A stretch of 64,000 nucleotides of DNA from Balneolaceae bacterium (GTDB taxonomy: Bacteria > Bacteroidota > Rhodothermia > Balneolales > Balneolaceae). Positions 1 to 64,000 of this stretch are shown piece by piece. The translations under genes and the position numbers were made by a program. Position 1 is the first letter of the stretch; every line of letters begins with the position of its first letter. The stretch lies in NCBI GenBank assembly GCA_007694095.1, contig RECI01000179.1:1-64000 (forward strand), given 5' to 3'. The notes under the pieces were generated by a model that ran no database searches, was not told where the DNA came from, and worked only from the letters and a program-made list of their open reading frames with translations.

Positions 1-181
1 TGAAAAAGATCATTGCCAGGGCAAAAAAAGTCTGAGGCCACAAGCCGATGAAAATTCCTGTTCTCTCGGCGTGGGCATTCTCGCTTTCATCAGTTCCTTT
101 TTCTGTGTACCATGCGGCCACGCTTGCTGCAATTGATGTAAACCCAAGACCGGCAGCGATATATCCTAATTTATCCAGCAT
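1..181 (-). CDS. Small membrane protein, C-terminus cut by window edge
   Basis: An open frame on the minus strand starts at ATG 179-181 and runs off the left edge, giving the first 60 residues (begins MLDKLGYIAAGLGFTSIAAS). Two hydrophobic stretches, at about residues 5-24 and 43-60, flank a short charged segment rich in Glu and Thr, so this is probably a two-helix or larger inner-membrane protein. The first stretch is too polar in places to exclude a signal anchor. It is transcribed away from the metalloprotease gene at 288. I do not recognise a family. Confidence 0.6.
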   Translation of the reverse strand, partial: MLDKLGYIAAGLGFTSIAASVAAWYTEKGTDESENAHAERTGIFIGLWPQTFFALAMIFF

Positions 182-287
182 AATTTAAGTAATTGTTTTT
201 AAATGTTTTGATTAATGTTATTTATATTAACGCTGCGATATTCATAACCGTTCACAGTAGATTTAAGTAATTAACAAATATATCCTT

Positions 288-995
288 ATGATGAGCAGTC
301 TGATAGAATCAGGAATTACGATTGATGTGAACCGGAAAAAAATAAAAAATATGTATCTGAGGGTATATCTTTCAGAAGGGCGTGTAGTGTTGTCGTGTCC
401 ATGGCATGTTTCGGAAGGAAAAATCCGAACTTTTATCAGGGAGCGAATTCAGTGGGTCAAAAAGCATCTCGAAAAACGAAAGAATCAGGTACAGAAAGAA
501 GAACTGAGATATGTTACCGGTGATGAGCTCCGGGTGTGGGGCCTCAGCAGGAGCTTAATGGTTTATGAAACATCAAAAACTCAACGGATTATATCCGTTT
601 CAGAAGAAGAAATCATGATGTTTGTAAAAGGGAAAAGCACACCTGAAAAACGAAAACAAATCATGGAAGATTGGTACAGAAGCCAATTAAAAGAAATGAT
701 CCGGGTTTTTATATCAAAATGGGAACCGCTGATGGGTGTTAAAGTACGTGAATTCGGCGTAAAGAAAATGAAAACCCGCTGGGGTACATGTAACATCCGT
801 GACAGGAGAATTTGGCTGAACCTTGAACTTGCAAAGCTTGATGTAAATTGCCTTGAGTGTGTTGTAGTTCATGAAATGGTACATCTGCTGGAAAGGCATC
901 ATTCAGATCGTTTTTACAGGTTGATGGATCAATTTTTGCCTGACTGGACAGAAAGAGAAAGGCTTCTCTGTTTTACAGGATTCCAATCCTGTTGA
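288..995 (+). CDS. YgjP/DUF45-type zinc metallopeptidase
   Basis: A 235-residue cytosolic protein of the YgjP-like (DUF45, SprT-related) metallopeptidase group. It has the family hallmarks in order: a basic N-terminal region (IRERIQWVKKHLEKRK), the KTRWGTCN motif just before the catalytic core, and the zinc site HEMVH at residues 195-199 with a third ligand in the following HHSDRFYRLM segment. Length is normal for the family. Two adjacent ATGs (288, 291) could start it. In some genomes these enzymes sit near type I restriction systems, but none is visible here. Its substrate is unknown. Confidence 0.85.
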   Translation: MMSSLIESGITIDVNRKKIKNMYLRVYLSEGRVVLSCPWHVSEGKIRTFIRERIQWVKKHLEKRKNQVQKEELRYVTGDELRVWGLSRSLMVYETSKTQRIISVSEEEIMMFVKGKSTPEKRKQIMEDWYRSQLKEMIRVFISKWEPLMGVKVREFGVKKMKTRWGTCNIRDRRIWLNLELAKLDVNCLECVVVHEMVHLLERHHSDRFYRLMDQFLPDWTERERLLCFTGFQSC

Positions 996-1035
996 TATGC
1001 CGATGGATATATTGGCAACGGTTCAGGATTTAAAC

Positions 1036-1075
1036 ACCCTGCACGTTGCGTACAGGGTATTAAAGATATTTTTTA
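1036..1075 (+). terminator. Weak terminator-like hairpin between convergent genes
   Basis: ACCCTG (1036-1041) and CAGGGT (1053-1058) form a 6-bp stem, extended weakly by flanking A/T pairs, and are followed by an AT-rich tract with TTTTTT. It lies between the end of the metallopeptidase gene (+) and the end of the lipoprotein gene (-), so it may serve both. The stem is short. Confidence 0.35.
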
Positions 1076-1102
1076 TTTCAGATAAAGAGTTCCTGTTTCA
1101 GG

Positions 1103-1672
1103 TCAGGGATCGGTTGCCATTTGAGTATAGAGTTTAACGACAAAGTCGAACTTAACATTATCTTCATTGCCCGCACGGCTGATTGTTCCTGAAACCGTAA
1201 AATCGACAACCGGAGCCGGTTTTTGTTGATAATAATTCAAAAGTGTTTGAATAGCACCGGGTACAACAGTAATTCCGGGAAGTTCACCACTGAAAATTGA
1301 ACGTTCCTTTGCAAAGTCTTCAAATGTTATATTGCTGAAATTTACTAATGGTTCACTTTGGGATGCACCTGCCGGCCGAACCCTTAATTGACCGGAAATG
1401 GACGTTTGTGGTGAGCTGTCATAAATATTTTTTACAAACATGGTGATATTGTAAAAAGTAACATCTTCCACATCTCCGTCTATGTCATTAATAACACTCT
1501 GCAAATTTAACCGCTCTGTTTCGGAATAAGTAACATCACGGGAGTCGATGGCATACTCAAATGCTGATACGGAATCTATAATTAACAGATTGTCTCTGAG
1601 CATATCATCACAGCCAATTGCAGAGATCAACCATAACGGAATAAGTATCAAAAAAGTAATTTGCGATTTCAT
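1103..1672 (-). CDS. Predicted lipoprotein, function unknown
   Basis: A 189-residue protein with a lipoprotein signal: a hydrophobic stretch ending in the lipobox SAIGC, so the lipidated residue would be Cys21. The mature part is mostly beta-strand-like and polar, with no catalytic motif I can identify. It lies 45 bp downstream of the 300-residue outer-membrane-like protein on the same strand, so the two are probably co-transcribed and act at the envelope. I do not recognise the family. Confidence 0.7.
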   Translation of the reverse strand: MKSQITFLILIPLWLISAIGCDDMLRDNLLIIDSVSAFEYAIDSRDVTYSETERLNLQSVINDIDGDVEDVTFYNITMFVKNIYDSSPQTSISGQLRVRPAGASQSEPLVNFSNITFEDFAKERSIFSGELPGITVVPGAIQTLLNYYQQKPAPVVDFTVSGTISRAGNEDNVKFDFVVKLYTQMATDP

Positions 1673-1717
1673 AGCAGGAAAATTATTGGTTAAAATTTCT
1701 TACACGATTTATAAACC

Positions 1718-2620
1718 CTAAATACCGAAACCAATTGTTGCACTCGCAGCAATCACTTTTCCGACATTTATATCTGTTCTTAAATGCACAAATTTCAGAT
1801 TCAGGTTAAGCCCAAGATATGCCCTGGCAAAATTCTCGCTGGTAAAACTGATATCTATTTCTGAATCTTCTTCTTCAGCGGCACCTGAAAATGTGTAATT
1901 CAGGTTCATATTTACATGTTCGTACTGTGCACCACCGTAAATTGTCAGGACTCCAAATTCCTTACTAGCCATACCATTTACCGCAAACGAACTGGTATTC
2001 ATGATTTCACCGATTTTAAAACTCTGGTAAAAGAGTCCAGCGGCAAGATCGACCGGCAAATCATTGAAGTATTGGTTGAGGCCATGTCTTAATCCCAAAC
2101 CAATCATGTTGATATCCGGCACATCGGAATCTGTTGAGAGTGCGAAGAAACGAAAGACGAGCTGCGTATTATAAAAATTTCCGATTGTGATTTGTGGAAC
2201 AGCCAACGGGAAATAATCCATATTGAGCTGACCATTCTGGAACTTATACGATAATCCTTCAGGTCCCTGGACAGTTGCACCCTGGTCTCCGAATATGGTT
2301 GCTGAACTTACCCTTTGCTGAGGATATGGAGCCGGCGGCAGTGCATTAAACGTCTCCTGTGATTCACCAATCAGGGAAGCCATTCCTACGGCATCGATCC
2401 GGATTGTAAATCCATCTTCTATTTTTGCAGAACCCGAAAAACCTGAGTTCAGGTTTGCTCCAAAACCATTTAAAAATGGCTGTAAGTACCCGGTAACGTT
2501 ACCTTCTGACATTTGTTTGATGGCATCCTCAACCTGGTTTTGCGCGTGTACAGAAGAAAAGCAGATCATTACAATGGCAAGAATTAGAGAAGAAGCCTTT
2601 CGTAGAATAGTTTTTTCCAT
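1718..2620 (-). CDS. DUF6588-like secreted/outer-membrane protein
   Basis: A 300-residue protein with a clear signal peptide (hydrophobic 10-24, cleavage near SVHAQ). The mature N-terminus contains the segment YLQPFLNGFGANLNSG, which I associate with DUF6588 proteins of Bacteroidota and Balneolota. The C-terminal two thirds alternate aromatic and hydrophobic residues with Gly (for example GGAQYEHVNMNLNYTF, ARAYLGLNLNLKF), as in an outer-membrane beta-barrel. The last residues ATIGFGI fit a barrel end, though it does not finish with Phe. It precedes the lipoprotein at 1103. The family assignment is from memory of motif style. Confidence 0.65.
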   Translation of the reverse strand: MEKTILRKASSLILAIVMICFSSVHAQNQVEDAIKQMSEGNVTGYLQPFLNGFGANLNSGFSGSAKIEDGFTIRIDAVGMASLIGESQETFNALPPAPYPQQRVSSATIFGDQGATVQGPEGLSYKFQNGQLNMDYFPLAVPQITIGNFYNTQLVFRFFALSTDSDVPDINMIGLGLRHGLNQYFNDLPVDLAAGLFYQSFKIGEIMNTSSFAVNGMASKEFGVLTIYGGAQYEHVNMNLNYTFSGAAEEEDSEIDISFTSENFARAYLGLNLNLKFVHLRTDINVGKVIAASATIGFGI

Positions 2621-3049
2621 AATTTTTAGGTTAGATTTAAGATTAATCTATCTTTAATAGATAATTATATCTCATTATCCAATTTAGATTTTTTCATACT
2701 CATTGTACAGAAGTAATCTGTTAAAGTGCCTTATTTAATCATTATTTTTTAAGGGAATAAATATGAAGCCGGATGAACCTGATAAAGCAGTATAGTTATT
2801 TGAAGGATGATTTTATAATTGCCTCCGGAGAATTCATGCTTAATATTGTGATGGTATCATCTTGTTCTGCCAGGGCACTGAACCGGGTATCAGACAGCTT
2901 ACCTGAAACAGCAGTGAAGTATGGTTTGTCTTTTTAACATGCCCGGAAATGATTGAAATTTGTTTGGGACAAAAAAAGATTGACTTGTAGTGAAATAAAC
3001 CGGAAAATCAGATTCATATTTTTAAACTATTAAATCATTCTGAAGGCTG
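2621..3049. other. Divergent intergenic region
   Basis: This 429-base spacer lies between the leftward DUF6588-like gene and the rightward SGNH hydrolase gene, so it should carry both promoters. It is AT-rich near both gene starts. The only open frames are short (about 33 codons at most) and unsupported. I see no repeat or strong hairpin. Confidence 0.5.
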
Positions 3050-3811
3050 ATGAAACACATTCGTATTTATTTAATTGGTATTTCATTCTCATTGTTATTG
3101 ATCAGCCCTATTTATTCTCAAAACGTAACTACATCGGGTAAATCAGCTGAACAAATTATGCAGGAATATGAGCAATGGTCTGCCACCAGGGATGACTGGG
3201 CTAACCTGAACCGTTACAGAGATGCCAACAAGGCAGCAGGCCTGCCCAAAGAAGGTGAGAGGAGAGTGGTATTTATGGGGAATTCCATTACCGAGGGCTG
3301 GAGTAACCATTACCCGGAGTTTTTCGAGGGGAAGCCCTACATGAATCGTGGAATCAGTGGTCAAACAACACCACAAATGCTGGTACGGTTTCGCAGTGAC
3401 GTAATTGAGCTGAAACCCGAAGTTGTGGTGATCCTTGCCGGCACAAATGATATTGCCGGGAATACCGGCCCGTCAACAATCAATATGATTACAGATAACC
3501 TCTTCTCAATGGCAGAGCTGGCCAGTGTACATGGTATCCGGGTAATTCTCTCTTCGGTTCTTCCGGTATATGATTATCCATGGCGTCCCGGGCTTGAACC
3601 GTCCCGGAAAATTGTTGAACTAAATAATCGTATTCGTTACTACGCAGCAATGAATGGACATTATTACCTGGATTATTTTTCCGAAACGGCCAACAACCGG
3701 AATGGAATGAAAGAAAACCTTGCATATGATGGGGTTCACCCAAATCGGGAAGGATATATTCTGATGTCGCGTATGGCGGAGGAAGCAATCCGGTATGTCT
3801 TGGAGGATTAA
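3050..3811 (+). CDS. Secreted SGNH/GDSL-family hydrolase
   Basis: A 253-residue exported esterase/acylhydrolase of the SGNH superfamily. A signal peptide covers about residues 1-23 (ends IYSQ). The conserved blocks are present: block I GNSITEG with nucleophile Ser79, block II Gly around residue 101 (RGISGQTT), block III GTND at 131-134 with Asn133, and block V DGVHP with Asp227 and His230. Block I has Asn in place of the more usual Asp before Ser. The general type resembles rhamnogalacturonan acetylesterase or PAF-acetylhydrolase-like lipases; the substrate cannot be told from sequence. It stands alone. Confidence 0.88.
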   Translation: MKHIRIYLIGISFSLLLISPIYSQNVTTSGKSAEQIMQEYEQWSATRDDWANLNRYRDANKAAGLPKEGERRVVFMGNSITEGWSNHYPEFFEGKPYMNRGISGQTTPQMLVRFRSDVIELKPEVVVILAGTNDIAGNTGPSTINMITDNLFSMAELASVHGIRVILSSVLPVYDYPWRPGLEPSRKIVELNNRIRYYAAMNGHYYLDYFSETANNRNGMKENLAYDGVHPNREGYILMSRMAEEAIRYVLED

Positions 3812-3997
3812 AGTTCGTAATGGAGCCGAGTGTTTTCCTATGGATGATTCGAAAAAAAATCTTACCGTTTTGTAGCCACTAAGGCTCGAAGACTCAAAGC
3901 AGCACAAAGGTTTTTGGTGTCACCTTCTTCATGGTGTTGTCAGGTTATTGGGGCTAAATTAGGGGCCTATCAAACTGAGTAGTTTTTGAATGCGTGG
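3812..3997. other. Convergent spacer with a low-complexity repeat-like tract
   Basis: Between the SGNH hydrolase (+) and the cupin (-). Bases 3875-3915 read, on the minus strand, like a gene-poor repeat phrase (CTTTGAGTCTTCGAGCC) of the kind scattered in related genomes. I see no second copy in this window and no clear terminator. Confidence 0.3.
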
Positions 3998-4450
3998 CTA
4001 TTTTTTGAGTTTACTTAATACCTCGGGTGATTGAATTCGCCGGTGGATGGTTTCATCGTCGGGAATGCGGGGTTTGTCGCGGTATCGGTCTACAATACAG
4101 ATAAAGCCCAGCGGTTCATTCGTATCGGCAAGAAATTGGTGTATGGTATCAGGCGAAATAAAAACAGTATCGTATAACCCGAGTGGGTGAACCTCATTTT
4201 CAAGAAGAAGTGTACCACCGCCCCGAATAACGATTACACTGTGCGGATGCCGGTGCATTTCGAGTGAAGAATAACCGCCGGGGGCAATCTCAAAATAGCG
4301 CGTCTGGAAATTAAGTTCGGAAATATCATCACCTAAAAGCGTGAACCGGTGAATATCTTTAAAATTCTGGGTGTCTGTTTTGTACTCTTTTTTTTCGACT
4401 CCTGTCCAGCTGTATCCGTCTGCTTTTAAAACTTTTGATTTCTTATTCAT
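3998..4450 (-). CDS. Cupin protein, partner of the RuBisCO-like protein
   Basis: A 150-residue single-domain cupin. Start chosen at ATG 4448-4450 because this ATG overlaps the stop of the upstream RuBisCO-like gene (8-nt overlap, translational coupling); a longer frame from 4492 would lie deep inside that gene. Motif 1 is MHRHPH followed by VIVIRGGG, giving the metal-binding histidines, but the usual motif-1 Glu is not obvious. Motif 2 is PDTIHQF, then LGFICIVDRYRDKPR. In Rhodospirillum rubrum a cupin acts after a RuBisCO-like isomerase as a 1-methylthioxylulose 5-phosphate methylsulfurylase that makes deoxyxylulose 5-phosphate. The same role here is inferred from gene pairing, not shown. Confidence 0.8.
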   Translation of the reverse strand: MNKKSKVLKADGYSWTGVEKKEYKTDTQNFKDIHRFTLLGDDISELNFQTRYFEIAPGGYSSLEMHRHPHSVIVIRGGGTLLLENEVHPLGLYDTVFISPDTIHQFLADTNEPLGFICIVDRYRDKPRIPDDETIHRRIQSPEVLSKLKK

Positions 4451-5555
4451 CTGGTCCGAGCATTTGTTGAAAAGTTGCAGTAGCCTGTTCAATACCTGTG
4501 TCTTGTTTGTAGAGGCTGCCTCCTACCAGGAAAATAGTTTCTTTCCCATATTCTTTGATCCAATCAGGTATGGAAACCAGGTCTATACCGCCAGCCGGCA
4601 CCGGAAAAGAGGGCTTAAAAATACAAAAATCTTTTCTGATCTGTTGGTTCAATGCCTGGCAGGTTTCTTTTGAAAAAGTAAAACGCCCCCCTGCATTTGG
4701 ATAGATGATAGCATCCGCACCAAAAGCTCTCCAGAGTTTACCATAATAGAGCTCCATAGAGAAGCCGGTACTTTTCGGGATAACGTAAGGCCCGGAAAAA
4801 GCAGGATGTGCCATTACCGGCACCTGTGCTGTTTTTGCGATTTCGTGCATTGCTTCAATTCCGGTAAGTTGAGGTGAAATCAATACACCCTCAGCACCGA
4901 GATCAACAGCAAGCTGGAACCGTGAAAAAAGCCTGGCAGGTGAGGTGGTGATATTCGGAAAGTAGCATGTACGCTTGCCAGAATGCTGTTCCCCGTCCCT
5001 GATAGCTTTCAGGCAGTTTGAAACTCTTTCAGTAAAAGCGGCTGTTGACTGATCAGCCAGGCCGTGGTCATCTTTAATGATATCTATTCCTCCACGGGCA
5101 AATTGGCCGGCCCTGCCGGCCAGCTCAACAGCCGATAATCCTACAGGCTTGAGAGCGGTACAGCTTAATGGCCGTGTGTGAACATTGAGCAGTTTTCTGA
5201 TTCCCTGTATCCCGAATGCAGGACCGCTGAGCAGTTCAGCAAAATATTGATCATGTACGTCCAGCAGCTTGATGCCATCAAGAAGGGAAATATTTCCGTA
5301 CAGGACATTTAAAAACTGTGTAGGATCGCCATCAATTATGGAAACAGGGTAGTGGATTACAGCCTTCCAAAGATTCTCATCTATCGGATCAACCTTTTCA
5401 ATGGTTGGCAGTGATGCTGATGCTGAAGCGGGAACCGTTCCGGCCGGCATTTCGACCGACTGTTCAATGCTTATATTTTCTGCAATTTGTTCTGCCTGGC
5501 TGCGGCTATCTGCGGCCAATTGATAGACAATCGTTACATGAGTAGCATTTCCCAT
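4443..5555 (-). CDS. RuBisCO-like protein (form IV)
   Basis: A 370-residue RuBisCO large-subunit homologue that cannot be a carboxylase. The substrate-loop Lys is kept in TALKPVGLS (Lys136), and the carbamylated-Lys motif reads GGIDIIKDDHGLADQ (Lys161, Asp163), with His164 where true RuBisCO has Glu. The C-terminal loop that carries the catalytic loop-6 Lys is absent or replaced (HPAFSGPYV), and the protein is about 100 residues shorter than RuBisCO. RuBisCO-like proteins enolise sugar phosphates; known cases are DK-MTP-1-P enolase, methylthioribulose-1-P isomerase and acid-sugar decarboxylases. It follows purA after 9 nt and overlaps the cupin gene, so it belongs to a purA-RLP-cupin unit. 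Exact substrate unproven. Confidence 0.88.
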   Translation of the reverse strand: MGNATHVTIVYQLAADSRSQAEQIAENISIEQSVEMPAGTVPASASASLPTIEKVDPIDENLWKAVIHYPVSIIDGDPTQFLNVLYGNISLLDGIKLLDVHDQYFAELLSGPAFGIQGIRKLLNVHTRPLSCTALKPVGLSAVELAGRAGQFARGGIDIIKDDHGLADQSTAAFTERVSNCLKAIRDGEQHSGKRTCYFPNITTSPARLFSRFQLAVDLGAEGVLISPQLTGIEAMHEIAKTAQVPVMAHPAFSGPYVIPKSTGFSMELYYGKLWRAFGADAIIYPNAGGRFTFSKETCQALNQQIRKDFCIFKPSFPVPAGGIDLVSIPDWIKEYGKETIFLVGGSLYKQDTGIEQATATFQQMLGPDE

Positions 5556-5564
5556 CCGAAAATA

Positions 5565-6839
5565 CTATATAATGATGGTCTCAGAGCGCTTGGGTCCAGT
5601 GGAAACGATCGTAAACGGAACTCCTGTATACTCTTCAATAAACCGGATATATTCACGCGCTTTTTCGGGGAGATCCTCAAACCTGGAAATATTTCTGGTA
5701 GACTGGTTCCATCCATCAAATGTTTTATAAACCGGTTTAACCTCACTTACTTTTTCTGTATCTAACGGAAACACATTGGTTATGCTTCCATTGAGTTCAT
5801 AGTGGGTGCATACACTGATTGTATCGAAATCATCCAGCACGTCAAGTTTTGTGAGGCTCAATTCATTCATTCCATTCAGTCGAATGGCATATCTCAAGGC
5901 AACCAAATCAAGCCAGCCGCATCTTCTTGGCCGGCCTGTGGTAGCACCGAATTCGTGACCGTTTTTCCTGAGCTTCTCGCCAGTATCGTCATTCAATTCG
6001 GTGGGGAAGGGGCCGTTTCCTACGCGAGTGCAATATGCTTTTGTAATTCCCATGGAATGGGTGATGGCAGTTGGCGGAATGCCGCTGCCGGTACATGCTC
6101 CTCCTGCAGTTGGAGAAGAAGAAGTAACAAAGGGATAAGTTCCGTGATCAACATCAAGCAAACTGCCCTGTGCACCTTCAAGAAGAATAGACTCGCCATT
6201 TTCAAGTGCATGATGCAGAATTTCAGTAGAATTACAGATATAGGGTTTTACTACCCCGATTGCCGGGGCGAGTTCCGCCATCATTTTATCGGCGTCAAGT
6301 TCCGGTTCATCATACACATTTTTTAGTGCGAGATTGATATCAGCCAGGTTTTTTTTGATACTTTTTTCAAGTTTGGCTTCATCAGTAAGATCATTCATCC
6401 GGATGCCGATTCTGGATAATTTACTTACATATGCCGGGCCAATTCCTCGTCCGGTTGTGCCGATGGCATCGGATCCCCGTTTTTTTTCCTTAACATTGTC
6501 AAGAACTTTATGATAGGGAAGAATCAGGTGTGCAGAACTGCTGATAAACAGCCGTTTCTCAAGATTAACACCAAGAGCTTCCACTTCTTTAATTTCATCA
6601 ACCAATGCGATAGGATCTATCACCACACCATTACCGATGATGCACTTCGAGTCGCCATTAAACATTCCTGATGGAATAAGGTGAAGTACAATGGTGGTGT
6701 CATCAAATTTAAGCGTGTGCCCGGCATTTGCTCCACCCTGGTACCGGACTACGTAATCCGCTTCGGAACTCAGCAGGTCTACTATTTTTCCCTTCCCTTC
6801 ATCGCCCCACTGGGCGCCAATAACAATTCTTACAGCCAT
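5565..6839 (-). CDS. purA: Adenylosuccinate synthetase
   Basis: A 424-residue, full-length enzyme joining IMP and aspartate with GTP to give adenylosuccinate, the first committed step to AMP. The N-terminus carries GAQWGDEGKGK (Asp13 catalytic) and NAGHT with catalytic His41. The IMP-site segment GTTGRGIGPAY, the GTYPFVTSS segment and the C-terminal GTP-binding FTIVSTGP are all present. The start is certain because the first strand begins at once. There is no visible Shine-Dalgarno site. A hairpin with eight T residues ends only 8 nt before the ATG, an odd arrangement. The RuBisCO-like gene follows after 9 nt. Confidence 0.97.
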   Translation of the reverse strand: MAVRIVIGAQWGDEGKGKIVDLLSSEADYVVRYQGGANAGHTLKFDDTTIVLHLIPSGMFNGDSKCIIGNGVVIDPIALVDEIKEVEALGVNLEKRLFISSSAHLILPYHKVLDNVKEKKRGSDAIGTTGRGIGPAYVSKLSRIGIRMNDLTDEAKLEKSIKKNLADINLALKNVYDEPELDADKMMAELAPAIGVVKPYICNSTEILHHALENGESILLEGAQGSLLDVDHGTYPFVTSSSPTAGGACTGSGIPPTAITHSMGITKAYCTRVGNGPFPTELNDDTGEKLRKNGHEFGATTGRPRRCGWLDLVALRYAIRLNGMNELSLTKLDVLDDFDTISVCTHYELNGSITNVFPLDTEKVSEVKPVYKTFDGWNQSTRNISRFEDLPEKAREYIRFIEEYTGVPFTIVSTGPKRSETIII

Positions 6840-6946
6840 ATGATTTCAAAAAAAAGGAGGTGTAAGTAACACCTCCATATAGTTAGTTATAAATCCCGAA
6901 ATTATCAAATAATCGGGACTTCTTTATTGAATGATCCAAAAGATTA
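6840..6946 (-). promoter_or_regulatory. purA leader with two hairpins, possible attenuator
   Basis: The spacer between the STAS gene and purA contains, in transcription order, a small stem (TCCCGA/TCGGGA, 6894-6899 with 6913-6918) and then a perfect 8-bp stem with a T8 tract, ending 8 nt before the purA ATG. There is no room for a conventional promoter after the terminator. purA mRNA must therefore start at or before the hairpins and read through. That is what an attenuated leader looks like, but it has not been shown. Confidence 0.45.
6848..6876 (-). terminator. Intrinsic terminator directly before purA
   Basis: On the minus strand GGAGGTGT, a 5-nt loop TACTT, ACACCTCC, then TTTTTTTT. It is a perfect 8-bp stem with a T8 tail. 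It would end the STAS transcript, or act as a conditional terminator for purA. Confidence 0.8.
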
Positions 6947-7291
6947 TTACGAGTCTTTGAAAGATTCGATAGCCTCATCTGTGGATTTGAAATGCTTAAA
7001 AACCGTTATGAGTTTAGTGATAATCAACAGGCTTTCAATTTTATCGGTGGCGTTGGCAATTCTCAGGTCACCGCCGGCTTTCCTCATCGTGGTTAGAGCG
7101 CCAATCAGCATACCCAAACCTGATGAGTTCATAAACTTCACCTTGCTAAGATCTACCACAATATTGGTTTTTTTGCTCTCGATCAGTTCATGAAGTTTTT
7201 CATTCAGGCTGACGGCATCAGGCCCGCCCATAACATTACCTTTAAATTCGATAATGACACAATTATAACGCTCAGATACATTAAAACTCAT
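6947..7291 (-). CDS. STAS-domain anti-anti-sigma factor-like protein
   Basis: A 114-residue single STAS domain, the size of SpoIIAA/RsbV. Strands and helices match the fold, and the phosphoacceptor motif reads VKFMNSSGLGML with the candidate Ser57 (Ser56 adjacent). In that family a switch-protein kinase phosphorylates this Ser to control release of an anti-sigma factor. No kinase, phosphatase or sigma factor lies nearby, so the partner must be elsewhere. It follows secF by 27 nt on the same strand and may be co-transcribed with secDF; its own downstream terminator is the hairpin at 6848-6876. Confidence 0.85.
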   Translation of the reverse strand: MSFNVSERYNCVIIEFKGNVMGGPDAVSLNEKLHELIESKKTNIVVDLSKVKFMNSSGLGMLIGALTTMRKAGGDLRIANATDKIESLLIITKLITVFKHFKSTDEAIESFKDS

Positions 7292-7318
7292 AAAATCCCC
7301 TTTTCGGTTTTTTTTAAT

Positions 7319-8239
7319 TTATGATTTTGCTTTGGCAATAGCACGTTTTTGCAGCTCAACAACAAGTGCGCTTGCTACAAAAAGTGAACTATAAGTACCT
7401 AAAATTACACCGATTACAAGAGCAAAGGCAAATCCTTTAAGCACCTCACCGCCAAAGATAAACAGCACGCTCACCACAAACAAGGTCGTAACTGAAGTTA
7501 CTACTGTTCGGCTTAACGTATCATTCAGGCTTTTGTTAATCATATCTGTGAAATCCATTGTTTTATAGATAATTGAATTTTCACGGATTCGGTCAAAAAC
7601 TACCACTGTATCGTTCAGAGAGTATCCAACAATGGTAAGGAATGCCGCAATTAGTGCCTGGTTGATACTTACATCAAATGGAGCAAATTCACCCATAATG
7701 GTAAATACACCGAGAACGATGAGAACATCGTGTGCGAGTGCAGCGATGGCACCGGCCGAAAACCACCATCCCTTGAAACGGATGAAGATGTAAATAAATA
7801 CAACGGCCAGGGCAAAGATGATGGAATAGAGCGCACCGCGCCTGAGATCTTCAGCAAAACGGGGACCAACAAGGTCTGTTTTTTGAACGGTTACTTCATT
7901 GCCCGGGTACATCACGGCAAAGTTGGAAAGTATCAGATCACGGGTTTGAGTAACATCTTCTTCAGTGTCGATCCTAAGAAGAATTTCACGGTCGGACCCG
8001 AATAGTTTTATTTCGGGTACTGACCCGAGCGGTTCTGCTAGTTCAGAACGCATTTCCACTACATTCACGGGCTCCTGAAACTCAAAAACAAATTCCTGTC
8101 CTCCGCGAAAATCTATGCCATAATTCAGGCCCATCGTTAGTATCGCTACAATCGATACAACAATAAGTGTACCGGAGAAAAAGTAGGCAATATTATGCGC
8201 CTTAATAAAATCGAAATTTGGTGATTCAAACCATCTCAT
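7319..8239 (-). CDS. secF: Protein translocase subunit SecF
   Basis: A 306-residue inner-membrane protein that, with SecD, uses the proton gradient to pull secreted proteins out of the SecYEG channel. It has one N-terminal membrane helix (about 18-38) followed by the GIDFRGG motif, a periplasmic domain to about 135, and five further helices containing the YSLNDTVVVFDRIREN motif typical of SecF. Length is normal. It lies 31 nt after secD. Confidence 0.96.
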   Translation of the reverse strand: MRWFESPNFDFIKAHNIAYFFSGTLIVVSIVAILTMGLNYGIDFRGGQEFVFEFQEPVNVVEMRSELAEPLGSVPEIKLFGSDREILLRIDTEEDVTQTRDLILSNFAVMYPGNEVTVQKTDLVGPRFAEDLRRGALYSIIFALAVVFIYIFIRFKGWWFSAGAIAALAHDVLIVLGVFTIMGEFAPFDVSINQALIAAFLTIVGYSLNDTVVVFDRIRENSIIYKTMDFTDMINKSLNDTLSRTVVTSVTTLFVVSVLFIFGGEVLKGFAFALVIGVILGTYSSLFVASALVVELQKRAIAKAKS

Positions 8240-8270
8240 ATTGTTATCCTCTTATTAAAATCTTTAATGT

Positions 8271-10079
8271 TTAGCCGAAACTTACAACTGCGGTTTTTTC
8301 ACGTGTGAGGTAATCAACAATTACCCGTGTAATCACAATTGCACTGAAGAGTGATGCAACGATACCTGCCATCAGAGTAACAGCAAAGCCCTTGATTGGC
8401 CCTACACCGAAACTGTAAAGAATAACAGCCACAAAGAAGGTGGTTACGTTTGCGTCAATAATGGCGCTCATCGCATTGGCATAACCGTTGTCGATAGCTG
8501 CCCGCAGGGTTTTTCCTCCCCGCATCTCTTCACGAATACGGTCAAATATCAGTACGTTCGCATCCACCGCCATACCAATTGTTAATACGATTCCAGCTAT
8601 GCCTGGCAGGGTTAATGTTGCCTGAAATCCCGCCAGAATACCGAGGATAAAAATAATATTGAGCAGTAGTGCCAGGTCGGCTATGCCTCCACCGGTCCTG
8701 TAATAAACAATCATAAAAATTGCCACTACACCCAGCCCGAACATTACGGAATACAGGCCTGCACGTATGGATGCTTCACCGAGGGATGCCCCCACGGTTC
8801 TTTCTTCAATAATTTCAAGCGGTGCGGGAAGAGCACCCGACATCAAAATATTCACAAGATCTTCGGCTGCGCGAAGTCCGCCCATTCCGGAAATGGATGA
8901 GCGCCCGTTGTTGATTTGTGATCTCACAGTAGGATATGAGTAAACAAGGCCATCCAGTACAATGGCAACCGGCCTGCCGATATTGGCGCCTGTAATCCGC
9001 GCCCATCGCCGTGCTCCTTCAGAATCCATAGTCATGGAAACCTCTGGTGCATTCGTGTTTGGGTCAAATGCCACACGTGCTTCGGAGATAACATCACCTG
9101 TGAGTTCCACCTGGCTGCGGACAGCGATCATCTCGTAGAGATCGATTCCGTTGTCCTGTGCAAACGGTGCTGCTCCCCATAAGACGGTCATGTTTCTTGG
9201 GATCAAATTACGGATTTCTTCCCGTTCCAGGATCCGGTTAACGGCTGCACTGTCGCGGCCCGCTGCATATCCGAATGAATATTGATTTGTACCGCGCAGA
9301 TCAAAAATTTCAAGAAGATTCTGGATGGGCTCTTCTTCGTCTTCGTCAGGTTCATACTGGCTGAAGAAATTGGCAATTGCCTGTTTTGCAGCATTGATTT
9401 CTTCAGTTTCAGGCGTTAAACGAAACTCAAGCCGTGCGGTACCGCGCAACAGATCACGTACCCTTTCCTCATCATCAACTCCGGGCAGCTCCACAACAAT
9501 CCGGTTGCTTCCCTGTTGAAGGATAGATGGTTCGGTTACACCGAAACGGTCAACCCGGGAGCGAATAATTTCAATAGCACGCTCAACAGCAGCGTTTTGC
9601 TGCCTTCGAAGAAAACTTGCTATCTCTGAATTTGTTGACCGGCGTGTAATATTTTCGGCATCTGAGCGGTAATAGCGGCTCAGCATGGCATCAGGGTCGC
9701 GGCTCTCAAATTCATTGACAAATTCATCAATAAAATCGGTGCGTTGATCAAATGCCCTGTCCCTAGCAACACGAATTACATCTTCCAGGAATTCATCAGC
9801 GAAATCCCCTGCTATTTCAAGGATTAGCTGAGGGGTTCCCACTTCAAGGGTTACGTACATGCCTCCCTGCAGATCAAGGCCGAGAGAAAGCGAATTTTCC
9901 CGGATTCTCTGCAATTTAGCCATATTCTCTGTTTCGTACTGAATGCGTTCGGCCTCTGTCATACTTGCCATATGCCTCTGTTCCAGGTTCCATTGAACGG
10001 TAGGAAACAGATAATAGATTGTTAATCCCAAAAACAGGACGATGCAACCTATTTTAAATCCGTTATTTTGTTTTTTCAT
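8271..10079 (-). CDS. secD: Protein translocase subunit SecD
   Basis: A 602-residue partner of SecF. Helix 1 is at about residues 8-27, then a large periplasmic region starting with LGLDLQGGMYVTLEV. The P1 head carries an insertion-like Asp/Glu-rich segment (FSQYEPDEDEEEPIQ), followed by five C-terminal helices with IGMAVDANVLIFDRIREE. The order secD-secF with a short gap is the classic operon. Upstream lies a palindromic repeat region, so the promoter must lie within about 80 bases of the start or beyond the repeat. Confidence 0.96.
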   Translation of the reverse strand: MKKQNNGFKIGCIVLFLGLTIYYLFPTVQWNLEQRHMASMTEAERIQYETENMAKLQRIRENSLSLGLDLQGGMYVTLEVGTPQLILEIAGDFADEFLEDVIRVARDRAFDQRTDFIDEFVNEFESRDPDAMLSRYYRSDAENITRRSTNSEIASFLRRQQNAAVERAIEIIRSRVDRFGVTEPSILQQGSNRIVVELPGVDDEERVRDLLRGTARLEFRLTPETEEINAAKQAIANFFSQYEPDEDEEEPIQNLLEIFDLRGTNQYSFGYAAGRDSAAVNRILEREEIRNLIPRNMTVLWGAAPFAQDNGIDLYEMIAVRSQVELTGDVISEARVAFDPNTNAPEVSMTMDSEGARRWARITGANIGRPVAIVLDGLVYSYPTVRSQINNGRSSISGMGGLRAAEDLVNILMSGALPAPLEIIEERTVGASLGEASIRAGLYSVMFGLGVVAIFMIVYYRTGGGIADLALLLNIIFILGILAGFQATLTLPGIAGIVLTIGMAVDANVLIFDRIREEMRGGKTLRAAIDNGYANAMSAIIDANVTTFFVAVILYSFGVGPIKGFAVTLMAGIVASLFSAIVITRVIVDYLTREKTAVVSFG

Positions 10080-10160
10080 TGTTTCAAAGATTGAGAATTA
10101 AAAATGTTTGTTAGCGGGGGAATACGGCAGTAAGCGTATTCCGGGAAGGATGGATGAGAA

Positions 10161-10306
10161 GGCAAAAGTGAAAAGTGAAAAGTGAAAAGGTCTAAATTCA
10201 GTGATCCTGATTTTTAAACAGGAACCCGACAGTTGATTAAAATTTGAGATTCTGAATTGAATTCAGAATCACTTCCACTTTTCACTTTTCCCTTTTCACT
10301 TTTGCC
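10161..10306. repeat. MITE-like palindromic element with GTGAAAA tandem units
   Basis: The left end is GGCAAAAGTGAAAAG followed by further GTGAAAA units (10161-10190). The right end is its inverted copy, closing with CTTTTCACTTTTGCC (10292-10306), a perfect 15-bp terminal inverted repeat. Near the right end is a second palindrome, GATTCTGAATT-G-AATTCAGAATC (10248-10270). No open frame lies inside and I see no clear target-site duplication. A related GTGAAAA tract lies at 38919-38940. Confidence 0.7.
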
Positions 10307-10314
10307 TATTCACA

Positions 10315-10878
10315 CTAAGGGGCGTTGATACTGGTTCCACCGGCCAAGGGAATGAGATAAATTGACCGTACAAACAGATTTTTGGCTAGTGAAACAGGTG
10401 AATTATTTCTGTGATAATCACCTGTATTTTGGGCTAAAACTGCACTTGATATGCCGTTAGCTGAAATCCACTTATAAACCGGCTGTATAATTTCCGGAAT
10501 AATGGCATTGGTTGCAGTTTTATGATTTTGATAAACATTCCACTGCCCAATCAGCCAGGTTGTTACCCTTTGGGGTTGATCTTCATCGTCAGTGAAAGCA
10601 AAGTGAATCCGGAATCCGTCTTTATGGGTTGCTACAAGTTCGGAAGCCTGCTGCACAAGTGACCAGAAATCGCGTGATTGTTCCGGTAATTCACGAATAG
10701 TGTTGCGAAGTTTTATTTCAGTTTCGCTGCCGGAAGTCACAACATTATGATTCAGCCATTGCGTGAAGGCGTTTTTCTGAGCTTGGCTTGAAAACGGCAG
10801 TATAAGATGCGCAAGGAAACCGGCCATCAAAACCGATATCACAATGGACCTGAAAATGTATGACATATTTGTATTCAT
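10315..10878 (-). CDS. Exported protein, function unknown
   Basis: A 187-residue protein with an N-terminal signal peptide or anchor (hydrophobic about 10-28, then SSQAQKN as a likely cleavage site). The start at 10878 is chosen over the longer frame from 10917 because it puts a normal-length n-region before the hydrophobic core; an ATG at 10866 is also possible. The mature part contains Trp-rich segments (RDFWSLVQQ, VTTWLIGQWNVYQ, VYKWIS) but no motif I know. It ends just next to the palindromic element. Alone in its transcription unit. Confidence 0.6.
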   Translation of the reverse strand: MNTNMSYIFRSIVISVLMAGFLAHLILPFSSQAQKNAFTQWLNHNVVTSGSETEIKLRNTIRELPEQSRDFWSLVQQASELVATHKDGFRIHFAFTDDEDQPQRVTTWLIGQWNVYQNHKTATNAIIPEIIQPVYKWISANGISSAVLAQNTGDYHRNNSPVSLAKNLFVRSIYLIPLAGGTSINAP

Positions 10879-11039
10879 AAGAGAACTAAAAATAGGCAGA
10901 ATGCTGCGTGCAGACAACTGCTATTTCCATGTGATGAGGTAAGTTTTTACATGTGCCGACTCGTGTCTGATTGTTTCTTCATTGAAGACAACGGAATACA
11001 TATAAAAAGCTTATACAGCGATTGAGATGCTTAATGAAA

Positions 11040-13886
11040 TTAAATATGAGACAACGAGTGGCTTTGGATTCTTTCAAACTCCATTTTCAAATAGCGCCCT
11101 GTATCACTTTGACCATTTTCTGTGATTTGTTCCGGGGTGCCTTGCGCTACAAGTTCCCCCCCTTCGTCTCCGCCTTCCGGTCCGAGATCGATAATCCAGT
11201 CAGTCGCTTTGATCAGGTCAATATTATGCTCAATTACAATGACCGTATTCCCTTTTTCTACCAGTTTCTGAATTACGTTTACGAGCATCCTCACATCCTG
11301 GAAATGGAGGCCTGTTGTAGGTTCATCCATAATATATATGGTGTCGCCTGTGCCGATTTTTGACAGCTCACGCGAGAGTTTGATCCGCTGTGCTTCACCA
11401 CCGCTAAGCGTGGTGCTGGATTGGCCCAATGTGAGATAACCAAGGCCTACAGAGTTCAGGGTTTTCAGTTTTCGCTTTATTGATGGAACGGAAACAAAAA
11501 AATCTGCTGCATCACTGATTGGCATTTTAAGCACTTCAGAGATATTTTTCCCTTTATAATGAATTTCGAGGGTTTCGCGATTGTACCGTTTTCCATTACA
11601 GGTTTCGCAGTTCACATAGACATCCGGCAAAAAATTCATCTCAATTTTACGAATCCCATCGCCCTGGCACGTTTCACACCGCCCGCCTTTAACGTTGAAA
11701 GAAAAACGCCCCTGATCGTATCCCCGTATTTTCGATTCCGGCAGTTCGGCAAATAACGAACGTATATGGTCAAAAACTTTTGTATAAGTGCCGGGATTTG
11801 AACGCGGAGTTCGACCGATTGGGCTTTGGTCAATGGAAATCACTTTATCCACATTACTGATGCCTTCCACAGTTTTGTAGGGCAGGGGTACGGATTTTGA
11901 GTTGTAAAACTCGTTCGAGAGGATTGGTACCAGTGTTTGATTTATCAGCGAACTTTTCCCGCTGCCACTTACACCTGTTACACAAATGAATTTCCCGAGA
12001 GGGATCTCGACATCAATATTTTTGAGATTGTTCCCCGTTGCATTCCGGATGATAATCGATTTACCGGTTCCTTCCCTTCGTTTTTCAGGGTATGGAATGG
12101 TTTCTTCATCGTGCAAAAATTTCATTGTTAATGAGCCGGGGTCAAGTTCATTCGGTGTTCCTTTGGTAACCACATACCCACCTTCGGTACCGGCGCCCGG
12201 ACCGAGATCCACTACATAATCGGCGTGTTCTATAGTTTCACGGTCGTGTTCAACTACGATCACGGTATTTCCAAGATCACGCAGTGTTTCGAGTGACTTA
12301 ATCAGCCTGATATTATCACGTTGGTGAAGACCAATACTGGGTTCATCAAGGATGTAGAGAACACCCACAAGCTGGGTCCCGATCTGTGTGGCAAGACGTA
12401 TGCGCTGCGCCTCACCGCCACTCAGGGTTTGTGCCTCACGGTTAAGGGAGAGGTAGCTCAGGCCTACATTAAGCAGAAAATCGAGACGGTCGATAATCTC
12501 TTTTAAAACCTGTTGACCAATTTTCCTTTGGCGTTCTGTTAGTTTCAGTGTCCCAATAGTCTTGCGCAGGCTTTTGATATCCTGCTCCACCAAGTCCTGG
12601 ATTGTATACGTATCAATTTTATAGGATAGGGCTTCTTTGTTTAGCCGTCCGCCATTACATACCGGACAGGTAATCTTCGACAGATAAGCCCTGGCTTTAT
12701 CCCGCTGCTTGTTTGAGTTGCTTTCCTGGTACTGATCACGGATGATCGACTTAAGGCCGGTGAACCGGTGCTTATAAGTGACGCTGTTGTTTTTAAAATC
12801 GTAGCTTACGTTAAATTTTTTGTCTCCTCCGCCTTCAAAAAGGAGGTCGAGAGTTACCTGATCCATATTGCTTACAGGCGTGTCGAAATCATACCCCACA
12901 CTTTCCAATACAGCCTTAAGTTGTTTAAAGACAAAGATATCCCTCGGTTCACCTAAAAAGCGTATAGCCCCTTCGTTAATTGTTTGCTCAGGGTTTTGAA
13001 TTACTAGCTCACGGCTCACATCATAACTGTAGCCCAGTCCGTTACAGGCTTTACATGCTCCATAGGGCGAATTGAATGAAAAAAGGTTCGGCGCAGGATC
13101 TTCATAAGCCAGACCGCTATCGGGGTCGTACAGGTTTTTTGAGAATACCTTATCGATAATTTCTCCATCTTCCTGGATGCCCAGAACCAGGTTGCCATCT
13201 GCCATTTCAAGTGCAAGATGAACGCTTTCTGAAATCCGTTTTTCACTTTTCGGCGAAATCACAAACCTGTCAATCACCACTTCGATATTATGGGTTTTGT
13301 AGCGGTCGAGTTTTATTTCTCCTTCAAGATCAATCAATTCGCCATCCACCCGTGCCTTGATATAGCCCTGTTTTTGCATCTGTTCAAAAAGTTCACGGTA
13401 GTGTCCTTTTCGCCCGCGAACTACTGGGGCAAGACAATATGCTTTGGTACCCTCCGGAAGCTCCATAATCGCAGCCACGATCTGGTCGGAGGTCTGTTTT
13501 TCCATTTTGTTGCCCGTAATATAGGAATAGGGAACTCCAATCCTTGCATATAAAAGCCTAAGAAAATCATAAACTTCCGTTACTGTACCCACTGTAGAGC
13601 GCGGATTCCGGTTGGTAGTTTTCTGGTCGATAGAAATTACGGGTGAGAGCCCATCAATAAAGTCAACATCGGGGCGCTCCATCATGCCCAGGAACTGGCG
13701 GGCGTAGGCAGAAAGCGACTCAAGAAAGCGGCGCTGGCCTTCGGCATATATGGTATCAAAGGCGAGGGATGATTTGCCTGAACCGGACAATCCGGTAAAA
13801 ACTATGAGTTTTTCCCTCGGGATATTGATGTCAATATTTTTGAGATTGTGTTCGCGTGCTCCGCGGATGACAATATTTTCCTGCAA
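11040..13886 (-). CDS. uvrA: UvrABC excinuclease subunit A
   Basis: A 948-residue damage-recognition ATPase of nucleotide excision repair. It has two ABC modules: Walker [10 protein letters not shown] at 32-40 with signature [13 protein letters not shown], and Walker [10 protein letters not shown] at about 638-646 with signature [13 protein letters not shown]. Zinc modules include CKACNGLG, the pair CPVCNGG, and a second finger formed by CETCQGDG and CETCNGKRY. Length is normal. It is divergently transcribed from the DUF6152 operon. The C-terminus has a short low-complexity tail ([10 protein letters not shown]). Confidence 0.98.
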
Positions 13887-14073
13887 TGGATCGAATAACT
13901 TGGATTAAACCTACAAAAATACAAAACCTTTCGGGGAACATCACGTTCCGAAGTTATAAATATTTTTACAATCCAAATGGGCAAAAGCATGTGTTAATTT
14001 TGCAAAATTCCTTTCCATGATTATATTAATAACATTTAATTGATAAAAACCGAAACTTCAAAACAGGAACTTA
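13887..14073. promoter_or_regulatory. Divergent promoter region, uvrA / DUF6152 operon
   Basis: 187 bases between two divergent genes. It contains a perfect 14-bp palindrome AATTTTGCAAAATT at 13996-14009 and AT-rich flanks. No LexA-type box that I can recognise is visible for uvrA. The palindrome could be an operator, but A/T-rich palindromes are common by chance. Confidence 0.4.
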
Positions 14074-14454
14074 ATGTTATCAAAATTCAAAACTCTTCTT
14101 TCAGTTTTAGTTGTGGCTGCCCTATGTAGTACAGGTGCGGTACTCCACCACGGCTGGGCAAATTATGACCAGGATACCGTTCTTGATTATGAGGGGATTA
14201 TCCTGAGCAATGATATCGGAAACCCTCATACTTACATCGATTTAAAAGTCATTAACCCCGAGGATGCTGAAATTGATGAATGGGAGGTTGTATTGGCTCC
14301 GTTAACCCGCATGCGAAACCGTGGAATGACAGACAACGCCATGCTTGCTGTTGGCGATACGGTTAGGGTAGTGGGATATCCTCACCGTACCATCGAAAAT
14401 GAAATGCGTGCCGAGCGTATTTTTATCGGAGAATTGAGGATAGAGTTGCGTTAA
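14074..14454 (+). CDS. DUF6152-family exported protein
   Basis: A 126-residue protein with a signal peptide (about 1-24) whose mature part starts near the family signature HHGWANYD and continues with GNPHTYIDLKV and a C-terminal GDTVRVVGYPHR segment. It fits DUF6152, small OB-like secreted proteins found beside membrane DUF6644 genes. Its stop overlaps the next start (TAATG), so translation of the two is coupled. Two adjacent His residues at the mature N-terminus are conserved in the family as I remember it and may bind metal. Confidence 0.75.
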   Translation: MLSKFKTLLSVLVVAALCSTGAVLHHGWANYDQDTVLDYEGIILSNDIGNPHTYIDLKVINPEDAEIDEWEVVLAPLTRMRNRGMTDNAMLAVGDTVRVVGYPHRTIENEMRAERIFIGELRIELR

Positions 14455-14951
14455 TGCAGGTAATTCTCCAGGGAAGCTCAATATTAACCTGGCTGGAAAG
14501 CAGCAGTGCCGCCTTGTTTATCCGGCAGTCTGTTTGGCTCTACCCGATAGTCGAAATTGTCCATATTACGGGATTTGCCGTATTGGTTGGTGCTGCTGTT
14601 ATGTTCGATGTGCGACTTCTCGGTTTTTCAAAAAAGCTGCCGGTCAACGAATGCGTCAGGTACCTGGCATTTTGGGCCCGGCTCAGTTTTTTGGCAGTTT
14701 TGCCTTCCGGTTTTATCTTATTTATGGTAGATGCAACAGGCATGGCATCGAATCCTGCATTCCAGCTAAAGCTTGTGCTGATTGGAGCCGCAATCTTGAA
14801 TGCAATGATTTTTCACCGGTTTACTCTAAAGTCTGTTTACCAATGGAATGTGAACCAGCCTGCACCGGCGGCAGCTAAAATGGCCGGAACGATATCAATT
14901 TTACTTTGGCTTGCCGTGATTTCATGCGGCAGGCTTATTGCATATATCTGA
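14454..14951 (+). CDS. DUF6644-like inner-membrane protein
   Basis: A 165-residue protein with four to five hydrophobic helices (about 32-54, 66-90, 95-117, 140-165). His-containing helices (VEIVHITGF, NAMIFHRF) could ligate haem, as in small cytochrome-like membrane proteins, but this is speculation. Its ATG overlaps the DUF6152 stop by one base. Context: the middle gene of an operon with a secreted DUF6152 protein and an amidohydrolase. Confidence 0.7.
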   Translation: MQVILQGSSILTWLESSSAALFIRQSVWLYPIVEIVHITGFAVLVGAAVMFDVRLLGFSKKLPVNECVRYLAFWARLSFLAVLPSGFILFMVDATGMASNPAFQLKLVLIGAAILNAMIFHRFTLKSVYQWNVNQPAPAAAKMAGTISILLWLAVISCGRLIAYI

Positions 14952-14977
14952 AATTTTAACCCAATAATAAATGGATC

Positions 14978-16390
14978 ATGGAAAAATCTGAAAACACCTC
15001 TGGCCGGTTACCGGTAATTATTGTATTGGTATTAGCATTTTATGCTCTGTTTACCCTGGTTTCCTGCCAGGATACACCTCCGCAACTGATAGCAGGTGAA
15101 ACACCCGGTGTTTATGCATTTACAGATGTGAACGTAGTGCCAATGAATCAGGAAGTTATTCTCGAAAATCAAACCGTTGTGGTGCAGAATGGGAGGATAA
15201 CCGCAATAGGTCCGGTGGCAGAAGTGGAGGTTCCGGCCGGTGCGAGTCAAATTGATGGTACTGGTAAATACCTGATGCCCGGTCTTGCAGAAATGCACGG
15301 TCATATACCGGGTCCGAATAATCCTCAATACGCAAAAGATGTTCTCTTTCTGTACATTTCGAATGGGGTAACAACCGTGAGAAACATGGCGGGCCACCCC
15401 TATCACCTCGAGCTCCGGGAGCGTGTGAATAACAACGAAATAGCAGGCCCGACAATTTTTGCGGCAAGCCCCTGGTTAAGCCCGAATAACATATCCGAAC
15501 CTGCCGATGCCGAAGCAGTGGTGCGGGGTTATCAAGAGGCTGGATTCGACCTGATGAAAATGGGAAGCTTATCGCTTGAATCATACAGGGCAATGGCGGA
15601 GACAGCACACGAAATTGGACTCCCTTTTGCCGGTCACATTCCGCAGGAAGTGATGCTGGTTAATGCATTGCAATACAGGCAGGCGTCTATAGACCACCTC
15701 GACCGGTATGTGGAGTTTCTTGCAGAAAATCATCCTGAATATCCCAATCGAACACTCGGTTTCTTTGGAAGCGGAGTGGTAGATTTGGTTGATGAAAGCC
15801 GAATCGCAGAAGCTGTAGAGCTGACGATTGAAGCCGGAACATGGAATGTTCCCACATTGAGCCTGGTGGAGCACCTTGAATCACCTGTGCCTGCTGAAGA
15901 AATGGCACAATGGCCCGAAATGAAATACATGCCTGCAAATGTTGTTGAGGGGTGGGTGGAATCGAAGCATAATTTCCAGGCACGGGATGATTTTCAGCCC
16001 GATGCCGCCCGGCGGTTGGTCGAACTTAGACAAAAACTTACAAAAGAGCTGCACGACAGAGGTGCTCCCATTGTTCTTGGTTCGGATGCCCCACAGTTTT
16101 TTAATGTTCCGGGGTTTTCCATTCACCACGAATTGGAAATGATGGTTACAGCCGGGTTAACACCCTACCAGGTTCTTGTGACCGGCACACGCAACGCCGG
16201 TATCTATTTTGATATGGAGGATGAATTTGGCACTGTTGAGGAAGGACGCCACGCGGATCTTATTTTACTGAATTCGAATCCGCTCGAAAATATCGAACAT
16301 GTGCGTGACCAGGAAGGGGTGATGGTTCACGGAGTATGGTGGCCAGGCGAAATTATAAGGGAGAGGCTAGAAGAAATTGCTGCCCGGTAA
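14978..16390 (+). CDS. Lipoprotein amidohydrolase, imidazolonepropionase-like
   Basis: A 470-residue metal-dependent hydrolase exported as a lipoprotein: hydrophobic 11-28 then lipobox LVSC (Cys30). The metal ligands of the amidohydrolase barrel are visible: HGH at 107-109, His220 (AGHIPQ), His240 (IDHLDR) and Asp370 (GSDAP). The N-terminal and C-terminal strands form the usual flanking beta-sandwich (NVVPMNQEV, GRHADLILL). It belongs to the imidazolonepropionase-like or dipeptidase-type branch; substrate unknown. It lies 26 nt after the DUF6644 gene, last in that operon, and is followed by a repeat cluster. Confidence 0.88.
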   Translation: MEKSENTSGRLPVIIVLVLAFYALFTLVSCQDTPPQLIAGETPGVYAFTDVNVVPMNQEVILENQTVVVQNGRITAIGPVAEVEVPAGASQIDGTGKYLMPGLAEMHGHIPGPNNPQYAKDVLFLYISNGVTTVRNMAGHPYHLELRERVNNNEIAGPTIFAASPWLSPNNISEPADAEAVVRGYQEAGFDLMKMGSLSLESYRAMAETAHEIGLPFAGHIPQEVMLVNALQYRQASIDHLDRYVEFLAENHPEYPNRTLGFFGSGVVDLVDESRIAEAVELTIEAGTWNVPTLSLVEHLESPVPAEEMAQWPEMKYMPANVVEGWVESKHNFQARDDFQPDAARRLVELRQKLTKELHDRGAPIVLGSDAPQFFNVPGFSIHHELEMMVTAGLTPYQVLVTGTRNAGIYFDMEDEFGTVEEGRHADLILLNSNPLENIEHVRDQEGVMVHGVWWPGEIIRERLEEIAAR

Positions 16391-16408
16391 TATATAATCA
16401 GCATCCAG

Positions 16409-16510
16409 ATCGCACACCGCACATCAAAGATCGTAGATCGTACATCAACCCCGCAAGATGTGCGATCTACGATGTGCGTTCTGTGATATGCGATATGGGG
16501 TGCCAGCATC
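16409..16510 (-). repeat. GCACATC/GATC repeat, copy A
   Basis: Reverse-complemented, this matches the element at 23117-23202 closely from ACCC(C)ATATCGCA through CGGGTTGATGTACGATCT to GTGTGCGAT; copy A has about 14 extra bases (GTAGATCGCACATC) duplicated inside. A partial third copy lies at 31009-31048. Confidence 0.75.
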
Positions 16511-16560
16511 CAGCATCCAGCATCCCGTAACCCAAATCCCACAACGCTGTTCCCATTGGG

Positions 16561-16608
16561 ATCCCTGTGGGGCAGATCCAGTAGGTGCTGACAGGTTGTT
16601 TATCCAGG
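16561..16608 (+). repeat. CTGACAGGTTGT repeat, copy A
   Basis: Core CAGATCCAGTAGGTGCTGAC followed by AGGTTGT. An inverted copy is at 31068-31114, and partial copies are at 22119-22180 and 50578-50607. Confidence 0.65.
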
Positions 16609-16768
16609 AACCCATACAAATCAACTCAGCCGGAACGTTATATAGTGGTACATAACCTATCGCCGGAATGAGTGGTGAAGGTTATGTCCCATTTTTTCAT
16701 CGAATTTATAAAAATGATGTGTATATTTCAGGTCTTTTTATAACCCAATCACGATGCAGTAAAAACAT

Positions 16769-18166
16769 ATGAGTATAAGTGCCAAACGGGCAAACCGAAT
16801 CGAAGTACCTGATTTTATGGAAGGTGAGGGGTGGCATCCGCTATCCTGGAATTCAATGGAAATTGCCCAGCTCCCCTATTATCCCGATGATGAAGAACTT
16901 GAAAAAGCGTATCGCGAACTAAAATCCCTGCCGCCTCTGATCACATCCTGGGAGATTGAAGCATTAAAGGAGAAACTTGCGCTAGTGAGTGAGGGCAAGT
17001 CTTTTATGATGCAGGGCGGTGATTGTGCTGAAACTTTTGATGCATGTACTTCACCAAAACTGGTGAATCTTCTGAAGGTGATGCTACAGATGAGTTTCAT
17101 TCTTATTCATGAGATGGGCATTCCGGTAATCCGTGTTGGAAGAATAGCCGGACAGTATGCTAAGCCCCGCTCAAGTGATTATGAGGAGGTCGACGGACAA
17201 AAAATGCTCAATTACCGTGGTGACCTGATCAACAGTTATCATCCAAACGTAGAAGCCAGGCTCCCCGACCCAAAAAGACTGGTAGAAGCCCATCATAAAG
17301 CGGCTTTATCACTGAATTTTCTCAGGGCGCTTACCGATGAAGGTTTTGCAGATTTACAACATCCCGAACAGTGGGAACTGGATTTCATGCAAAATAATGA
17401 GTTTTATAAAGAATATGAGCAGATGGTAAGCTCCATCAACAAAGCGATATCCTTTATGGATACCATTACGCCAAACAGGCTCAATACCACACACAAGGTG
17501 GATATTTATACATCTCATGAAGCATTAAACCTTTTCTACGATTCTGCCCAGACCCGCAGGGTGCCAAGAAAACAGGGCTGGTTTAACCTGAGCTCACACC
17601 TTGTATGGCTTGGCAACAGAACCCAGCAGGTTGACGGGGCGCATGTGGAATACCTGAAAGGCATCCAGAACCCGATTGGAATAAAGGTAGGTCCTCCTTT
17701 CGATATTGACAACTTGCTCAATATCCTGGATCTGATAAATCCAAGTCATGAAGCAGGGAAAATCGTACTCATTACTAGGATGGGACATAAGAATGTATCG
17801 AAATATTTACCATCGTTTATCCGGGCTGTAAAACAAAATGGGCATCCGGTTGTCTGGAGTTGTGATCCCATGCACGGGAATACCTATGCAACAGGAGCTA
17901 ATGTAAAAACCCGCAACTTCAATGATATTTTGCAGGAAATCAGGGAAACTTTTTCCGTTCACCGGTCAGAAGCCAGCTATCTCGGCGGTGTTCACCTCGA
18001 ACTCACCGGCGACAATGTAACCGAATGTGTAGGTGGTGCAAACGGACTCAATGAAGACGGGCTCAGCTCCAACTATGAAACATATTGTGATCCCCGCTTA
18101 AATTACGAACAGAGTCTCGAGATGGCTTTTCTTGTTGCCAAAGAGTGGAATAAAAGCTACAAATAA
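16769..18166 (+). CDS. 3-deoxy-7-phosphoheptulonate (DAHP) synthase, class II
   Basis: A 465-residue class II (plant/AroA-II type) enzyme joining phosphoenolpyruvate and erythrose 4-phosphate, the entry step of the shikimate pathway. The metal ligands are all visible: Cys86 (QGGDCAET), His369 (DPMHGNT), Glu411 (GGVHLELTG) and Asp441 (YCDPRLNYEQ). The PEP/E4P-site segment VGRIAGQYAKPRS and the KVGPPF loop are intact. Symbols in use differ between species (aroF, aroG, aroH), so none is given. Stands alone after the repeat mosaic. No leader peptide rich in aromatic residues was found upstream. Confidence 0.96.
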   Translation: MSISAKRANRIEVPDFMEGEGWHPLSWNSMEIAQLPYYPDDEELEKAYRELKSLPPLITSWEIEALKEKLALVSEGKSFMMQGGDCAETFDACTSPKLVNLLKVMLQMSFILIHEMGIPVIRVGRIAGQYAKPRSSDYEEVDGQKMLNYRGDLINSYHPNVEARLPDPKRLVEAHHKAALSLNFLRALTDEGFADLQHPEQWELDFMQNNEFYKEYEQMVSSINKAISFMDTITPNRLNTTHKVDIYTSHEALNLFYDSAQTRRVPRKQGWFNLSSHLVWLGNRTQQVDGAHVEYLKGIQNPIGIKVGPPFDIDNLLNILDLINPSHEAGKIVLITRMGHKNVSKYLPSFIRAVKQNGHPVVWSCDPMHGNTYATGANVKTRNFNDILQEIRETFSVHRSEASYLGGVHLELTGDNVTECVGGANGLNEDGLSSNYETYCDPRLNYEQSLEMAFLVAKEWNKSYK

Positions 18167-18465
18167 AAACAGAAGAACAGAAAAACAGACGAACCGAACA
18201 ACAGAATAAGTGGGACACGTCATACCAGCTCTGTACTTGTTAAAGAAATTCTTCCTCCCGCCTGGTATCCCGTCAACATTGCAGAAATAATAAGACACTC
18301 TGGCGATTGTACAATGTCAAAGGGTCTGTTTGCGTTATTGAGAGTGAAAAACCTGCAGATATTCTGTTCAAAGATGACAGGAAATCAGCAGGATTTTGAT
18401 TTGGCATTGCTGTTGCATCATTATAAATAAACCATCATAAATAAAAACTTAATGGAGGCAACATT
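18167..18465. other. Spacer upstream of hsp20
   Basis: 299 bases. It starts with short A-rich direct repeats (ACAGAA units, 18168-18206). Just before hsp20 are two near-copies of CATNATAAATAAA (18419-18445), then GGAGG 7 nt before the ATG. No CIRCE-type heat-shock operator is visible. Confidence 0.5.
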
Positions 18466-18894
18466 ATGACACTCATTAAATATTCTCAGCCAGGACGCGA
18501 CATATTCGGAAAAAGATTCTCAGACATTATGGATGAATTTTTCAATGATGCAGTGGCAACCAGAAGAGATACATTCATTCCAAGTATTGATATATCCGAA
18601 ACCGAAAAGCAGTTCGTTATAGATGTAGAAGTACCCGGTGTTGATAAAAAAGATATTGAACTCAACATCGAGAACAACACATTGACCATTAGCGGTGAAC
18701 GAAAATTTGAAAAGAAAGAAGAAAACAAGCAATATCACAGGGTAGAATCACATTATGGTACATTCAGCAGAACGTTTAGTCTGCCGGATAATGTTAATAC
18801 AGAAAGTATTAATGCTTCTTACAACAATGGAATACTATCCATTACCGTTGATAAGAGTGAACAACAAATGAAAAAGCAAATTAAAATTAAGTAA
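18466..18894 (+). CDS. Small heat-shock protein, Hsp20/alpha-crystallin family
   Basis: A 142-residue ATP-independent holdase. The alpha-crystallin domain covers about residues 36-128 with the signatures VEVPGVDKKDIEL and ASYNNGILSITV, and the C-terminal IKIK gives the I-x-I motif that locks oligomers. The Shine-Dalgarno GGAGG is clear. It begins a stretch rich in protein-quality genes (HtrA, J protein, ClpB), each apparently in its own transcription unit. Confidence 0.95.
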   Translation: MTLIKYSQPGRDIFGKRFSDIMDEFFNDAVATRRDTFIPSIDISETEKQFVIDVEVPGVDKKDIELNIENNTLTISGERKFEKKEENKQYHRVESHYGTFSRTFSLPDNVNTESINASYNNGILSITVDKSEQQMKKQIKIK

Positions 18895-18938
18895 AGAGCT
18901 GTTCTACTTAGTCCCCTAAAGAGAGCAGGTTAGTTAGC

Positions 18939-18968
18939 GCCGGAGCTGCATTGACATGCGCCTCCGGC
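18939..18968 (+). terminator. Terminator-like hairpin after hsp20
   Basis: GCCGGAG (18939-18945) pairs with CTCCGGC (18962-18968) around a 16-nt loop that can partly pair. The following ATTTCTTT is a poor T tract, so efficiency is uncertain. Confidence 0.4.
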
Positions 18969-19049
18969 ATTTCTTTGACAATTACATTGCGGGCAATATC
19001 ATCAATTGATGCGGCAATTAATATAAAAACTGAAACCTAAAAACTACTC

Positions 19050-20543
19050 ATGGATAAATACAAGATTGGAATTGCAGTGTTTTTTGCAGCACTATCATTC
19101 TTTATCGGAATGTTGTTTGCCACCGAAAACAACTCCGGTTCGACTCAATCAACAAGCAACGAATTGCCTGCATACAATACAGAGGCAAGGCCTGCTGATT
19201 CAATACCCATCAACAGTTTAAGGGACTTTAACAACGCTATCGTTAACATAGCGGAACAGGCAAATCCTACCGTTGTTACCATCACTACCTCCCAGACTGT
19301 GAGGGTAAGGCAGCAATCACCTTTCTCGTTCTTTTTTTTCGATGATCCGCGTTTTAACCAGGAACGCGAGTACAGGCGTGACGGACTCGGCTCAGGCGTG
19401 ATTGTCTCCAATGAAGGTTACATCATCACCAATAACCATGTGATTGATAATGCCGATGAGATCCGGGTGATTTTATTCGGGGGTGAGGAAATGGATGCGG
19501 AAATTATTGGAACCGATCCGGCCAGCGATATTGCTGTTTTAAAGGTAAACAGGCAAAACCTGCCGGCTATCCCATTGGGGAATAGTGATGAAATCAGGGT
19601 TGGAGAGTTGGTATTGGCTATTGGCAGCCCCCTGAGCAGGGATTTGGCACACACTGTATCAAAAGGAATTGTCAGCGCCAGCGGACGTTCCTCTATCGGT
19701 TTAAATGCATATGAAAATTATATCCAAACTGATGCGGCTATCAATCCCGGAAACTCCGGTGGTGCCTTGATCAATTTGGATGGTGAGCTTATCGGTATCA
19801 ATACAGCAATTGCAAGCCGCAGCGGCGGCAACCAGGGAATCGGATTTGCAATTCCTGTAAATATGGTGCGTGATGTAATGGAAGCACTGATTACAGATGG
19901 AAGGGTTACCCGGGGTTATCTCGGAATCGGCTGGGGCGGTGATGTTGACCGCACCATGGCCCGCGCACTCGGAATCGACCGCACCGGCGGGTTTGTTATC
20001 GGAACTGTGGAAGAGGATGGACCGGCTGCAAGAGCAGGCCTCGCGGAAGGTGATGTAGTTCTTCGATTGAATGGCCAGTATGTGAGAAGCTGGACAGATT
20101 TTCGTGTGGAGATTGGCAACAGCCGTCCCGGAGATGAAGTTACGGTTGAAGTGCTCAGAGATGGTGAACGAATGACCTTTACAATTGTACTGGAGGAACT
20201 GGATCCTGAAGAAGTTGCCTCGGCGATGTCAAACGAGGAAAAAGAGGATCTTATTGAGGCTCTTGGATTCCAGGTTGATGAGCTGACTGAGAACATCCGC
20301 AGGCAATTAAATCTTGGTTCATCGGCTCAGGGCGTGGTGGTCACTGAAATTGCGCAGGCAAGCAGGGCATATCGCCAGGGCTTGCGGCGTGGTGATGTTA
20401 TATCGCAGATTTCAAATGAAGCCGTCACAAACCCGAATGAATTTTATGGAGTTATAAGATCGTTAAAACAGCAGGGTACTGATGCTGCCCTGCTAAGAGT
20501 AAACAGGCAGGGACGAAACATGTTTATAGCAATTGAGTTATAA
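19050..20543 (+). CDS. HtrA/Deg-family periplasmic serine protease
   Basis: A 497-residue trypsin-like protease/chaperone of the envelope. It has an N-terminal membrane anchor or uncleaved signal (about 6-24), then the catalytic triad His130 (TNNHVID), Asp160 (ASDIAVLK) and Ser236 (NPGNSGGAL). Two PDZ domains follow: the first at about 285-385 (GYLGIGWGGD, ARAGLAEGDVVLRLNG), the second at about 400-495 (SRAYRQGLRRGDVIS). It degrades or refolds misfolded envelope proteins. A Phe-rich LA-loop (SPFSFFFFDDP) precedes the triad, as in DegP/DegQ. Own terminator downstream. Confidence 0.95.
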   Translation: MDKYKIGIAVFFAALSFFIGMLFATENNSGSTQSTSNELPAYNTEARPADSIPINSLRDFNNAIVNIAEQANPTVVTITTSQTVRVRQQSPFSFFFFDDPRFNQEREYRRDGLGSGVIVSNEGYIITNNHVIDNADEIRVILFGGEEMDAEIIGTDPASDIAVLKVNRQNLPAIPLGNSDEIRVGELVLAIGSPLSRDLAHTVSKGIVSASGRSSIGLNAYENYIQTDAAINPGNSGGALINLDGELIGINTAIASRSGGNQGIGFAIPVNMVRDVMEALITDGRVTRGYLGIGWGGDVDRTMARALGIDRTGGFVIGTVEEDGPAARAGLAEGDVVLRLNGQYVRSWTDFRVEIGNSRPGDEVTVEVLRDGERMTFTIVLEELDPEEVASAMSNEEKEDLIEALGFQVDELTENIRRQLNLGSSAQGVVVTEIAQASRAYRQGLRRGDVISQISNEAVTNPNEFYGVIRSLKQQGTDAALLRVNRQGRNMFIAIEL

Positions 20544-20579
20544 CATACATTATCCCTGTGGTTATGGTTAAGGTGAAAG

Positions 20580-20611
20580 CCCCTGTCATTAAAAAATGGC
20601 AGGGGTTTTTT
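20580..20611 (+). terminator. Intrinsic terminator of the HtrA gene
   Basis: CCCCTGTCATT (20580-20590), loop AAAA, AATGGCAGGGG (20595-20605), then TTTTTT. The 11-bp stem has one G-T pair. Strong. Confidence 0.9.
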
Positions 20612-21032
20612 ATATCCCGGAATAAGCGATAGACTTCCGAAGTCTTTCGGAGTTGTACAAGAAACCCTTAAAGATTAAAAGGTCGAAGTTTTTTAAAAAA
20701 TGAAAAGAGACTTCGTAAGTCTTTTTCGTCTATTGCTTAATGTGGGTTTATATCACTAATTCACCATGAATTTGTGTTTTTACTATTAAATCACTTGCAT
20801 AATAAACTGCCAAATTCGCAAGGTACTTGGCAGTGGCATTACTTTTGCATTTATTATGATTAAACCGAAGTTGAGCAACAGGCATAGAATGACCGAACCT
20901 GTAGTTGGTTGATTATATTTGAATATAATACGCTCAGCTCATAGCGAATAGCGTATTGCAATCTAGTAACAATTTGCCGGAGGATGAGGCTGTACCCCTG
21001 TTGTCTGATAACGGTTAAAATATTACAGCACA
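20612..21032. other. Spacer with palindromic repeat before the J-protein gene
   Basis: After the HtrA terminator comes the palindromic element 20624-20738. The rest (20739-21032) is AT-rich with no supported frame and should hold the J-protein promoter. Confidence 0.55.
20624..20738. repeat. Palindromic element with GACTTC units
   Basis: The ends AAGCGATAGAC (20624-20634) and GTCTATTGCTT (20728-20738) are inverted copies with one mismatch. Inside each arm sits a smaller palindrome (GACTTCCGAAGTC and GACTTCGTAAGTC). It is 115 bp long, non-coding and mobile-element-like in shape, with no second copy seen in this window. Confidence 0.65.
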
Positions 21033-22004
21033 ATGGAATACAAGGATTATTATAAAACATTAGGTGTTTCGAGAGATGCTTCGCAGGAAGAGATCAGGAA
21101 GAAATACCGTAAAATGGCGGCAAAATTTCATCCGGATAAAAACCCGGGCAATAAGAGGGCCGAGGCAAAATTTAAAGAGATAGGTGAAGCCTATGAAGTA
21201 CTGAAAGACCCTGAAAAAAGAAAACTGTATGACCAGGTAGGGTCAGAATGGAAAAGGTACCAACAGGCAGGCGCCAATCCGAACGATTTTAACTGGGGAC
21301 AATATGCAGGGAGGGGAGGCCAGCGTGTTGACGTCAATTTTGAGGATCTGTTCGGGGGAGGTCAGCGCACTTCGGGCGGAGGCAGACCGTTTTCAAGTTT
21401 TTTCGAAACCCTGTTTGGCGGCGGCGACCCGTTTGGCGGCGCACAATACCAAACGCGACAGTACAGCAGCCAGGCCGGACATTCACCCCGAAGAAAAGGT
21501 GCCGATTCAGTTGCTGAAATTAATGTGGAACTCAGGGAAATCCTGGAAGGCGTTGAAAAACAGTTTCGGGTAAACGGAGAGAGAGTAAAAATTAAAATAC
21601 CTGCCGGTATTGAAGATGGTAAACGGTTGAAATTAAAAGGTAAAGGCAATGAAGGGGTGGCAGGCGGCACAAAGGGAGACTTGTACCTTAAGATTCGTGT
21701 AAGGGAACCGGAGGGTTTTGAAAGGAGAGGCAATGATATCTATCAAAAAGTACCTTTAGATCTCTATACAGCACTGCTCGGGGGTACTCTTACTGCCGAT
21801 ACACTCCAGGGAAAGGTGAAATTGACCATCCCCCCCGGTACTCCAAACGGAAAAGTGTTTAGACTGGCAGGGCGGGGTTTACCGGAATTCAACAAACCCT
21901 CAATAAAAGGGGATTACTACATTAAAACCGAAATTGTACTGCCCGAGAACCTGACGAAAGAAGAATTGCAACATTTTGAAAAATTAAGAGAGATTAGAAA
22001 GTAA
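21033..22004 (+). CDS. J-domain co-chaperone, CbpA/DnaJ class B
   Basis: A 323-residue DnaK co-chaperone. The J domain covers residues 1-70 with HPD at 33-35. A Gly/Phe-rich linker (about 90-150, including [11 protein letters not shown]) follows, then two C-terminal substrate-binding domains (about 155-320). The CxxCxGxG zinc-finger repeats of true DnaJ are absent, so it is CbpA-like. CbpA in E. coli also binds curved DNA; whether this one does is unknown. Length is normal. Confidence 0.92.
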
Positions 22005-22257
22005 GCTTTTTGCAGTACAATTATAGTTTTTCACTATTTTTGGGGGGAGAATGGAAAAAGGATGTATGCTGGATGCTGGAGTAATCCTGTAGTTCTGTAG
22101 TCCATATATTGAAATCCGCGGGGCAGATGTGCAGGCGAGCCGGTATTTGAGGCTGACAGGTTATGGATCCAAGCATCCCGTATGACGAATCTTGCCCCGT
22201 AAGCCAGAACACCATACCCGTTTACATCAATATTGAACTAAAATAATAAACTGAATC
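22005..22257. other. Intergenic repeat mosaic
   Basis: Holds a TATGCTGGATGCTGG unit (22062-22080) and a diverged CTGACAGG element (22119-22180). The final 70 bases before the nuclease gene contain no repeat. Confidence 0.5.
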
Positions 22258-23064
22258 ATGAAGATTGCAATAATTATTTTTTCAGCGCTTTACCTCTTTA
22301 ACTATTCATCACATTCTTCCAAATGGGGGCAGATCGGCCATTATGTTACCGGTGAAATTGCCGAATATCATATGACAGAAAAAGCAAGAGAACGGGTGAA
22401 TGAAATTCTGGGTAACCTATCCATACCTCTTGCTACGGTTTGGATGGATGACATTCGTTCCGACCCTTCGTATGATTATACAAATACCTGGCACTGGGCA
22501 ACTATTCCTGACGGGTTGACGTATGAAGAGGCTGAACAGGATGAAGGCGGTGATATTATTTGGGCATTGGAAACATTGATCTCTGAGCTGAAGCAAGGTG
22601 GTTTGAGTATTGAGGAGGAGAGAGATAAACTCAGGATGGTAATGCATATGGTAGGGGATATCCACCAGCCACTGCATTTAGGTACAGGCGAAGACAGGGG
22701 CGGGAATGATGTTCGTGTTCAATGGATGGGGCGTAGTTCGAACCTTCACCGGGTTTGGGATACCGATATTATTCAATCACTTGAAATGAGCTATACCGAA
22801 CTTGCCCGCGAAATTAACCGCGCCACGCCAGAGCAGATTCGGAAATGGCAGCAATCAACAATCCGGGATTGGGCGTATGAGTCCATGAGCTACCGCGACA
22901 GGATATATGATCTGCCGGAAAATATGAGGCTGGGTTACCCATACCGGTTTTACAATGTGGATATCGTCTACAAAAGGCTGCTTCAGGCCGGAATCAGGCT
23001 GGCGGGGGTGTTAAATGAGATTTATGATCCTCAGGTGCTGAATTGTAAAGGTGATATGGAATAA
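22258..23064 (+). CDS. Secreted S1/P1-type zinc nuclease
   Basis: A 268-residue single-strand nuclease of the S1/P1 family with a trinuclear zinc site. The mature protein should begin at Trp23, whose backbone and side chain bind zinc in this family, and His28 lies exactly five residues on as in P1. Further ligands are visible: WMDD (Asp64/65), WHW (His79), HMVGDIHQPLH (His130, Asp134, His140) and NLHRVWD (His164, Asp168). The signal peptide is residues 1-22. It probably scavenges phosphate and nucleosides from extracellular nucleic acid. The C-terminus is intact. Confidence 0.93.
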   Translation: MKIAIIIFSALYLFNYSSHSSKWGQIGHYVTGEIAEYHMTEKARERVNEILGNLSIPLATVWMDDIRSDPSYDYTNTWHWATIPDGLTYEEAEQDEGGDIIWALETLISELKQGGLSIEEERDKLRMVMHMVGDIHQPLHLGTGEDRGGNDVRVQWMGRSSNLHRVWDTDIIQSLEMSYTELAREINRATPEQIRKWQQSTIRDWAYESMSYRDRIYDLPENMRLGYPYRFYNVDIVYKRLLQAGIRLAGVLNEIYDPQVLNCKGDME

Positions 23065-23116
23065 AACAGTGTGGTTTAAGGCTGAATTATGCGGGTTCAT
23101 GGTGCCGGATACTGAA

Positions 23117-23202
23117 TACTGGCAACCCATATCGCACATCACAGAACGCACATCCTGTCGGGTTGATGTACGATCTGCGATCTTTGGTGTGCGATGTGCG
23201 AT
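23117..23202 (+). repeat. GCACATC/GATC repeat, copy B
   Basis: Runs from TACTGGCAACCC through GGTTGATGTACGATCTGCGA to GCGATGTGCGAT. It is the inverse of copy A at 16409-16510. Its left half, ATACTGGCAACC, is also found at 30919-30930. Confidence 0.75.
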
Positions 23203-23304
23203 ATATTCTCCATCTCTAAAGTATCGAACCACTATAAACTGGACAAATCAGAAATGTGATTGATTAGGGTTGAAGTTGGGTTAACATTGACACATCCAGC
23301 AGTG

Positions 23305-23835
23305 TTATACTTTTTTAAGTACACTTTGATGAATCTCAAAATCCTGTTCAGACCATAATACAAAGCGCACCCGTTTTACAAACTTCAATTGGCCTGATAT
23401 TTCTTTTACTGTATTCATGGCAACCTGTGCAGCATCTTTTACCGGGTACCCGAAAACACCGGTTGAAATTGCAGGAAATGCAATGGAGTCAATCTGATGT
23501 TCATCAGCGATTTGTAATGCATTCAAGTAACAATTCCGCAATATCTTGTCTTCCGGTTTATCCCTGCCATAAACCGGCCCAAGGCAATGGATAATATATT
23601 TATTCGGAAAATTAGGGGCGGAAGTGATTACAGTTTCTCCCGGTTTGATCGGGGCAAATTCTCGTGTTTCTATTGTGAGCTCCGGATCACCAATTCGGTG
23701 AATGGCCCCGGCCACACCACCGCCTGTTCTTAATTGCGCATTTGCTGCGTTCACAATGGCTGTGCAATCCGGTTGCCTGGTAATATCTCCCTGTACAACT
23801 TCCAATAAAATATTATTTAAATAATTCTCCGTCAT
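23305..23835 (-). CDS. Macrodomain protein, ADP-ribose-acetyl hydrolase-like
   Basis: A 176-residue stand-alone macrodomain. The signature segments are present: VVQGDITRQ, AIVNAANAQL, GGGVAGAIHR and the phosphate loop AISTGVFGYP. These match the MacroD/YmdB type, which removes acetyl from O-acetyl-ADP-ribose or ADP-ribose from proteins. It faces the nuclease gene and has AT-rich sequence upstream. No sirtuin or ADP-ribosyltransferase is nearby. Confidence 0.92.
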   Translation of the reverse strand: MTENYLNNILLEVVQGDITRQPDCTAIVNAANAQLRTGGGVAGAIHRIGDPELTIETREFAPIKPGETVITSAPNFPNKYIIHCLGPVYGRDKPEDKILRNCYLNALQIADEHQIDSIAFPAISTGVFGYPVKDAAQVAMNTVKEISGQLKFVKRVRFVLWSEQDFEIHQSVLKKV

Positions 23836-24305
23836 AACCTAATTAAGTTAATTATTATTTAATAAATCCAAAAAAAATTGTCTTAATGGGTGATGATACT
23901 CTCAAAAAAGAGTAGCTGGTACGAATTAATTCATGACAGTTTATCAAAATTCAAAAAATAGAAGCGCTTTTCAATTATAATTTAGTAAAAAAATATATGT
24001 TTAATTGTCAGATATTATGTAATTGTTATGGAAACGCTTTTAAGAAATATCATTAATAAAAGGGCTTTTCTGATCAAATAAAAGTGATTTTATTATAATA
24101 AATAAATCTACATATTAAGAAATTGTTAATAAACTCAAATTGAAAGGGCTTTCACATAAAAATCATGCAATTATGACATTAAATAGTATTTATTATCAAA
24201 TTTTATATTGATTGTAATATTGATATCTGAATAAAAATGTTCTTAGTTTTATTGCAGCTGATAAAGTATCAGTTCAAACGTAAATCGCAATAAACATATA
24301 TAATT
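23836..24305. promoter_or_regulatory. AT-rich divergent region with four AAAGNGCTTT-type sites
   Basis: 470 very AT-rich bases between the macrodomain gene (-) and a small secreted protein gene (+). Four related near-palindromes stand out against the AT background: GAAGCGCTTTTC (23961-23972), GGAAACGCTTTTAAG (24030-24044), AAAAGGGCTTTTC (24058-24070) and TGAAAGGGCTTTCACA (24141-24156). They resemble LacI/CcpA-type operators in shape. A fifth, AAAAAGCGCTTTTA, lies at 39301-39314. Confidence 0.5.
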
Positions 24306-24776
24306 ATGAAAGCGTTAAAAGCTACAATCATTGCAATCGTGTTTTTTGGCACATTGTTAACTTCTGCAGATCTTTCTGCTTCGGTTAACATTGGAACAAC
24401 TGATTCAACAGTGGTTAAGCAATCAACTGATGAAGCTAAACTCTTCGACAGATTTGAAAAGGCCCTTATTTATGGACTCTCTTCAGATGTTATCGGAGTA
24501 GTTGAATCTTCACTTTTTAATTCAGTTAATTTTAAAATTGCCCATCCGAATTTTTCTTCAGAGAAAGTTGCAGAGAAACTAGGCAGGATTGTCCTGGAGG
24601 GTGATAACCACTCACTAAGATACAGGGCGTACCTGGCATTGTCTTACTATAAGCACCCGGGGCAATTCGACTCGCCTGAGGTGCTGTTATCAATCATTGA
24701 TACACGATACCAGGATGGCATTTTTTTCTATTTACAGGATAAAGTGCAAAATGATCAATTCACATCTAATCAATAA
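24306..24776 (+). CDS. Small exported protein, function unknown
   Basis: A 156-residue protein with a signal peptide (about 1-26, cleavage near DLSASVN). The mature part looks all-helical and could be one or two HEAT-like hairpins (RYRAYLALSYYKHPGQF, ALIYGLSSDVIGVVESSLF), as in small Bacteroidota exported proteins I have seen annotated only as hypothetical. Its upstream region carries four repeated operator-like sites, so it may be strongly regulated. It has its own downstream terminator. Confidence 0.7.
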   Translation: MKALKATIIAIVFFGTLLTSADLSASVNIGTTDSTVVKQSTDEAKLFDRFEKALIYGLSSDVIGVVESSLFNSVNFKIAHPNFSSEKVAEKLGRIVLEGDNHSLRYRAYLALSYYKHPGQFDSPEVLLSIIDTRYQDGIFFYLQDKVQNDQFTSNQ

Positions 24777-24872
24777 AAATCCGTATACATTGCGGGTGGT
24801 CTACATGCAGTAGCCTTGCAATGTGCTAATCTATGGAACAGCTGTAATTTTATGGCTGTAACCCACCCACCT

Positions 24873-24923
24873 AATCCGGTTGATTTGCATTAAGTATTTA
24901 GCGAATCAATCGGATTTTTTTTT
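24873..24923 (+). terminator. Intrinsic terminator of the small exported protein gene
   Basis: AATCCGGTTGATT (24873-24885) pairs with AATCAATCGGATT (24904-24916) with one G-T pair and an 18-nt loop, followed by a T-rich run to 24923. Confidence 0.75.
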
Positions 24924-25251
24924 GAGGGTTCTGCATGATTTGCGATAAACCGATGTATCGAATGACCAATTTTTCACCTATTAGTATCCACTTACCGCTC
25001 TGCAGGCCGCTGCTCATTATTCAATATTCTGTCACTCCGGTACTTTTTCCCCTGCATAACGGCATAATTCTGCCATCTTATATCTGTTTTGAATGACAAT
25101 TTACGTAAGTGAACTCTTTGGCCTGTAATTCCGACAGCAGAAGTACATCGGGTATAATTTCTGCATTTCGTTTCTATAAAAGTACCAATACTCAGACAGT
25201 TCTATATAATAAGTTAAAACTGCCGGGTTAAAACGAATAAACAGAGCAGAT
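24924..25251. other. Spacer upstream of clpB
   Basis: 328 bases between the terminator and clpB. I see no open frame, no repeat matching the other families, and no CIRCE or HAIR-type heat-shock operator. It presumably carries the clpB promoter. Confidence 0.4.
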
Positions 25252-27888
25252 ATGAATTTCAACAAGTTTACCATAAAAGCACAGGAAGCTGTACAGAAGG
25301 CTATTGAACTTGCACAAAATATGAATCACCAGGCAGTGGAGCCTGCCCATATTCTGAAGGCGCTGTTGAGTGATTCTGAAAATGTAACCGTCAATATAGT
25401 GAAGAAACTGGGGGTTTCGGTGCCTGCGGTTTTGGAGAAACTGGAAAAGAATATCAAGACATTTCCGGTTGTTAAAGGTGCATCGGTTTCAGGGCAATAT
25501 CTGTCAAACAATTCTAAAGGTGTATTTGATAAAGCCCAAAATGAGGCCGATGATCTGGGTGATGAATATATCAGCTCCGAGCACATTTTACTGGGGATTT
25601 TGCTTACTCCATCAGAAACATCAACACTTTTGAAAGACCAGGGGGTGCAAAAGGCGCAGATACTGAAGGTACTGAAGGAGGTGAGAGGTTCACAGAAAGT
25701 GGATGATCCCAATGCGGAAAGCCGTTATGAGGCATTAAAAAAGTACGCCCGCAACCTGAATGAACTGGCTGAAAAAAACAAACTCGATCCGGTTATCGGG
25801 CGAGACCAGGAAATTCGTCGAGTGATGCAGATTTTGTCGCGCCGTACCAAGAATAATCCTGTTCTGATTGGCGAACCGGGCGTGGGTAAAACTGCTATTG
25901 CCGAAGGAATGGCCCTGCGTATTGTTCGGGGTGATGTGCCGGAAGGCCTTAAAACAAAACAGATTGTAGCACTTGATATGGGCGCGCTGGTTGCAGGTAC
26001 GAAATTTCGGGGAGAATTTGAAGAAAGGCTCAAAGCTGTAGTTAAAGAAGTGATCGATTCAGATGGAGAACTGATCCTGTTTATTGATGAAATTCACACT
26101 CTAGTAGGTGCCGGCGCCGCCGAAGGGTCTATGGACGCAGCCAATATCCTGAAACCATCGCTTGCGCGTGGTGAATTGCACGCGATAGGGGCTACCACAC
26201 TCACCGAATACCGAAAATATATCGAAAAAGACAAGGCACTGGAAAGAAGGCTCCAGACCGTATACGTTGGTGAACCATCCGTGGAAGATACCGTTTCAAT
26301 TCTCAGGGGGCTGCAGGAACGTTATGAGGTTCATCACGGTGTGAGGATTACCGATGCCGCAATTGTAGCTGCTGCCGAACTTTCGCACAGGTATATATCC
26401 GATCGTTTTCTTCCGGATAAAGCCATTGACCTGATTGATGAGGCCGCTTCCCGCCTCCGTTTACAGATTGATTCGATGCCCGAAGAACTGGACAGCATCG
26501 AGAGGCAGATTCGTCAGCTCGAAATTGAACGGGAGGCATTAAAACGTGAAAAAGATGAAGCCAAACTAAAGAGCAATGAAAAAGAACTGGCCGACCTCGA
26601 GGAAAAAAGAAAGTCGATGCGTGCCCAGTGGGATCTTGAAAAAGGGCTGATCCAAAAAACACGTGAAATGAAGCAGGCTATCGAAACTGCCAGGATGCAA
26701 GCCGATAAAGCCGAACGAGAAGGACACTATGAAAAAGTTGCCGAACTCAGGTACGGTACAATTGCGCAGCTTGAAAAAGACCTGATAAAGACCAAAACCG
26801 AGCTGGATGAAATTCAGCAGGGAAGCTCTTTATTAAAAGAACAGGTAGAAACCGAAGAGATCGCCGATATTGTATCAAAGTGGACTGGTATTCCTGTGAA
26901 TAAAATGCTGTCATCCGAACGCCAGAAACTGTTAATGCTTGAGGAAGAACTACACAATCGGGTGATCGGGCAGGATCAGGCCATCCAGGCAGTTTCGGAT
27001 GCTGTAAGGCGTGCCCGGGCGGGGCTGCAGGATGAAAACCGGCCAATTGGCTCCTTTATGTTCCTGGGATCAACCGGTGTAGGTAAAACAGAGCTTGCAC
27101 GTTCTCTCGCCGATTTTCTCTTTAATGATGCAGATGCAATGATTCGCATTGATATGAGTGAGTATATGGAAAAACACAGTGTAAGCAGGTTGATTGGTGC
27201 GCCTCCGGGTTATGTGGGTTACGATGAAGGGGGACAGCTGACAGAGGCGGTTCGCCGCAAACCATACTCGGTGGTACTGCTTGATGAGATTGAAAAAGCA
27301 CACCCCGATACATTTAATGTGCTGCTGCAGGTGTTGGATGATGGTCGCCTGACTGATAATAAAGGTGTGACTGTAGATTTTACCAATACCATTATTATCA
27401 TGACAAGTAATATTGGCTCACACCTCATTTCGGAGCAAATGGAAAAAATGGCAGGCATAATGGATGATGCCATGTATAATGCACTGCAATCCAAACTTTT
27501 GGAGCAACTTCGCAAGGCCATTCGTCCAGAGTTTCTGAACCGGATTGACGACATTGTAATATTCCATCCGCTCGATCAGAACCATATCCGCTCTATTGTT
27601 GACATACAGCTTCGACGAGTAGAAGCCATGCTGTTAAGGAACAAGGTTCGGTTATCCGTTTCTGATAATGTAAAAGACTGGCTTGCCGTGCGGGGTTATG
27701 ATCCTGTATATGGTGCAAGGCCATTGAAACGGGTAATCCAAACTCAAATTGTGAATCAGCTTGCCAAAGAGCTGATCAGGCGTGAAGATGATTCGGGAAC
27801 CATTGAATTTGAGGCTACTGTTAGCAAAGACGGCAACCGTCTTGAATTCGCTGAGGTATTTAGTGACGCTGAAGCCTGGGCGGATTAA
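25252..27888 (+). CDS. clpB: ATP-dependent disaggregase ClpB
   Basis: An 878-residue Hsp104/ClpB unfoldase that, with DnaK, pulls proteins out of aggregates. It has a Clp N domain (1-150), NBD1 with Walker A GEPGVGKT starting at residue 207 and Walker [11 protein letters not shown], a coiled-coil M domain (about 405-530, with long Glu/Lys/Arg heptads, which sets it apart from ClpA/ClpC), and NBD2 with Walker A GSTGVGKT starting at 606. There is a C-terminal D2-small domain. No ClpP-binding IGF loop is evident. Full length. Confidence 0.97.
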
Positions 27889-28009
27889 GGCTTGACGGCC
27901 CCGGCCGGATGAAGCACCAGGCTAAATGCTATTGACAATTTCCTTAATTAATTAAAAATGAGTAGCAGGTAAGCCTGATGCATGGCGCAGAGCGTGCTGC
28001 AAATTGAGA

Positions 28010-29638
28010 TTAATAATTTTCAGAAAAATAGGCTCTCATAAGCGAGAGCTGTTCTTCGCTCCAGCCTTCCGGCTCGGTTAATGCCAGCCATGAATCGAAG
28101 TAGTGTTCGGCTGCGTAATCATGGCCAAAACCCCTTGGTTCAGTTCCTGATATCATATCAACTGCGAGCTGAAGCATGGTAACCACCGGATACCATCTCA
28201 AATCGGAAGAAACATCGGGGCCCCTGGGTTCCCGCATCCATGACGGTTCCCGGAAATAAGACCTTGAATCGAAAAATGTGATTGGATCACTTGCATACTG
28301 TAGATAGGCGATTCGGAAATGGCCCCAATCTGATTCTGCATTTTCAAGTCCCCCATTCTGGTTTGCAAAACGGACAACTGAGCCGTCTTTGAACGTTGGA
28401 AGCCAGGCCGGAGATTCCGGATTCCGGCGTTCAGTGAATGATCTCCATGTCTCTTTTCTGTATGGTGGCCCAACCCAAAGCGCCCCGTTAAACGGATCAT
28501 CAATAATATCATACAGATCAAATGACTTGTCGGAGTTGATTGCCCCGAGACTCAGGCCGTGCAGATATAATTTTGGCCTTTGTCCGGGTGGCAGTTTAGT
28601 CCAGTAACCGTAAACTTTCTGAAACAGGGCCAGGGCCATTTCTGCGCCGTACTCCTCTTCAATCCATAGTGATAAAGGACTTGGAAGGTAGGAATATTGA
28701 GCAGCAACACTGGCAATATTGCCGCGGAAAAGATATTCAAGCGGAACGATGGATCCGGGATCAATCCATCCGGTACCGGTTGGCGTGATGATCACCAATA
28801 ACTCGCGGCCGAATGCGTCCAGCCGGATCATTTCACGGAGTGCGAGCTCTGCACGTTCTTCAAAGGTTTCAGCCGCATTCATTCCAACATAAACCCTTAT
28901 AGGTTCCATCACAGGCTGCTCTGTAAACTTTAGGATATCTTCGGTAGTGGGTCCTCCTGAAATGAACCTGCGCCCCTGGCGCCCCATATCATCCCAGGTT
29001 AAAATGGAAGCTGCACTTCCCGCCTTTAAAGGGTCGGCAGGTTGTCCAAATTCCGGTTCAAGCAGTGAATCAACCCTTTCATACGTAGTATCTGCCGAAC
29101 GGAGGATGAGTGAAAACAGCACACCGTCTAATACTGACCAAAAAAGAATAAAAGCGGTAATCAATCCAACGATATACGACACCTTCCGCGGGATGTATTT
29201 AATTAATTTCAGGGTAATCAGCCTGAACGTCCATCTGAATAAACGGGCAAGATAGAGAAGCAACAGGAATACCGCGATGGCTGTTATGCCAATGATTATT
29301 GGCTGAACGCCGGCCAGTTCATCCATTCCCATCAGTGTACGGATGGAGTTTTGCCATTCACTAGCCCTCCATAAAAAAATAAATCCTGTAATTGTACAAA
29401 TTACGGCTGCTATGATTTGCAGGATTTTTTGTGTTTTTTTCGAAGGATTTGGCAGCTCAAAATAGTTCCAGAGCCATGGTGCAAGAACTCCAATACCGTA
29501 ACCTGCTGCAAGTGAAAAACCCGAAACAAGCCCCTGGAACAGATTTGTTCTTGGGAGAAGGCTTGGGGTCATGGATAAGGCAAAGAAAAAAGTTCCCACC
29601 AATAATCCTGTGGTGGAAAAATAGCGTTTTATGATCAT
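28010..29638 (-). CDS. Membrane-anchored alpha/beta-hydrolase (Abhydrolase_9 type)
   Basis: A 542-residue protein with an N-terminal membrane domain of four to five helices (about 8-185). It carries the GLLVGTFFFALSMTPSLLPR segment typical of the Abhydrolase_9 N-terminus, followed by a soluble alpha/beta-hydrolase domain. The nucleophile elbow is LHGLSLGA with Ser363. Homologues are known mainly from Actinobacteria and Bacteroidota, with no settled substrate. Its C-terminus is convergent with clpB. It is probably the last gene of a leftward unit with the SDR-like and DUF1761 genes. Confidence 0.85.
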   Translation of the reverse strand: MIIKRYFSTTGLLVGTFFFALSMTPSLLPRTNLFQGLVSGFSLAAGYGIGVLAPWLWNYFELPNPSKKTQKILQIIAAVICTITGFIFLWRASEWQNSIRTLMGMDELAGVQPIIIGITAIAVFLLLLYLARLFRWTFRLITLKLIKYIPRKVSYIVGLITAFILFWSVLDGVLFSLILRSADTTYERVDSLLEPEFGQPADPLKAGSAASILTWDDMGRQGRRFISGGPTTEDILKFTEQPVMEPIRVYVGMNAAETFEERAELALREMIRLDAFGRELLVIITPTGTGWIDPGSIVPLEYLFRGNIASVAAQYSYLPSPLSLWIEEEYGAEMALALFQKVYGYWTKLPPGQRPKLYLHGLSLGAINSDKSFDLYDIIDDPFNGALWVGPPYRKETWRSFTERRNPESPAWLPTFKDGSVVRFANQNGGLENAESDWGHFRIAYLQYASDPITFFDSRSYFREPSWMREPRGPDVSSDLRWYPVVTMLQLAVDMISGTEPRGFGHDYAAEHYFDSWLALTEPEGWSEEQLSLMRAYFSENY

Positions 29639-29707
29639 TCTCTGTGTTTGGGGTAAAGAAAACGGATAAATCTGTAATTGCTGATTTGTTTCTAAAGATA
29701 AGAATCA

Positions 29708-30367
29708 TCAGGGTGATTCGCTTGATGCCAATTCAAACACTTCTTCCAATTCATATTGAAAAATTCCTGCTAGATCTGAACGTGCAGCCTGAATCATTGC
29801 TTTGGCTACTGTTTTTCCGTGAACAGGGCGATATTTGTTTAGCAGGCCGATAGAGTTTGCAGAATTTAATATGTTAAGGATTAACTTTTCTCCTGCGCGC
29901 TCCTTATCACGGTGCCCATGAAGAAAGCCAGGTTGTATGATGTGTATAGCCTTAAAAATCATCTTTTTAACATCACGTTCTAATTCGCCTTTCATTCTTG
30001 TATAAAAAAACCTGGAACCGGGATTTGCTGAAGCAGCTGAAACCAGCACATAAACAGGCACCTTTTTTTTTGAAGCTGCGTCGGCAAATTCATACTGATA
30101 GGTGTAGTCAATTTTATACTGGTTTTCTTTGCTTCCAGCTTGCTTGAGTGTGGTTCCAAGAGTAGAAAACAAAATATCACCTGTTACCAGGTGCTGCCAT
30201 TCGTCCGTATTATCAAAGTTGATCATATGCTCATCAAGTTTTTTATGATCTATTCCGAGAGTACGGCGGCCAAAAACTACAATTTTCTGAAAATAATCAT
30301 CATTCAACAGGAGCTGAACCAGTTCTCTTCCTACCATACCTGTAGCTCCAATAACCAGTGCTTTCAT
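29708..30367 (-). CDS. Atypical SDR / NAD(P)-binding protein, HTATIP2-NmrA-like
   Basis: A 219-residue Rossmann-fold protein. The dinucleotide-binding motif GATGMVG is at residues 7-13 and VFGRR follows at the position that selects NADP in related proteins. The segment YVLVSAASANPGSRFFY-x3-K resembles the catalytic Ser...Tyr-x3-Lys of atypical SDRs. Homologues are named oxidoreductase or nucleoside-diphosphate-sugar epimerase, but the substrate is unknown. It follows the DUF1761 gene by 10 nt. Confidence 0.82.
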   Translation of the reverse strand: MKALVIGATGMVGRELVQLLLNDDYFQKIVVFGRRTLGIDHKKLDEHMINFDNTDEWQHLVTGDILFSTLGTTLKQAGSKENQYKIDYTYQYEFADAASKKKVPVYVLVSAASANPGSRFFYTRMKGELERDVKKMIFKAIHIIQPGFLHGHRDKERAGEKLILNILNSANSIGLLNKYRPVHGKTVAKAMIQAARSDLAGIFQYELEEVFELASSESP

Positions 30368-30377
30368 AAAAATAAGA

Positions 30378-30788
30378 TTACCACAAGCCTAAAATTGTTC
30401 CAGCAAGTGTAAGTCCAACAACATGATAGCCGCTGTCGAGGAAATGAAGCTGCATTTTCAGTTCAGTGAAAATTCCGGTTGTTCCGGCAAGCGTGAAAAG
30501 AATTCCTGCACCGGCGCCAAAGCCAACAATAGCTCCATTTAATGCGGAATCAATACCCATGGCTGTGATAAACAGGGCAAGTGAGCTAACTCCCACAAGT
30601 TGTAATATGAATGAATAGAAAAAAATAACCGGGTTTGGACCGTCGATGTCGCTTTCTGAAATATTGCGTAGTTCCATCCATTTTTTTGCAAACAGTACAG
30701 GGCTATACCAAAGTGCACCCAAAAAGAAGTATAGAAGTGTGGCCACGATTACAGCAAGCCAGTTTACAGAAGATATCAGTTCTGCCAT
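30378..30788 (-). CDS. DUF1761-family membrane protein
   Basis: A 136-residue protein with four predicted membrane helices (about 8-28, 55-78, 82-105, 115-135). The first carries the DUF1761 signature FFLGALWYSPVLFAKKW. Function of the family is unknown. First gene of the leftward group at 28.0-30.8 kb. Confidence 0.85.
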   Translation of the reverse strand: MAELISSVNWLAVIVATLLYFFLGALWYSPVLFAKKWMELRNISESDIDGPNPVIFFYSFILQLVGVSSLALFITAMGIDSALNGAIVGFGAGAGILFTLAGTTGIFTELKMQLHFLDSGYHVVGLTLAGTILGLW

Positions 30789-30933
30789 TGCATTTTATAT
30801 TAAATTGAAGGGATGGAATTAGTTACCAAATAAGAAAGAAAAAAACAATAATATATTGAATGATTTGGTGAACAATCTATGGGATCAGCGTTGCGCGATC
30901 TGGAGATGGGGGAGCTGGATACTGGCAACCGTA

Positions 30934-30974
30934 GCCCGGGTCGCGCCGCAGGCATCCCTTCGGGGCTGACCCGG
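30934..30974 (+). repeat. 41-bp branched palindrome, copy 1
   Basis: The outer stem CCGGGTC/GACCCGG (positions 3-9 with 35-41 of the element) encloses a hairpin around GCC-GCA-GGC and a hairpin CCC-TTC-GGG. It differs from copy 2 at 36779-36819 in seven bases. Confidence 0.75.
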
Positions 30975-31008
30975 AAAAGGAAAGCCCATGAAAAAAGAAC
31001 ATTCCTGA

Positions 31009-31048
31009 GTTCGCACATCGTGCCGGGTTGATGTACGATCTGCGATCT
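31009..31048 (+). repeat. GCACATC/GATC repeat, partial copy C
   Basis: Reads TTCGCACATC, then CCGGGTTGATGTACGATCTG and CGATCT, matching copy B. The left half of the element is displaced by the 41-bp palindrome. Confidence 0.7.
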
Positions 31049-31067
31049 GGATGCTGGATGCTGGATG

Positions 31068-31114
31068 CCGGATCCACAACCTGTCAGCACCCACCGGATC
31101 TGACAGCGTTGGGC
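31068..31114 (-). repeat. CTGACAGGTTGT repeat, copy B
   Basis: The reverse complement matches 16561-16608 over AGATCC(G/A)GT(G/A)GGTGCTGACAGG and the following TTGT; CACCCACCGGATC and AGCGTTGGG also match 50578-50607. Confidence 0.65.
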
Positions 31115-31154
31115 GGTTTGGCCATGGGATGCCGGATACTGGATCAACCTGACA

Positions 31155-31229
31155 GTGCGATCTGGTGTCGAACCGGGATCATTCCAGTCATCTTAAATGA
31201 CACATTTTTCGAAATACCAGTCAGATCAC
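31155..31229 (+). repeat. GGGATCATTCC element, copy 1
   Basis: Shares CGGGATCATTCCAG, TTAAATG, CATTTTTCGA and GTCAGAT with the copy at 39414-39488 in the same order and spacing. The ends are imperfect inverted repeats. Confidence 0.65.
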
Positions 31230-31289
31230 TATACAAAACTTCCTCTATCGCAACAGACCAGCCAATAAAAAATTGCCGGTTATTTATCC

Positions 31290-32393
31290 TTATTCTGTAA
31301 GATATTCAGGATTTAATCCTGTCAGCTCATCTTTTATAAATAAGCGGCCTTTGCGCACCAGTTCCCCGTCCAGGTAAACATCAGGGCCGATGCAAACCAG
31401 GTCCCAGTGAATATTGCTATGGTTACCGTTTGCGGCAATCTCATAATCTTTACCGAGTGTGAGGTGATTGGAGCCAAATATTTTTTCATCGAACAGTATA
31501 TCATACATCGGTTTTTCGATAATGGGATTCAGGCCAAAGCTGAACTCTCCAAACCTGCGGGCACCTTCATCGGTATCGAGGATTTCTTCAAGGGCGTTGT
31601 TATCTGATGAGTCAAAATCCGTAACTACTCCGTTTTTTACCTCAAGTTTAACAAACTCGAACGGTTTACCCTGGTAAACAGTTGCAGCATATGTGATAAA
31701 GCCATTCACGGAGTCAAGTATGGGTGAAGAAAACAACTCGCCATCGGGGATATTCCGTTTGCCAAAACATGGAATCCAGTTTTGCCCTTTAACAGAAAAA
31801 GTTATATCGGTACCTTCTCCATTTAAATGAATGATGTCGGTTTTTCGCAGGAGATCTTCCAGCGGTTTCATGGCTTCTGCAAGTTTGTTGTAATCGAGCA
31901 GGCAGGCTTTATAATAGAAATCGGCAAAACGTGTGGTCGGCATTTTGGCGTTCATGGCAAAGGCAGGCGAGGGGTATCTCAAAACAACCCACCGTGTGTG
32001 CTCCACACGCTGTTTAAAATGTACCGGGTTCAAAAAATGTTTGGAATAAGCCGAATTCGCATCTTTAGAAACTGTTGAATTTTCATAAATATTTTCCGCT
32101 GCCCTGATTCCAATAAAGGCATCCATCTGTTTCATCAGTGGCAGCTGGTCAACATTTGCCTGGTTATTCCAAAAATGTTCATCCCCGGTCTCGAGCAGCA
32201 GGCGGTTGGTTTCGGGATCTTCAATTTTGATGAATGGATGTGCTCCGGCCTCCCTGATTTTCTCCGTCAAAGCACGGATTAAACCAATACCATTTAAGCC
32301 AATAAGCTGAAGCATGATATTCTCCCCGGTTTTTAATTCAACACTATGGTTCAACAGCTGAGTGGCAAGCTTTTCGTCCTGTGGTGTATACAT
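31290..32393 (-). CDS. M29-family aminopeptidase
   Basis: A 367-residue cytosolic metallo-aminopeptidase of the thermophilic-aminopeptidase family (M29), which uses two metal ions. Family landmarks are present: PDGELFSSP and GEFSFGLNP with the metal-binding Glu residues, then FGSNHLTLG and NHSNIHWDLVC, which supplies the His-x-Asp ligands. Length is normal (about 370-410). It lies 3 nt after an ABC ATPase gene and is co-transcribed with it; the link is not obvious. Confidence 0.92.
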   Translation of the reverse strand: MYTPQDEKLATQLLNHSVELKTGENIMLQLIGLNGIGLIRALTEKIREAGAHPFIKIEDPETNRLLLETGDEHFWNNQANVDQLPLMKQMDAFIGIRAAENIYENSTVSKDANSAYSKHFLNPVHFKQRVEHTRWVVLRYPSPAFAMNAKMPTTRFADFYYKACLLDYNKLAEAMKPLEDLLRKTDIIHLNGEGTDITFSVKGQNWIPCFGKRNIPDGELFSSPILDSVNGFITYAATVYQGKPFEFVKLEVKNGVVTDFDSSDNNALEEILDTDEGARRFGEFSFGLNPIIEKPMYDILFDEKIFGSNHLTLGKDYEIAANGNHSNIHWDLVCIGPDVYLDGELVRKGRLFIKDELTGLNPEYLTE

Positions 32394-32396
32394 AAA

Positions 32397-33014
32397 TTAT
32401 ATCTTGTTCAATGCTATGACCTGGTCGCACAGGTCGAGTTCGTGTTTCAGGTTTGAGGCGATGAAAATCATGGTATCTCGCGATCGGTACCGTTCAACAA
32501 TATTCTCAACAGATTTTTTCCCTTTTTGGTCGAGGTTCGAGCCCGGTTCGTCTAACATTAAAATTTGTGGCCTGTGAACCAGGGCAGCTGCCAGTTTTGC
32601 CCGTTGCTGCTGCCCGGTTGAAAGAGAACCGAACTGTGAATGAGCAAAGGATGAGGCATCCAGCGAAATTAACAACTCCTCAAGATTTTCAGTATCTGTT
32701 TTGTTCCTTAGTTTCATGATGAATTCAAGGTTCTCAAGAACGGTTAATTCTTCGTATAGCTGTACATAAGGAGCCAAATAACCGAGTTTTTTTTTGAATT
32801 CTTCCCGATTCCATTTTTGTTCGTTGATCTTCCAGGTAACTGATCCTGATGTTGGTTTCACCAGGCCGGCGAGGCATTTTAAGAGTGTAGATTTTCCCGA
32901 TCCGTTTTCACCCGCAATACCAATTACAGGGGCTTCTGACTTGAATGAAAGCCCGCTGAAAACAAGGTTATTGCCGTAGCGTTTGGATAACGAATGTGCA
33001 TAAAGAGAAATCAT
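32397..33014 (-). CDS. ABC transporter ATP-binding protein
   Basis: A 205-residue single ATPase domain from ATG 33012-33014, preferred to a TTG start at 33041 because the domain starts immediately (MISLYAHSLSKRYG). Walker A is GENGSGKST, the signature is SLSTGQQQR, and Walker B is ILMLDEPGSNLD. Short single-domain ATPases of this type include CcmA-like haem exporters. No permease gene is adjacent, so the partner must be elsewhere. It overlaps nothing and lies 3 nt before the M29 peptidase. Confidence 0.88.
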   Translation of the reverse strand: MISLYAHSLSKRYGNNLVFSGLSFKSEAPVIGIAGENGSGKSTLLKCLAGLVKPTSGSVTWKINEQKWNREEFKKKLGYLAPYVQLYEELTVLENLEFIMKLRNKTDTENLEELLISLDASSFAHSQFGSLSTGQQQRAKLAAALVHRPQILMLDEPGSNLDQKGKKSVENIVERYRSRDTMIFIASNLKHELDLCDQVIALNKI

Positions 33015-33153
33015 CTCAAAAGGTAGCCCTGGTGCGATCAAAAAAAAAGAAAATTTATAATGGAACTCAATTTTCTAAGATAATCGAAAAGGATTAACTT
33101 CCTCTTACTCATTCTCATATATCATCAATTCGTAACTATTCAGAATTTACAAT

Positions 33154-35151
33154 ATGGATCACATAACAGGTGACATAACCTCCGAATTCATTAATAAACT
33201 ATCTTCCGGAAAAGAATGGTACACCACCAAAGAGCTTCTTGCTGCCGGATTACCAGTATTTATAGTAGAAAGAATTCGCCAGGAACTTGAACAGAATTTA
33301 GCCCAAAGTCTGTTACCTCCCGAAACAATCTGGGCTGATCTAGAGAGCAGTACATCAAAAGAGGCATGGGATAGGTATATCATTGCCATTCAAAATGAAG
33401 TGATAGTTCCTGCTTCATATGTTGCTGAAATGGTTGAAGATGCTGTTGCCTTTAATTTAAAACTTGCAGTACAGCCCAGGAAAGCAGTTTTAGAAATTTT
33501 GTTTAGAGATGACACGATAGTTGATCAGACGACTATAGAGGAGAGGAGTTCCGTAATTTTGGTAAATGGTCACCTTGCAAATGCGCTTGGCAGGTATCTT
33601 CAAAAAAAGGAAAAAAAAGAGATCACAAAAGAACATGCAGGGGAAGTCATAAAAAAAATTGATGACAAACTGGTTGAAGGATACCACCCGCTAAACTGGA
33701 AAGACCTGCTTGCGCCAATATTTGCAATTTCGGGTGGTTCAGCATCACCCGAATTGATTGCGGAATTTTTTACGGACAAGGGAAAGCCGGGAATAGCAGA
33801 AGCGTTCAGGAAACTCGATAATAACATCTCTAATTCTGAATTTGTCGAGATCGTCAGTTCTGCAGATGTACTTGAAATACGGGACGACCTGGAAGAATTA
33901 TCTGAATCCCCGGAACAGCACGAGGAAGAATCCATTTCAGACAATGAAGAAAAGATTGCCGGGGAGAAAACTGATATGGAAAGTGATGAATCGTTAATAA
34001 CCGGTACTGATGAAGCAAAGATTGCTGTTGAAGAGCCTGAAGATAAAAACAGGTTTAAAACAGAAAACACCCCGGAGGATAAAGAGATGGGATTGAATGA
34101 TTTGTTTAGTATTGGGGAAGAAGAAAAAGAAGAATACCAGGAAGACGAAACAGATATCGAATTTGATACATCATTTGATTTTACACTCGAAGAGGCAGAA
34201 GACGAAGAGGAAGTTGGTACTTTTCCCAAAAAGTTTATCAAAGAAGAATCAGATGAAGAAATTGAGAATATTAACCTGAGATATGACCAGGAATTAGATG
34301 AGGAGAAAGTTGATACGGATCCTGAGGAGACGCCAGAGACCGGAAATGAAGTATGGCATGATGTGGAAGAAGAGGTAATAAGCGAAGAAGATGAAGGTGA
34401 CGGGGAAGAAACACTGTTAAGCCGTTTTGTATTTGATGACCCTGAGATGAAAGGCGAATTCTCTGAACCGGCGAAAGAAAAAAAACCGCGTACTATTTAT
34501 GATGAGTTAAACCTTATCAGAGAAGATAAGAAACCGGGTACGATTAAAAGCCTTTTTGATGACCTTGAAGAAGAAGAATCACAACCGTTTGCGACAGATA
34601 AAACGGATGATGAAGACGCTGTAAAGAAATACACTGAACCGGAACCGGTTGCAGAACAATCAACTGAATTACCCGAAGTAGAGCAGGAAGGAATACTGGA
34701 AGAAGATTCCGATGAACTCAAATCAGCAGAAACACATTCAGATGTGCCGATGTGGAAATCATTTCTTGACAGGGGGGATGTTGTTCATGATGATACCCCT
34801 TTTGCGCTTGATGACAGTGAAGATGATGAAGATTTACTGGATGAAGACGGATTTATTGAAACACCGATTTATGATTTTACCGAAGATGATGAGCCATTTA
34901 AGGAGGCTTTTGGAAATTTATCAAACTGGCTGGCAGATGAGCGTGAGCGGTTTATTGATGAAATTTTTGGCGGATCAGAAACAGCATATGATATTGCACT
35001 GGCAGAAATTATCAACTATGACAACTGGAAACATGCATCCAGATTTCTTGAGCGTGAAATTTTCTCAAGAAACAGGATTGATCTATACAGCGAAGTAGCG
35101 GTCGATTTTACTGACAGGCTTCACACCTATTTTCTTGAGTATAAATCGTAA
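33154..35151 (+). CDS. Very acidic three-part protein, function unknown
   Basis: A 665-residue protein that I do not recognise. Residues 1-240 look like an ordered, mostly helical domain ([37 protein letters not shown]). Residues about 245-590 are low-complexity and dominated by Glu, Asp and Ser (runs such as EEEEKEEY and [14 protein letters not shown]), so they are probably disordered and strongly negative. Residues about 595-665 form a second compact domain ([38 protein letters not shown]). There is no signal peptide or membrane segment, so it is cytosolic. Not obviously broken. It precedes the acyl-CoA carboxylase gene by 16 nt and may be co-transcribed with it. Confidence 0.85.
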
Positions 35152-35167
35152 ATCATTAATTGGCATG

Positions 35168-36718
35168 ATGTCTGAAAACGAACAAACGAAAAGGCTCAAC
35201 AAATTACGAGAAGAAGCAAAAAAAGGCGGGGGAGAAAAAAGAATTGAGGCACAGCATAAAAAAGGGAAACTCACCGCCCGGGAGAGGATAGAGATTTTGA
35301 CGGACAGGGGAAGCTTCCAGGAGATTGATGCATTTGTAACCCACAGGAGTTCTGCATTTGGATTGGATAAACAACAGATTTTGGGGGATGGCGTTGTAAC
35401 CGGATTTGCTAAAATTGAAGGTCGCCCCGTTTACCTGTTCAGCCAGGATTTTACGGTATTCGGTGGTTCACTCTCTGAGACCCATGCTGAAAAGATATGT
35501 AAAATCATGGACCTGGCACTCAAGAATGGAGTGCCGGTGATTGGGCTTAACGATTCCGGCGGTGCACGAATCCAGGAAGGAGTGAGTTCACTTGGTGGAT
35601 ACGCAGAAGTATTCTGGCGAAATTCGATGACTTCAGGAGTAGTGCCACAAATTTCAGCGGTAATGGGTCCGTGTGCAGGAGGTGCGGTTTACAGCCCGGC
35701 CCTTACCGATTTTATCTATATGGTAAAGGGAACCAGTTACATGTTTGTGACCGGGCCAAACGTGGTTAAAACGGTTACTCATGAAGATGTTACCTCCGAA
35801 GAACTAGGCGGAGCCGATGCGCATGGTATTAAATCCGGTGTGGCCCATTTTGCCACAGAAAATGATGCAGACTGCCTGCAAAACATCCGTAAACTTATCA
35901 CATATATACCTCAAAATTGTGAAGAACGGGTGCCGGTGCAGAAGGCGAAAGAGCCGTCACCATCAAAAGCTGCCCGTCTTGATGAGTTGATTCCACTCAA
36001 TCCGAATAAACCCTACGATATAAAGGATGTAATTGAGGGTGTGATTGATGAAGGCTCATTTTATGAAGTTCACAAGCAATATGCTGATAATATTGTTGTC
36101 GGGTTTGCACGTCTTGCAGGGCGAACAGTAGGAATCGTTGCAAACCAGCCGCTCTCACTGGCCGGGGTACTCGATATCAGTGCGTCTCTGAAAGGAGCCC
36201 GTTTTGTCCGTTTTTGCGATGCCTTTAACATTCCACTTTTAGTTTTTGAAGATGTGCCGGGCTTTTTACCGGGTACCGACCAGGAGTGGGGGGGTATTAT
36301 CAAACACGGTGCAAAACTGCTGTATGCGTTTTGCGAGGCTACTGTACCAAAAATGACTGTCATCACCCGGAAAGCATATGGGGGTGCTTATGATGTAATG
36401 AATTCCAAACACATTCGCGCCGACTATAACGTGGCCTGGCCAACCGCCGAAATTGCTGTAATGGGAACCAAAGGGGCGGTAGAAATTATTTTCAGGAAAG
36501 AGATTGCCGCGGCTGAAAACCCCGGGAATAAACAAAAAGAATTGGAAAAACGGTACAATGAGGAATTTGCCCATCCATATAAAGCAGCAGCCCGTGGATT
36601 TATTGATGATGTGATTTTGCCTTCCGAAACACGTGAAAAACTAATCCGCGCCTTTGAACTCTGTGAAAACAAGGTAGACCGCGTGCCCAGGAGAAAGCAT
36701 GATAATTTACCGTTATGA
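35168..36718 (+). CDS. Acyl-CoA carboxylase, carboxyltransferase beta subunit
   Basis: A 516-residue carboxyltransferase of the propionyl-/methylmalonyl-CoA family. The start is placed at ATG 35168 (or 35165), after the stop of the upstream gene; an in-frame start at 35135 would overlap it. Landmarks: [19 protein letters not shown] in the N-terminal oxyanion-hole region, [17 protein letters not shown], and the C-terminal half with [15 protein letters not shown] and [16 protein letters not shown]. It transfers carboxybiotin to propionyl- or acetyl-CoA. Biotin carboxylase and biotin-carrier genes are not in this window. Full length. Confidence 0.95.
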
Positions 36719-36967
36719 AATTGGATTAACAGAACTCTTATTCAGCTCTCCACTAATTTGTGCGGGTAGGGTGCAGTTGCCCGGCTCGTGCCATAGGCAC
36801 CCCTCCGGGGCTGAGCCGGAGAGGTGATAGTTCTATGGGAACAGGGTATCATCGTTCAGACACTGGTTGATGGACAATGGTGGCGTGTAAAAGACAGAAG
36901 GGAATACCGGGTGGTAGTATCAAACTGTCCGCTTAGCGAAATCTCCAATCGTGGCGCGTTGAGCACA
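36719..36967. other. Spacer with 41-bp branched palindrome
   Basis: 249 bases between the carboxylase (+) and the CBS protein (-). It contains copy 2 of the 41-bp element at 36779-36819. No transcription terminator with a T tract is clear. Confidence 0.5.
36779..36819 (+). repeat. 41-bp branched palindrome, copy 2
   Basis: The outer stem CCGGCTC/GAGCCGG encloses the hairpin GTGCC-ATA-GGCAC and the hairpin CCCC-TCC-GGGG. Compared with copy 1 the stem base pair at positions 7/37 has changed from G-C to C-G, so pairing is kept. Confidence 0.75.
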
Positions 36968-37405
36968 TTAGCCCGGGTACCCGCCGGAGATGTAATTCCT
37001 GAGGGAATCAATTTCATATTTTTGTTCATCAATAACTGCTTTCACAACATCTCCGATCGAAATAACCCCGGTAATCTCATTCTCGTCCAAAACAGGAAGG
37101 TGACGAATACGTTTCACGGTCATAAGTTTCATGCATAATTGTATGTCGTCATCAGGTTTAATACAAAACACCTGGTTACTCATAATATCTTTAACAGGAG
37201 TGCTTTTTGATTGCCGGCCCATTAATACAACTTTATCACGGTAGTCCCGCTCTGATATGACCCCTAACAATTTATCATCATCAACCACCAGCAGGGCCCC
37301 GATATTATAATCCGACATTTTTTTGATGGCATCGAATACAGTTTCATACGGTTTAATGGTGTAGATATCATTTCCTTTCTGGTGCAGAATATCTCTAACT
37401 TTCAT
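36968..37405 (-). CDS. CBS-domain pair protein
   Basis: A 145-residue protein made of two CBS domains (about 8-65 and 73-135), with motifs GALLVVDDDKLLGVISERDY and RIRHLPVLDENEITGVISI. Tandem CBS pairs bind adenine nucleotides and act as energy or ligand sensors; stand-alone ones often regulate a partner protein. The start at 37405 is supported by a good Shine-Dalgarno (GGAGG, 6 nt spacer) and by the domain boundary; the longer frame from 37561 runs into the divergent gene's leader. Divergent from rarA. Confidence 0.9.
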   Translation of the reverse strand: MKVRDILHQKGNDIYTIKPYETVFDAIKKMSDYNIGALLVVDDDKLLGVISERDYRDKVVLMGRQSKSTPVKDIMSNQVFCIKPDDDIQLCMKLMTVKRIRHLPVLDENEITGVISIGDVVKAVIDEQKYEIDSLRNYISGGYPG

Positions 37406-37519
37406 AAGGATCCTCCAATACTTTCTTTTAATTGTTATATATAGTGCAATTTCCGAGAAATGCAAGTGTTGAGAAGGGATGACACAAAATTGTGACAAAT
37501 AATTGATAAAGATATACCC

Positions 37520-38878
37520 ATGGATTTGTTTGAAGAAAAAGGGGACAATAATATGTCTCATGAAAACCTGAAAAGTATGCCGCTGGCAACGAGGATGCGG
37601 CCGGCATCTTTACATGAATTTGCAGGCCAGGAACACCTTGTGGGGGAAGGTAAAATGCTGCAGCGGATGATAAGCAGCGGTGTTATTGGATCCCTGGTTC
37701 TTTACGGGCCACCCAGTTCCGGGAAAACAACACTTGCCCATGTACTATCGCGGGAGATTGATGCCCGGTTCGAGGTGATAAATGCTGTTCTCGATGGGGT
37801 GAATGAGCTGAAAAAAGTGGTGTCAAAAGCGAAATATCGGCTTAAAGCTTCAAGGAAAAAAACCATCCTTTTTATTGACGAAATCCACCGCTGGAATAAA
37901 GCACAGCAGGATGCACTGCTGCCTCACTTGGAATCGGGAGTCATAACGCTTGTAGGCGCCACAACCGAAAATCCGTTTTACTCCCTGGTAAGCCCGCTGT
38001 TATCTCGCTGTCAATTGTTTGAACTCTATCCGCTTGCCACTGAACATGTGCATCTGATGTTAGAGCGGGCTTTAGATGACAAAGAAAGGGGGCTTGGTTA
38101 TATGAACCTGGAGGTATCCGATGACGCAAAACGCCATCTTGCCGAATACGCCGGCGGTGATATACGCAATGCCCTCAATGCCCTGGAGGTGGCAGCACTT
38201 TCCACTCCAAAGGATATTAACGGCAAGGTGAAAATTACTCTTGAGATCGCTAAAGAATCAATTCAGCAAAGAAATGTACGGTATAACCGGTCAGGAGATG
38301 AGCACTACCATTATGCATCAGCATTCATCAAATCGATGAGAGGTTCTGATGTAGACGCTGCACTCTATTGGATGAATGCCATGCTCGAAGGGGGCGAAGA
38401 CCCCAATTTTATTTTCAGACGGATGCTCATATTTGCTTCTGAAGATGTTGGTATGGCCGATCCATATGCTCTTACAGTTGTTAATGCCACACAGGATGCT
38501 TTTCAAAAAAACGGGATGCCGGAGGGGTTCTACTTTTTGGCTCACGCATGTATTTTCTTGTCACTAAGCCCGAAAAGTAACAGTACCAAAGCGATCTTTT
38601 TGGTAAATGACGAAATCAAAAATAAAGGAGCAGGAGAAGTACCAGCCCACCTGAAGGATAAAACTGCAAATAAGCTGGCATCTAGGTACCTGGATGTTCA
38701 AAACGTATCGGAAAATTACAAGTATCCTCACGATTATGAACGTCATTGGGTGCAGCAACACTACCTTCCGGATGTTTTACAAGGCCGCACATGGTTCGAG
38801 GGTGGTTCAGAGGGGAGAGAGGAAATACTTATAAAAAGGCTTAAGGAAATCAGGAAGATGAACAAGATTGGCAAATAG
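37520..38878 (+). CDS. rarA: Replication-associated recombination ATPase RarA/MgsA
   Basis: A 452-residue clamp-loader-like AAA+ ATPase that works at stalled replication forks. Near the N-terminus it has PLATRMRPASLHEFAGQEHL, then Walker A GPPSSGKTT from residue 63, Walker [12 protein letters not shown], sensor 1 GATTENPFYSL and sensor 2 ...GDIRNALNALE. The C-terminal MgsA/RarA domain (YHYASAFIKSMRGSDVDAAL) is intact. MDLFEE is a usual N-terminus in the family; a second ATG at residue 12 with a better upstream GGGG is also possible. Confidence 0.95.
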   Translation: MDLFEEKGDNNMSHENLKSMPLATRMRPASLHEFAGQEHLVGEGKMLQRMISSGVIGSLVLYGPPSSGKTTLAHVLSREIDARFEVINAVLDGVNELKKVVSKAKYRLKASRKKTILFIDEIHRWNKAQQDALLPHLESGVITLVGATTENPFYSLVSPLLSRCQLFELYPLATEHVHLMLERALDDKERGLGYMNLEVSDDAKRHLAEYAGGDIRNALNALEVAALSTPKDINGKVKITLEIAKESIQQRNVRYNRSGDEHYHYASAFIKSMRGSDVDAALYWMNAMLEGGEDPNFIFRRMLIFASEDVGMADPYALTVVNATQDAFQKNGMPEGFYFLAHACIFLSLSPKSNSTKAIFLVNDEIKNKGAGEVPAHLKDKTANKLASRYLDVQNVSENYKYPHDYERHWVQQHYLPDVLQGRTWFEGGSEGREEILIKRLKEIRKMNKIGK

Positions 38879-38918
38879 CCTGATTCAGATTGATGGTTCG
38901 TCCGCAAATGTAATGGAT

Positions 38919-38940
38919 AAAAAAGTGAAAAGTGAAAAGT
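38919..38940 (+). repeat. GTGAAAA tandem tract, second locus
   Basis: Related to the arms of the element at 10161-10306 (AAGTGAAAAGTGAAAAGT). No inverted partner is present here. Confidence 0.55.
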
Positions 38941-39098
38941 GCTCAGAGCGTTAGCGATTCCCGCGAAGCGAAAAGCTGGAGCGATAGCGAAAGTCCCGAC
39001 ACCCTGATGAGAGAACTCAAAACTGCCTGTCACAGAAACCCAATATTGGCCGAATTCACTGGAATAGTGGTAAAACCAGATTGATATATCAACTGATC

Positions 39099-39138
39099 AA
39101 AAAAAAATGCTTTCCCGGAATGTTCAATTCCGGGAAAG
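39099..39138 (-). terminator. Orphan intrinsic terminator, possible small-RNA end
   Basis: On the minus strand CTTTCCCGGAAT, loop TGAAC, ATTCCGGGAAAG (perfect 12-bp stem), then A followed by nine T. The nearest minus-strand gene upstream starts beyond 40 kb and is convergent with a plus-strand gene, so no known transcript needs it. A small non-coding RNA in about 39140-39300 (-) would explain it. Confidence 0.75.
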
Positions 39139-39300
39139 CCAAGTATTGGAGCTATTGCTCGATGTCTACCATAACATGAGTCCTTAAAAAAGATATGCTT
39201 AATCAGGTAACCGAGAAGATGATAAGGCAATATTTTAATATTAACAAATTAAATTAGGGTAAAATTATCAATCACATATATTTTTTAATAAAAAACATCA

Positions 39301-39314
39301 AAAAAGCGCTTTTA
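39301..39314. promoter_or_regulatory. Operator-like AAAAAGCGCTTTTA site
   Basis: A near-palindrome of the same type as the four sites at 23961-24156, in AT-rich DNA about 270 bases upstream of the FMN reductase gene. Confidence 0.35.
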
Positions 39315-39413
39315 TTTAATATTTATTTTTGAAAAATATTTTGTTATACAGCAATACTGCAAAAGAAAAGTTATTACACATTAGAGTCGCGTTATCGATA
39401 TAATGTCAGGAAA

Positions 39414-39488
39414 GTCATCAGACGAGTCGTTTCGGGATCATTCCAGGTGTATTAAATGGGTCATTTTTCGACAAACTCGTCAGATGAC
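39414..39488 (+). repeat. GGGATCATTCC element, copy 2
   Basis: The ends GTCATCAGACGAGT and ACTCGTCAGATGAC are inverted copies with one mismatch. The interior shares the conserved blocks of copy 1 at 31155-31229. Confidence 0.7.
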
Positions 39489-39581
39489 GTTATTTTTTAA
39501 CCAGGAGAAATGAACAATTCAGGTGAATGAAAAATAGTAACGAGGTGTTCGGATCATTAAATAATTGAAGGAATAGAAATA

Positions 39582-40139
39582 ATGATAAAAATAAACATTC
39601 TAAGTTCAACCGACCGGCCCGGATCAAAAGCCATGAACGTTTCGGGTTATGCGGCAGGTATACTCAGCAGGTATGTTGATACAGAAGTATTTTCACTTGA
39701 AGATTATCCTCTTGCAGATGTAGCGGGGGGTAAATATGGAAGAACACCTCAATCTGTAAATGAATTTAATTCGAGTTTTCTTGATGCTGATGGGTTCTTA
39801 TTTGTAATTCCGGAGTATAATGGTAGTTTTCCGGGAATTTTAAAGATATTCATCGATTATTTGCCGTTTCCGGTTGCACTTGAAAGACGACCGATAAGCC
39901 TTATTGGTGAATCATCCGGTGCTTTTGGGGCGATGCGGGCAGTGGAGCAGTTTGAGCAGATCTTGAAATACAGGAAAGCATACATTTTTCCCGAACGTAT
40001 GTTTATCCAGCGTGTGGATAAAACTTTTGATTCCGGATCAGGTCTTTCATCAGATGTGCTTCAAAAATTGTTAGAAAAACAGTTAAAAGAGTTTCCTGAA
40101 TTTGTTGAAAGTTTGACGAAACAGTTAGTTGAGCCGTAA
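39582..40139 (+). CDS. NADPH-dependent FMN reductase family protein
   Basis: A 185-residue flavodoxin-fold oxidoreductase. The N-terminal phosphate-binding loop reads LSSTDRPGSKAMNVS, and the FMN-binding loop PEYNGSFPGILKIFIDY is the family signature (usual form PEYN-S-P..LKN-ID). Members reduce quinones, azo dyes or chromate. Its last 15 bases overlap the 3' end of the convergent response-regulator gene. Length normal. Confidence 0.92.
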   Translation: MIKINILSSTDRPGSKAMNVSGYAAGILSRYVDTEVFSLEDYPLADVAGGKYGRTPQSVNEFNSSFLDADGFLFVIPEYNGSFPGILKIFIDYLPFPVALERRPISLIGESSGAFGAMRAVEQFEQILKYRKAYIFPERMFIQRVDKTFDSGSGLSSDVLQKLLEKQLKEFPEFVESLTKQLVEP

Positions 40140-40829
40140 CATGTAACCAACCCCGTGCAGTGTTACCAGGTATCTTGGATCGTCAGGGTTCATTTCAATT
40201 TTTGCGCGAAGTTTGGAGATATGAACATCTACTGTTCTTGTATTGGTACTGTACTCGTATCTCCACACCTTTTCAAGGAGCTCATCGCGTGAAATAGGTT
40301 TGTTGGCATTTTGTAGCAGGAACTCAACTATCTCTACTTCTCTTGTGGAAAGTTCTTCTTCCACATCATCCGGTTTATATACCCTTGCTTCACGCAAGTC
40401 AATTTTTATTTCACCAAGTTTTAAAATTTCAACAGGGCCGGATTTTGAATAGGCATTGGCTCTGCGAAGACGGGCCGTAATTCTTGCCAGTAGTTCTTTT
40501 ACACCAAAAGGTTTTGTGATATAATCGTCAGCACCAATGTTCAGGCCAGTAACCTTGTCAATTTCCTGGTCGCGAGCAGTTAGCATGATGATCGGGAATG
40601 TAAATTTCAAGTCACGGATATCTTTACAAATGTCATAGCCGCTTACATTCGGAAGCATTAAATCGAGTATCATCAGATCAGGTTCCTGATTTTGAACTGC
40701 TTCGATTGCCCTGGCCCCATCGGTAACAACTGATATCTTGTAATTTTCAGCCTCAAGTGTATCTTTCAAGGTAAATACAAGGCTTGGCTCGTCTTCAACA
40801 ATCAAAATGTGCTTGGTGTTATCCGGCAT
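40125..40829 (-). CDS. OmpR-family response regulator
   Basis: A 234-residue two-component regulator. The receiver domain (7-120) has acidic residues Glu12/Asp13, phosphoacceptor Asp56 (LMILDLMLP), the switch Thr in MLTARD and the conserved Lys in DDYITKPFG. The C-terminal winged-helix DNA-binding domain (about 140-232) ends VTLHGVGYML, as in OmpR/PhoB. The gene overlaps the stop of its kinase gene by 11 nt (translational coupling) and the convergent FMN-reductase gene by 15 nt. Confidence 0.96.
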   Translation of the reverse strand: MPDNTKHILIVEDEPSLVFTLKDTLEAENYKISVVTDGARAIEAVQNQEPDLMILDLMLPNVSGYDICKDIRDLKFTFPIIMLTARDQEIDKVTGLNIGADDYITKPFGVKELLARITARLRRANAYSKSGPVEILKLGEIKIDLREARVYKPDDVEEELSTREVEIVEFLLQNANKPISRDELLEKVWRYEYSTNTRTVDVHISKLRAKIEMNPDDPRYLVTLHGVGYMLRLN

Positions 40830-42540
40830 ATGTTTTTTCTTCTAAGCGTTGTGACTTTATACCTGCCGACCGGAAAGTTTCTTTCCTCAGGCCAGATGAC
40901 TGCGTAAGCAGTGAGGGGAAAGTTACTGTAAATTCCGAACCTTTGCCCGCCTCACTTGTTACGGTTATTTTGCCGCCGTTTAGTTCTACAAGGTTTTTGA
41001 CAATTGACAAACCCAATCCATGCCCTTTTGTATTTGCAGTATCGGCACTTTCAACACGATAAAACTTGTTGAATATATTCTTTTGAGCCTTTTTGGGAAT
41101 TCCGATTCCGTGATCTTTTATCGTAAATGAAACTGCAGACTTATCCACGGATATGGACATTCTGATATTTTTTTCCTTTGGGCTGTATTTAATACTGTTT
41201 TCAACCAGGTTATTCAGGATGGTTTCCAGGTGGTTCATATCAGCCATTACCATCGGTGTAATTGGCAAATCATCAATTTCGAAGGTAAAACCTCGGTTTT
41301 CTACATACTCTTTATGATTTTCATAATAATCTAAGAGAAAGTTATCCAGGTTAACGGGTGCCTGGTTTACCAATGTCTGACCTGAATCTACTTTCGCGAC
41401 GTCCAGCAGTTTGTCGATCATTTTCCGCAGACGAATAGCTTCAGCATATATATGGTTGCCATAACTTTTGAGCCTTTCACCATCGGTTACCCGGCCGTCA
41501 GAAATATTTTCGCCGGCTGCCTGCATTACGGCAAGAGGTGTTTTAAGTTCATGGGTAACATTAGCCAGAAATCCTGCCTGCCTTATGGCAAATTCCCGTT
41601 CCTTCTGGGCATTGATAAACATAAACACCAACGCACCGAACAGTACAAATACGGCAAAGCCAAGTACAATGAGGTTTCGGTTCAGCGATGCCTGGGTGGC
41701 CGCAACTACAGGCGATTCGAGGAATGAAACGTGTAATACCCAGTTGTCGAGCAAATCCGGAAAACGTTGCCTCATATCAATTTTATCACGGCTGAAAGGG
41801 TACTCAGGATTACTGCTTATCAATATTTCATCCTGCATCCAGTCGCGAACCCAAACCACCATTCCTGATTCTTCTGTTTTGCCAAATTTGGCTTTCAATT
41901 CAGGTTCCAGAATCCCGTGAAGGAGATAATCCCGGTCGATCAGAAACGTAATGTGGCCTATAATGGTTTTTTGCTCCAGATTAATCAGGGCAAGGGTCAT
42001 GCTGCGATGGGCATCAAATACCCCTTTATTATTCCACCTGTATTCATCAAGTGATATAGTATTCATTCTCGATTTGGAAATACCAAACCCATCACATACT
42101 TCTTTGGGGATCTCTTCTGCTACTTTGAATATTCCGGTTTGATTATCGAAGACGTAGACAGGGTGTTCAGGTTTGTGGCAGCCACTGTGTTCTTCCCGTG
42201 TGAAGTAAACCTCTGAAAAAAGAGAATCATTTACTGCCTCTAGAAATACTTTACGGAAATGGGCGGGCAAATGTTCACCTTTGTTCAAGCTCTCTTCAAG
42301 GTCTTTCATTTCAAGGTCTCTGATACTCCTGAATGGTTCCCGGAAACGGAAGAAAATTTTATTTGTGTATTCTTCGAGTTGAATCTTACGGTTTTCTTTG
42401 GCGGCCTCAATCGTTGATTCCCGCAATGCATACAAAGAATAAACATTCATTCCAGTCAATGCTGCAACAGCAAGAATACCACAGCCGAGAAAAAACCATC
42501 TCAGCGTGTTTGATTGTTTAATTTTTTTTAATAGATCCAT
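40819..42540 (-). CDS. Membrane sensor histidine kinase
   Basis: A 573-residue kinase. Helix 1 is at about 14-36, then a periplasmic sensor region (37-287), helix 2 at about 288-310, HisKA with phosphoacceptor His330 (NVTHELKTPL), and the ATPase domain with N box ETILNNLVENSIKYS, G1 DHGIGIP and G2 GHGLGLSIVKN. The sensor region contains a His/Cys cluster, HSGCHKPEH (His118, Cys121, His122, His126), plus Cys149, unusual for this architecture and perhaps a metal, haem or redox site. The paired regulator overlaps its 3' end. Ligand unknown. Confidence 0.95.
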   Translation of the reverse strand: MDLLKKIKQSNTLRWFFLGCGILAVAALTGMNVYSLYALRESTIEAAKENRKIQLEEYTNKIFFRFREPFRSIRDLEMKDLEESLNKGEHLPAHFRKVFLEAVNDSLFSEVYFTREEHSGCHKPEHPVYVFDNQTGIFKVAEEIPKEVCDGFGISKSRMNTISLDEYRWNNKGVFDAHRSMTLALINLEQKTIIGHITFLIDRDYLLHGILEPELKAKFGKTEESGMVVWVRDWMQDEILISSNPEYPFSRDKIDMRQRFPDLLDNWVLHVSFLESPVVAATQASLNRNLIVLGFAVFVLFGALVFMFINAQKEREFAIRQAGFLANVTHELKTPLAVMQAAGENISDGRVTDGERLKSYGNHIYAEAIRLRKMIDKLLDVAKVDSGQTLVNQAPVNLDNFLLDYYENHKEYVENRGFTFEIDDLPITPMVMADMNHLETILNNLVENSIKYSPKEKNIRMSISVDKSAVSFTIKDHGIGIPKKAQKNIFNKFYRVESADTANTKGHGLGLSIVKNLVELNGGKITVTSEAGKGSEFTVTFPSLLTQSSGLRKETFRSAGIKSQRLEEKTYAG

Positions 42541-42990
42541 TCAATGACAGGTAATGTAATTATTCACAACCCAGATTACGAAACATGGTAAATAATATTT
42601 TTTTCTGTATAAGTAATAATTTGCAAATTTTTACGAGTTTATACTAATTGTTACCATCATTGAACCATAAAAATTAGAGTCCAATCATAATTTCTGGTAG
42701 TAGTGTGTACAGGTTTACGGGAACAGGGTACTTGATACAGTATACGGGCACCACTCCACCTCGCTGAATGTCTTTAAGTATCGGTTCGTCCGATGATTGC
42801 ATTGCCATTTTACTTATGATATGTAACTAATGTCATGTCAAGCTTAAAGTGACGGGAGAGACCTGACAGCATCCCCGGTGCTTTTCCGGGGCTTCTGTCA
42901 GCGTCGGTGAAACGTCTATGAATCCTGAATCACGGTTACCATGCATTCGCCAACAGGTAATACTATTCAGATTACTGCGGTTTTCAATGG
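42541..42990. other. Spacer between the kinase and M1 peptidase genes
   Basis: 450 bases. Next to the kinase start is a 12-bp A/T palindrome (42618-42629). A strong hairpin lies at 42863-42901. No gene is supported. Confidence 0.5.
42863..42901. repeat. CTGACAG hairpin, related to intergenic repeats
   Basis: CTGACAG...CTGTCAG outer stem with an inner CCCCGG/CCGGGG stem. No T tract follows on either strand, so it is a poor intrinsic terminator. CTGACAG links it to the repeat family at 16561 and 31068. Confidence 0.5.
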
Positions 42991-45006
42991 TCAGCGTATC
43001 CATGTATTGTTTGAGTAATCTGCGTCCGGTAATTTCCTGTCCGGATCAATCTGAACCCGTATTACTGTTTTATCTGTTTCCAGCACAACTTCTCGTGTTC
43101 TGTGTCCATTCAGCCAGTAATCGACGTCTAAGGTTTTTAGTTGTGTTGTGTTATCATCGAAGGTGATTTCCAGTTTTACAGGCATGGGCACCTCACCCAG
43201 GTCTTCTATCACAATAACGGTACGGCTGCCGTCTTCATACACACCGGCAACACTTTGGTCGAGAACCCATGTTTCGTAATACCATGATCTCCAGAACCAT
43301 GAGAGATCCATACCGGAAATATCTTCAAATGTATGAAATATATCCCAGGGATAGGGGTGCTTGTATGCCCAGCGATTGATAAACTCGTGATGAGCTTCCC
43401 GGAAAAGTTCTTCTCCTAGAACAAAACGGAGTGCATAAAGAACCGATGCCGGTTTGGGATATGATGCCACGCCGTAAGCCATACCGGGATAGTGAAAATC
43501 AGACCACCTCATGATTTCTCCTTCGAGTTCGGTTCCGGCTATTTGGAGGTATCCTATGAAAACATCAAGTTCATTGAACCGTTCTTCACCGAAATAATCG
43601 ATATTCGCTTTATTTGTATGGAACGTTGTATAGCCTTCGTCGATCCATGTGTAGCGCCGCTCGTTCGTACTGATTATCATTGGAAACCACATATGTGCGA
43701 GTTCATGAGCTGTAACTCCGTACAGACGAACAGCACCAACATTGTTGTAATCCCCGATTACGGTCATCATTGGGAATTCCATCCCACCGCCGATAATATC
43801 GGCCCCTTCAACGGAAGTCATATGCGGCCAGGGATAGGGATACTTCATATAATCAGAAAGAAAAGTGATAGAATGCTGAGCATATTCCGTTTGCCTGAAC
43901 CAAAGCGGGGCTGTTTCCCTGAAAAAAGTATTTATTCGGGTATAATCGGTTTCGCCGTTTCCTGTGAGGTCGCCGACAGGAGTCCGGGCACCTTCCCATC
44001 GCGACTCAAGTGTAGCACTGAATGCGACGTCACGAACCTTCTCTGCCCGGAATTTCCAGGTTAGTTTACCGTTATCCGAATAATTTGTGGCCTCTTCAAG
44101 TTCATCGAAATCTGCGATTACAATAGAAGTATCACTCTGCCCTGAAAGGAGATATTGCTCAAGTGTTTGCGGAGATAGAGTTTCTTCCGGGTTCAGAAAC
44201 TCACCGGTACCCATTACCAGCCATTCGCGCGGCATGGTAACCGTGAGTTCATAATCAGCAAAACCGTGATAAAATTCTGCATTGCCCAGAAAAGAATCAT
44301 AAAACCAACCGTGAACATCGTCGTACACAGAAAGGTGAGGATACCAGTAGGCGATGAAAAAGAGGTTATCCCGGCTTCTGCCCATCCGGCCCGAGGCTCC
44401 TTGCCGTGGAATCTGGAACGTCCAGTCAAATTCGAATTCCATTTCACCGCCTGATTCCAGTATTTCGTCCGGTAAGATATAGAGCTGAGTGCCTTCAACA
44501 ATATAGCCGCCTCCACCCTGTATCCACCTTGCCCTCATCGTGGTTTCTTCAAGCTGTGTTCCGTTGACAGCAACCCGGTTTAATTGTTTCCCGCCGGTTA
44601 TTTCAGTGACATCCATTTTAGGAGTTCCGGCTTTGTGCAGGTTTTGGGCAAGTTCAAATACAATGATATCCAGGTCATCAGGAGAGTTGTTTTGATAAAT
44701 GATACTGGCTTTACCAAAAAGAGTATGGCTTTCCGGGTCAATTTCTGCATGGAGAGAGTAAGACGCATAGTTCTGCCAGTAGTTCTGTCCCGGTGAGCCA
44801 TCATCCGACCTTGTACCGTTTAAAATGGCAATTTCGAAAGAATCGGGTATATCAATAGGGTAGGGAATTGGACGGTCGGGTTGAAAAACAGAAGAAGAAG
44901 ATGGTGCGGATGAAAGCTGGGATTCAACTTTTCCAGTAGAAGTACACGAGATTAGTAAGAGGGTAAAGAAGATTATGATGATTGTAAAATGTTGATGAAC
45001 AGACAT
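42991..45006 (-). CDS. M1-family metallopeptidase lipoprotein
   Basis: A 671-residue zinc aminopeptidase-like protein exported as a lipoprotein (lipobox LLISC, Cys21). The catalytic site is HELAH at 434-438 with the third ligand Glu457 in WIDEGYTTF, exactly 18 residues after, as in family M1. The substrate-recognition motif reads GGGMEFPM in place of the classic GAMEN. The N-terminal beta-sandwich (about 60-270) is present. Likely envelope-bound and engaged in peptide use. Transcribed away from a divergent spacer. Confidence 0.92.
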   Translation of the reverse strand: MSVHQHFTIIIIFFTLLLISCTSTGKVESQLSSAPSSSSVFQPDRPIPYPIDIPDSFEIAILNGTRSDDGSPGQNYWQNYASYSLHAEIDPESHTLFGKASIIYQNNSPDDLDIIVFELAQNLHKAGTPKMDVTEITGGKQLNRVAVNGTQLEETTMRARWIQGGGGYIVEGTQLYILPDEILESGGEMEFEFDWTFQIPRQGASGRMGRSRDNLFFIAYWYPHLSVYDDVHGWFYDSFLGNAEFYHGFADYELTVTMPREWLVMGTGEFLNPEETLSPQTLEQYLLSGQSDTSIVIADFDELEEATNYSDNGKLTWKFRAEKVRDVAFSATLESRWEGARTPVGDLTGNGETDYTRINTFFRETAPLWFRQTEYAQHSITFLSDYMKYPYPWPHMTSVEGADIIGGGMEFPMMTVIGDYNNVGAVRLYGVTAHELAHMWFPMIISTNERRYTWIDEGYTTFHTNKANIDYFGEERFNELDVFIGYLQIAGTELEGEIMRWSDFHYPGMAYGVASYPKPASVLYALRFVLGEELFREAHHEFINRWAYKHPYPWDIFHTFEDISGMDLSWFWRSWYYETWVLDQSVAGVYEDGSRTVIVIEDLGEVPMPVKLEITFDDNTTQLKTLDVDYWLNGHRTREVVLETDKTVIRVQIDPDRKLPDADYSNNTWIR

Positions 45007-45582
45007 TCGAAGTGTGTGTTATAAAGTTATTAGAATAAATTCAGTTAATGTAGTAAGGATAAAGAATAGATATTTTTTGTAATCTGGGGCTAAAAAATGT
45101 GTGTGCTTAAGATTAATATGATGAATCTCAGTTCAAACCTGAACAGAAACCAGATGTCATATAACAGGATAAAAAATAAAGATAAAAACTAATTGAGGAT
45201 TCTTCTGCGTAATTGCTATTTTTCTTAAATAATGCTTCTTTGAATTAATTTTCGGCCATTATTTAAATTAAAAAAATCCGGTATCAATATTTCTGAATTA
45301 CCGTTCTAAACAATTGCTGTAGATGAAAAGTGACTTTGGAACATTTCAATTTTTCACATTTGAAAATTGATGTACTATAGAACGGGATTATAATACATGT
45401 GAGGGTATTTTTTTTTTTCATAATGTGGATATATTCTCAAGATGCTCATTTAGTTGAAAACTTAACGGGCAAATAAGGAATAGCTGATATAAAATGACGC
45501 AAGAACCGAATCATCAGAATTGCGGATTTTTTTTATAAAAACACTATAACCAATAATCAATTAACCAATTGCTAATACTATT
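45007..45582. other. AT-rich divergent region
   Basis: 576 bases between the M1 peptidase (-) and a small membrane protein (+). It is AT-rich throughout with one small stem (CAATTTT/AAAATTG near 45348-45370). I see no gene, no repeat shared with the other spacers and no strong terminator. Confidence 0.4.
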
Positions 45583-45876
45583 ATGGATGATAAAACAAAA
45601 GGCATCGTTGCTCACATAACATTAATCGGGTGGATTGTTGCGCTCGTTTTGAATCAGGGTGAAAATAAGGGGGAACTCGCTTCATTTTACATCAGGCAAA
45701 TGCTCGGGCTAATCATTCTCTCTTTTGTACTGGGATTTATACCTTTTCTAAATTTGATAGCCTGGATTGTATTGCTTGTATTTTGGGTTATGAGTTTAGT
45801 TGGATCCCTCAATGGTGAGAAAAAATTGACACCGTTTGTAGGTGAGCACTTTCAGAATTGGTTTAAGGCACTCTGA
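45583..45876 (+). CDS. DUF4870-like small membrane protein
   Basis: A 97-residue protein with three hydrophobic stretches (about 10-23, 40-56, 58-76) and the segment ASFYIRQMLGLIILSFVLGF, then PFVGEHFQNWF at the end. The pattern fits the DUF4870/Tic20-like group of small membrane proteins. Function unknown. Confidence 0.7.
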   Translation: MDDKTKGIVAHITLIGWIVALVLNQGENKGELASFYIRQMLGLIILSFVLGFIPFLNLIAWIVLLVFWVMSLVGSLNGEKKLTPFVGEHFQNWFKAL

Positions 45877-46138
45877 TATCATTTCTGAATAATAAACTGG
45901 TAATCGATAACTTAAATGATAGGGGGCTGCTGAGAATTTTCCGGACATTAATTGAGCGGAGCTTAATCAGGCTTTGAATAATTGTAGTGTTTGGATATAA
46001 CTCAAACGGCTATTTGACTTAATAAGGTTCATGTTTTCGGGCCCTCTTCATTATGGTTCTACTGGAAATGTTGTGGATTCTGATTTTTGATGAATGAATC
46101 TGGACTGTTTCATTTTAAAACATTAATAATTTTTATCA

Positions 46139-46510
46139 GTGAAAGTAGTGAAAAATTTACCGATTTGGTTTTTTCTGCCATTTAAGAGAATAATTGATTT
46201 TAACGGGAGGTCAGGTAGAAGTGAGTTCTGGACTTTTGCAATTATAAATACAATACTATTATTTGCTTTCTATTATGCCGGTGAGACAAGCAGTATGTTC
46301 AATTTTCTTGCAAAAATATATACACTTATCATTATAGTGCCGGGTATAGCTGTTGGGATCAGGCGATTGCATGATACCGGAAAATCCGGATGGTGGCTTC
46401 TCTTATTACTCATCATATTAATCGGTTTGCCTGTATTGATTTACTTTTTTATTCAGGAAAGCCAACAAGGCTCTAACGAATATGGTGCAAATCCATTAGA
46501 TCAGGTATGA
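46139..46510 (+). CDS. DUF805-family membrane protein
   Basis: A 123-residue protein with three to four membrane helices. It has the DUF805 marks FNGRSGRSEFW near the N-terminus and RRLHDTGKSGWWLLL. The start is GTG at 46139; an upstream ATG in frame is not available. Family function unknown. It is separated by 260 bases from the DUF4870-like gene, so co-transcription is uncertain. Confidence 0.85.
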   Translation: MKVVKNLPIWFFLPFKRIIDFNGRSGRSEFWTFAIINTILLFAFYYAGETSSMFNFLAKIYTLIIIVPGIAVGIRRLHDTGKSGWWLLLLLIILIGLPVLIYFFIQESQQGSNEYGANPLDQV

Positions 46511-46647
46511 TTGCCTGAATATTTTTTGGATATATTCACAAATACACTTTGAAATTTGTCTTAACATCATGCAGGCTGTATCGAAATCAAGGAAGTTTAA
46601 TATGTTCAAATTGGTTATGAAGTCTAATAATTAAAACCTTTTTTATA

Positions 46648-47769
46648 GTGAGAAGTATACGTTCAGAGCTGGTTAGCCGTCTGTTGATGGAAAACGATCT
46701 GCAAATTCAACCCATAGAACGGGCAGAAACCCTGCCATCCGCCTATTATACAGATCCGGATTATCTTAAAATTGAAAATGAGGCAATATTCAGCAAAGAA
46801 TGGCAGCTTGCCTGCCATGAATCTCAAATTCCAAACGCAGGGGATTCCATTTGCCGCACCATTGCCAATAATCCGGTTATTATTTTGCGAACAAATGAGA
46901 TGGAAATCGTTTCATTCTATAACGTTTGCAAACACAGGGGAGGGCCGATGTCCATAAAAAAAGGGACTACATCGGTGCTTCAATGCCAGTATCACGGCTG
47001 GACTTATCTCATGGACGGTTCACTGAGGGGAGTTCCCCAATTCGACCGTGTGGAGCTATTCGATAAAAAAGATTTCGGACTAAGGCCTGTTCAAACTAAA
47101 CGATGGGAAGGGCTCGTATTTATCACGCTGAACGAGAATCCGAAACCGCTTAATACAGTGGTAAAGGGAATTTCGGAAAGAATTTCACCGATCAGGCTTT
47201 CAGATATGGAATATCATATCACAACAGCAGACCTGATCGAATGCAACTGGAAGGTTTATGTAGACAATTACCTTGAGGGCTATCATATACCGATAGTTCA
47301 TCCCGAGCTGGCTACCCTGCTTGATTATAAGAACTACGTCACCGAAACTGACGATTTTTACTCCCTGCAATACAGCCCGTTCAGCAGCAATTCGGCTGAT
47401 AATCCATACAATGTGGAGGATGGGTGTGCATATTATTATTTCATTTACCCTAATATTATGCTCAACATTATGCCGGGCAGGCTTCAAACCAACATTGTTG
47501 AACCGGCAGGGCACGACAAATGCCGGGTAATCTTTGATTTTTTTTATACTAACCGAAGGCAGGCAGCAGAAAAGGGAACTACCGAAAGTGATCTTATAGT
47601 GAGTGCAGATATACAGCGGGAAGACATTGACATATGCGAAGCCGTACAGCTTGGACTGCGTTCTGATGTTTATGATAAAGGGCGTTTTTCGGTGAAAAGG
47701 GAGATGGGTGTCTGGCATTTCCAAAAGCTTGTGAAACAAAGTTTTTCTGCGTATTTAAAGCACTTATAA
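46648..47769 (+). CDS. Rieske-type aromatic-ring/quaternary-amine oxygenase, alpha subunit
   Basis: A 373-residue non-haem iron oxygenase. The Rieske [2Fe-2S] ligands are CKH (Cys94, His96) and CQYHGW (Cys113, His116). The mononuclear iron site is in NYLEGYHIPIVHPEL (His213, His218), with Glu210 at the bridging position, and an Asp in the C-terminal QREDIDICEAVQLGL segment. The Glu bridge is seen in choline, carnitine and glycine-betaine oxygenases rather than classic dioxygenases. GTG start at 46648; an ATG at residue 14 is also possible. A sugar porter follows in 21 nt; the reductase is not present here. Confidence 0.9.
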   Translation: MRSIRSELVSRLLMENDLQIQPIERAETLPSAYYTDPDYLKIENEAIFSKEWQLACHESQIPNAGDSICRTIANNPVIILRTNEMEIVSFYNVCKHRGGPMSIKKGTTSVLQCQYHGWTYLMDGSLRGVPQFDRVELFDKKDFGLRPVQTKRWEGLVFITLNENPKPLNTVVKGISERISPIRLSDMEYHITTADLIECNWKVYVDNYLEGYHIPIVHPELATLLDYKNYVTETDDFYSLQYSPFSSNSADNPYNVEDGCAYYYFIYPNIMLNIMPGRLQTNIVEPAGHDKCRVIFDFFYTNRRQAAEKGTTESDLIVSADIQREDIDICEAVQLGLRSDVYDKGRFSVKREMGVWHFQKLVKQSFSAYLKHL

Positions 47770-47790
47770 ATCATAACTACCTGACGTGAA

Positions 47791-49158
47791 ATGAAACAAC
47801 ATAAAATCTTTTTTTGGGCTATTACATCTGCTCTTGGAGGATTTCTGTTCGGGTTCGATACAGCGGTAATATCCGGTGGCGAGCAGAATATCCAGTTATT
47901 GTGGGGACTTAGTGACATCATGATTGGCCAAACCGTAGCCATGGCGTTGTACGGAACCATCATTGGTGCATTGTTTGGAGGGATTCCTGCACAGCGTATT
48001 GGCCGAAAACGTTCATTAATCTGGATTGCTGCACTATTCCTGATTTCTGCCATTGGGTCTGCATTAGCACCGGAAGTATATACCCTCATGATTGCACGAT
48101 TTATTGGAGGTTTGAGTATTGGTGCCTCATCAGTGGTTGCACCCATGTATATTTCGGAAATAGCACCTACCGAGAAACGCGGCAAGCTCACAGCATTATT
48201 TCAGTTTAACATAGTACTGGGTATCCTGATCGCATACTTTTCCAATTTTTTGATAGGAACGGAGGATATCGAAAGCTGGCGATGGATGCTTGGGGTAGAA
48301 ATCGTACCGGCAAGCCTGTTTCTGATACTGGTATTCACGCTGCCAGAAAGCCCGAGGTGGCTGATAGTAGCCAAAAACCGGATTGAAGAAGCAAAAGAAA
48401 TTTTGCGATTAATTGATCCTCAAAAAGTTGAATCATCCCTGAAGGCCATTCAGGCAAGTGATGTGGATCCGGGCAGAAATACACCGCTGAAAGAGTTTTT
48501 CAGCAAGCGATACAAATTCCCGATACTCCTGGCGTTTCTGTTTGCCTTCTTTAACCAGGTATCGGGTATTAATGCCATCATCTATTTTGCCCCGAGGATT
48601 TTTGAACTTACCGGCCTGGGGGCTGAGATCGCACTGCTTTCTACTGTAGGCGTGGGCCTTACCAACCTTATCTTTACTATGCTCGGCCTTGTACTGATCG
48701 ACAAATTAGGCCGGCGATTCCTGATGTACGTTGGTTCATTTGGATATATCATTTCACTTTCTGCAATTACCTATGCCTTTTTCACGCAAACATTCGTGGG
48801 CTACACCATCCCGATACTCATTTTTGTATTTATCGCCTCACATGCAATCGGACAGGGCGCGGTAATCTGGGTTTTTATATCGGAGATTTTCCCCAATTCT
48901 GTGCGCTCGTTCGGTAACTCACTGGGGAGCAGCACGCACTGGATATTTGCCGCATTAATTGCCGGAAATTTTGTTTATATCGAAAGTATTTTTGGTGGTG
49001 GTCCAATATTTGCATTTTTTGCATTCATGATGTTACTGCAGCTACTTTTTGTATGGAAATTGATGCCTGAAACCAAGAATATTTCCCTTGAAGAGATGGA
49101 AGTGAAACTTGGTATCAGCACCAGAGAGCTTGAGGAGGTAGTTGACCAAAAAAGCTAA
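47791..49158 (+). CDS. Sugar-porter MFS transporter
   Basis: A 455-residue 12-helix transporter of the sugar porter family (GalP/XylE-like). Signatures: GFLFGFDTAVISG in helix 1, RIGRKR in the loop, PESPRWL after helix 6, and PETKNISLEEME at the end. It probably imports a monosaccharide by proton symport, although family members also move polyols. It is in one transcription unit with the Rieske oxygenase gene. Confidence 0.93.
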   Translation: MKQHKIFFWAITSALGGFLFGFDTAVISGGEQNIQLLWGLSDIMIGQTVAMALYGTIIGALFGGIPAQRIGRKRSLIWIAALFLISAIGSALAPEVYTLMIARFIGGLSIGASSVVAPMYISEIAPTEKRGKLTALFQFNIVLGILIAYFSNFLIGTEDIESWRWMLGVEIVPASLFLILVFTLPESPRWLIVAKNRIEEAKEILRLIDPQKVESSLKAIQASDVDPGRNTPLKEFFSKRYKFPILLAFLFAFFNQVSGINAIIYFAPRIFELTGLGAEIALLSTVGVGLTNLIFTMLGLVLIDKLGRRFLMYVGSFGYIISLSAITYAFFTQTFVGYTIPILIFVFIASHAIGQGAVIWVFISEIFPNSVRSFGNSLGSSTHWIFAALIAGNFVYIESIFGGGPIFAFFAFMMLLQLLFVWKLMPETKNISLEEMEVKLGISTRELEEVVDQKS

Positions 49159-49464
49159 AGGAAGTTAATCAGTCTACCTAATAATTTCAGAATCAGTAAC
49201 AAATTGGTTCTCAGGATATCATTATAAAATTCATCACGGATATAAACCGGCACGGACATGTCTTATGCATTTTGGGGTATATCTTTATCGCGACAGCACA
49301 TCACATCCCGCAACTAAAGGGATTGATTATTCTTTCTGCATTTTGTACTGCGGTAAAGCGTATTAGTGAAACTAACTGCCGAAGATTCATATTAAGATCC
49401 GGCTTATTTTATTTTTATTGATTCATTTATTCACCAGATCATTTTTGTTCAACACTTCTGCAAC
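49159..49464. other. Intergenic spacer
   Basis: 306 bases between the MFS gene and a glycosyltransferase-like gene. I see no repeat, no clear terminator and no supported reading frame. Confidence 0.35.
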
Positions 49465-50514
49465 GTGCAAGTAGAGCATATTTATTTAAGTTCATACCCA
49501 TCAAAGATATCCAAACAAGGTAAGGAGAGACTCCGGTGGCTGCATACGTTTTCAAATCAGGGTTTCCTTATTAGTGAATCACCGGAGAATGCAGATCTGA
49601 TTTTGATTTCACACCCCGGGAATGATCTGTCAAAACAAGAGTACCTCACAGAGTTACAGACACACCCTCTTATTACCCGATACCCTGAAAAATGTTTTAC
49701 AGTCAGCTTTTTTAAAGACAAACCGCTCTTACTGAACCGGGGTATATATGAGTCGCCAATAAAATTATGGCGTCATCATAAAAGGTTTAAAACCGGTGCT
49801 TATCTTTCACATCTATTTAATCCATTCATAGTAAAAGCTGTTAACTCCGGGCACGAATCCGTCCAAATGGACAGGCGTTATTTAGCATCATTTATCGGGA
49901 GAAGATCACATTCCCTAAGAGTGAAAATTTTTAATCAGACATTCAAAAGACCGGATATTATTATAAGAGATTCATCCGGTTTTAATGCCTGGAGTAAAAA
50001 AACGAATGAAGAAAATAAAAAAGACCACGAACAGTATCTGAATATATTGTCACAATCGAAATTTGCAATTTGTCCGCGTGGGGCGGGATCATCCAGTATA
50101 CGGTTATTTGAGGCCATGAGTTTAGGCATTTGCCCGGTAATCATATCAGATGAATGGGTGCCGCCAGCCGGGCCGGACTGGAATGAATTCTGTATCTTTT
50201 TAAAAGAAAGTGAGATTGATGATCTCGAAAGTGTGTTGGAAGTGTATGAAGACGAATGTTTTGAAATGGGTAAAAAAGCTTTTATTGCCTATTGGGAATA
50301 TTTTTCTGATGAGAAATACTTTGATTACCTGATTAATTGTTGTGTCGAGATTAAGGGGAATCAACAAATTTCTGAAGCAATATATTGGAAATTCAAAATA
50401 ATTCAAGTAATTCGATACATCTTATATTATTGGATTAAAAAAAAAAGACTGAAATTATATTGGGCTGTAATGAATATGAAATCGAGACTTTTCAAATTAT
50501 TTAATCAATCCTAG
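49465..50514 (+). CDS. Exostosin-like (GT47-type) glycosyltransferase
   Basis: A 349-residue protein with the exostosin signature in its C-terminal half: SKFAICPRGAGSSSIRLFEA (Cys203-Pro-Arg-Gly), then MSLGICPVIISDEW and a run of alternating helices and strands. This is the nucleotide-sugar-binding part of the GT-B fold as in exostosins. The start is GTG at 49465 and no good Shine-Dalgarno is visible, so it could be off. No signal peptide. It may decorate surface glycan, but it sits away from the polysaccharide locus, separated by tRNA-Leu. Confidence 0.78.
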   Translation: MQVEHIYLSSYPSKISKQGKERLRWLHTFSNQGFLISESPENADLILISHPGNDLSKQEYLTELQTHPLITRYPEKCFTVSFFKDKPLLLNRGIYESPIKLWRHHKRFKTGAYLSHLFNPFIVKAVNSGHESVQMDRRYLASFIGRRSHSLRVKIFNQTFKRPDIIIRDSSGFNAWSKKTNEENKKDHEQYLNILSQSKFAICPRGAGSSSIRLFEAMSLGICPVIISDEWVPPAGPDWNEFCIFLKESEIDDLESVLEVYEDECFEMGKKAFIAYWEYFSDEKYFDYLINCCVEIKGNQQISEAIYWKFKIIQVIRYILYYWIKKKRLKLYWAVMNMKSRLFKLFNQS

Positions 50515-50823
50515 TATCGTGTCAAATATTAAAGGTTGACTTAGAATTTGTCAGTCGAAGATGCCAACCCCTCGGTACACCCACTGGATCCGAGAGCGTT
50601 GGGTCGGGTTTGTACATGGACGAGATAGGTGATTCGTGCCAAATCTTGATACCCCACACATTTTAAAATATATCTTGTGATTCCGACCGGAGCAAAAGCG
50701 AAGTGGAAGGATCTCGATATATCGATGCAGATCACAAAAAAAAAAGGGTTAATAAATTATGCCTGGTAACTTTCATGTAGCGGGATTGAATTACGATGCC
50801 TAAATGAATACAGAAATCAGCAT
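50515..50823. other. Spacer with repeat remnants
   Basis: Contains CACCCACTGGATC...AGCGTTGGG (50578-50607), a partial copy of the CTGACAGG repeat family, and a GATTCCGACCGGAGC-type phrase (50680-50705). No gene is supported. Confidence 0.5.
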
Positions 50824-50867
50824 AAAAAAAGCCCTGCAACTCATAATATATTGAGCTACAAGGCTTT
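50824..50867 (-). terminator. Terminator of tRNA-Leu
   Basis: On the minus strand a long stem built from AGCCTTGTAGCTCA and TGAGTTGCAGGGCT, with wobble pairs, followed by a T7 tract. It lies just after the tRNA 3' end. Confidence 0.8.
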
Positions 50868-50873
50868 ATGAAG

Positions 50874-50961
50874 TACCTCGGGCCGGGCTCGAACCGGCAC
50901 TGGCATTGTAATACCAATTGGATTTTAAGTCCAACGCGTCTACCAATTCCGCCACCGAGGC
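50874..50961 (-). tRNA. tRNA-Leu (anticodon UAA)
   Basis: The minus strand folds as a class II tRNA. The acceptor is GCCTCGG with CCGAGGT plus discriminator A (position 1-72 is G-U), the D arm GCG...CGC, the anticodon stem TTGGA/TCCAA around loop CTTAAAA (anticodon TAA), a long variable arm TGGTATTACAATGCCA, and the T arm GCCGG-TTCGAGC-CCGGC. CCA is not encoded. Length is 88 nt. Confidence 0.95.
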
Positions 50962-51045
50962 TGATCATTTTTTCAATGCCCAATATACGATTTTCAATCG
51001 AATTACTTCAATGATCTGATTAACTTTTGATCAGTTTATAATTTA

Positions 51046-52059
51046 TCACGGGTAACCATCTGGATTTTTTTGTTGCCAGTTCCATGCATCCCTGCACATA
51101 TTTTCAAGGTTGCGATTGGTTTTCCAGTTCAGGTTGTTGTTTGCTTTGGTTACGTTTGCGTAACAAATGGCAGCATCACCCTCTCTTCTTGTTGTAATAT
51201 TGTAAGGTATTTTTAATTTATTGGCTTTTTCAAACGCTTTAACAACATCCAGAACAGATGAACCCTTTCCGGTTCCCAAATTATATATTGCAACTCCGGG
51301 ATTATTATCAAGATTTTCCAGTGCTTTAATGTGTCCGTCCGCCAAATCACATACATGAATATAATCGCGAATTGCTGTACCATCGTGAGTTGGATAATCC
51401 CCCCCGAAAATACTCAGTTCCTGCAGTTTACCAATGGCAACCTGTGTAATATATGGCATTAAATTGTTCGGGATTCCATTGGGGTCTTCCCCGATTTCAC
51501 CGCTTTCATGTGCACCAACCGGATTAAAATAACGCAGCAGAGAAACATTCCATGCGTCATCAGCATGGTACAGCTCTTGCAGGATGTATTCTATCGTTAA
51601 TTTTGTACGGCCATATGGATTTACAGCTTGAAGCGGGCTCTCTTCGATAATCGGAGAAATTTCCGGGTCTCCATAAACGGTGGCAGATGAACTGAACACA
51701 ATATTTTTGACACCGGCCTTACTCATCACTTCACATAAGTTCACTGTGCCGCTTATATTGTTTTTGTAGTAACGCAATGGGTGCTCAACTGATTCACCCA
51801 CTGCTTTCAGGCCGGCAAAGTGTATCACACTGTCAAAATTGGTTGATGCAAATAGGTCATCTAGAGCCTTTATATCCAGCAAATCTATTTTCCTGAATTG
51901 GGCACGTTTCCCCGAAATTTTTTCTACTCTTTTGAGTGGTTCGAGTTTGCTGTTGCTCAGATTATCAATTGCTGTAACCCGGTAATTTTGATTCAATAGT
52001 TCCAGAACAGTATGACTACCGATAAAACCAGTACCGCCGGTAACGAGAATATGTTTCAT
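51046..52059 (-). CDS. galE: UDP-glucose 4-epimerase
   Basis: A 337-residue extended SDR that interconverts UDP-glucose and UDP-galactose with bound NAD. The cofactor motif GGTGFIGSH is at residues 7-15; the catalytic pair is Tyr149-x3-Lys153 (NPYGRTKLT), with SSSATVYGDP before it. The GalE-specific HYFNP-like segment LRYFNPVGAHESG and IRDYIHVCDLADGH are present. Length is normal. It supplies sugar nucleotides for the polysaccharide locus to the right. Confidence 0.96.
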   Translation of the reverse strand: MKHILVTGGTGFIGSHTVLELLNQNYRVTAIDNLSNSKLEPLKRVEKISGKRAQFRKIDLLDIKALDDLFASTNFDSVIHFAGLKAVGESVEHPLRYYKNNISGTVNLCEVMSKAGVKNIVFSSSATVYGDPEISPIIEESPLQAVNPYGRTKLTIEYILQELYHADDAWNVSLLRYFNPVGAHESGEIGEDPNGIPNNLMPYITQVAIGKLQELSIFGGDYPTHDGTAIRDYIHVCDLADGHIKALENLDNNPGVAIYNLGTGKGSSVLDVVKAFEKANKLKIPYNITTRREGDAAICYANVTKANNNLNWKTNRNLENMCRDAWNWQQKNPDGYP

Positions 52060-52086
52060 TTTAAATTTCGGTTTATCCGGGTTGGA

Positions 52087-52428
52087 TTATTTCAGATTTT
52101 TCAGATCTTGAATTAACTTATTGCAGTAATCTGTCATACCGTCAATTACCATTGCTATATCCAAATCTGCAGCATTATCTTCGAGTAAGATTTTGGAATT
52201 TTCATACATCTCAATGATGGGCTCAAGTTTCATAATCTGGGCAACCGGTTTAATTTTGTGCCCTGCATTCTTCAGGCCTTCAAGATTTCTAAGCCTCATT
52301 GATTGTTTAAAGTGGTCTCTGAATTCAGTGAAAGATTCAACGGAAGCGTCAATAAATTGATCTACATACTCTTCATCGCCAAATAATAATTCAGCGATCA
52401 TACTTCTGTTTACAAGAGATTCTTTCAT
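52087..52428 (-). CDS. Histidine phosphotransfer (Hpt) protein
   Basis: A 113-residue four-helix-bundle Hpt protein. The phosphoacceptor is His57 in AGHKIKPVAQIM. The rest is helical with the spacing of an Hpt module. It would carry phosphate between a hybrid kinase and a response regulator in a phosphorelay; no such partner is adjacent. It lies 11 nt after the thioesterase stop and 27 nt before galE, all three leftward and possibly co-transcribed. Confidence 0.85.
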   Translation of the reverse strand: MKESLVNRSMIAELLFGDEEYVDQFIDASVESFTEFRDHFKQSMRLRNLEGLKNAGHKIKPVAQIMKLEPIIEMYENSKILLEDNAADLDIAMVIDGMTDYCNKLIQDLKNLK

Positions 52429-52439
52429 TTTTTTTAAAT

Positions 52440-52829
52440 TTAATTTACCGGTTTTGTAATGCCATGTGGTGTTGGCCGGCCATTTTTGTCAAGATGAACG
52501 AATACAATTTTTTCTATTCGGATAATCGGTTGCAGCGTAAATTTATGTCGCACTTCACAACGTACGGTTATGGATGTTCTTCCAAATGCTACGGTTTCCA
52601 TTCCAATTTCAATAATATCACCAAGTTTAGCAGAGCTCACAAAATCGATTTCCGACATAAACTTTGTGGCGATATTACTATTTCCAAGCTGACATATCAC
52701 ATAAATAGCTGCTTCTTCATCAATCCAGGCCAATACCGAACCACCAAACAAGGTGCCATGTGAATTCAGGTCCTCAGGTTTTATCAGTTTCCTGCTGAAA
52801 AATCGCATTCCTTCAAATATTTCAGGCAT
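52440..52829 (-). CDS. Acyl-CoA thioesterase, hotdog fold (YciA/BACH type)
   Basis: A 129-residue hotdog-fold thioesterase of the acyl-CoA hydrolase family. The catalytic-loop motif is LNSHGTLFGGSVLAWIDEEA, with the Asn in the position of the YciA active site, followed by SEIDFVSSAKLGDIIEIG. It hydrolyses acyl-CoAs. It heads the leftward group thioesterase-Hpt-galE. Confidence 0.92.
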   Translation of the reverse strand: MPEIFEGMRFFSRKLIKPEDLNSHGTLFGGSVLAWIDEEAAIYVICQLGNSNIATKFMSEIDFVSSAKLGDIIEIGMETVAFGRTSITVRCEVRHKFTLQPIIRIEKIVFVHLDKNGRPTPHGITKPVN

Positions 52830-53304
52830 CCTTCTGTGTATAATTTAATTATTAACCATATATCAACAATATAATTACTATTCAATGGAAATAAAGAGAT
52901 GCGATCACCAAAAATTTTACGGCATTCACTGCTGAAGGCCAAATTATAAAAATATTTGCAAAATCAGTGCTAATAACCGGGCAAGTCTGGAAAACCCTTT
53001 AAATAGTATCCTTGTAGTTTACCAATTAAAGTTTAATAGTCTGATAACAATTTAGTAACACTCCATCATTAATTTTTAAAGCAGTAACTCCAAAGCGTAC
53101 TATCGACAATCAAATAACGGCAATGAAGGCTCCCCTGACCAGGAGCCTTTTTTATTTTTCAGAAAAAATTTTATTATACCCCTAACTTTCCATTTGATAA
53201 TGAATAATATCAAGACTTTTTATAATTGATACAGATATACCATATTTTGGCAAATTATTTCTCAATAATAATGGCAATGGCCAATAACTATAATTTTATA
53301 AGAT
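52830..53304. other. Spacer upstream of the polysaccharide locus
   Basis: 475 AT-rich bases between the thioesterase (-) and the first polysaccharide gene (+). It holds a plus-strand terminator at 53126-53153 with no plus-strand gene before it. I do not see a JUMPstart/ops sequence. Confidence 0.55.
53126..53153 (+). terminator. Orphan terminator or attenuator before the polysaccharide locus
   Basis: AAGGCTCC (53126-53133), loop CCTGACCA, GGAGCCTT (53142-53149), then a T tract (TTTTTT spanning 53148-53153). Upstream there is no plus-strand gene, so this ends either a small RNA of perhaps 100-150 nt or a leader transcript. Confidence 0.75.
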
Positions 53305-54366
53305 TTGATTAATATAAGCCTGCTGGTTATCGCGGCTATAGTTTTTATTGCCAATTATTTATTCACCGGATGGTATATCGGATTTGCCCGTAAAAATCAG
53401 ATTACTGATATCCCAACTGAAAGAAGTTCCCATTCCAAACCTACGCCAAGAGGTGGTGGAATTGGATTTGTATTTACCAGCATTATTGCCATTATTCTCT
53501 ATGCTTTATTGAACGGTTATCTGATATCAGCGGGATTATTGGTATTTATTTCCGCTGCAGTTATTATTGCACTGATGGGATGGCTGGACGATAAATTTAA
53601 TTTGTCAAGAAGAGTTCGCTTCTTTGTTCAGGCAGCAGCAGCATTTGCTGTTTTATATTTTATGGTGAATATCAGCATCGTAAAGGTACCAATGTTATTT
53701 GAAATTAATATTGGCGTGGCAGGATTTTTGTTAGGAATCATTTTTTTATCAGGTGCCACCAATATTTACAATTTCATGGATGGGGTGGATGGGATTGCTT
53801 CTGTACAACTATTTGGTGTTACCATTGGGTGGATGATTCTGTCATGGATTTGGCATGAACCGTTATTGTTCAGTATAAATTTAATCCTGTTTGTGGCAGT
53901 ATTGGCGTTTTTAAGATATAATTGGTCGCCAGCCAAAGTGTTTATGGGTGATGCGGGAAGCTTGTATCTTGGATTTTTCTGCGCATCTATGCCATTTATT
54001 GCTGCGTACCAATCAGAAGTATTGAATATTCAGGATACGATATGGTATGGTATCATTTTGTTGTGGCCTTTTTTGTTTGATGGTACATTTACGCTAGTCA
54101 GGCGTTTTTCCAATGGTGAGAACATCTTTGAAGCACACAGGTCACATCTGTACCAAAGGTTAAATATTATTGGAGTTAGCCATGCAAATATTTCTCTTTT
54201 ATATTTATCATTTTCTGCATTCATGACTGCTTTCGTGATTCTCTTTGCATTTACTAATGATTTTTATAAACTTACACTTGTTATTATAATCTTGTTTTTG
54301 TCATTAGTGTATGTATCTGTAATATCAAAAAAAGAGTTAGCGGAAAGAAATTCACAAAAAAATTAA
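53305..54366 (+). CDS. WecA/WbpL/MraY-type undecaprenyl-phosphate sugar-1-phosphate transferase
   Basis: A 353-residue membrane enzyme with about ten helices that starts a surface glycan by moving a HexNAc-1-phosphate onto undecaprenyl phosphate. Key motifs: PRGGGIGF near the N-terminus, WLDDKFN (Asp95/96) for Mg2+ and prenyl phosphate, NFMDGVDGIAS (Asp159, Asp162), MGDAGSLYLGF, and AHRSHLYQRL for substrate. The start is TTG: a stop lies two codons upstream and no ATG is available before the first helix. First gene of the rightward polysaccharide locus. Confidence 0.93.
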   Translation: MINISLLVIAAIVFIANYLFTGWYIGFARKNQITDIPTERSSHSKPTPRGGGIGFVFTSIIAIILYALLNGYLISAGLLVFISAAVIIALMGWLDDKFNLSRRVRFFVQAAAAFAVLYFMVNISIVKVPMLFEINIGVAGFLLGIIFLSGATNIYNFMDGVDGIASVQLFGVTIGWMILSWIWHEPLLFSINLILFVAVLAFLRYNWSPAKVFMGDAGSLYLGFFCASMPFIAAYQSEVLNIQDTIWYGIILLWPFLFDGTFTLVRRFSNGENIFEAHRSHLYQRLNIIGVSHANISLLYLSFSAFMTAFVILFAFTNDFYKLTLVIIILFLSLVYVSVISKKELAERNSQKN

Positions 54367-54479
54367 ACTAATTAAATAAAAAGATTTGATTTTAATTAAA
54401 GTGTAATTTATATGTAGTATTAAATTTTGATAACTTGAGTATGAGTTCGCCAACGGTTTAAAATTTTTTAAATAAAATC

Positions 54480-56363
54480 ATGAGTTTTTTGAAAAACTAT
54501 AAGACGCGAACCTTTTTCTTTATTATTGGAGATATCGCTTCTATTATTATTGCATCGCTGATATCACTTCTGATAGTACAATCTCTGGCCGGAGAATTTA
54601 CATACCCAAAAGAACTGATAATTCTCTTTTCTGCCATTTCAATCACCATGCTTGGCATCTTCAGGATGTATAAGGTCAGCTGGCGTTTTACAAGCTTGAA
54701 TGAATTATTGATGATTTTTGCAGCACTTGTCATCGCTACTGTTTCAACATTATTTCTTTTCTACATAACGGGTAATTTTGTTCTGTCGCAAGGCACTTAT
54801 ATGACTTTAGTTTTTGTATTAAGCCTTTTATTAGTCGGTGCCTTTCGAATCAGCAAGCGTATGCGGCACGAAGTGATGAGAAAAACCAGGGTTGAAAAAA
54901 GGGCCATAATTTTTGGTGCGGGCAATGCGGGCGACCAAATCATGAGGGATATTAAAAGGCATAAAAACTGGAATTTAAGTATTATCGCTGTGTTCGATGA
55001 TTCTGATGAATTGCAGGGTTTATCGATGCATGGCATCCCTGTAAAGGGTGACCGAAGAAAATTATATCAGTTTCTTCAATACCGAGATATCGATGAGTTG
55101 ATAATTGCCATACCATCATTGCCTAAGAAAGAATTAAAAGAAATCATTGGAAAGGTTAAATCGATTTCTCCCCGGCTAAAAATTAAAGTATTGCCTTCTT
55201 TTCACACATTATCCGATGATCCGGTAGGTATAAAAAATGTGAGGGAAATTAGTATTGATGACATACTCGGCAGAGAGCCCGTAAGAATTGATTTGAATGC
55301 TATTCGGTCTGACATGAAGGGCAAAATAATCCTTATTACCGGTGCAGGTGGATCAATTGGGAGGGAAATTGTTCGGCAATGTGCAAATCTGGACGCCAAC
55401 AAAATTATCGCACTTGATATTGATGAAACCGAAGTATTCTATATTCAAAACGAATTTGATAAATCAGGAAAAAATATCCAGCCTGTTGTTGCGAATATTT
55501 TAGATAAACATAAAATAGATTCCCTTTTAAAAGAGGAGAAACCTGACATTATTTTTCATGCTGCTGCATACAAACATGTACCAATGATGGAATTATTTCC
55601 GGAAGAAGCAGTTAAAGTAAATGTTGATGGAACGAATATTTTGGCAGAACTGGCTTGTAAGTATGAAATAGAAAAATTTGTACTTATATCTACTGATAAA
55701 GCGGTAAATCCGACCAATATTATGGGGGCAACAAAGCGGCTGGCAGAAGAAATCTGCCTCTCTTTTAATGATCTGTGCATCACAAAGTTTATCGCTGTAA
55801 GATTTGGGAATGTACTGGGCTCGAGAGGTTCGGTTGTCCCGATTTTTTTGGACCAGATACGAAACGGGGGCCCTGTTACCATCACCGATCCTAATGTATC
55901 ACGATACTTTATGACGATTCCCGAGTCAGTTCTGCTTGTTCTGGAAGCGGGATTCATGGGAATTGGAGGTGAGGTATTCGTTCTTGATATGGGTGAACCG
56001 GTGCGTATCAAAGATATGGCGGAACAATTAATAAAATTGCATGGATTAGAACCAAATAAAGATGTTGCGATTGAGTACGTCGGTTTAAGACCGGGTGAGA
56101 AAATGTTTGAAGAACTACTGCTGGCAGAAGAAGGAATTGAAAAAACCCAACATGAACTAATACACAAAGCTAAGTGCAGAAAAAACCTGGACAAGGGCGA
56201 ACTTCAGCAATATATTTTGAGACTCAGTAATGAAATTGAGAAAGGTGATAATAATTCTGTTAGAGAGCTGCTTAAAAAAATCGTTCCAAGCTTTAATCAG
56301 AAGCCGGATTCAAATCATAGTTCAATGGTCCACAGAACAGCTGCATTCACCAGTATCAAATAA
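54480..56363 (+). CDS. CapD/PglF/WbpM-type UDP-sugar 4,6-dehydratase, copy 1
   Basis: A 627-residue membrane-anchored enzyme. It has four N-terminal helices (about 12-35, 45-62, 78-98, 105-122), a CoA-binding-like Rossmann part (GAGNAG at 146-151), then the catalytic SDR domain with NAD motif GAGGSIG at 288-294 and STDKAVNP leading to Met415-x3-Lys419, where classic SDRs have Tyr. That substitution is the mark of the FlaA1/PglF/WbpM group, which makes UDP-4-keto-6-deoxy-HexNAc. Full length. It lies 113 nt after the WecA-like gene. A second copy lies at 59324. Confidence 0.93.
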   Translation: MSFLKNYKTRTFFFIIGDIASIIIASLISLLIVQSLAGEFTYPKELIILFSAISITMLGIFRMYKVSWRFTSLNELLMIFAALVIATVSTLFLFYITGNFVLSQGTYMTLVFVLSLLLVGAFRISKRMRHEVMRKTRVEKRAIIFGAGNAGDQIMRDIKRHKNWNLSIIAVFDDSDELQGLSMHGIPVKGDRRKLYQFLQYRDIDELIIAIPSLPKKELKEIIGKVKSISPRLKIKVLPSFHTLSDDPVGIKNVREISIDDILGREPVRIDLNAIRSDMKGKIILITGAGGSIGREIVRQCANLDANKIIALDIDETEVFYIQNEFDKSGKNIQPVVANILDKHKIDSLLKEEKPDIIFHAAAYKHVPMMELFPEEAVKVNVDGTNILAELACKYEIEKFVLISTDKAVNPTNIMGATKRLAEEICLSFNDLCITKFIAVRFGNVLGSRGSVVPIFLDQIRNGGPVTITDPNVSRYFMTIPESVLLVLEAGFMGIGGEVFVLDMGEPVRIKDMAEQLIKLHGLEPNKDVAIEYVGLRPGEKMFEELLLAEEGIEKTQHELIHKAKCRKNLDKGELQQYILRLSNEIEKGDNNSVRELLKKIVPSFNQKPDSNHSSMVHRTAAFTSIK

Positions 56364-56537
56364 TTTCTGCCACATTGAAGCGTCCGAAGGACCTCTTTAA
56401 AAAGAACAATTCATTCAGAGACTGACTAAAAAACCGGAAATTTGATTCGAAAAAATGGATAAATAGATTTCTCTAAAGTCAGCAAGTACCTTATATTTAA
56501 GCTTGTTTAAAATTACGTTTACAACTAAAAAATATCT

Positions 56538-57866
56538 ATGCAGTTAGAAACTATTCTGAAGAAAATCGAGACAAAGAATTTCAGGGTCGGAATCATCGGG
56601 CTAGGTTATGTTGGACTTCCATTAATGTGGACTTTTCATCAAAATGAAATACCTGTTTTAGGGTTTGATATTGATGAATACAAAATCAAATGCTTGAGGG
56701 ATGGCAAATCTTATATAAAACATCTTGGTGAGGAGAAAATGAAAGTGCTTGCCTTATCGCCACTTTGTGATGCCACAACCGACTTCTCACGAATTCCCGA
56801 AGCTGATGCTCTTTTATTATGTGTACCCACACCTCTGAATACGTACAGAGAACCCGAAATGAAATATGTTACTGATACCACAAGAGTGGTTTCAGAATAT
56901 TTACGGAAAGGCCAAATCGTAATCCTGGAATCTACAACATGGCCCGGAACAACCGACGAATTGATGATACCAATACTTGAAAAAGGAAGCGGTCTGGAAG
57001 CCGGAAAGGATTTTTATGTGGCTTATTCACCTGAAAGAGAAGATCCGGGTAATACGGATTTTAACACTGCCGGAATCCCAAAAGTTGTTGGTGCGCAAGG
57101 GGAAGATGCATTAAAAATAGCCTGTGCAATGTATGACACATCTATTACGCGAACCGTTCCTGTGAGTAATAATAAAACAGCCGAGGCTGTAAAACTGACA
57201 GAAAATATTTTTCGATCGGTAAATATTGCTCTTGTAAATGAGCTCAAAGTTGTGTTCAGTAAAATGGGAATTGATGTTCACGAAGTATTGGATGCTGCTG
57301 CCACTAAACCGTTTGGTTTTATGAAGTTTACACCAGGCCCGGGCCTTGGTGGGCACTGTATCCCAATTGATCCGTTTTATCTAACCTGGAAGGCGAGGGA
57401 ATTTGAACAAAATACAAGGTTTATTGAACTCGCAGGTGAGATTAATACATCCATGCCAATTTATGTTGTTCAGCGCACAATTGAAGCGCTGAATCATCAA
57501 AAAAAATCATTAAATGGCAGTAAGCTATTGTTGATAGGCCTTGCTTATAAACCGGATGTTGATGATGACAGAGAATCACCTACATACAAGTTAATGGATT
57601 ACTTCAACGAATATGGCGCTTCAGTAGCGTACTATGATCCTTATGTACCTGTCATTAAAGAATCAAGAGAGCATTCTCACTGGGCAGGAACAAAATCCAT
57701 TGAATGGAACAGGGAACAAATCAGTGCGTTTGATGTCGTCGTAATTTCTACTAACCATTCAGAAATCAATTACAAGGAATTGGCAGAATGGAATAAGCTT
57801 ATTGTTGATACCCGAAACGCGATGATTCATATTGAATCAAACAACGGCCATGTCTGGAAAGCCTAA
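56538..57866 (+). CDS. UDP-N-acetylhexosamine 6-dehydrogenase (WbpA/WecC-like)
   Basis: A 442-residue UDP-sugar dehydrogenase that oxidises C6 of UDP-GlcNAc or UDP-ManNAc to the uronic acid with two NAD+. The motif GLGYVGLPL at about 20-28 binds NAD; CVPTPLN and ESTTWPGTT follow; the catalytic Cys274 is in GGHCIPIDPFYL. The segment YSPEREDPGN is typical of the HexNAc branch. The product would be an aminouronic acid for the surface polysaccharide. Length normal. Confidence 0.92.
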   Translation: MQLETILKKIETKNFRVGIIGLGYVGLPLMWTFHQNEIPVLGFDIDEYKIKCLRDGKSYIKHLGEEKMKVLALSPLCDATTDFSRIPEADALLLCVPTPLNTYREPEMKYVTDTTRVVSEYLRKGQIVILESTTWPGTTDELMIPILEKGSGLEAGKDFYVAYSPEREDPGNTDFNTAGIPKVVGAQGEDALKIACAMYDTSITRTVPVSNNKTAEAVKLTENIFRSVNIALVNELKVVFSKMGIDVHEVLDAAATKPFGFMKFTPGPGLGGHCIPIDPFYLTWKAREFEQNTRFIELAGEINTSMPIYVVQRTIEALNHQKKSLNGSKLLLIGLAYKPDVDDDRESPTYKLMDYFNEYGASVAYYDPYVPVIKESREHSHWAGTKSIEWNREQISAFDVVVISTNHSEINYKELAEWNKLIVDTRNAMIHIESNNGHVWKA

Positions 57867-58104
57867 CCCGGTTATTCCGGAATTTCCAAATCACAAATTC
57901 CAAATTCCAATATGTTGATATCATTTTTATTTGACTTTTTCGGTATATCGAGAGCTAAATTGAGGGTAGAAAATGTTTGAAATTTGGTGCTTGGAATTTG
58001 AACTTTTTGCCATTTTTGGTAAGAATTTAAATTTAGAGAAACTAAGTTATCTTCAAATTTTCAGGTTATTCAAGAACAAAAAAAAGGAAAAAAATTAAGG
58101 GTAC
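57867..58104. other. Spacer with AATTCC inverted repeat
   Basis: Holds an inverted-repeat element (57882-58001) between the UDP-HexNAc dehydrogenase and epimerase genes. The rest is AT-rich. Confidence 0.5.
57882..58001. repeat. AATTCC/GGAATT palindromic element
   Basis: The left arm has CAAATTCCAAATTCC (57890-57908 region) and the right arm has the inverted form GAAATTTGGTGCTTGGAATT (57978-57997), with a 70-base AT-rich centre. It is inside the polysaccharide locus, so the locus is not free of the genome's repeat families. Confidence 0.55.
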
Positions 58105-59160
58105 ATGAAAATTCTTGTCACCGGTACAGCAGGATTTATTGGTTTTCATCTTGTACGGAAATTACTCAGTGAGAATGTTGAGATTGTGGGGATAGACAAT
58201 CTCAACGAATATTATGATGTTAGCCTGAAACTGAACAGGTTAAAGGAAACCGGGATAATGCGATATCCGGATAATGAATTTGTAACAAGCAACGTGAATG
58301 AAAATTACAGATTTATAAAAACGGATCTTAACAACCGGGAAATTATTGCGGAAATCTTTGACAATGAAAAATTTGATGTTGTGGTTAACCTCGCCGCCCA
58401 GGCTGGCGTGAGGTACAGTCTCGAAAACCCACATACATATATCGAGAGTAATATCAGTGGTTTTCTGAACATCCTTGAAGGTAGTAGGCACAACCAGGTG
58501 AAACATTTGATCTATGCTTCCTCAAGCTCCGTTTACGGTTCGAATACTGAAATGCCATTTTCAGTGGATCATCGTGTTGACAACCCCGTAAGCCTTTATG
58601 CAGCAAGCAAAAAATCAAACGAATTAATGGCCCACACCTACTCACATCTTTTTGGATTGCCAACAACAGGGTTGAGATTTTTTACAGTTTATGGGCCCTG
58701 GGGCCGGCCAGACATGGCACTTTTTCTCTTTACAAAAGCAATGCTGGAAGGGAAACCCATTGATGTATATAATTTTGGCCAAATGGCCAGGGATTTTACA
58801 TATATCGATGATATCATTAATGGAATTCATGCTCTCATTTATGAGTTTCCCTATGATATCTCGAATGGATTGGAACCAGAATCGGCAGATAATCATCTTC
58901 CATATTACCTGTTTAACATAGGACATGGAAGCCCCGTAGACTTGATGGACTTTATAAAGGAAATAGAGATTAATCTCGGGTTAAAAGCAGACAAAAAAAT
59001 GCTCCCGATTCAGCCGGGCGACGTGCCGGAAACCTGGGCGGATGTTGAAAGTTTATTCAAAATCACCGGTTTCAGGCCACGAATATCAATTAAAGAAGGT
59101 GTTAAAAAATTTATTGACTGGTACATTGAATATTACCGAATTACGAATAAAAAATCGTAA
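58105..59160 (+). CDS. UDP-glucuronate 4-epimerase-like NAD-dependent epimerase
   Basis: A 351-residue extended SDR. The cofactor motif GTAGFIGFHL is at 7-16, the active-site strand reads ASSSSVYG, and the catalytic pair is Tyr165-x3-Lys169 (YAASKKSNE). The segment DNLNEYYDVSLKLNRL after the first fold unit is the usual mark of LpsL/Cap1J-type UDP-glucuronate 4-epimerases. It would make UDP-galacturonate for the surface glycan. An ATG follows a purine-rich leader (GGAAAAAAATTAAGGG). Confidence 0.92.
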   Translation: MKILVTGTAGFIGFHLVRKLLSENVEIVGIDNLNEYYDVSLKLNRLKETGIMRYPDNEFVTSNVNENYRFIKTDLNNREIIAEIFDNEKFDVVVNLAAQAGVRYSLENPHTYIESNISGFLNILEGSRHNQVKHLIYASSSSVYGSNTEMPFSVDHRVDNPVSLYAASKKSNELMAHTYSHLFGLPTTGLRFFTVYGPWGRPDMALFLFTKAMLEGKPIDVYNFGQMARDFTYIDDIINGIHALIYEFPYDISNGLEPESADNHLPYYLFNIGHGSPVDLMDFIKEIEINLGLKADKKMLPIQPGDVPETWADVESLFKITGFRPRISIKEGVKKFIDWYIEYYRITNKKS

Positions 59161-59323
59161 TAGATTATATAATTAATGATTTTAAGGATATATCTTGTAT
59201 TATTGAGGCAAAATATAATTGTTAAATAAAAATATTTATAAATGAGGGAAAAGCATAAATTTGGTTTTATTTTGATACCAGGGAAAATACTTAGGTTTAT
59301 CACGAATACCATTTGCCATTTAA

Positions 59324-61210
59324 ATGCTAAAAAGAATATCTGATAACAGAGATTTCGGAAAGTTCTTGTTAGAACTGATCCTTTGGTCATTCTGTACCAT
59401 TACGGCTTTTATTTTGCGTTTCGACGGAAATATTTATGGTATTGGAACCCTGATTTTTCAGACAACTGCCATTCTTTTTGTTTTAAGAATGTTTGCTATA
59501 TACTGGTTTGGTACATTTCGACAATCCTGGAGGAATACAGGTTTTCGTGATTTGGTTGCCTTGCTTAAATCAGTCAGCTTTGTTTCACTGCTTTTTTTAC
59601 TTGCAGTTTTCTTCCTCAGGCCACAAACAATTATTCCATTTTCGATTCCGTTAATCGATTTTTTTCTTTCCCTGTTTGTTTTATCAGGGGTGAGGGTTAT
59701 CACCCGGTATTATCTTGTTTATCAAAAACCTAAGGCCAATTCATCAAAGCAGGATTATCGGGTTTTGATAGCAGGTGCGGGTGAGAGTGGAAATATGGCA
59801 GCGCGTGAGATGTTTCGGCATCCTCAGGCCGGAATGATACCGGTCGCATTTCTTGATGATGATAAAACCAAACAGGGACAAAAGTTTTTAGGGCTACCTG
59901 TTGCTGGTTCAATTGCAGATATGCAAAAAGCTGTACGTAAATACAATGTCGATGAGATACTTATTGCCATGCCTTCCGAATCGGGTGAGGTTATTCGCCG
60001 TGTTGTAAACTATGCCAGTAATACAAAAAAGAAATTCAGAATTATTCCAAGCATTTATGATCTTATCAGTGGAAAAGTATCCATCAACCAAATTAGAAAT
60101 GTAGATGTTGAAGACCTCTTAAGGCGTAAACCGGTTCAGCTAGAAACAACAAATATCAGAAGATATATTGAAAATAGAGTGATTCTGGTAACTGGCGCTG
60201 GTGGGTCTATCGGTTCAGAAATTGTTCGGCAATTGGCCCGGTATAATCCAAAGAATGTTATATTATTTGGCCGTGGCGAAAACAGTATTCATCAGCTTGT
60301 TAATGAAATTGAGAGCTTTATACCTGAACTTCGTTATGATATTCAAATAGGAGATGTACGTGATTATCAAACACTAGAAAGAGTATTCAGGGAATTTCAC
60401 CCGGATGTAGTTTTCCATGCGGCTGCACATAAACATGTACCATTAATGGAAACTAATCCTGAACAGGCTATTCTGAATAATGTTGAAGGTACCAGAAATC
60501 TTGTCGATCTTTCTATAGAAAATAATGTTCAATATTTCGTAAATATCTCTACTGATAAAGCCGTTAATCCGACATCGGTTATGGGTGCATCTAAGCGGAT
60601 ATCTGAGCAAATAATTCAGCATGGGGCAGCCCGGGCGGGAAATGGAGAGGTATTTGTGTCGGTTCGGTTTGGGAATGTACTTGGAAGCAGGGGAAGTGTA
60701 GTTCCTAAATTTAAAGAACAAATCAAAAACGGTGGTCCGATTTCAATTACCCATCCCGATATGATTCGATATTTTATGACCATTCCGGAGGCCTCTCAAC
60801 TCGTATTGCAGGCAGGTGCCCTGAATATGAATGGCTCGATTTTTGTATTGGATATGGGCGAACCCGTTAATATCGAAAAAATGGCCAGGGACCTGATCAC
60901 ACTTTCCGGGCTTGAACCCGATAAAGATATAAAAATTGAGTATACCGGAATACGCCCGGGTGAAAAGCTATTTGAGGAACTGCTTACTGCCGAAGAGGGA
61001 ACCGTTGTTACGCGTCACAAAAAAATCTATGTTTCAAGGGCAATGGACTTAACCGGGAATCTCCCTGAAAAATTAGATCAAATTATATATACTGCAAAAA
61101 ATGGCAACAGGCAGGACATTAAATCTGCAATTAAACTATTGGTTCCAACGTATCATTTTACAGAAGCAGAAGCAGAAGCAGAAGCTTTGGACTTTGATTC
61201 TTCAAATTAG
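59324..61210 (+). CDS. CapD/PglF/WbpM-type UDP-sugar 4,6-dehydratase, copy 2
   Basis: A 628-residue paralogue of the protein at 54480 with the same plan: N-terminal helices (about 15-35, 45-62, 84-98, 105-122), first Rossmann unit (GAGESG at 151-156), catalytic domain with GAGGSIG at 291-297 and Met420-x3-Lys424 after STDKAVNP. The two differ clearly in the membrane part and in the C-terminal tail, which here ends in a (Glu-Ala)n run encoded by four CAGAAG units (61161-61184). They probably act on different substrates. Confidence 0.93.
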   Translation: MLKRISDNRDFGKFLLELILWSFCTITAFILRFDGNIYGIGTLIFQTTAILFVLRMFAIYWFGTFRQSWRNTGFRDLVALLKSVSFVSLLFLLAVFFLRPQTIIPFSIPLIDFFLSLFVLSGVRVITRYYLVYQKPKANSSKQDYRVLIAGAGESGNMAAREMFRHPQAGMIPVAFLDDDKTKQGQKFLGLPVAGSIADMQKAVRKYNVDEILIAMPSESGEVIRRVVNYASNTKKKFRIIPSIYDLISGKVSINQIRNVDVEDLLRRKPVQLETTNIRRYIENRVILVTGAGGSIGSEIVRQLARYNPKNVILFGRGENSIHQLVNEIESFIPELRYDIQIGDVRDYQTLERVFREFHPDVVFHAAAHKHVPLMETNPEQAILNNVEGTRNLVDLSIENNVQYFVNISTDKAVNPTSVMGASKRISEQIIQHGAARAGNGEVFVSVRFGNVLGSRGSVVPKFKEQIKNGGPISITHPDMIRYFMTIPEASQLVLQAGALNMNGSIFVLDMGEPVNIEKMARDLITLSGLEPDKDIKIEYTGIRPGEKLFEELLTAEEGTVVTRHKKIYVSRAMDLTGNLPEKLDQIIYTAKNGNRQDIKSAIKLLVPTYHFTEAEAEAEALDFDSSN

Positions 61211-61356
61211 AAAAAGGACAATTTCACAAATATATTGCTCTTTAGATGGTATTTTATCAAAATAGCAAATTTCCTTTATATACTGTTATTATGCAGGTTT
61301 CAGTAAGATTAAGCAGGTTAGGTTTTTTAACATCAATATTAATACTCAGCAAATAG

Positions 61357-62634
61357 GTGGCTCATTTGAATAATCATTCGAATCCATCTGAAGAATCCGG
61401 AAACGAGAATAATGACAAAAAAAAACTCACAAAAAAAGAGTTTGTGGAAGAATATAGGTTAATTCCGGTTGATGAAGTTTCATACAAAGATGATGAAGAC
61501 TTTATTGATGTAGTTGGCTTGTTAAAGGATTTGTGGATGAATCGTCGCACTATTTATTTAGTTGCTGGTGTAATATTTATTATTGGATTGTTTTATTACT
61601 ATAGCAGTGAAAAAATTTATTATTCCGAAGCCGTTCTGATGCCTGAAACCACATCCAACAGATCTCAATTGGGGCAGGTTTTCCAGCAATATGAATCTAT
61701 TTTTGGTATTCAAAGAAGCCCTGCTGAAGATGATCTAAGGGTATCCATGTATCCGGATATTGTTATGAGCCTTCCATTCCAGATAGAATTAATGCAGCAT
61801 CAAATATACTTTTCAGATATTGGCCGTCAGGTTACCATTTTTGAATATTTTACCGAGCACTACAAAAAAAGTCTTATTGACAGGTTCTCTGAATTTGTAT
61901 GGGATTTTACAATTGGTTTGCCTTCTAAATTATGGGGATTTTTACAATTATTGTTTTCTGATCATGAGCCGGAAAGGCTGCCGGTAAATTTCTCTGATTT
62001 AAGAAACTTTGACCGCCCTTTGATGCTTAATCCGGAAGTGAGAAGCGTTGCACAAACCGTATCCGGTTATATTACCGTGACCAGGGAGCCACAATCCGGT
62101 TTTATAAGTATTGGAGTTTCTCACCCTGATGCGCATGCATCCGCAGCAATGGTGATTATAGTAAAAAATTTACTACAGGAGTATGTAACGGATTACCGAA
62201 CTGAAAAATCGATTAATGATTTGGAGTTTATCAGGCTGCAATTTCAAAATGCAAAAACTAACCTGTTAATAGCTCAGGATTCGCTTGCAGCATTTCAGGA
62301 CCGAAATTTTAATATTCAAAGCCATGCACTTATTTTAAGGCAAGAGAGGCTTCAAACAGAACGGGATCTGGCATTCAGCCTGTACAGCACCCTTGCCCGG
62401 CAGCTCCAGGAAGCTGAAATCCAGGTACAGAAAGAAACACCTGTTTTCAGAGTACATGAGCCTGCAACGATTCCAACACGCCCCGCACATCCGAGGGCAA
62501 CAAGAATTCTGGGAGGTTCTGTATTTGCAGGCCTCTTTTTAGGCGTTATTTTTATTTATTTACGCAGGGCTATTTATTGGTTCAGAACAGAATTTCACAA
62601 TAAAGAGCCTAAACCATACCTGAGCAGAGTTTGA
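61357..62634 (+). CDS. Wzz/chain-length-determinant-type protein
   Basis: A 425-residue polysaccharide co-polymerase. A charged cytosolic start (1-60) is followed by helix 1 (about 65-83), a large periplasmic coiled part with a long helix near 285-345, and helix 2 (about 385-407) just after the Pro-rich segment ATIPTRPAHPRATR, a hallmark of the Wzz family. No C-terminal tyrosine-kinase domain. GTG start at 61357. It controls the length of the exported polymer. The ABC exporter gene starts at its stop. Confidence 0.88.
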   Translation: MAHLNNHSNPSEESGNENNDKKKLTKKEFVEEYRLIPVDEVSYKDDEDFIDVVGLLKDLWMNRRTIYLVAGVIFIIGLFYYYSSEKIYYSEAVLMPETTSNRSQLGQVFQQYESIFGIQRSPAEDDLRVSMYPDIVMSLPFQIELMQHQIYFSDIGRQVTIFEYFTEHYKKSLIDRFSEFVWDFTIGLPSKLWGFLQLLFSDHEPERLPVNFSDLRNFDRPLMLNPEVRSVAQTVSGYITVTREPQSGFISIGVSHPDAHASAAMVIIVKNLLQEYVTDYRTEKSINDLEFIRLQFQNAKTNLLIAQDSLAAFQDRNFNIQSHALILRQERLQTERDLAFSLYSTLARQLQEAEIQVQKETPVFRVHEPATIPTRPAHPRATRILGGSVFAGLFLGVIFIYLRRAIYWFRTEFHNKEPKPYLSRV

Positions 62635-64000
62635 AAATATTCGAAAACATCACTTATTATCTTAGCGTTTATAAAGCATTCATTGGGAGAAGACTCTACC
62701 TGGTATTTGCACTTACTGCACTCGCCGCATTTACGGAAGCATTCGGTATAACACTCATCTTACCATTAATTGAAGCCGCTGAGGCCGGTGACGGAGGTTT
62801 TGACGGGGGTTCTTCTGCTGTCAGAGTTATCTATGGCATACTCGGTTTTCTCGGAATAGAAGGTTCGGTTGTAGGTATTTTGTTATTCATTGGTGTGGTG
62901 TTCATTGGAAAAGGTTTTCTGAAATTTGTGGAAGGGGGTTACACAAGTTTTCTGAGAGCACAGTTAATGCAGGAAATCAAAGCGAAAATGTTTCAGGCAT
63001 ATCAGAGCATGGATTACAGTTATTATGCTCACAATAATACCGGCCATTTTATAAATGTAATTAATGGCCAGGTGAATAACTTCATACGGTCGTTCGATAC
63101 GTTTACCCGTTTTCTCACGATGATTATCATCACCGTTTCATATCTCACTATCGCTTTTTTTCTCGCGTGGAATTTTGCCCTGATGGCAGTTGGGATAGGA
63201 TTTCTGCTACTTTTTCTATTCAAGTTTCTAAACTCGTATGTCCAGGAATTATCACGAAAAACTGCAACCGAAGAAGGTGAGCTCAACAAGTTTTTGGTGC
63301 AAACCATACAATCTTTCAAGTACCTGGCTTCAACAAATCAGCTGCAGCATTTGAGAAGCGGTGTAATGGCTAGTATTAAAAAACTTGCAGGCTATATGTT
63401 TCACCAGGGAACTGCCTCTGCTTTTACCGCGGCTATCAGGGAGCCTGTATCGGTAATTTTCCTTTTATTTGTCATTATTATCCAGGTAGCGGTTTTCGAC
63501 TCGCCTATCGCACCGATATTTGTTGCACTGCTTCTTTTCCACCGCGGTATGCAGCATATGATTGGAATTCAGGACGACTGGCAGCGAACCATGGAAAAAA
63601 TTGGATCACTCGAAATGGTTGTCGAAGAATTTGATATTCTTGAAAATAACAAGGAAAAAAGCGGAAAGATTATACTGCCTCCCTTCAGCGATTCGATTGT
63701 CTTGGAGAACGTATATTTTAAATATGGAAATAAGGAAGATGATGTTTTGAGAGATATCTCGATAGAAATTCCGGTGAACCAAATGATCGCGTTTGTAGGT
63801 GACTCAGGAGCCGGAAAATCTACGCTTATTGATATGCTAACGCTCCTGTTAAAACCCCAAAGAGGTAAAATTTATATTGATGGCGTTCAATCACATGAAG
63901 TGGATTTAGCTTCCTGGAGATCACAAATCGGGTATGTTTCCCAGGAAACGGTTGTTTTTGATGATACAATTGCCAACAATATCTGTTTGTGGAAGGGAGA
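62631..64000 (+). CDS. ABC exporter, membrane-ATPase fusion (PglK-like flippase), cut by window end
   Basis: An open frame runs from TTG 62631, which overlaps the stop of the Wzz gene (TTGA), to the end of the window: 456 codons with no stop. There are about six helices to residue 310. The ATPase part begins with VLENVYFKYGNKEDDVL, Walker A GDSGAGKST and the Q-loop VSQET; Walker B lies beyond the edge. It begins MKIFENITYYLSVYKAFIGR. Type IV ABC exporters like this flip lipid-linked oligosaccharides (PglK) or export polysaccharide; which of these is inferred from context. Confidence 0.9.
   Translation, partial: MKIFENITYYLSVYKAFIGRRLYLVFALTALAAFTEAFGITLILPLIEAAEAGDGGFDGGSSAVRVIYGILGFLGIEGSVVGILLFIGVVFIGKGFLKFVEGGYTSFLRAQLMQEIKAKMFQAYQSMDYSYYAHNNTGHFINVINGQVNNFIRSFDTFTRFLTMIIITVSYLTIAFFLAWNFALMAVGIGFLLLFLFKFLNSYVQELSRKTATEEGELNKFLVQTIQSFKYLASTNQLQHLRSGVMASIKKLAGYMFHQGTASAFTAAIREPVSVIFLLFVIIIQVAVFDSPIAPIFVALLLFHRGMQHMIGIQDDWQRTMEKIGSLEMVVEEFDILENNKEKSGKIILPPFSDSIVLENVYFKYGNKEDDVLRDISIEIPVNQMIAFVGDSGAGKSTLIDMLTLLLKPQRGKIYIDGVQSHEVDLASWRSQIGYVSQETVVFDDTIANNICLWKG

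Follow-up and report, generated by a model that had tools for sequence, protein, structure and literature searches.

Methylthioadenosine (MTA) is a sulphur-containing waste product of S-adenosylmethionine, and the locus described here raises the question why genes resembling those for its salvage should stand directly behind purA, a gene of purine synthesis. The locus lies in the window, a stretch of 64,000 nucleotides from a Balneolaceae bacterium, where purA is followed by genes for a form IV RuBisCO-like protein (RLP) and a cupin. The first-pass annotation of this DNA had proposed an MTA-isoprenoid shunt linked to purine synthesis, with adenine freed from MTA accounting for the presence of purA. 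The enzymatic part of this proposal is upheld by the tree, the catalytic residues and the co-occurrence data described below, while the adenine argument is not. We consider it probable (about 0.82) that the RLP and the cupin catalyse steps three and four of the MTA-isoprenoid shunt; across the order Balneolales, their genes follow purA in what appears to be a single transcription unit. We would hence be dealing with a known enzyme pair that very probably performs its known function, but whose genomic setting is new and conserved across the order; the shunt, previously described in a few purple bacteria, would here take the form of a housekeeping operon in another phylum.

The coordinates, the leftward orientation and the tight packing of the three genes were found to be as first annotated (Table 1): a gap of 9 nt separates purA from the RLP gene, whose start lies at position 5555, and the RLP and cupin genes overlap by 8 nt. 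By family searches, the identity of purA is beyond doubt. Upstream of purA, the window contains the STAS gene, secF and secD. A hairpin followed by T8, detected in a terminator scan, stops approximately 10 nt short of the purA start codon, and hairpins of similar sequence are present 8-90 nt before purA in most of the related Balneolales loci. Because this element lies between the STAS gene and purA and recurs in most related loci, purA-RLP-cupin looks like a separate unit. The hairpin is likely the end of the secDF-STAS unit, or else an attenuator of purA-RLP-cupin; Rfam gave no match to a riboswitch or another known RNA near the operon. The window genome comprises 4.56 Mb in 324 contigs, and among named organisms it is closest to Balneolaceae MAGs and Fodinibius.

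Table 1. Features of the purA-RLP-cupin locus, in window coordinates.
Feature	Position	Strand	Description
purA, adenylosuccinate synthase	5565..6839	(-)	424 aa; first gene of the unit; PF00709 E 1.4e-185, NF002223 627.6 bits, TIGR00184 569 bits (cut-off 395.6)
Form IV RuBisCO-like protein (RLP), DeepYkr clade	4443..5555	(-)	370 aa; predicted 5-methylthioribulose-1-phosphate 1,3-isomerase; PF00016 82.7 bits (RuBisCO large-chain fold), PDB 3qfw E 6e-64
Cupin	3998..4450	(-)	150 aa from ATG; predicted 1-methylthioxylulose-5-phosphate methylsulfurylase; PF07883 (Cupin_2), PDB 3ibm E 1.5e-34
Terminator-like hairpin GGAGGTGT-TACTT-ACACCTCC, then T8	6856..6876	(-)	between STAS gene and purA; terminator scan
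STAS-domain gene	6947..7291	(-)	PF01740; upstream of purA, outside the unit, synteny conserved

Predicted functions of the RLP and the cupin

The best solved relative of the window RLP is 3qfw, to which it aligns over nearly its full length, followed by MtnW proteins (E 1e-42). We take 3qfw to be RLP1 of Rhodopseudomonas palustris, and 2qyg to be the other RLP of this bacterium. A maximum-likelihood tree built from 75 RLPs places the window protein in the DeepYkr clade together with 3qfw (support 100/99) and sets MtnW, Photo, form III and the acid-sugar proteins (3nwr/OiaX) apart from it in other clades. The residues K136, K161 and H164 had been correctly picked out in the first-pass annotation; together with D162 and D163 they are invariant in all 94 RLP rows from Balneolales that were examined (some of them duplicates) and in 11 rows from other Rhodothermia, and 3qfw carries the same Lys and KDDH residues.

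That the RLP might instead belong to the acid-sugar (OiaX-like) enzymes, or act in the canonical salvage pathway as an MtnW-type 2,3-diketo-5-methylthiopentyl-1-phosphate enolase, is extremely improbable. While its best-scoring NCBIfam matches are indeed MtnW models, these matches are far below the cut-offs (211 of 409 bits and 170 of 513.6 bits), the OiaX model reached 89.7 bits against a cut-off of 700, and the window protein carries KDDH and not KDDE. Placement in the tree, a check suggested by the first-pass annotation, excluded both clades with strong support. The canonical pathway also needs ARD (MtnD). In a sample of 46 related genomes, 26 with an RLP gene and 20 without one, ARD was over the cut-off in two, both of them RLP-free, and in none of the 26 RLP-bearing genomes, the window genome included. 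Both assignments were rejected on account of the sub-cut-off scores, the missing ARD and the tree placement.

The DeepYkr-type enzymes of Rhodospirillum rubrum and R. palustris (RLP1) convert 5-methylthioribulose-1-phosphate into 1-methylthioxylulose-5-phosphate and 1-methylthioribulose-5-phosphate in a 3:1 ratio, with kcat values of 1.2 s-1 and 1.3 s-1, respectively (PMC5893883). The cupin can likewise be related to a protein of proven function. Among solved structures it most resembles 3ibm (Table 1), 3kgz (E 1.3e-23) and 3jzv (E 3.3e-23), the last of which is Rru_A2000, the cupin of the R. rubrum shunt and a proven methylsulfurylase (PMC4958253). The window cupin and Rru_A2000 share 38% identity, with H66, H68, H70, H104, Q105 and C118 conserved, and C118 may take part in the chemistry. 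In the study that assayed the two purple-bacterial RLPs, deletion of a cupin led to the accumulation of 1-methylthioxylulose-5-phosphate (PMC5893883). None of the curated NCBIfam families matched the window cupin over its cut-off.

Across the 46 genomes, the cupin was found in 26 of 26 RLP-bearing genomes and in none of the 20 others (Fisher p 2e-13), an association that holds where the two genes are unlinked or far apart; an MtnA-family gene was present in 26/26 versus 6/20 (p 2e-7) and a strong match to spermidine synthase (SpeE) in 24/26 versus 10/20 (p 0.002), with all p-values ignoring shared ancestry. That RLP and cupin are so strictly co-inherited is strong genomic evidence that the two form a unit. 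Collectively, the tree, the catalytic residues, the homology to proven enzymes, the perfect RLP-cupin co-occurrence and the finding that the genome encodes MtnA, SpeE and Dxr strongly support the prediction that the RLP acts as the isomerase and the cupin as the methylsulfurylase of the shunt.

Steps and genes of the proposed pathway

From the order of the genes, their homologies, the catalytic residues, the clade of the RLP and the co-occurrence data we infer the following reactions. MTA, stemming mainly from spermidine synthase (SpeE, which the window genome encodes), would be phosphorolysed to 5-methylthioribose-1-phosphate and the free base, and MtnA, encoded away from the operon (G000:C138; TIGR00512 447 bits, cut-off 279), would form 5-methylthioribulose-1-phosphate. 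The RLP would then carry out a 1,3-isomerisation to 1-methylthioxylulose-5-phosphate, from which the cupin, together with a low-molecular-weight thiol, would free deoxyxylulose 5-phosphate (DXP), with the methylthio group ending as methanethiol. This DXP would enter the MEP pathway via Dxr (G000:C246; TIGR00243 430 bits, cut-off 316), beside the DXP made by Dxs (809 bits); mtnA and dxs, which the first-pass annotation had proposed to look for elsewhere in the genome, are thus both present. The R. rubrum shunt uses glutathione (PMC5893883). Since BshC was found in all 46 genomes tested, bacillithiol is a candidate for the thiol and may replace glutathione. Halophilic Balneolota are hence predicted to be a biological source of methanethiol.

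The cleavage of MTA, for which the first-pass annotation had named a phosphorylase or nucleosidase, is the step for which no dedicated enzyme was found. Neither MtnP nor MtnN was over the cut-off in the window genome, whose PF01048 proteins are only two trimeric PNPs and one AMP nucleosidase, with the MTAP model scoring 73-76 bits versus a cut-off of 275. MTA phosphorolysis is therefore probably performed by a PNP-type enzyme, and the first of the two PNPs (PNP1) is a candidate MTA phosphorylase judged by its sequence. It has an Asp at the position of Asn243 in human PNP, which we take to be a feature of MTA phosphorylases that would favour adenine directly; it also seems to be without His257, presumably another such feature, with the alignment around this position uncertain. 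The second PNP (PNP2) carries TN and LDH motifs, which we take to be those typical of 6-oxopurine PNPs. PNP1-type genes also occur in RLP-free genomes. In four Rhodothermus-like genomes (G003, G050, G058, G151) a PNP1-type gene and a second spermidine synthase gene are approximately 2 kb apart, an arrangement that would fit PNP1 acting on MTA.

One could also envisage that the pathway serves mainly 5'-deoxyadenosine, so that the RLP turns 5-deoxyribulose-1-phosphate directly into DXP and the cupin does something else. The MTA phosphorylase of R. rubrum cleaves 5'-deoxyadenosine as well (PMC4958253), and the chemistry would yield DXP in a single step. However, the cupin would not be needed for such a route, yet it accompanies the RLP without exception, and SpeE, the source of MTA, is enriched in RLP-bearing genomes. 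We therefore regard a main role in 5'-deoxyadenosine salvage as very unlikely and favour MTA as the substrate of the pathway.

Seven genomes from other Rhodothermia (G003, G008, G030, G050, G058, G096, G151) contain RLP, cupin, MtnA and Dxr, with Dxs not over the cut-off. The shunt could be the source of DXP in these bacteria; a 2023 survey suggested that five species may use it in place of Dxs (PMC10663253). The absence of Dxs was rejected as proof of the shunt, because approximately 73 RLP-free genomes of the class are also without Dxs, so that another source of DXP probably exists.

Linkage to purA and purF

Among the 54 RLP-bearing Balneolales genomes, 47 carry purA directly upstream of the RLP gene, in a conserved secD-secF-STAS-purA-RLP-cupin block. 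Kept in such a large part of the order, the linkage is more than chance: it is real, old and lineage-specific, with RLP identities among the purA-linked loci as low as approximately 40%. Within the genus of the window, most members have 4-14 nt between purA and the RLP gene. As to the seven remaining genomes, three loci end at contig edges, and four (L036, L037, L040, L041) have the RLP gene behind purF-engB in the operon of these genes (with serA intervening in one of them) and the cupin gene 5-13 kb away. The identity of purF is secure (TIGR01134 460 bits), and the four RLPs form one clade (100/100) nested among the purA-linked proteins. No purine gene was found beside the RLP gene in the loci examined outside the Balneolales, and purA in particular does not adjoin it in Rhodothermus-type families, Ectothiorhodospiraceae and Clostridia. 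No operon of this kind was known to the first-pass annotation, nor did searches of the openly licensed literature for RLPs with purA and for RLPs of Balneolaceae bring up a description of one, which is weak evidence of absence. The double purine linkage appears to be undescribed and is the new element of this system.

APRT turns adenine directly into AMP, and since PurA has no part in this step, adenine released from MTA would not in itself require PurA. In R. rubrum fed with MTA, the PurA protein decreased 12-fold while the RLP transcript increased approximately 7-fold (PMC4958253), the opposite of co-expression. These two points speak against adenine as the reason for the purA linkage. The simplest explanation for the position of the RLP and cupin genes behind purA is that they are thereby expressed steadily, in step with growth and nucleotide synthesis, while a specific metabolic reason is possible.

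We consider position or growth-linked co-expression to be the more likely of these two explanations. With the same enzymes at work, the gene pair would have landed behind a constitutive housekeeping gene in an ancestor of the Balneolales and been kept there by descent; this view competes with other explanations of the linkage and leaves the enzyme identities as they are. It is rather probable, given that purA adjoins the RLP gene in Balneolales only, that the entire secD-secF-STAS-purA block is conserved alongside, and that PurA of R. rubrum falls on MTA. It accommodates less readily the short purA-RLP spacing within the window's genus and the fact that the sole clear relocation landed behind purF, another gene of de novo purine synthesis; one event, however, cannot prove function.

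In a functional coupling to purine metabolism, the base of MTA would be channelled through hypoxanthine to IMP, PurA would be needed to regain AMP, and salvage and PurA would be co-expressed. The number of linked genomes (purA in 47, purF in four) speaks for such a connection, as do hypoxanthine being the main product that accumulates in MTA-fed R. rubrum, since a hypoxanthine route would need PurA, and the presumed 6-oxopurine specificity motifs of PNP2. Against these points have to be set the decrease of the PurA protein in MTA-fed R. rubrum and the Asp of PNP1, which presumably would favour adenine directly. Taken together, we view a specific purine coupling as unlikely. More doubtful still is the broader notion that MTA salvage in Balneolales is built into AMP synthesis, with RLP and cupin under joint regulation with purA (in one lineage, purF), the purine of MTA re-entering via IMP, and bacillithiol and a PNP replacing glutathione and MtnP. 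In any event, the purA/purF linkage poses a testable question, namely how isoprenoid supply and purine balance are connected with each other and with the salvage of an S-adenosylmethionine by-product.

Related systems in other lineages

The shunt of R. rubrum (Rru_A1998 RLP, Rru_A2000 cupin) resembles the predicted Balneolales pathway in its DeepYkr-type RLP, a homologous cupin in which the His ligands and the Cys are conserved, MtnA, and Dxr downstream. It differs in that the Balneolales, members of another phylum, have the purA-RLP-cupin gene order, no dedicated MtnP that we could find, and BshC, so that bacillithiol is possible. R. palustris RLP1, for which activity and deletion phenotypes have been reported (PMC5893883), shares with the window protein a nearly full-length alignment and the same K and KDDH residues; in contrast, R. 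palustris also runs the Ald2 shunt, and no purA linkage has been described for it. MtnW of Bacillus is likewise a form IV RLP of MTA salvage, but it belongs to the separate YkrW clade, carries a KDDE motif and operates in a pathway that needs MtnX besides MtnD.

A sister branch of the DeepYkr clade, represented by Clostridium ljungdahlii, Clostridium drakei, Nitrospirota and a Lokiarchaeote, contains RLPs that are approximately 38-44% identical to the window protein and mostly paired with a split transketolase and not with a cupin, so that the downstream chemistry varies within the clade. In 17 loci (L222:1665-7101, L210, L191 and L212, also L186, L194, L200, L211, L226 and others) the RLP gene directly follows both transketolase halves, an arrangement for which we found no description in the openly licensed literature. 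MtnK and MtnA genes are located upstream of the split transketolase-RLP genes in four of the sister-branch loci, and RLP genes adjoin them in Clostridium, Anaerosolibacter and a Lokiarchaeote. With the same upstream MTA-sugar steps and a two-piece transketolase in the place of the cupin, the C. ljungdahlii-type loci suggest a branch of MTA salvage that uses transketolase instead. In six further loci from Ectothiorhodospiraceae and relatives (L193, L197, L203, L207, L208, L216), a gene for a phosphoribulokinase-like kinase lies near the RLP gene, and two of them also contain a cupin gene.

Follow-up and report, generated by a model that had tools for sequence, protein, structure and literature searches.

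A conserved gene of no known family

The window analysed here, a 64,000 bp stretch of a Balneolaceae bacterium genome (contig RECI01000179.1, positions 1 to 64,000), carries a long open reading frame for an acidic protein just upstream of an acyl-CoA carboxylase gene, and the locus raises the question of what this protein is and what it might do. A preliminary description, made from the sequence alone, had placed the frame at 33154–35151 and given it 665 residues, and both are correct. The gene, on the forward strand, is present once in its own genome (4.56 Mb in 324 contigs was searched), and its frame is kept in 54 of 58 related genomes, for which reason we take it to be real and translated. 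Its overall dN/dS, about 0.25 and 0.20 relative to its two nearest homologues, L084 and L085, respectively, likewise speaks for a translated frame. Ten alignment columns, among them W60, P86, P108, W182, F206, F605, W625, F652 and D654, are invariant across 38 homologues. One homologue (L065, at about 27749–29518 of contig 46 of genome G015) is interrupted by a TAA in frame that leaves pieces of 427 and 164 residues, perhaps because the sequencing erred or because the copy has decayed.

AlphaFold2 predictions were made for the full protein and for its N-terminal part alone. The full-protein model (29-sequence alignment) has a pLDDT of ~90 for residues 1–238 and ~88 for residues 580–663, and below 50 across nearly all of residues 243–574, so the compact, ordered ends and the long disordered middle that had been anticipated are indeed predicted; the C-terminal ordered part exists as described, but it begins near residue 580 rather than 595. 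The three parts, here called head, linker and tail, differ in dN: relative to L084 and L085, the values for the head are 0.32 and 0.28, those for the linker rise to 0.46 and 0.59 and those for the tail fall to 0.03 and 0.08, and dS is above 1 in all three alike. The linker is thus the least conserved and the tail the most constrained part of the protein, as had been surmised for the C-terminal domain. Inspection of the N-terminus by eye found no signal sequence, in agreement with the reported lack of an export signal. As read from its sequence and predicted structure, the product of 33154–35151 is a real, selected cytoplasmic protein whose two ends are ordered and whose middle, rich in Asp and Glu, is disordered.

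Distribution and library searches

The gene had been thought probably lineage-specific, and this does not hold. With a whole-protein profile built from 38 homologues, matches were obtained in 213 of the 244 class genomes searched (145 of the 162 of good quality), and a tail-only profile matches 213 of 394 genomes of the phylum. A more diverse tail profile, some of whose rows come from hits within the very phylum against which it was then run, matches 272 of 385 sampled phylum genomes (~70%; 271 of the 363 of good quality), a sample that overlaps with the 394. The head profile matches 55 of 148 genomes. These counts, with the 54 of 58 close relatives, rule out a lineage-specific orphan; the 665-residue protein represents a conserved family and not a local oddity. 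It is missing from every genome of one family, f8, among those listed in the class and phylum profile searches. PMC1887533 describes three hypothetical proteins common to Bacteroidetes and Chlorobi, one of which, PG0649 (194 residues), is missing in Salinibacter ruber; this may be connected with the absence from f8 or may be a separate matter.

Named families have little to say about the protein. No Pfam or NCBIfam family passed its cut-off with the window protein or with any of ten distant members, as expected from its description as belonging to no known family; no Pfam family is common to the 38 members, the commonest weak match being found in four of them. Comparison of PDB sequences with the full, head and tail profiles gave no convincing match, nor does a Pfam or NCBIfam family match either end. 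The viral fold library gave no match and PHROG a single weak one that is confined to the linker. A plasmid or phage gene was considered and rejected, there being no plasmid match and no viral contig match. PADLOC defence models gave no match at E 0.01 with three members, and we think a defence origin unlikely, the class-wide single-copy spread (213/244) being unlike that of defence genes. Searches of an open-licence library of papers listed nothing on the protein.

The N-terminal head

The head (residues 1–240; 33154–33873, forward strand) was modelled alone with a pLDDT of 90.6 and a pTM of 0.83. The model consists of six helix-short strand-helix units, arranged as three lobes of two units each, and its three strand pairs are compatible with the topology of EF-hand lobes. 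A Foldseek search with the head found no match at E 0.001 (best E 0.11), and 47 of the best 50 rows are EF-hand proteins, as their titles read. VIA-align 2 placed EF-hand lobes on each of the three parts separately, with Z 5.0 and rmsd 2.7–2.9 over 67–70 residues for residues 1–103, Z 4.7–4.9 for residues 105–177, and Z 5.4 and rmsd 2.7 over 59 residues for residues 178 to about 236–242; rmsd over all these placements is mostly 2.6 to 3.6, and the program itself rates a Z of ~5 as unremarkable, above all for helical models.

The sequence carries no corresponding signature. None of the 38 members matches any EF-hand Pfam family at E 1, EF-hand_7 has no match in the bacterium's own genome at E 0.01, and profile comparison of calmodulin with the head gave no convincing similarity. 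Lobe-to-lobe profile comparison found no convincing repeat among the three lobes, and the one lobe pair for which shuffled controls were run scored no better than they did. In none of the six loops are acidic residues at positions 1, 3 and 5 conserved together among 29 sequences, and a calcium sensor was rejected because the loops are without the calcium-ligand pattern. The head could also be some other helical fold that merely resembles EF-hand lobes and has a different activity, in which case the peptide-binding role considered below would be wrong. The weak scores and the missing signature are consistent with this, but each of the three lobes picks out EF-hand lobes and non-EF-hand proteins account for only 3 of the best 50 Foldseek rows, and we consider such a fold unlikely. 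Because Z values of ~5 are common for helical models, we describe the modelled head as EF-hand-like without assigning it to the EF-hand superfamily.

The linker and its tryptophan motif

The linker (residues 241–579; 33874–34890, forward strand) is delimited by its pLDDT below 50, its composition and its variable length and charge in the family. The Glu/Asp-rich middle that had been described is certainly present in the window protein, where Asp and Glu make up 37% of residues 246–590, with a net charge of -99; in the comparison of family members its linker counts 344 residues at a net charge of -100. This length and charge are also what would favour the idea that the acidic middle is itself the working part, acting as a nucleic-acid or histone mimic or as a charge-based binder. 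But among members with both head and tail the linker ranges from 37 to 476 residues in length and from +3 to -175 in net charge, and it is nearly neutral in L075, L078, L132 and L133 (-3, -5, -5 and +3, respectively). Acidity is strongest in Balneolales and is not a property of the family; acid-rich linkers would fit the mainly saline habitats of Balneolaceae. The linker being in addition the part that drifts most, we regard a working acidic middle as very improbable. The earlier comparison with histone-like mimics is weakened accordingly, since the acidity on which it was based is not shared by the family; the broader notion of a scaffold or adaptor survives on other grounds (below).

One short element of the linker is retained while the rest of the tether drifts. 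A linear motif at residues 530–541 (34741–34776, forward strand), modelled as a short helix at 535–538, has the form [VIL]P[MIL]W[KRQ]xF (VPMW[KRQ]xFL) and is conserved in alignments of most Balneolales; some Balneolales lack it or have it in altered form, as do most members found in other groups. One member from outside the order (L076) has two VPxW copies in its linker, at residues 281 and 321. A search of the bacterium's own genome with the motif pattern found no second acidic-linker gene that carries it. The idea that the motif is common to other proteins of this genome was rejected, as the eight pattern matches are the window gene, one AMP-ligase-like enzyme (identified by reading) and short frames. 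The EF-hand-like lobes could plausibly take the helix of the motif as a ligand.

The C-terminal tail

The tail (residues 580–665; 34891–35148, forward strand) is predicted to form five helices. A single VIA row covers it, influenza M1 at Z 4.4, to which we give no weight. Many genomes outside the class retain head, linker and tail. In all seven Bacteroidia-like loci that were fetched the N-terminal domain is gone, and what remains is the tail, preceded by a linker and a short N-terminal stretch; "Bacteroidia-like" is here a label given by eye from gene content (for example the gldM- and gldN-like neighbours in L120), and the reading frames of fetched loci were called by longest frame, so that some starts, as in L120, are too early. 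That the tail persists where the head has been lost or replaced points to a binding partner of the tail that the phylum has in common.

Gene neighbourhood

Upstream of the gene, and 112 bases from its start, lies a divergent ABC-type ATPase gene (32397–33041, reverse strand; Pfam ABC_tran, E 2.8e-30), which is followed by an M29 metallopeptidase gene (31290–32393, reverse strand; Pfam PF02073, with conserved synteny). The ATPase gene is adjacent and divergent in 42 of the 49 class loci that have an upstream neighbour (this and the following class count leave out L067, L071 and L073, which have no recognised target, and loci cut off on the side concerned). We note that it has no adjacent membrane partner and that its divergence is retained in nearly all Balneolales loci.

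Sixteen bases downstream is the acyl-CoA carboxylase gene that had been noticed next door, a PccB-like carboxyltransferase gene (35168–36718, forward strand) assigned by library matches. In 38 of 46 class loci, one of which (L074) lies outside the order, a PccB-like gene follows on the same strand at a median distance of 17 bases, and this arrangement is the reason for asking whether the protein is an accessory or regulatory subunit of the carboxylase. The gene persists, however, where the link is lost: PccB does not adjoin it in L039, L044, L046 and L060, all of one family, nor in most class loci outside the order, and PccB is not its neighbour in the loci retrieved from other classes. The 665-residue sequence also lacks the biotinylation motif (MKM), and a carboxylase subunit appears to us a decidedly poor prospect.

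Outside the class a different neighbour prevails. In 9 of 13 head-and-tail loci there obgE is directly downstream on the same strand, and six of the nine pairs overlap or are separated by 2 bases or fewer, an arrangement that would suit a partner of the GTPase Obg in growth or ribosome assembly, kept in all clades and co-transcribed with obgE only in some. But the other four of the 13 loci have an SbcC-like gene in this position (one of them, L114, whose frame the longest-frame calling missed, was placed by its tail-profile match), thymidine kinase faces the tail-only gene in every one of the seven Bacteroidia-like loci, and Balneolales have PccB and no obgE link that we have seen; an Obg factor is therefore rather improbable, if a little less so than a carboxylase subunit. 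Pfam confirms the Obg, SbcC-like, thymidine kinase, kdo-transferase and 1200-residue TPR neighbours, in one example each. The TPR protein (~1200 residues) is encoded before the head-and-tail gene in operons of the obgE type (L115, at 2599–6201, and L129–L133) and is thus a conserved neighbour in its own right. Neighbours thus change by clade and none is common to all, so context alone names no pathway.

A possible two-ended adaptor

The reading we favour, and hold tentatively, is that the 665-residue protein is a cytoplasmic two-ended adaptor. Apo-calmodulin and myosin light-chain lobes bind amphipathic helical peptides, and by analogy the head, with its three EF-hand-like lobes and no calcium sites, might bind such peptides too. 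The linker would act as a flexible tether between head and tail, the VPMW[KRQ]xFL helix of Balneolales might be held by lobes of the same protein or by those of a partner, and the tail would dock on a partner common to bacteria of Bacteroidota. The analysis shows the conservation, the spread of the tail through the phylum, the lack of calcium-ligand patterns and, by prediction, the architecture; peptide binding, the identity of the partners and the adaptor role itself are all things that we infer. Full-length conservation, a tail that is able to stand without the head, strong selection on the tail, the separate match of each of the three lobes to EF-hand lobes, the predominance of EF-hand proteins among the best Foldseek rows, the fitting strand pairs and a tryptophan motif retained in a drifting tether argue for an adaptor; the best Foldseek E of 0.11, the Z of ~5, the lack of an EF-hand sequence signature or of a repeat among the lobes, a motif that some Balneolales and most other members lack or have altered, and a neighbour turnover that gives no single partner argue against it.

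A more ambitious version, which we put forward as speculation and think less probable than the adaptor role alone, would make the protein an ancestral, unnamed housekeeping factor of Bacteroidota and their allies, in which a tether connects a calcium-free, calmodulin-like peptide grabber with a docking domain found throughout the phylum. Such a factor, translationally coupled to obgE in other lineages, would link growth control to other machinery, and in Bacteroidia-like forms the tail would have been retained and the head exchanged for a short helical segment.

Whatever its role, the tail is found in ~70% of sampled phylum genomes, in single copy and under strong selection, and yet matches no Pfam or NCBIfam family. 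If the head is indeed a calcium-free EF-hand-like domain in the bacterial cytoplasm, the fold would be put to an unusual use there. Named close relatives, Rhodohalobacter and Fodinibius, exist as isolates, and the tail reaches Bacteroidia-like genomes, a group with tractable members.

Comparison with known systems

The 665-residue gene resembles those of acyl-CoA carboxylase subunits in position, since it sits immediately before a PccB-like gene, but its protein has no carboxylase-related domain and in other clades the gene occurs without PccB. Among adaptor proteins, PopZ of Caulobacter comes to mind, a cytoplasmic hub protein with a folded helical end and an acidic disordered middle, features that the 665-residue protein appears to share; it differs from PopZ in that both of its ends are predicted to be folded and the acidity of its middle is not conserved. 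The closest structural likeness of the modelled head is to EF-hand proteins such as calmodulin, troponin C, myosin light chains, the calcium domains of CDPKs and a calcium-binding protein of Streptomyces coelicolor, all of them built from lobes of two helix-loop-helix units whose loops each contain a short strand. Unlike these, the head is without DxDxDG calcium loops and without a match to EF-hand HMMs, and here three such lobes are predicted to form one domain, which a disordered tether connects to an unrelated tail.
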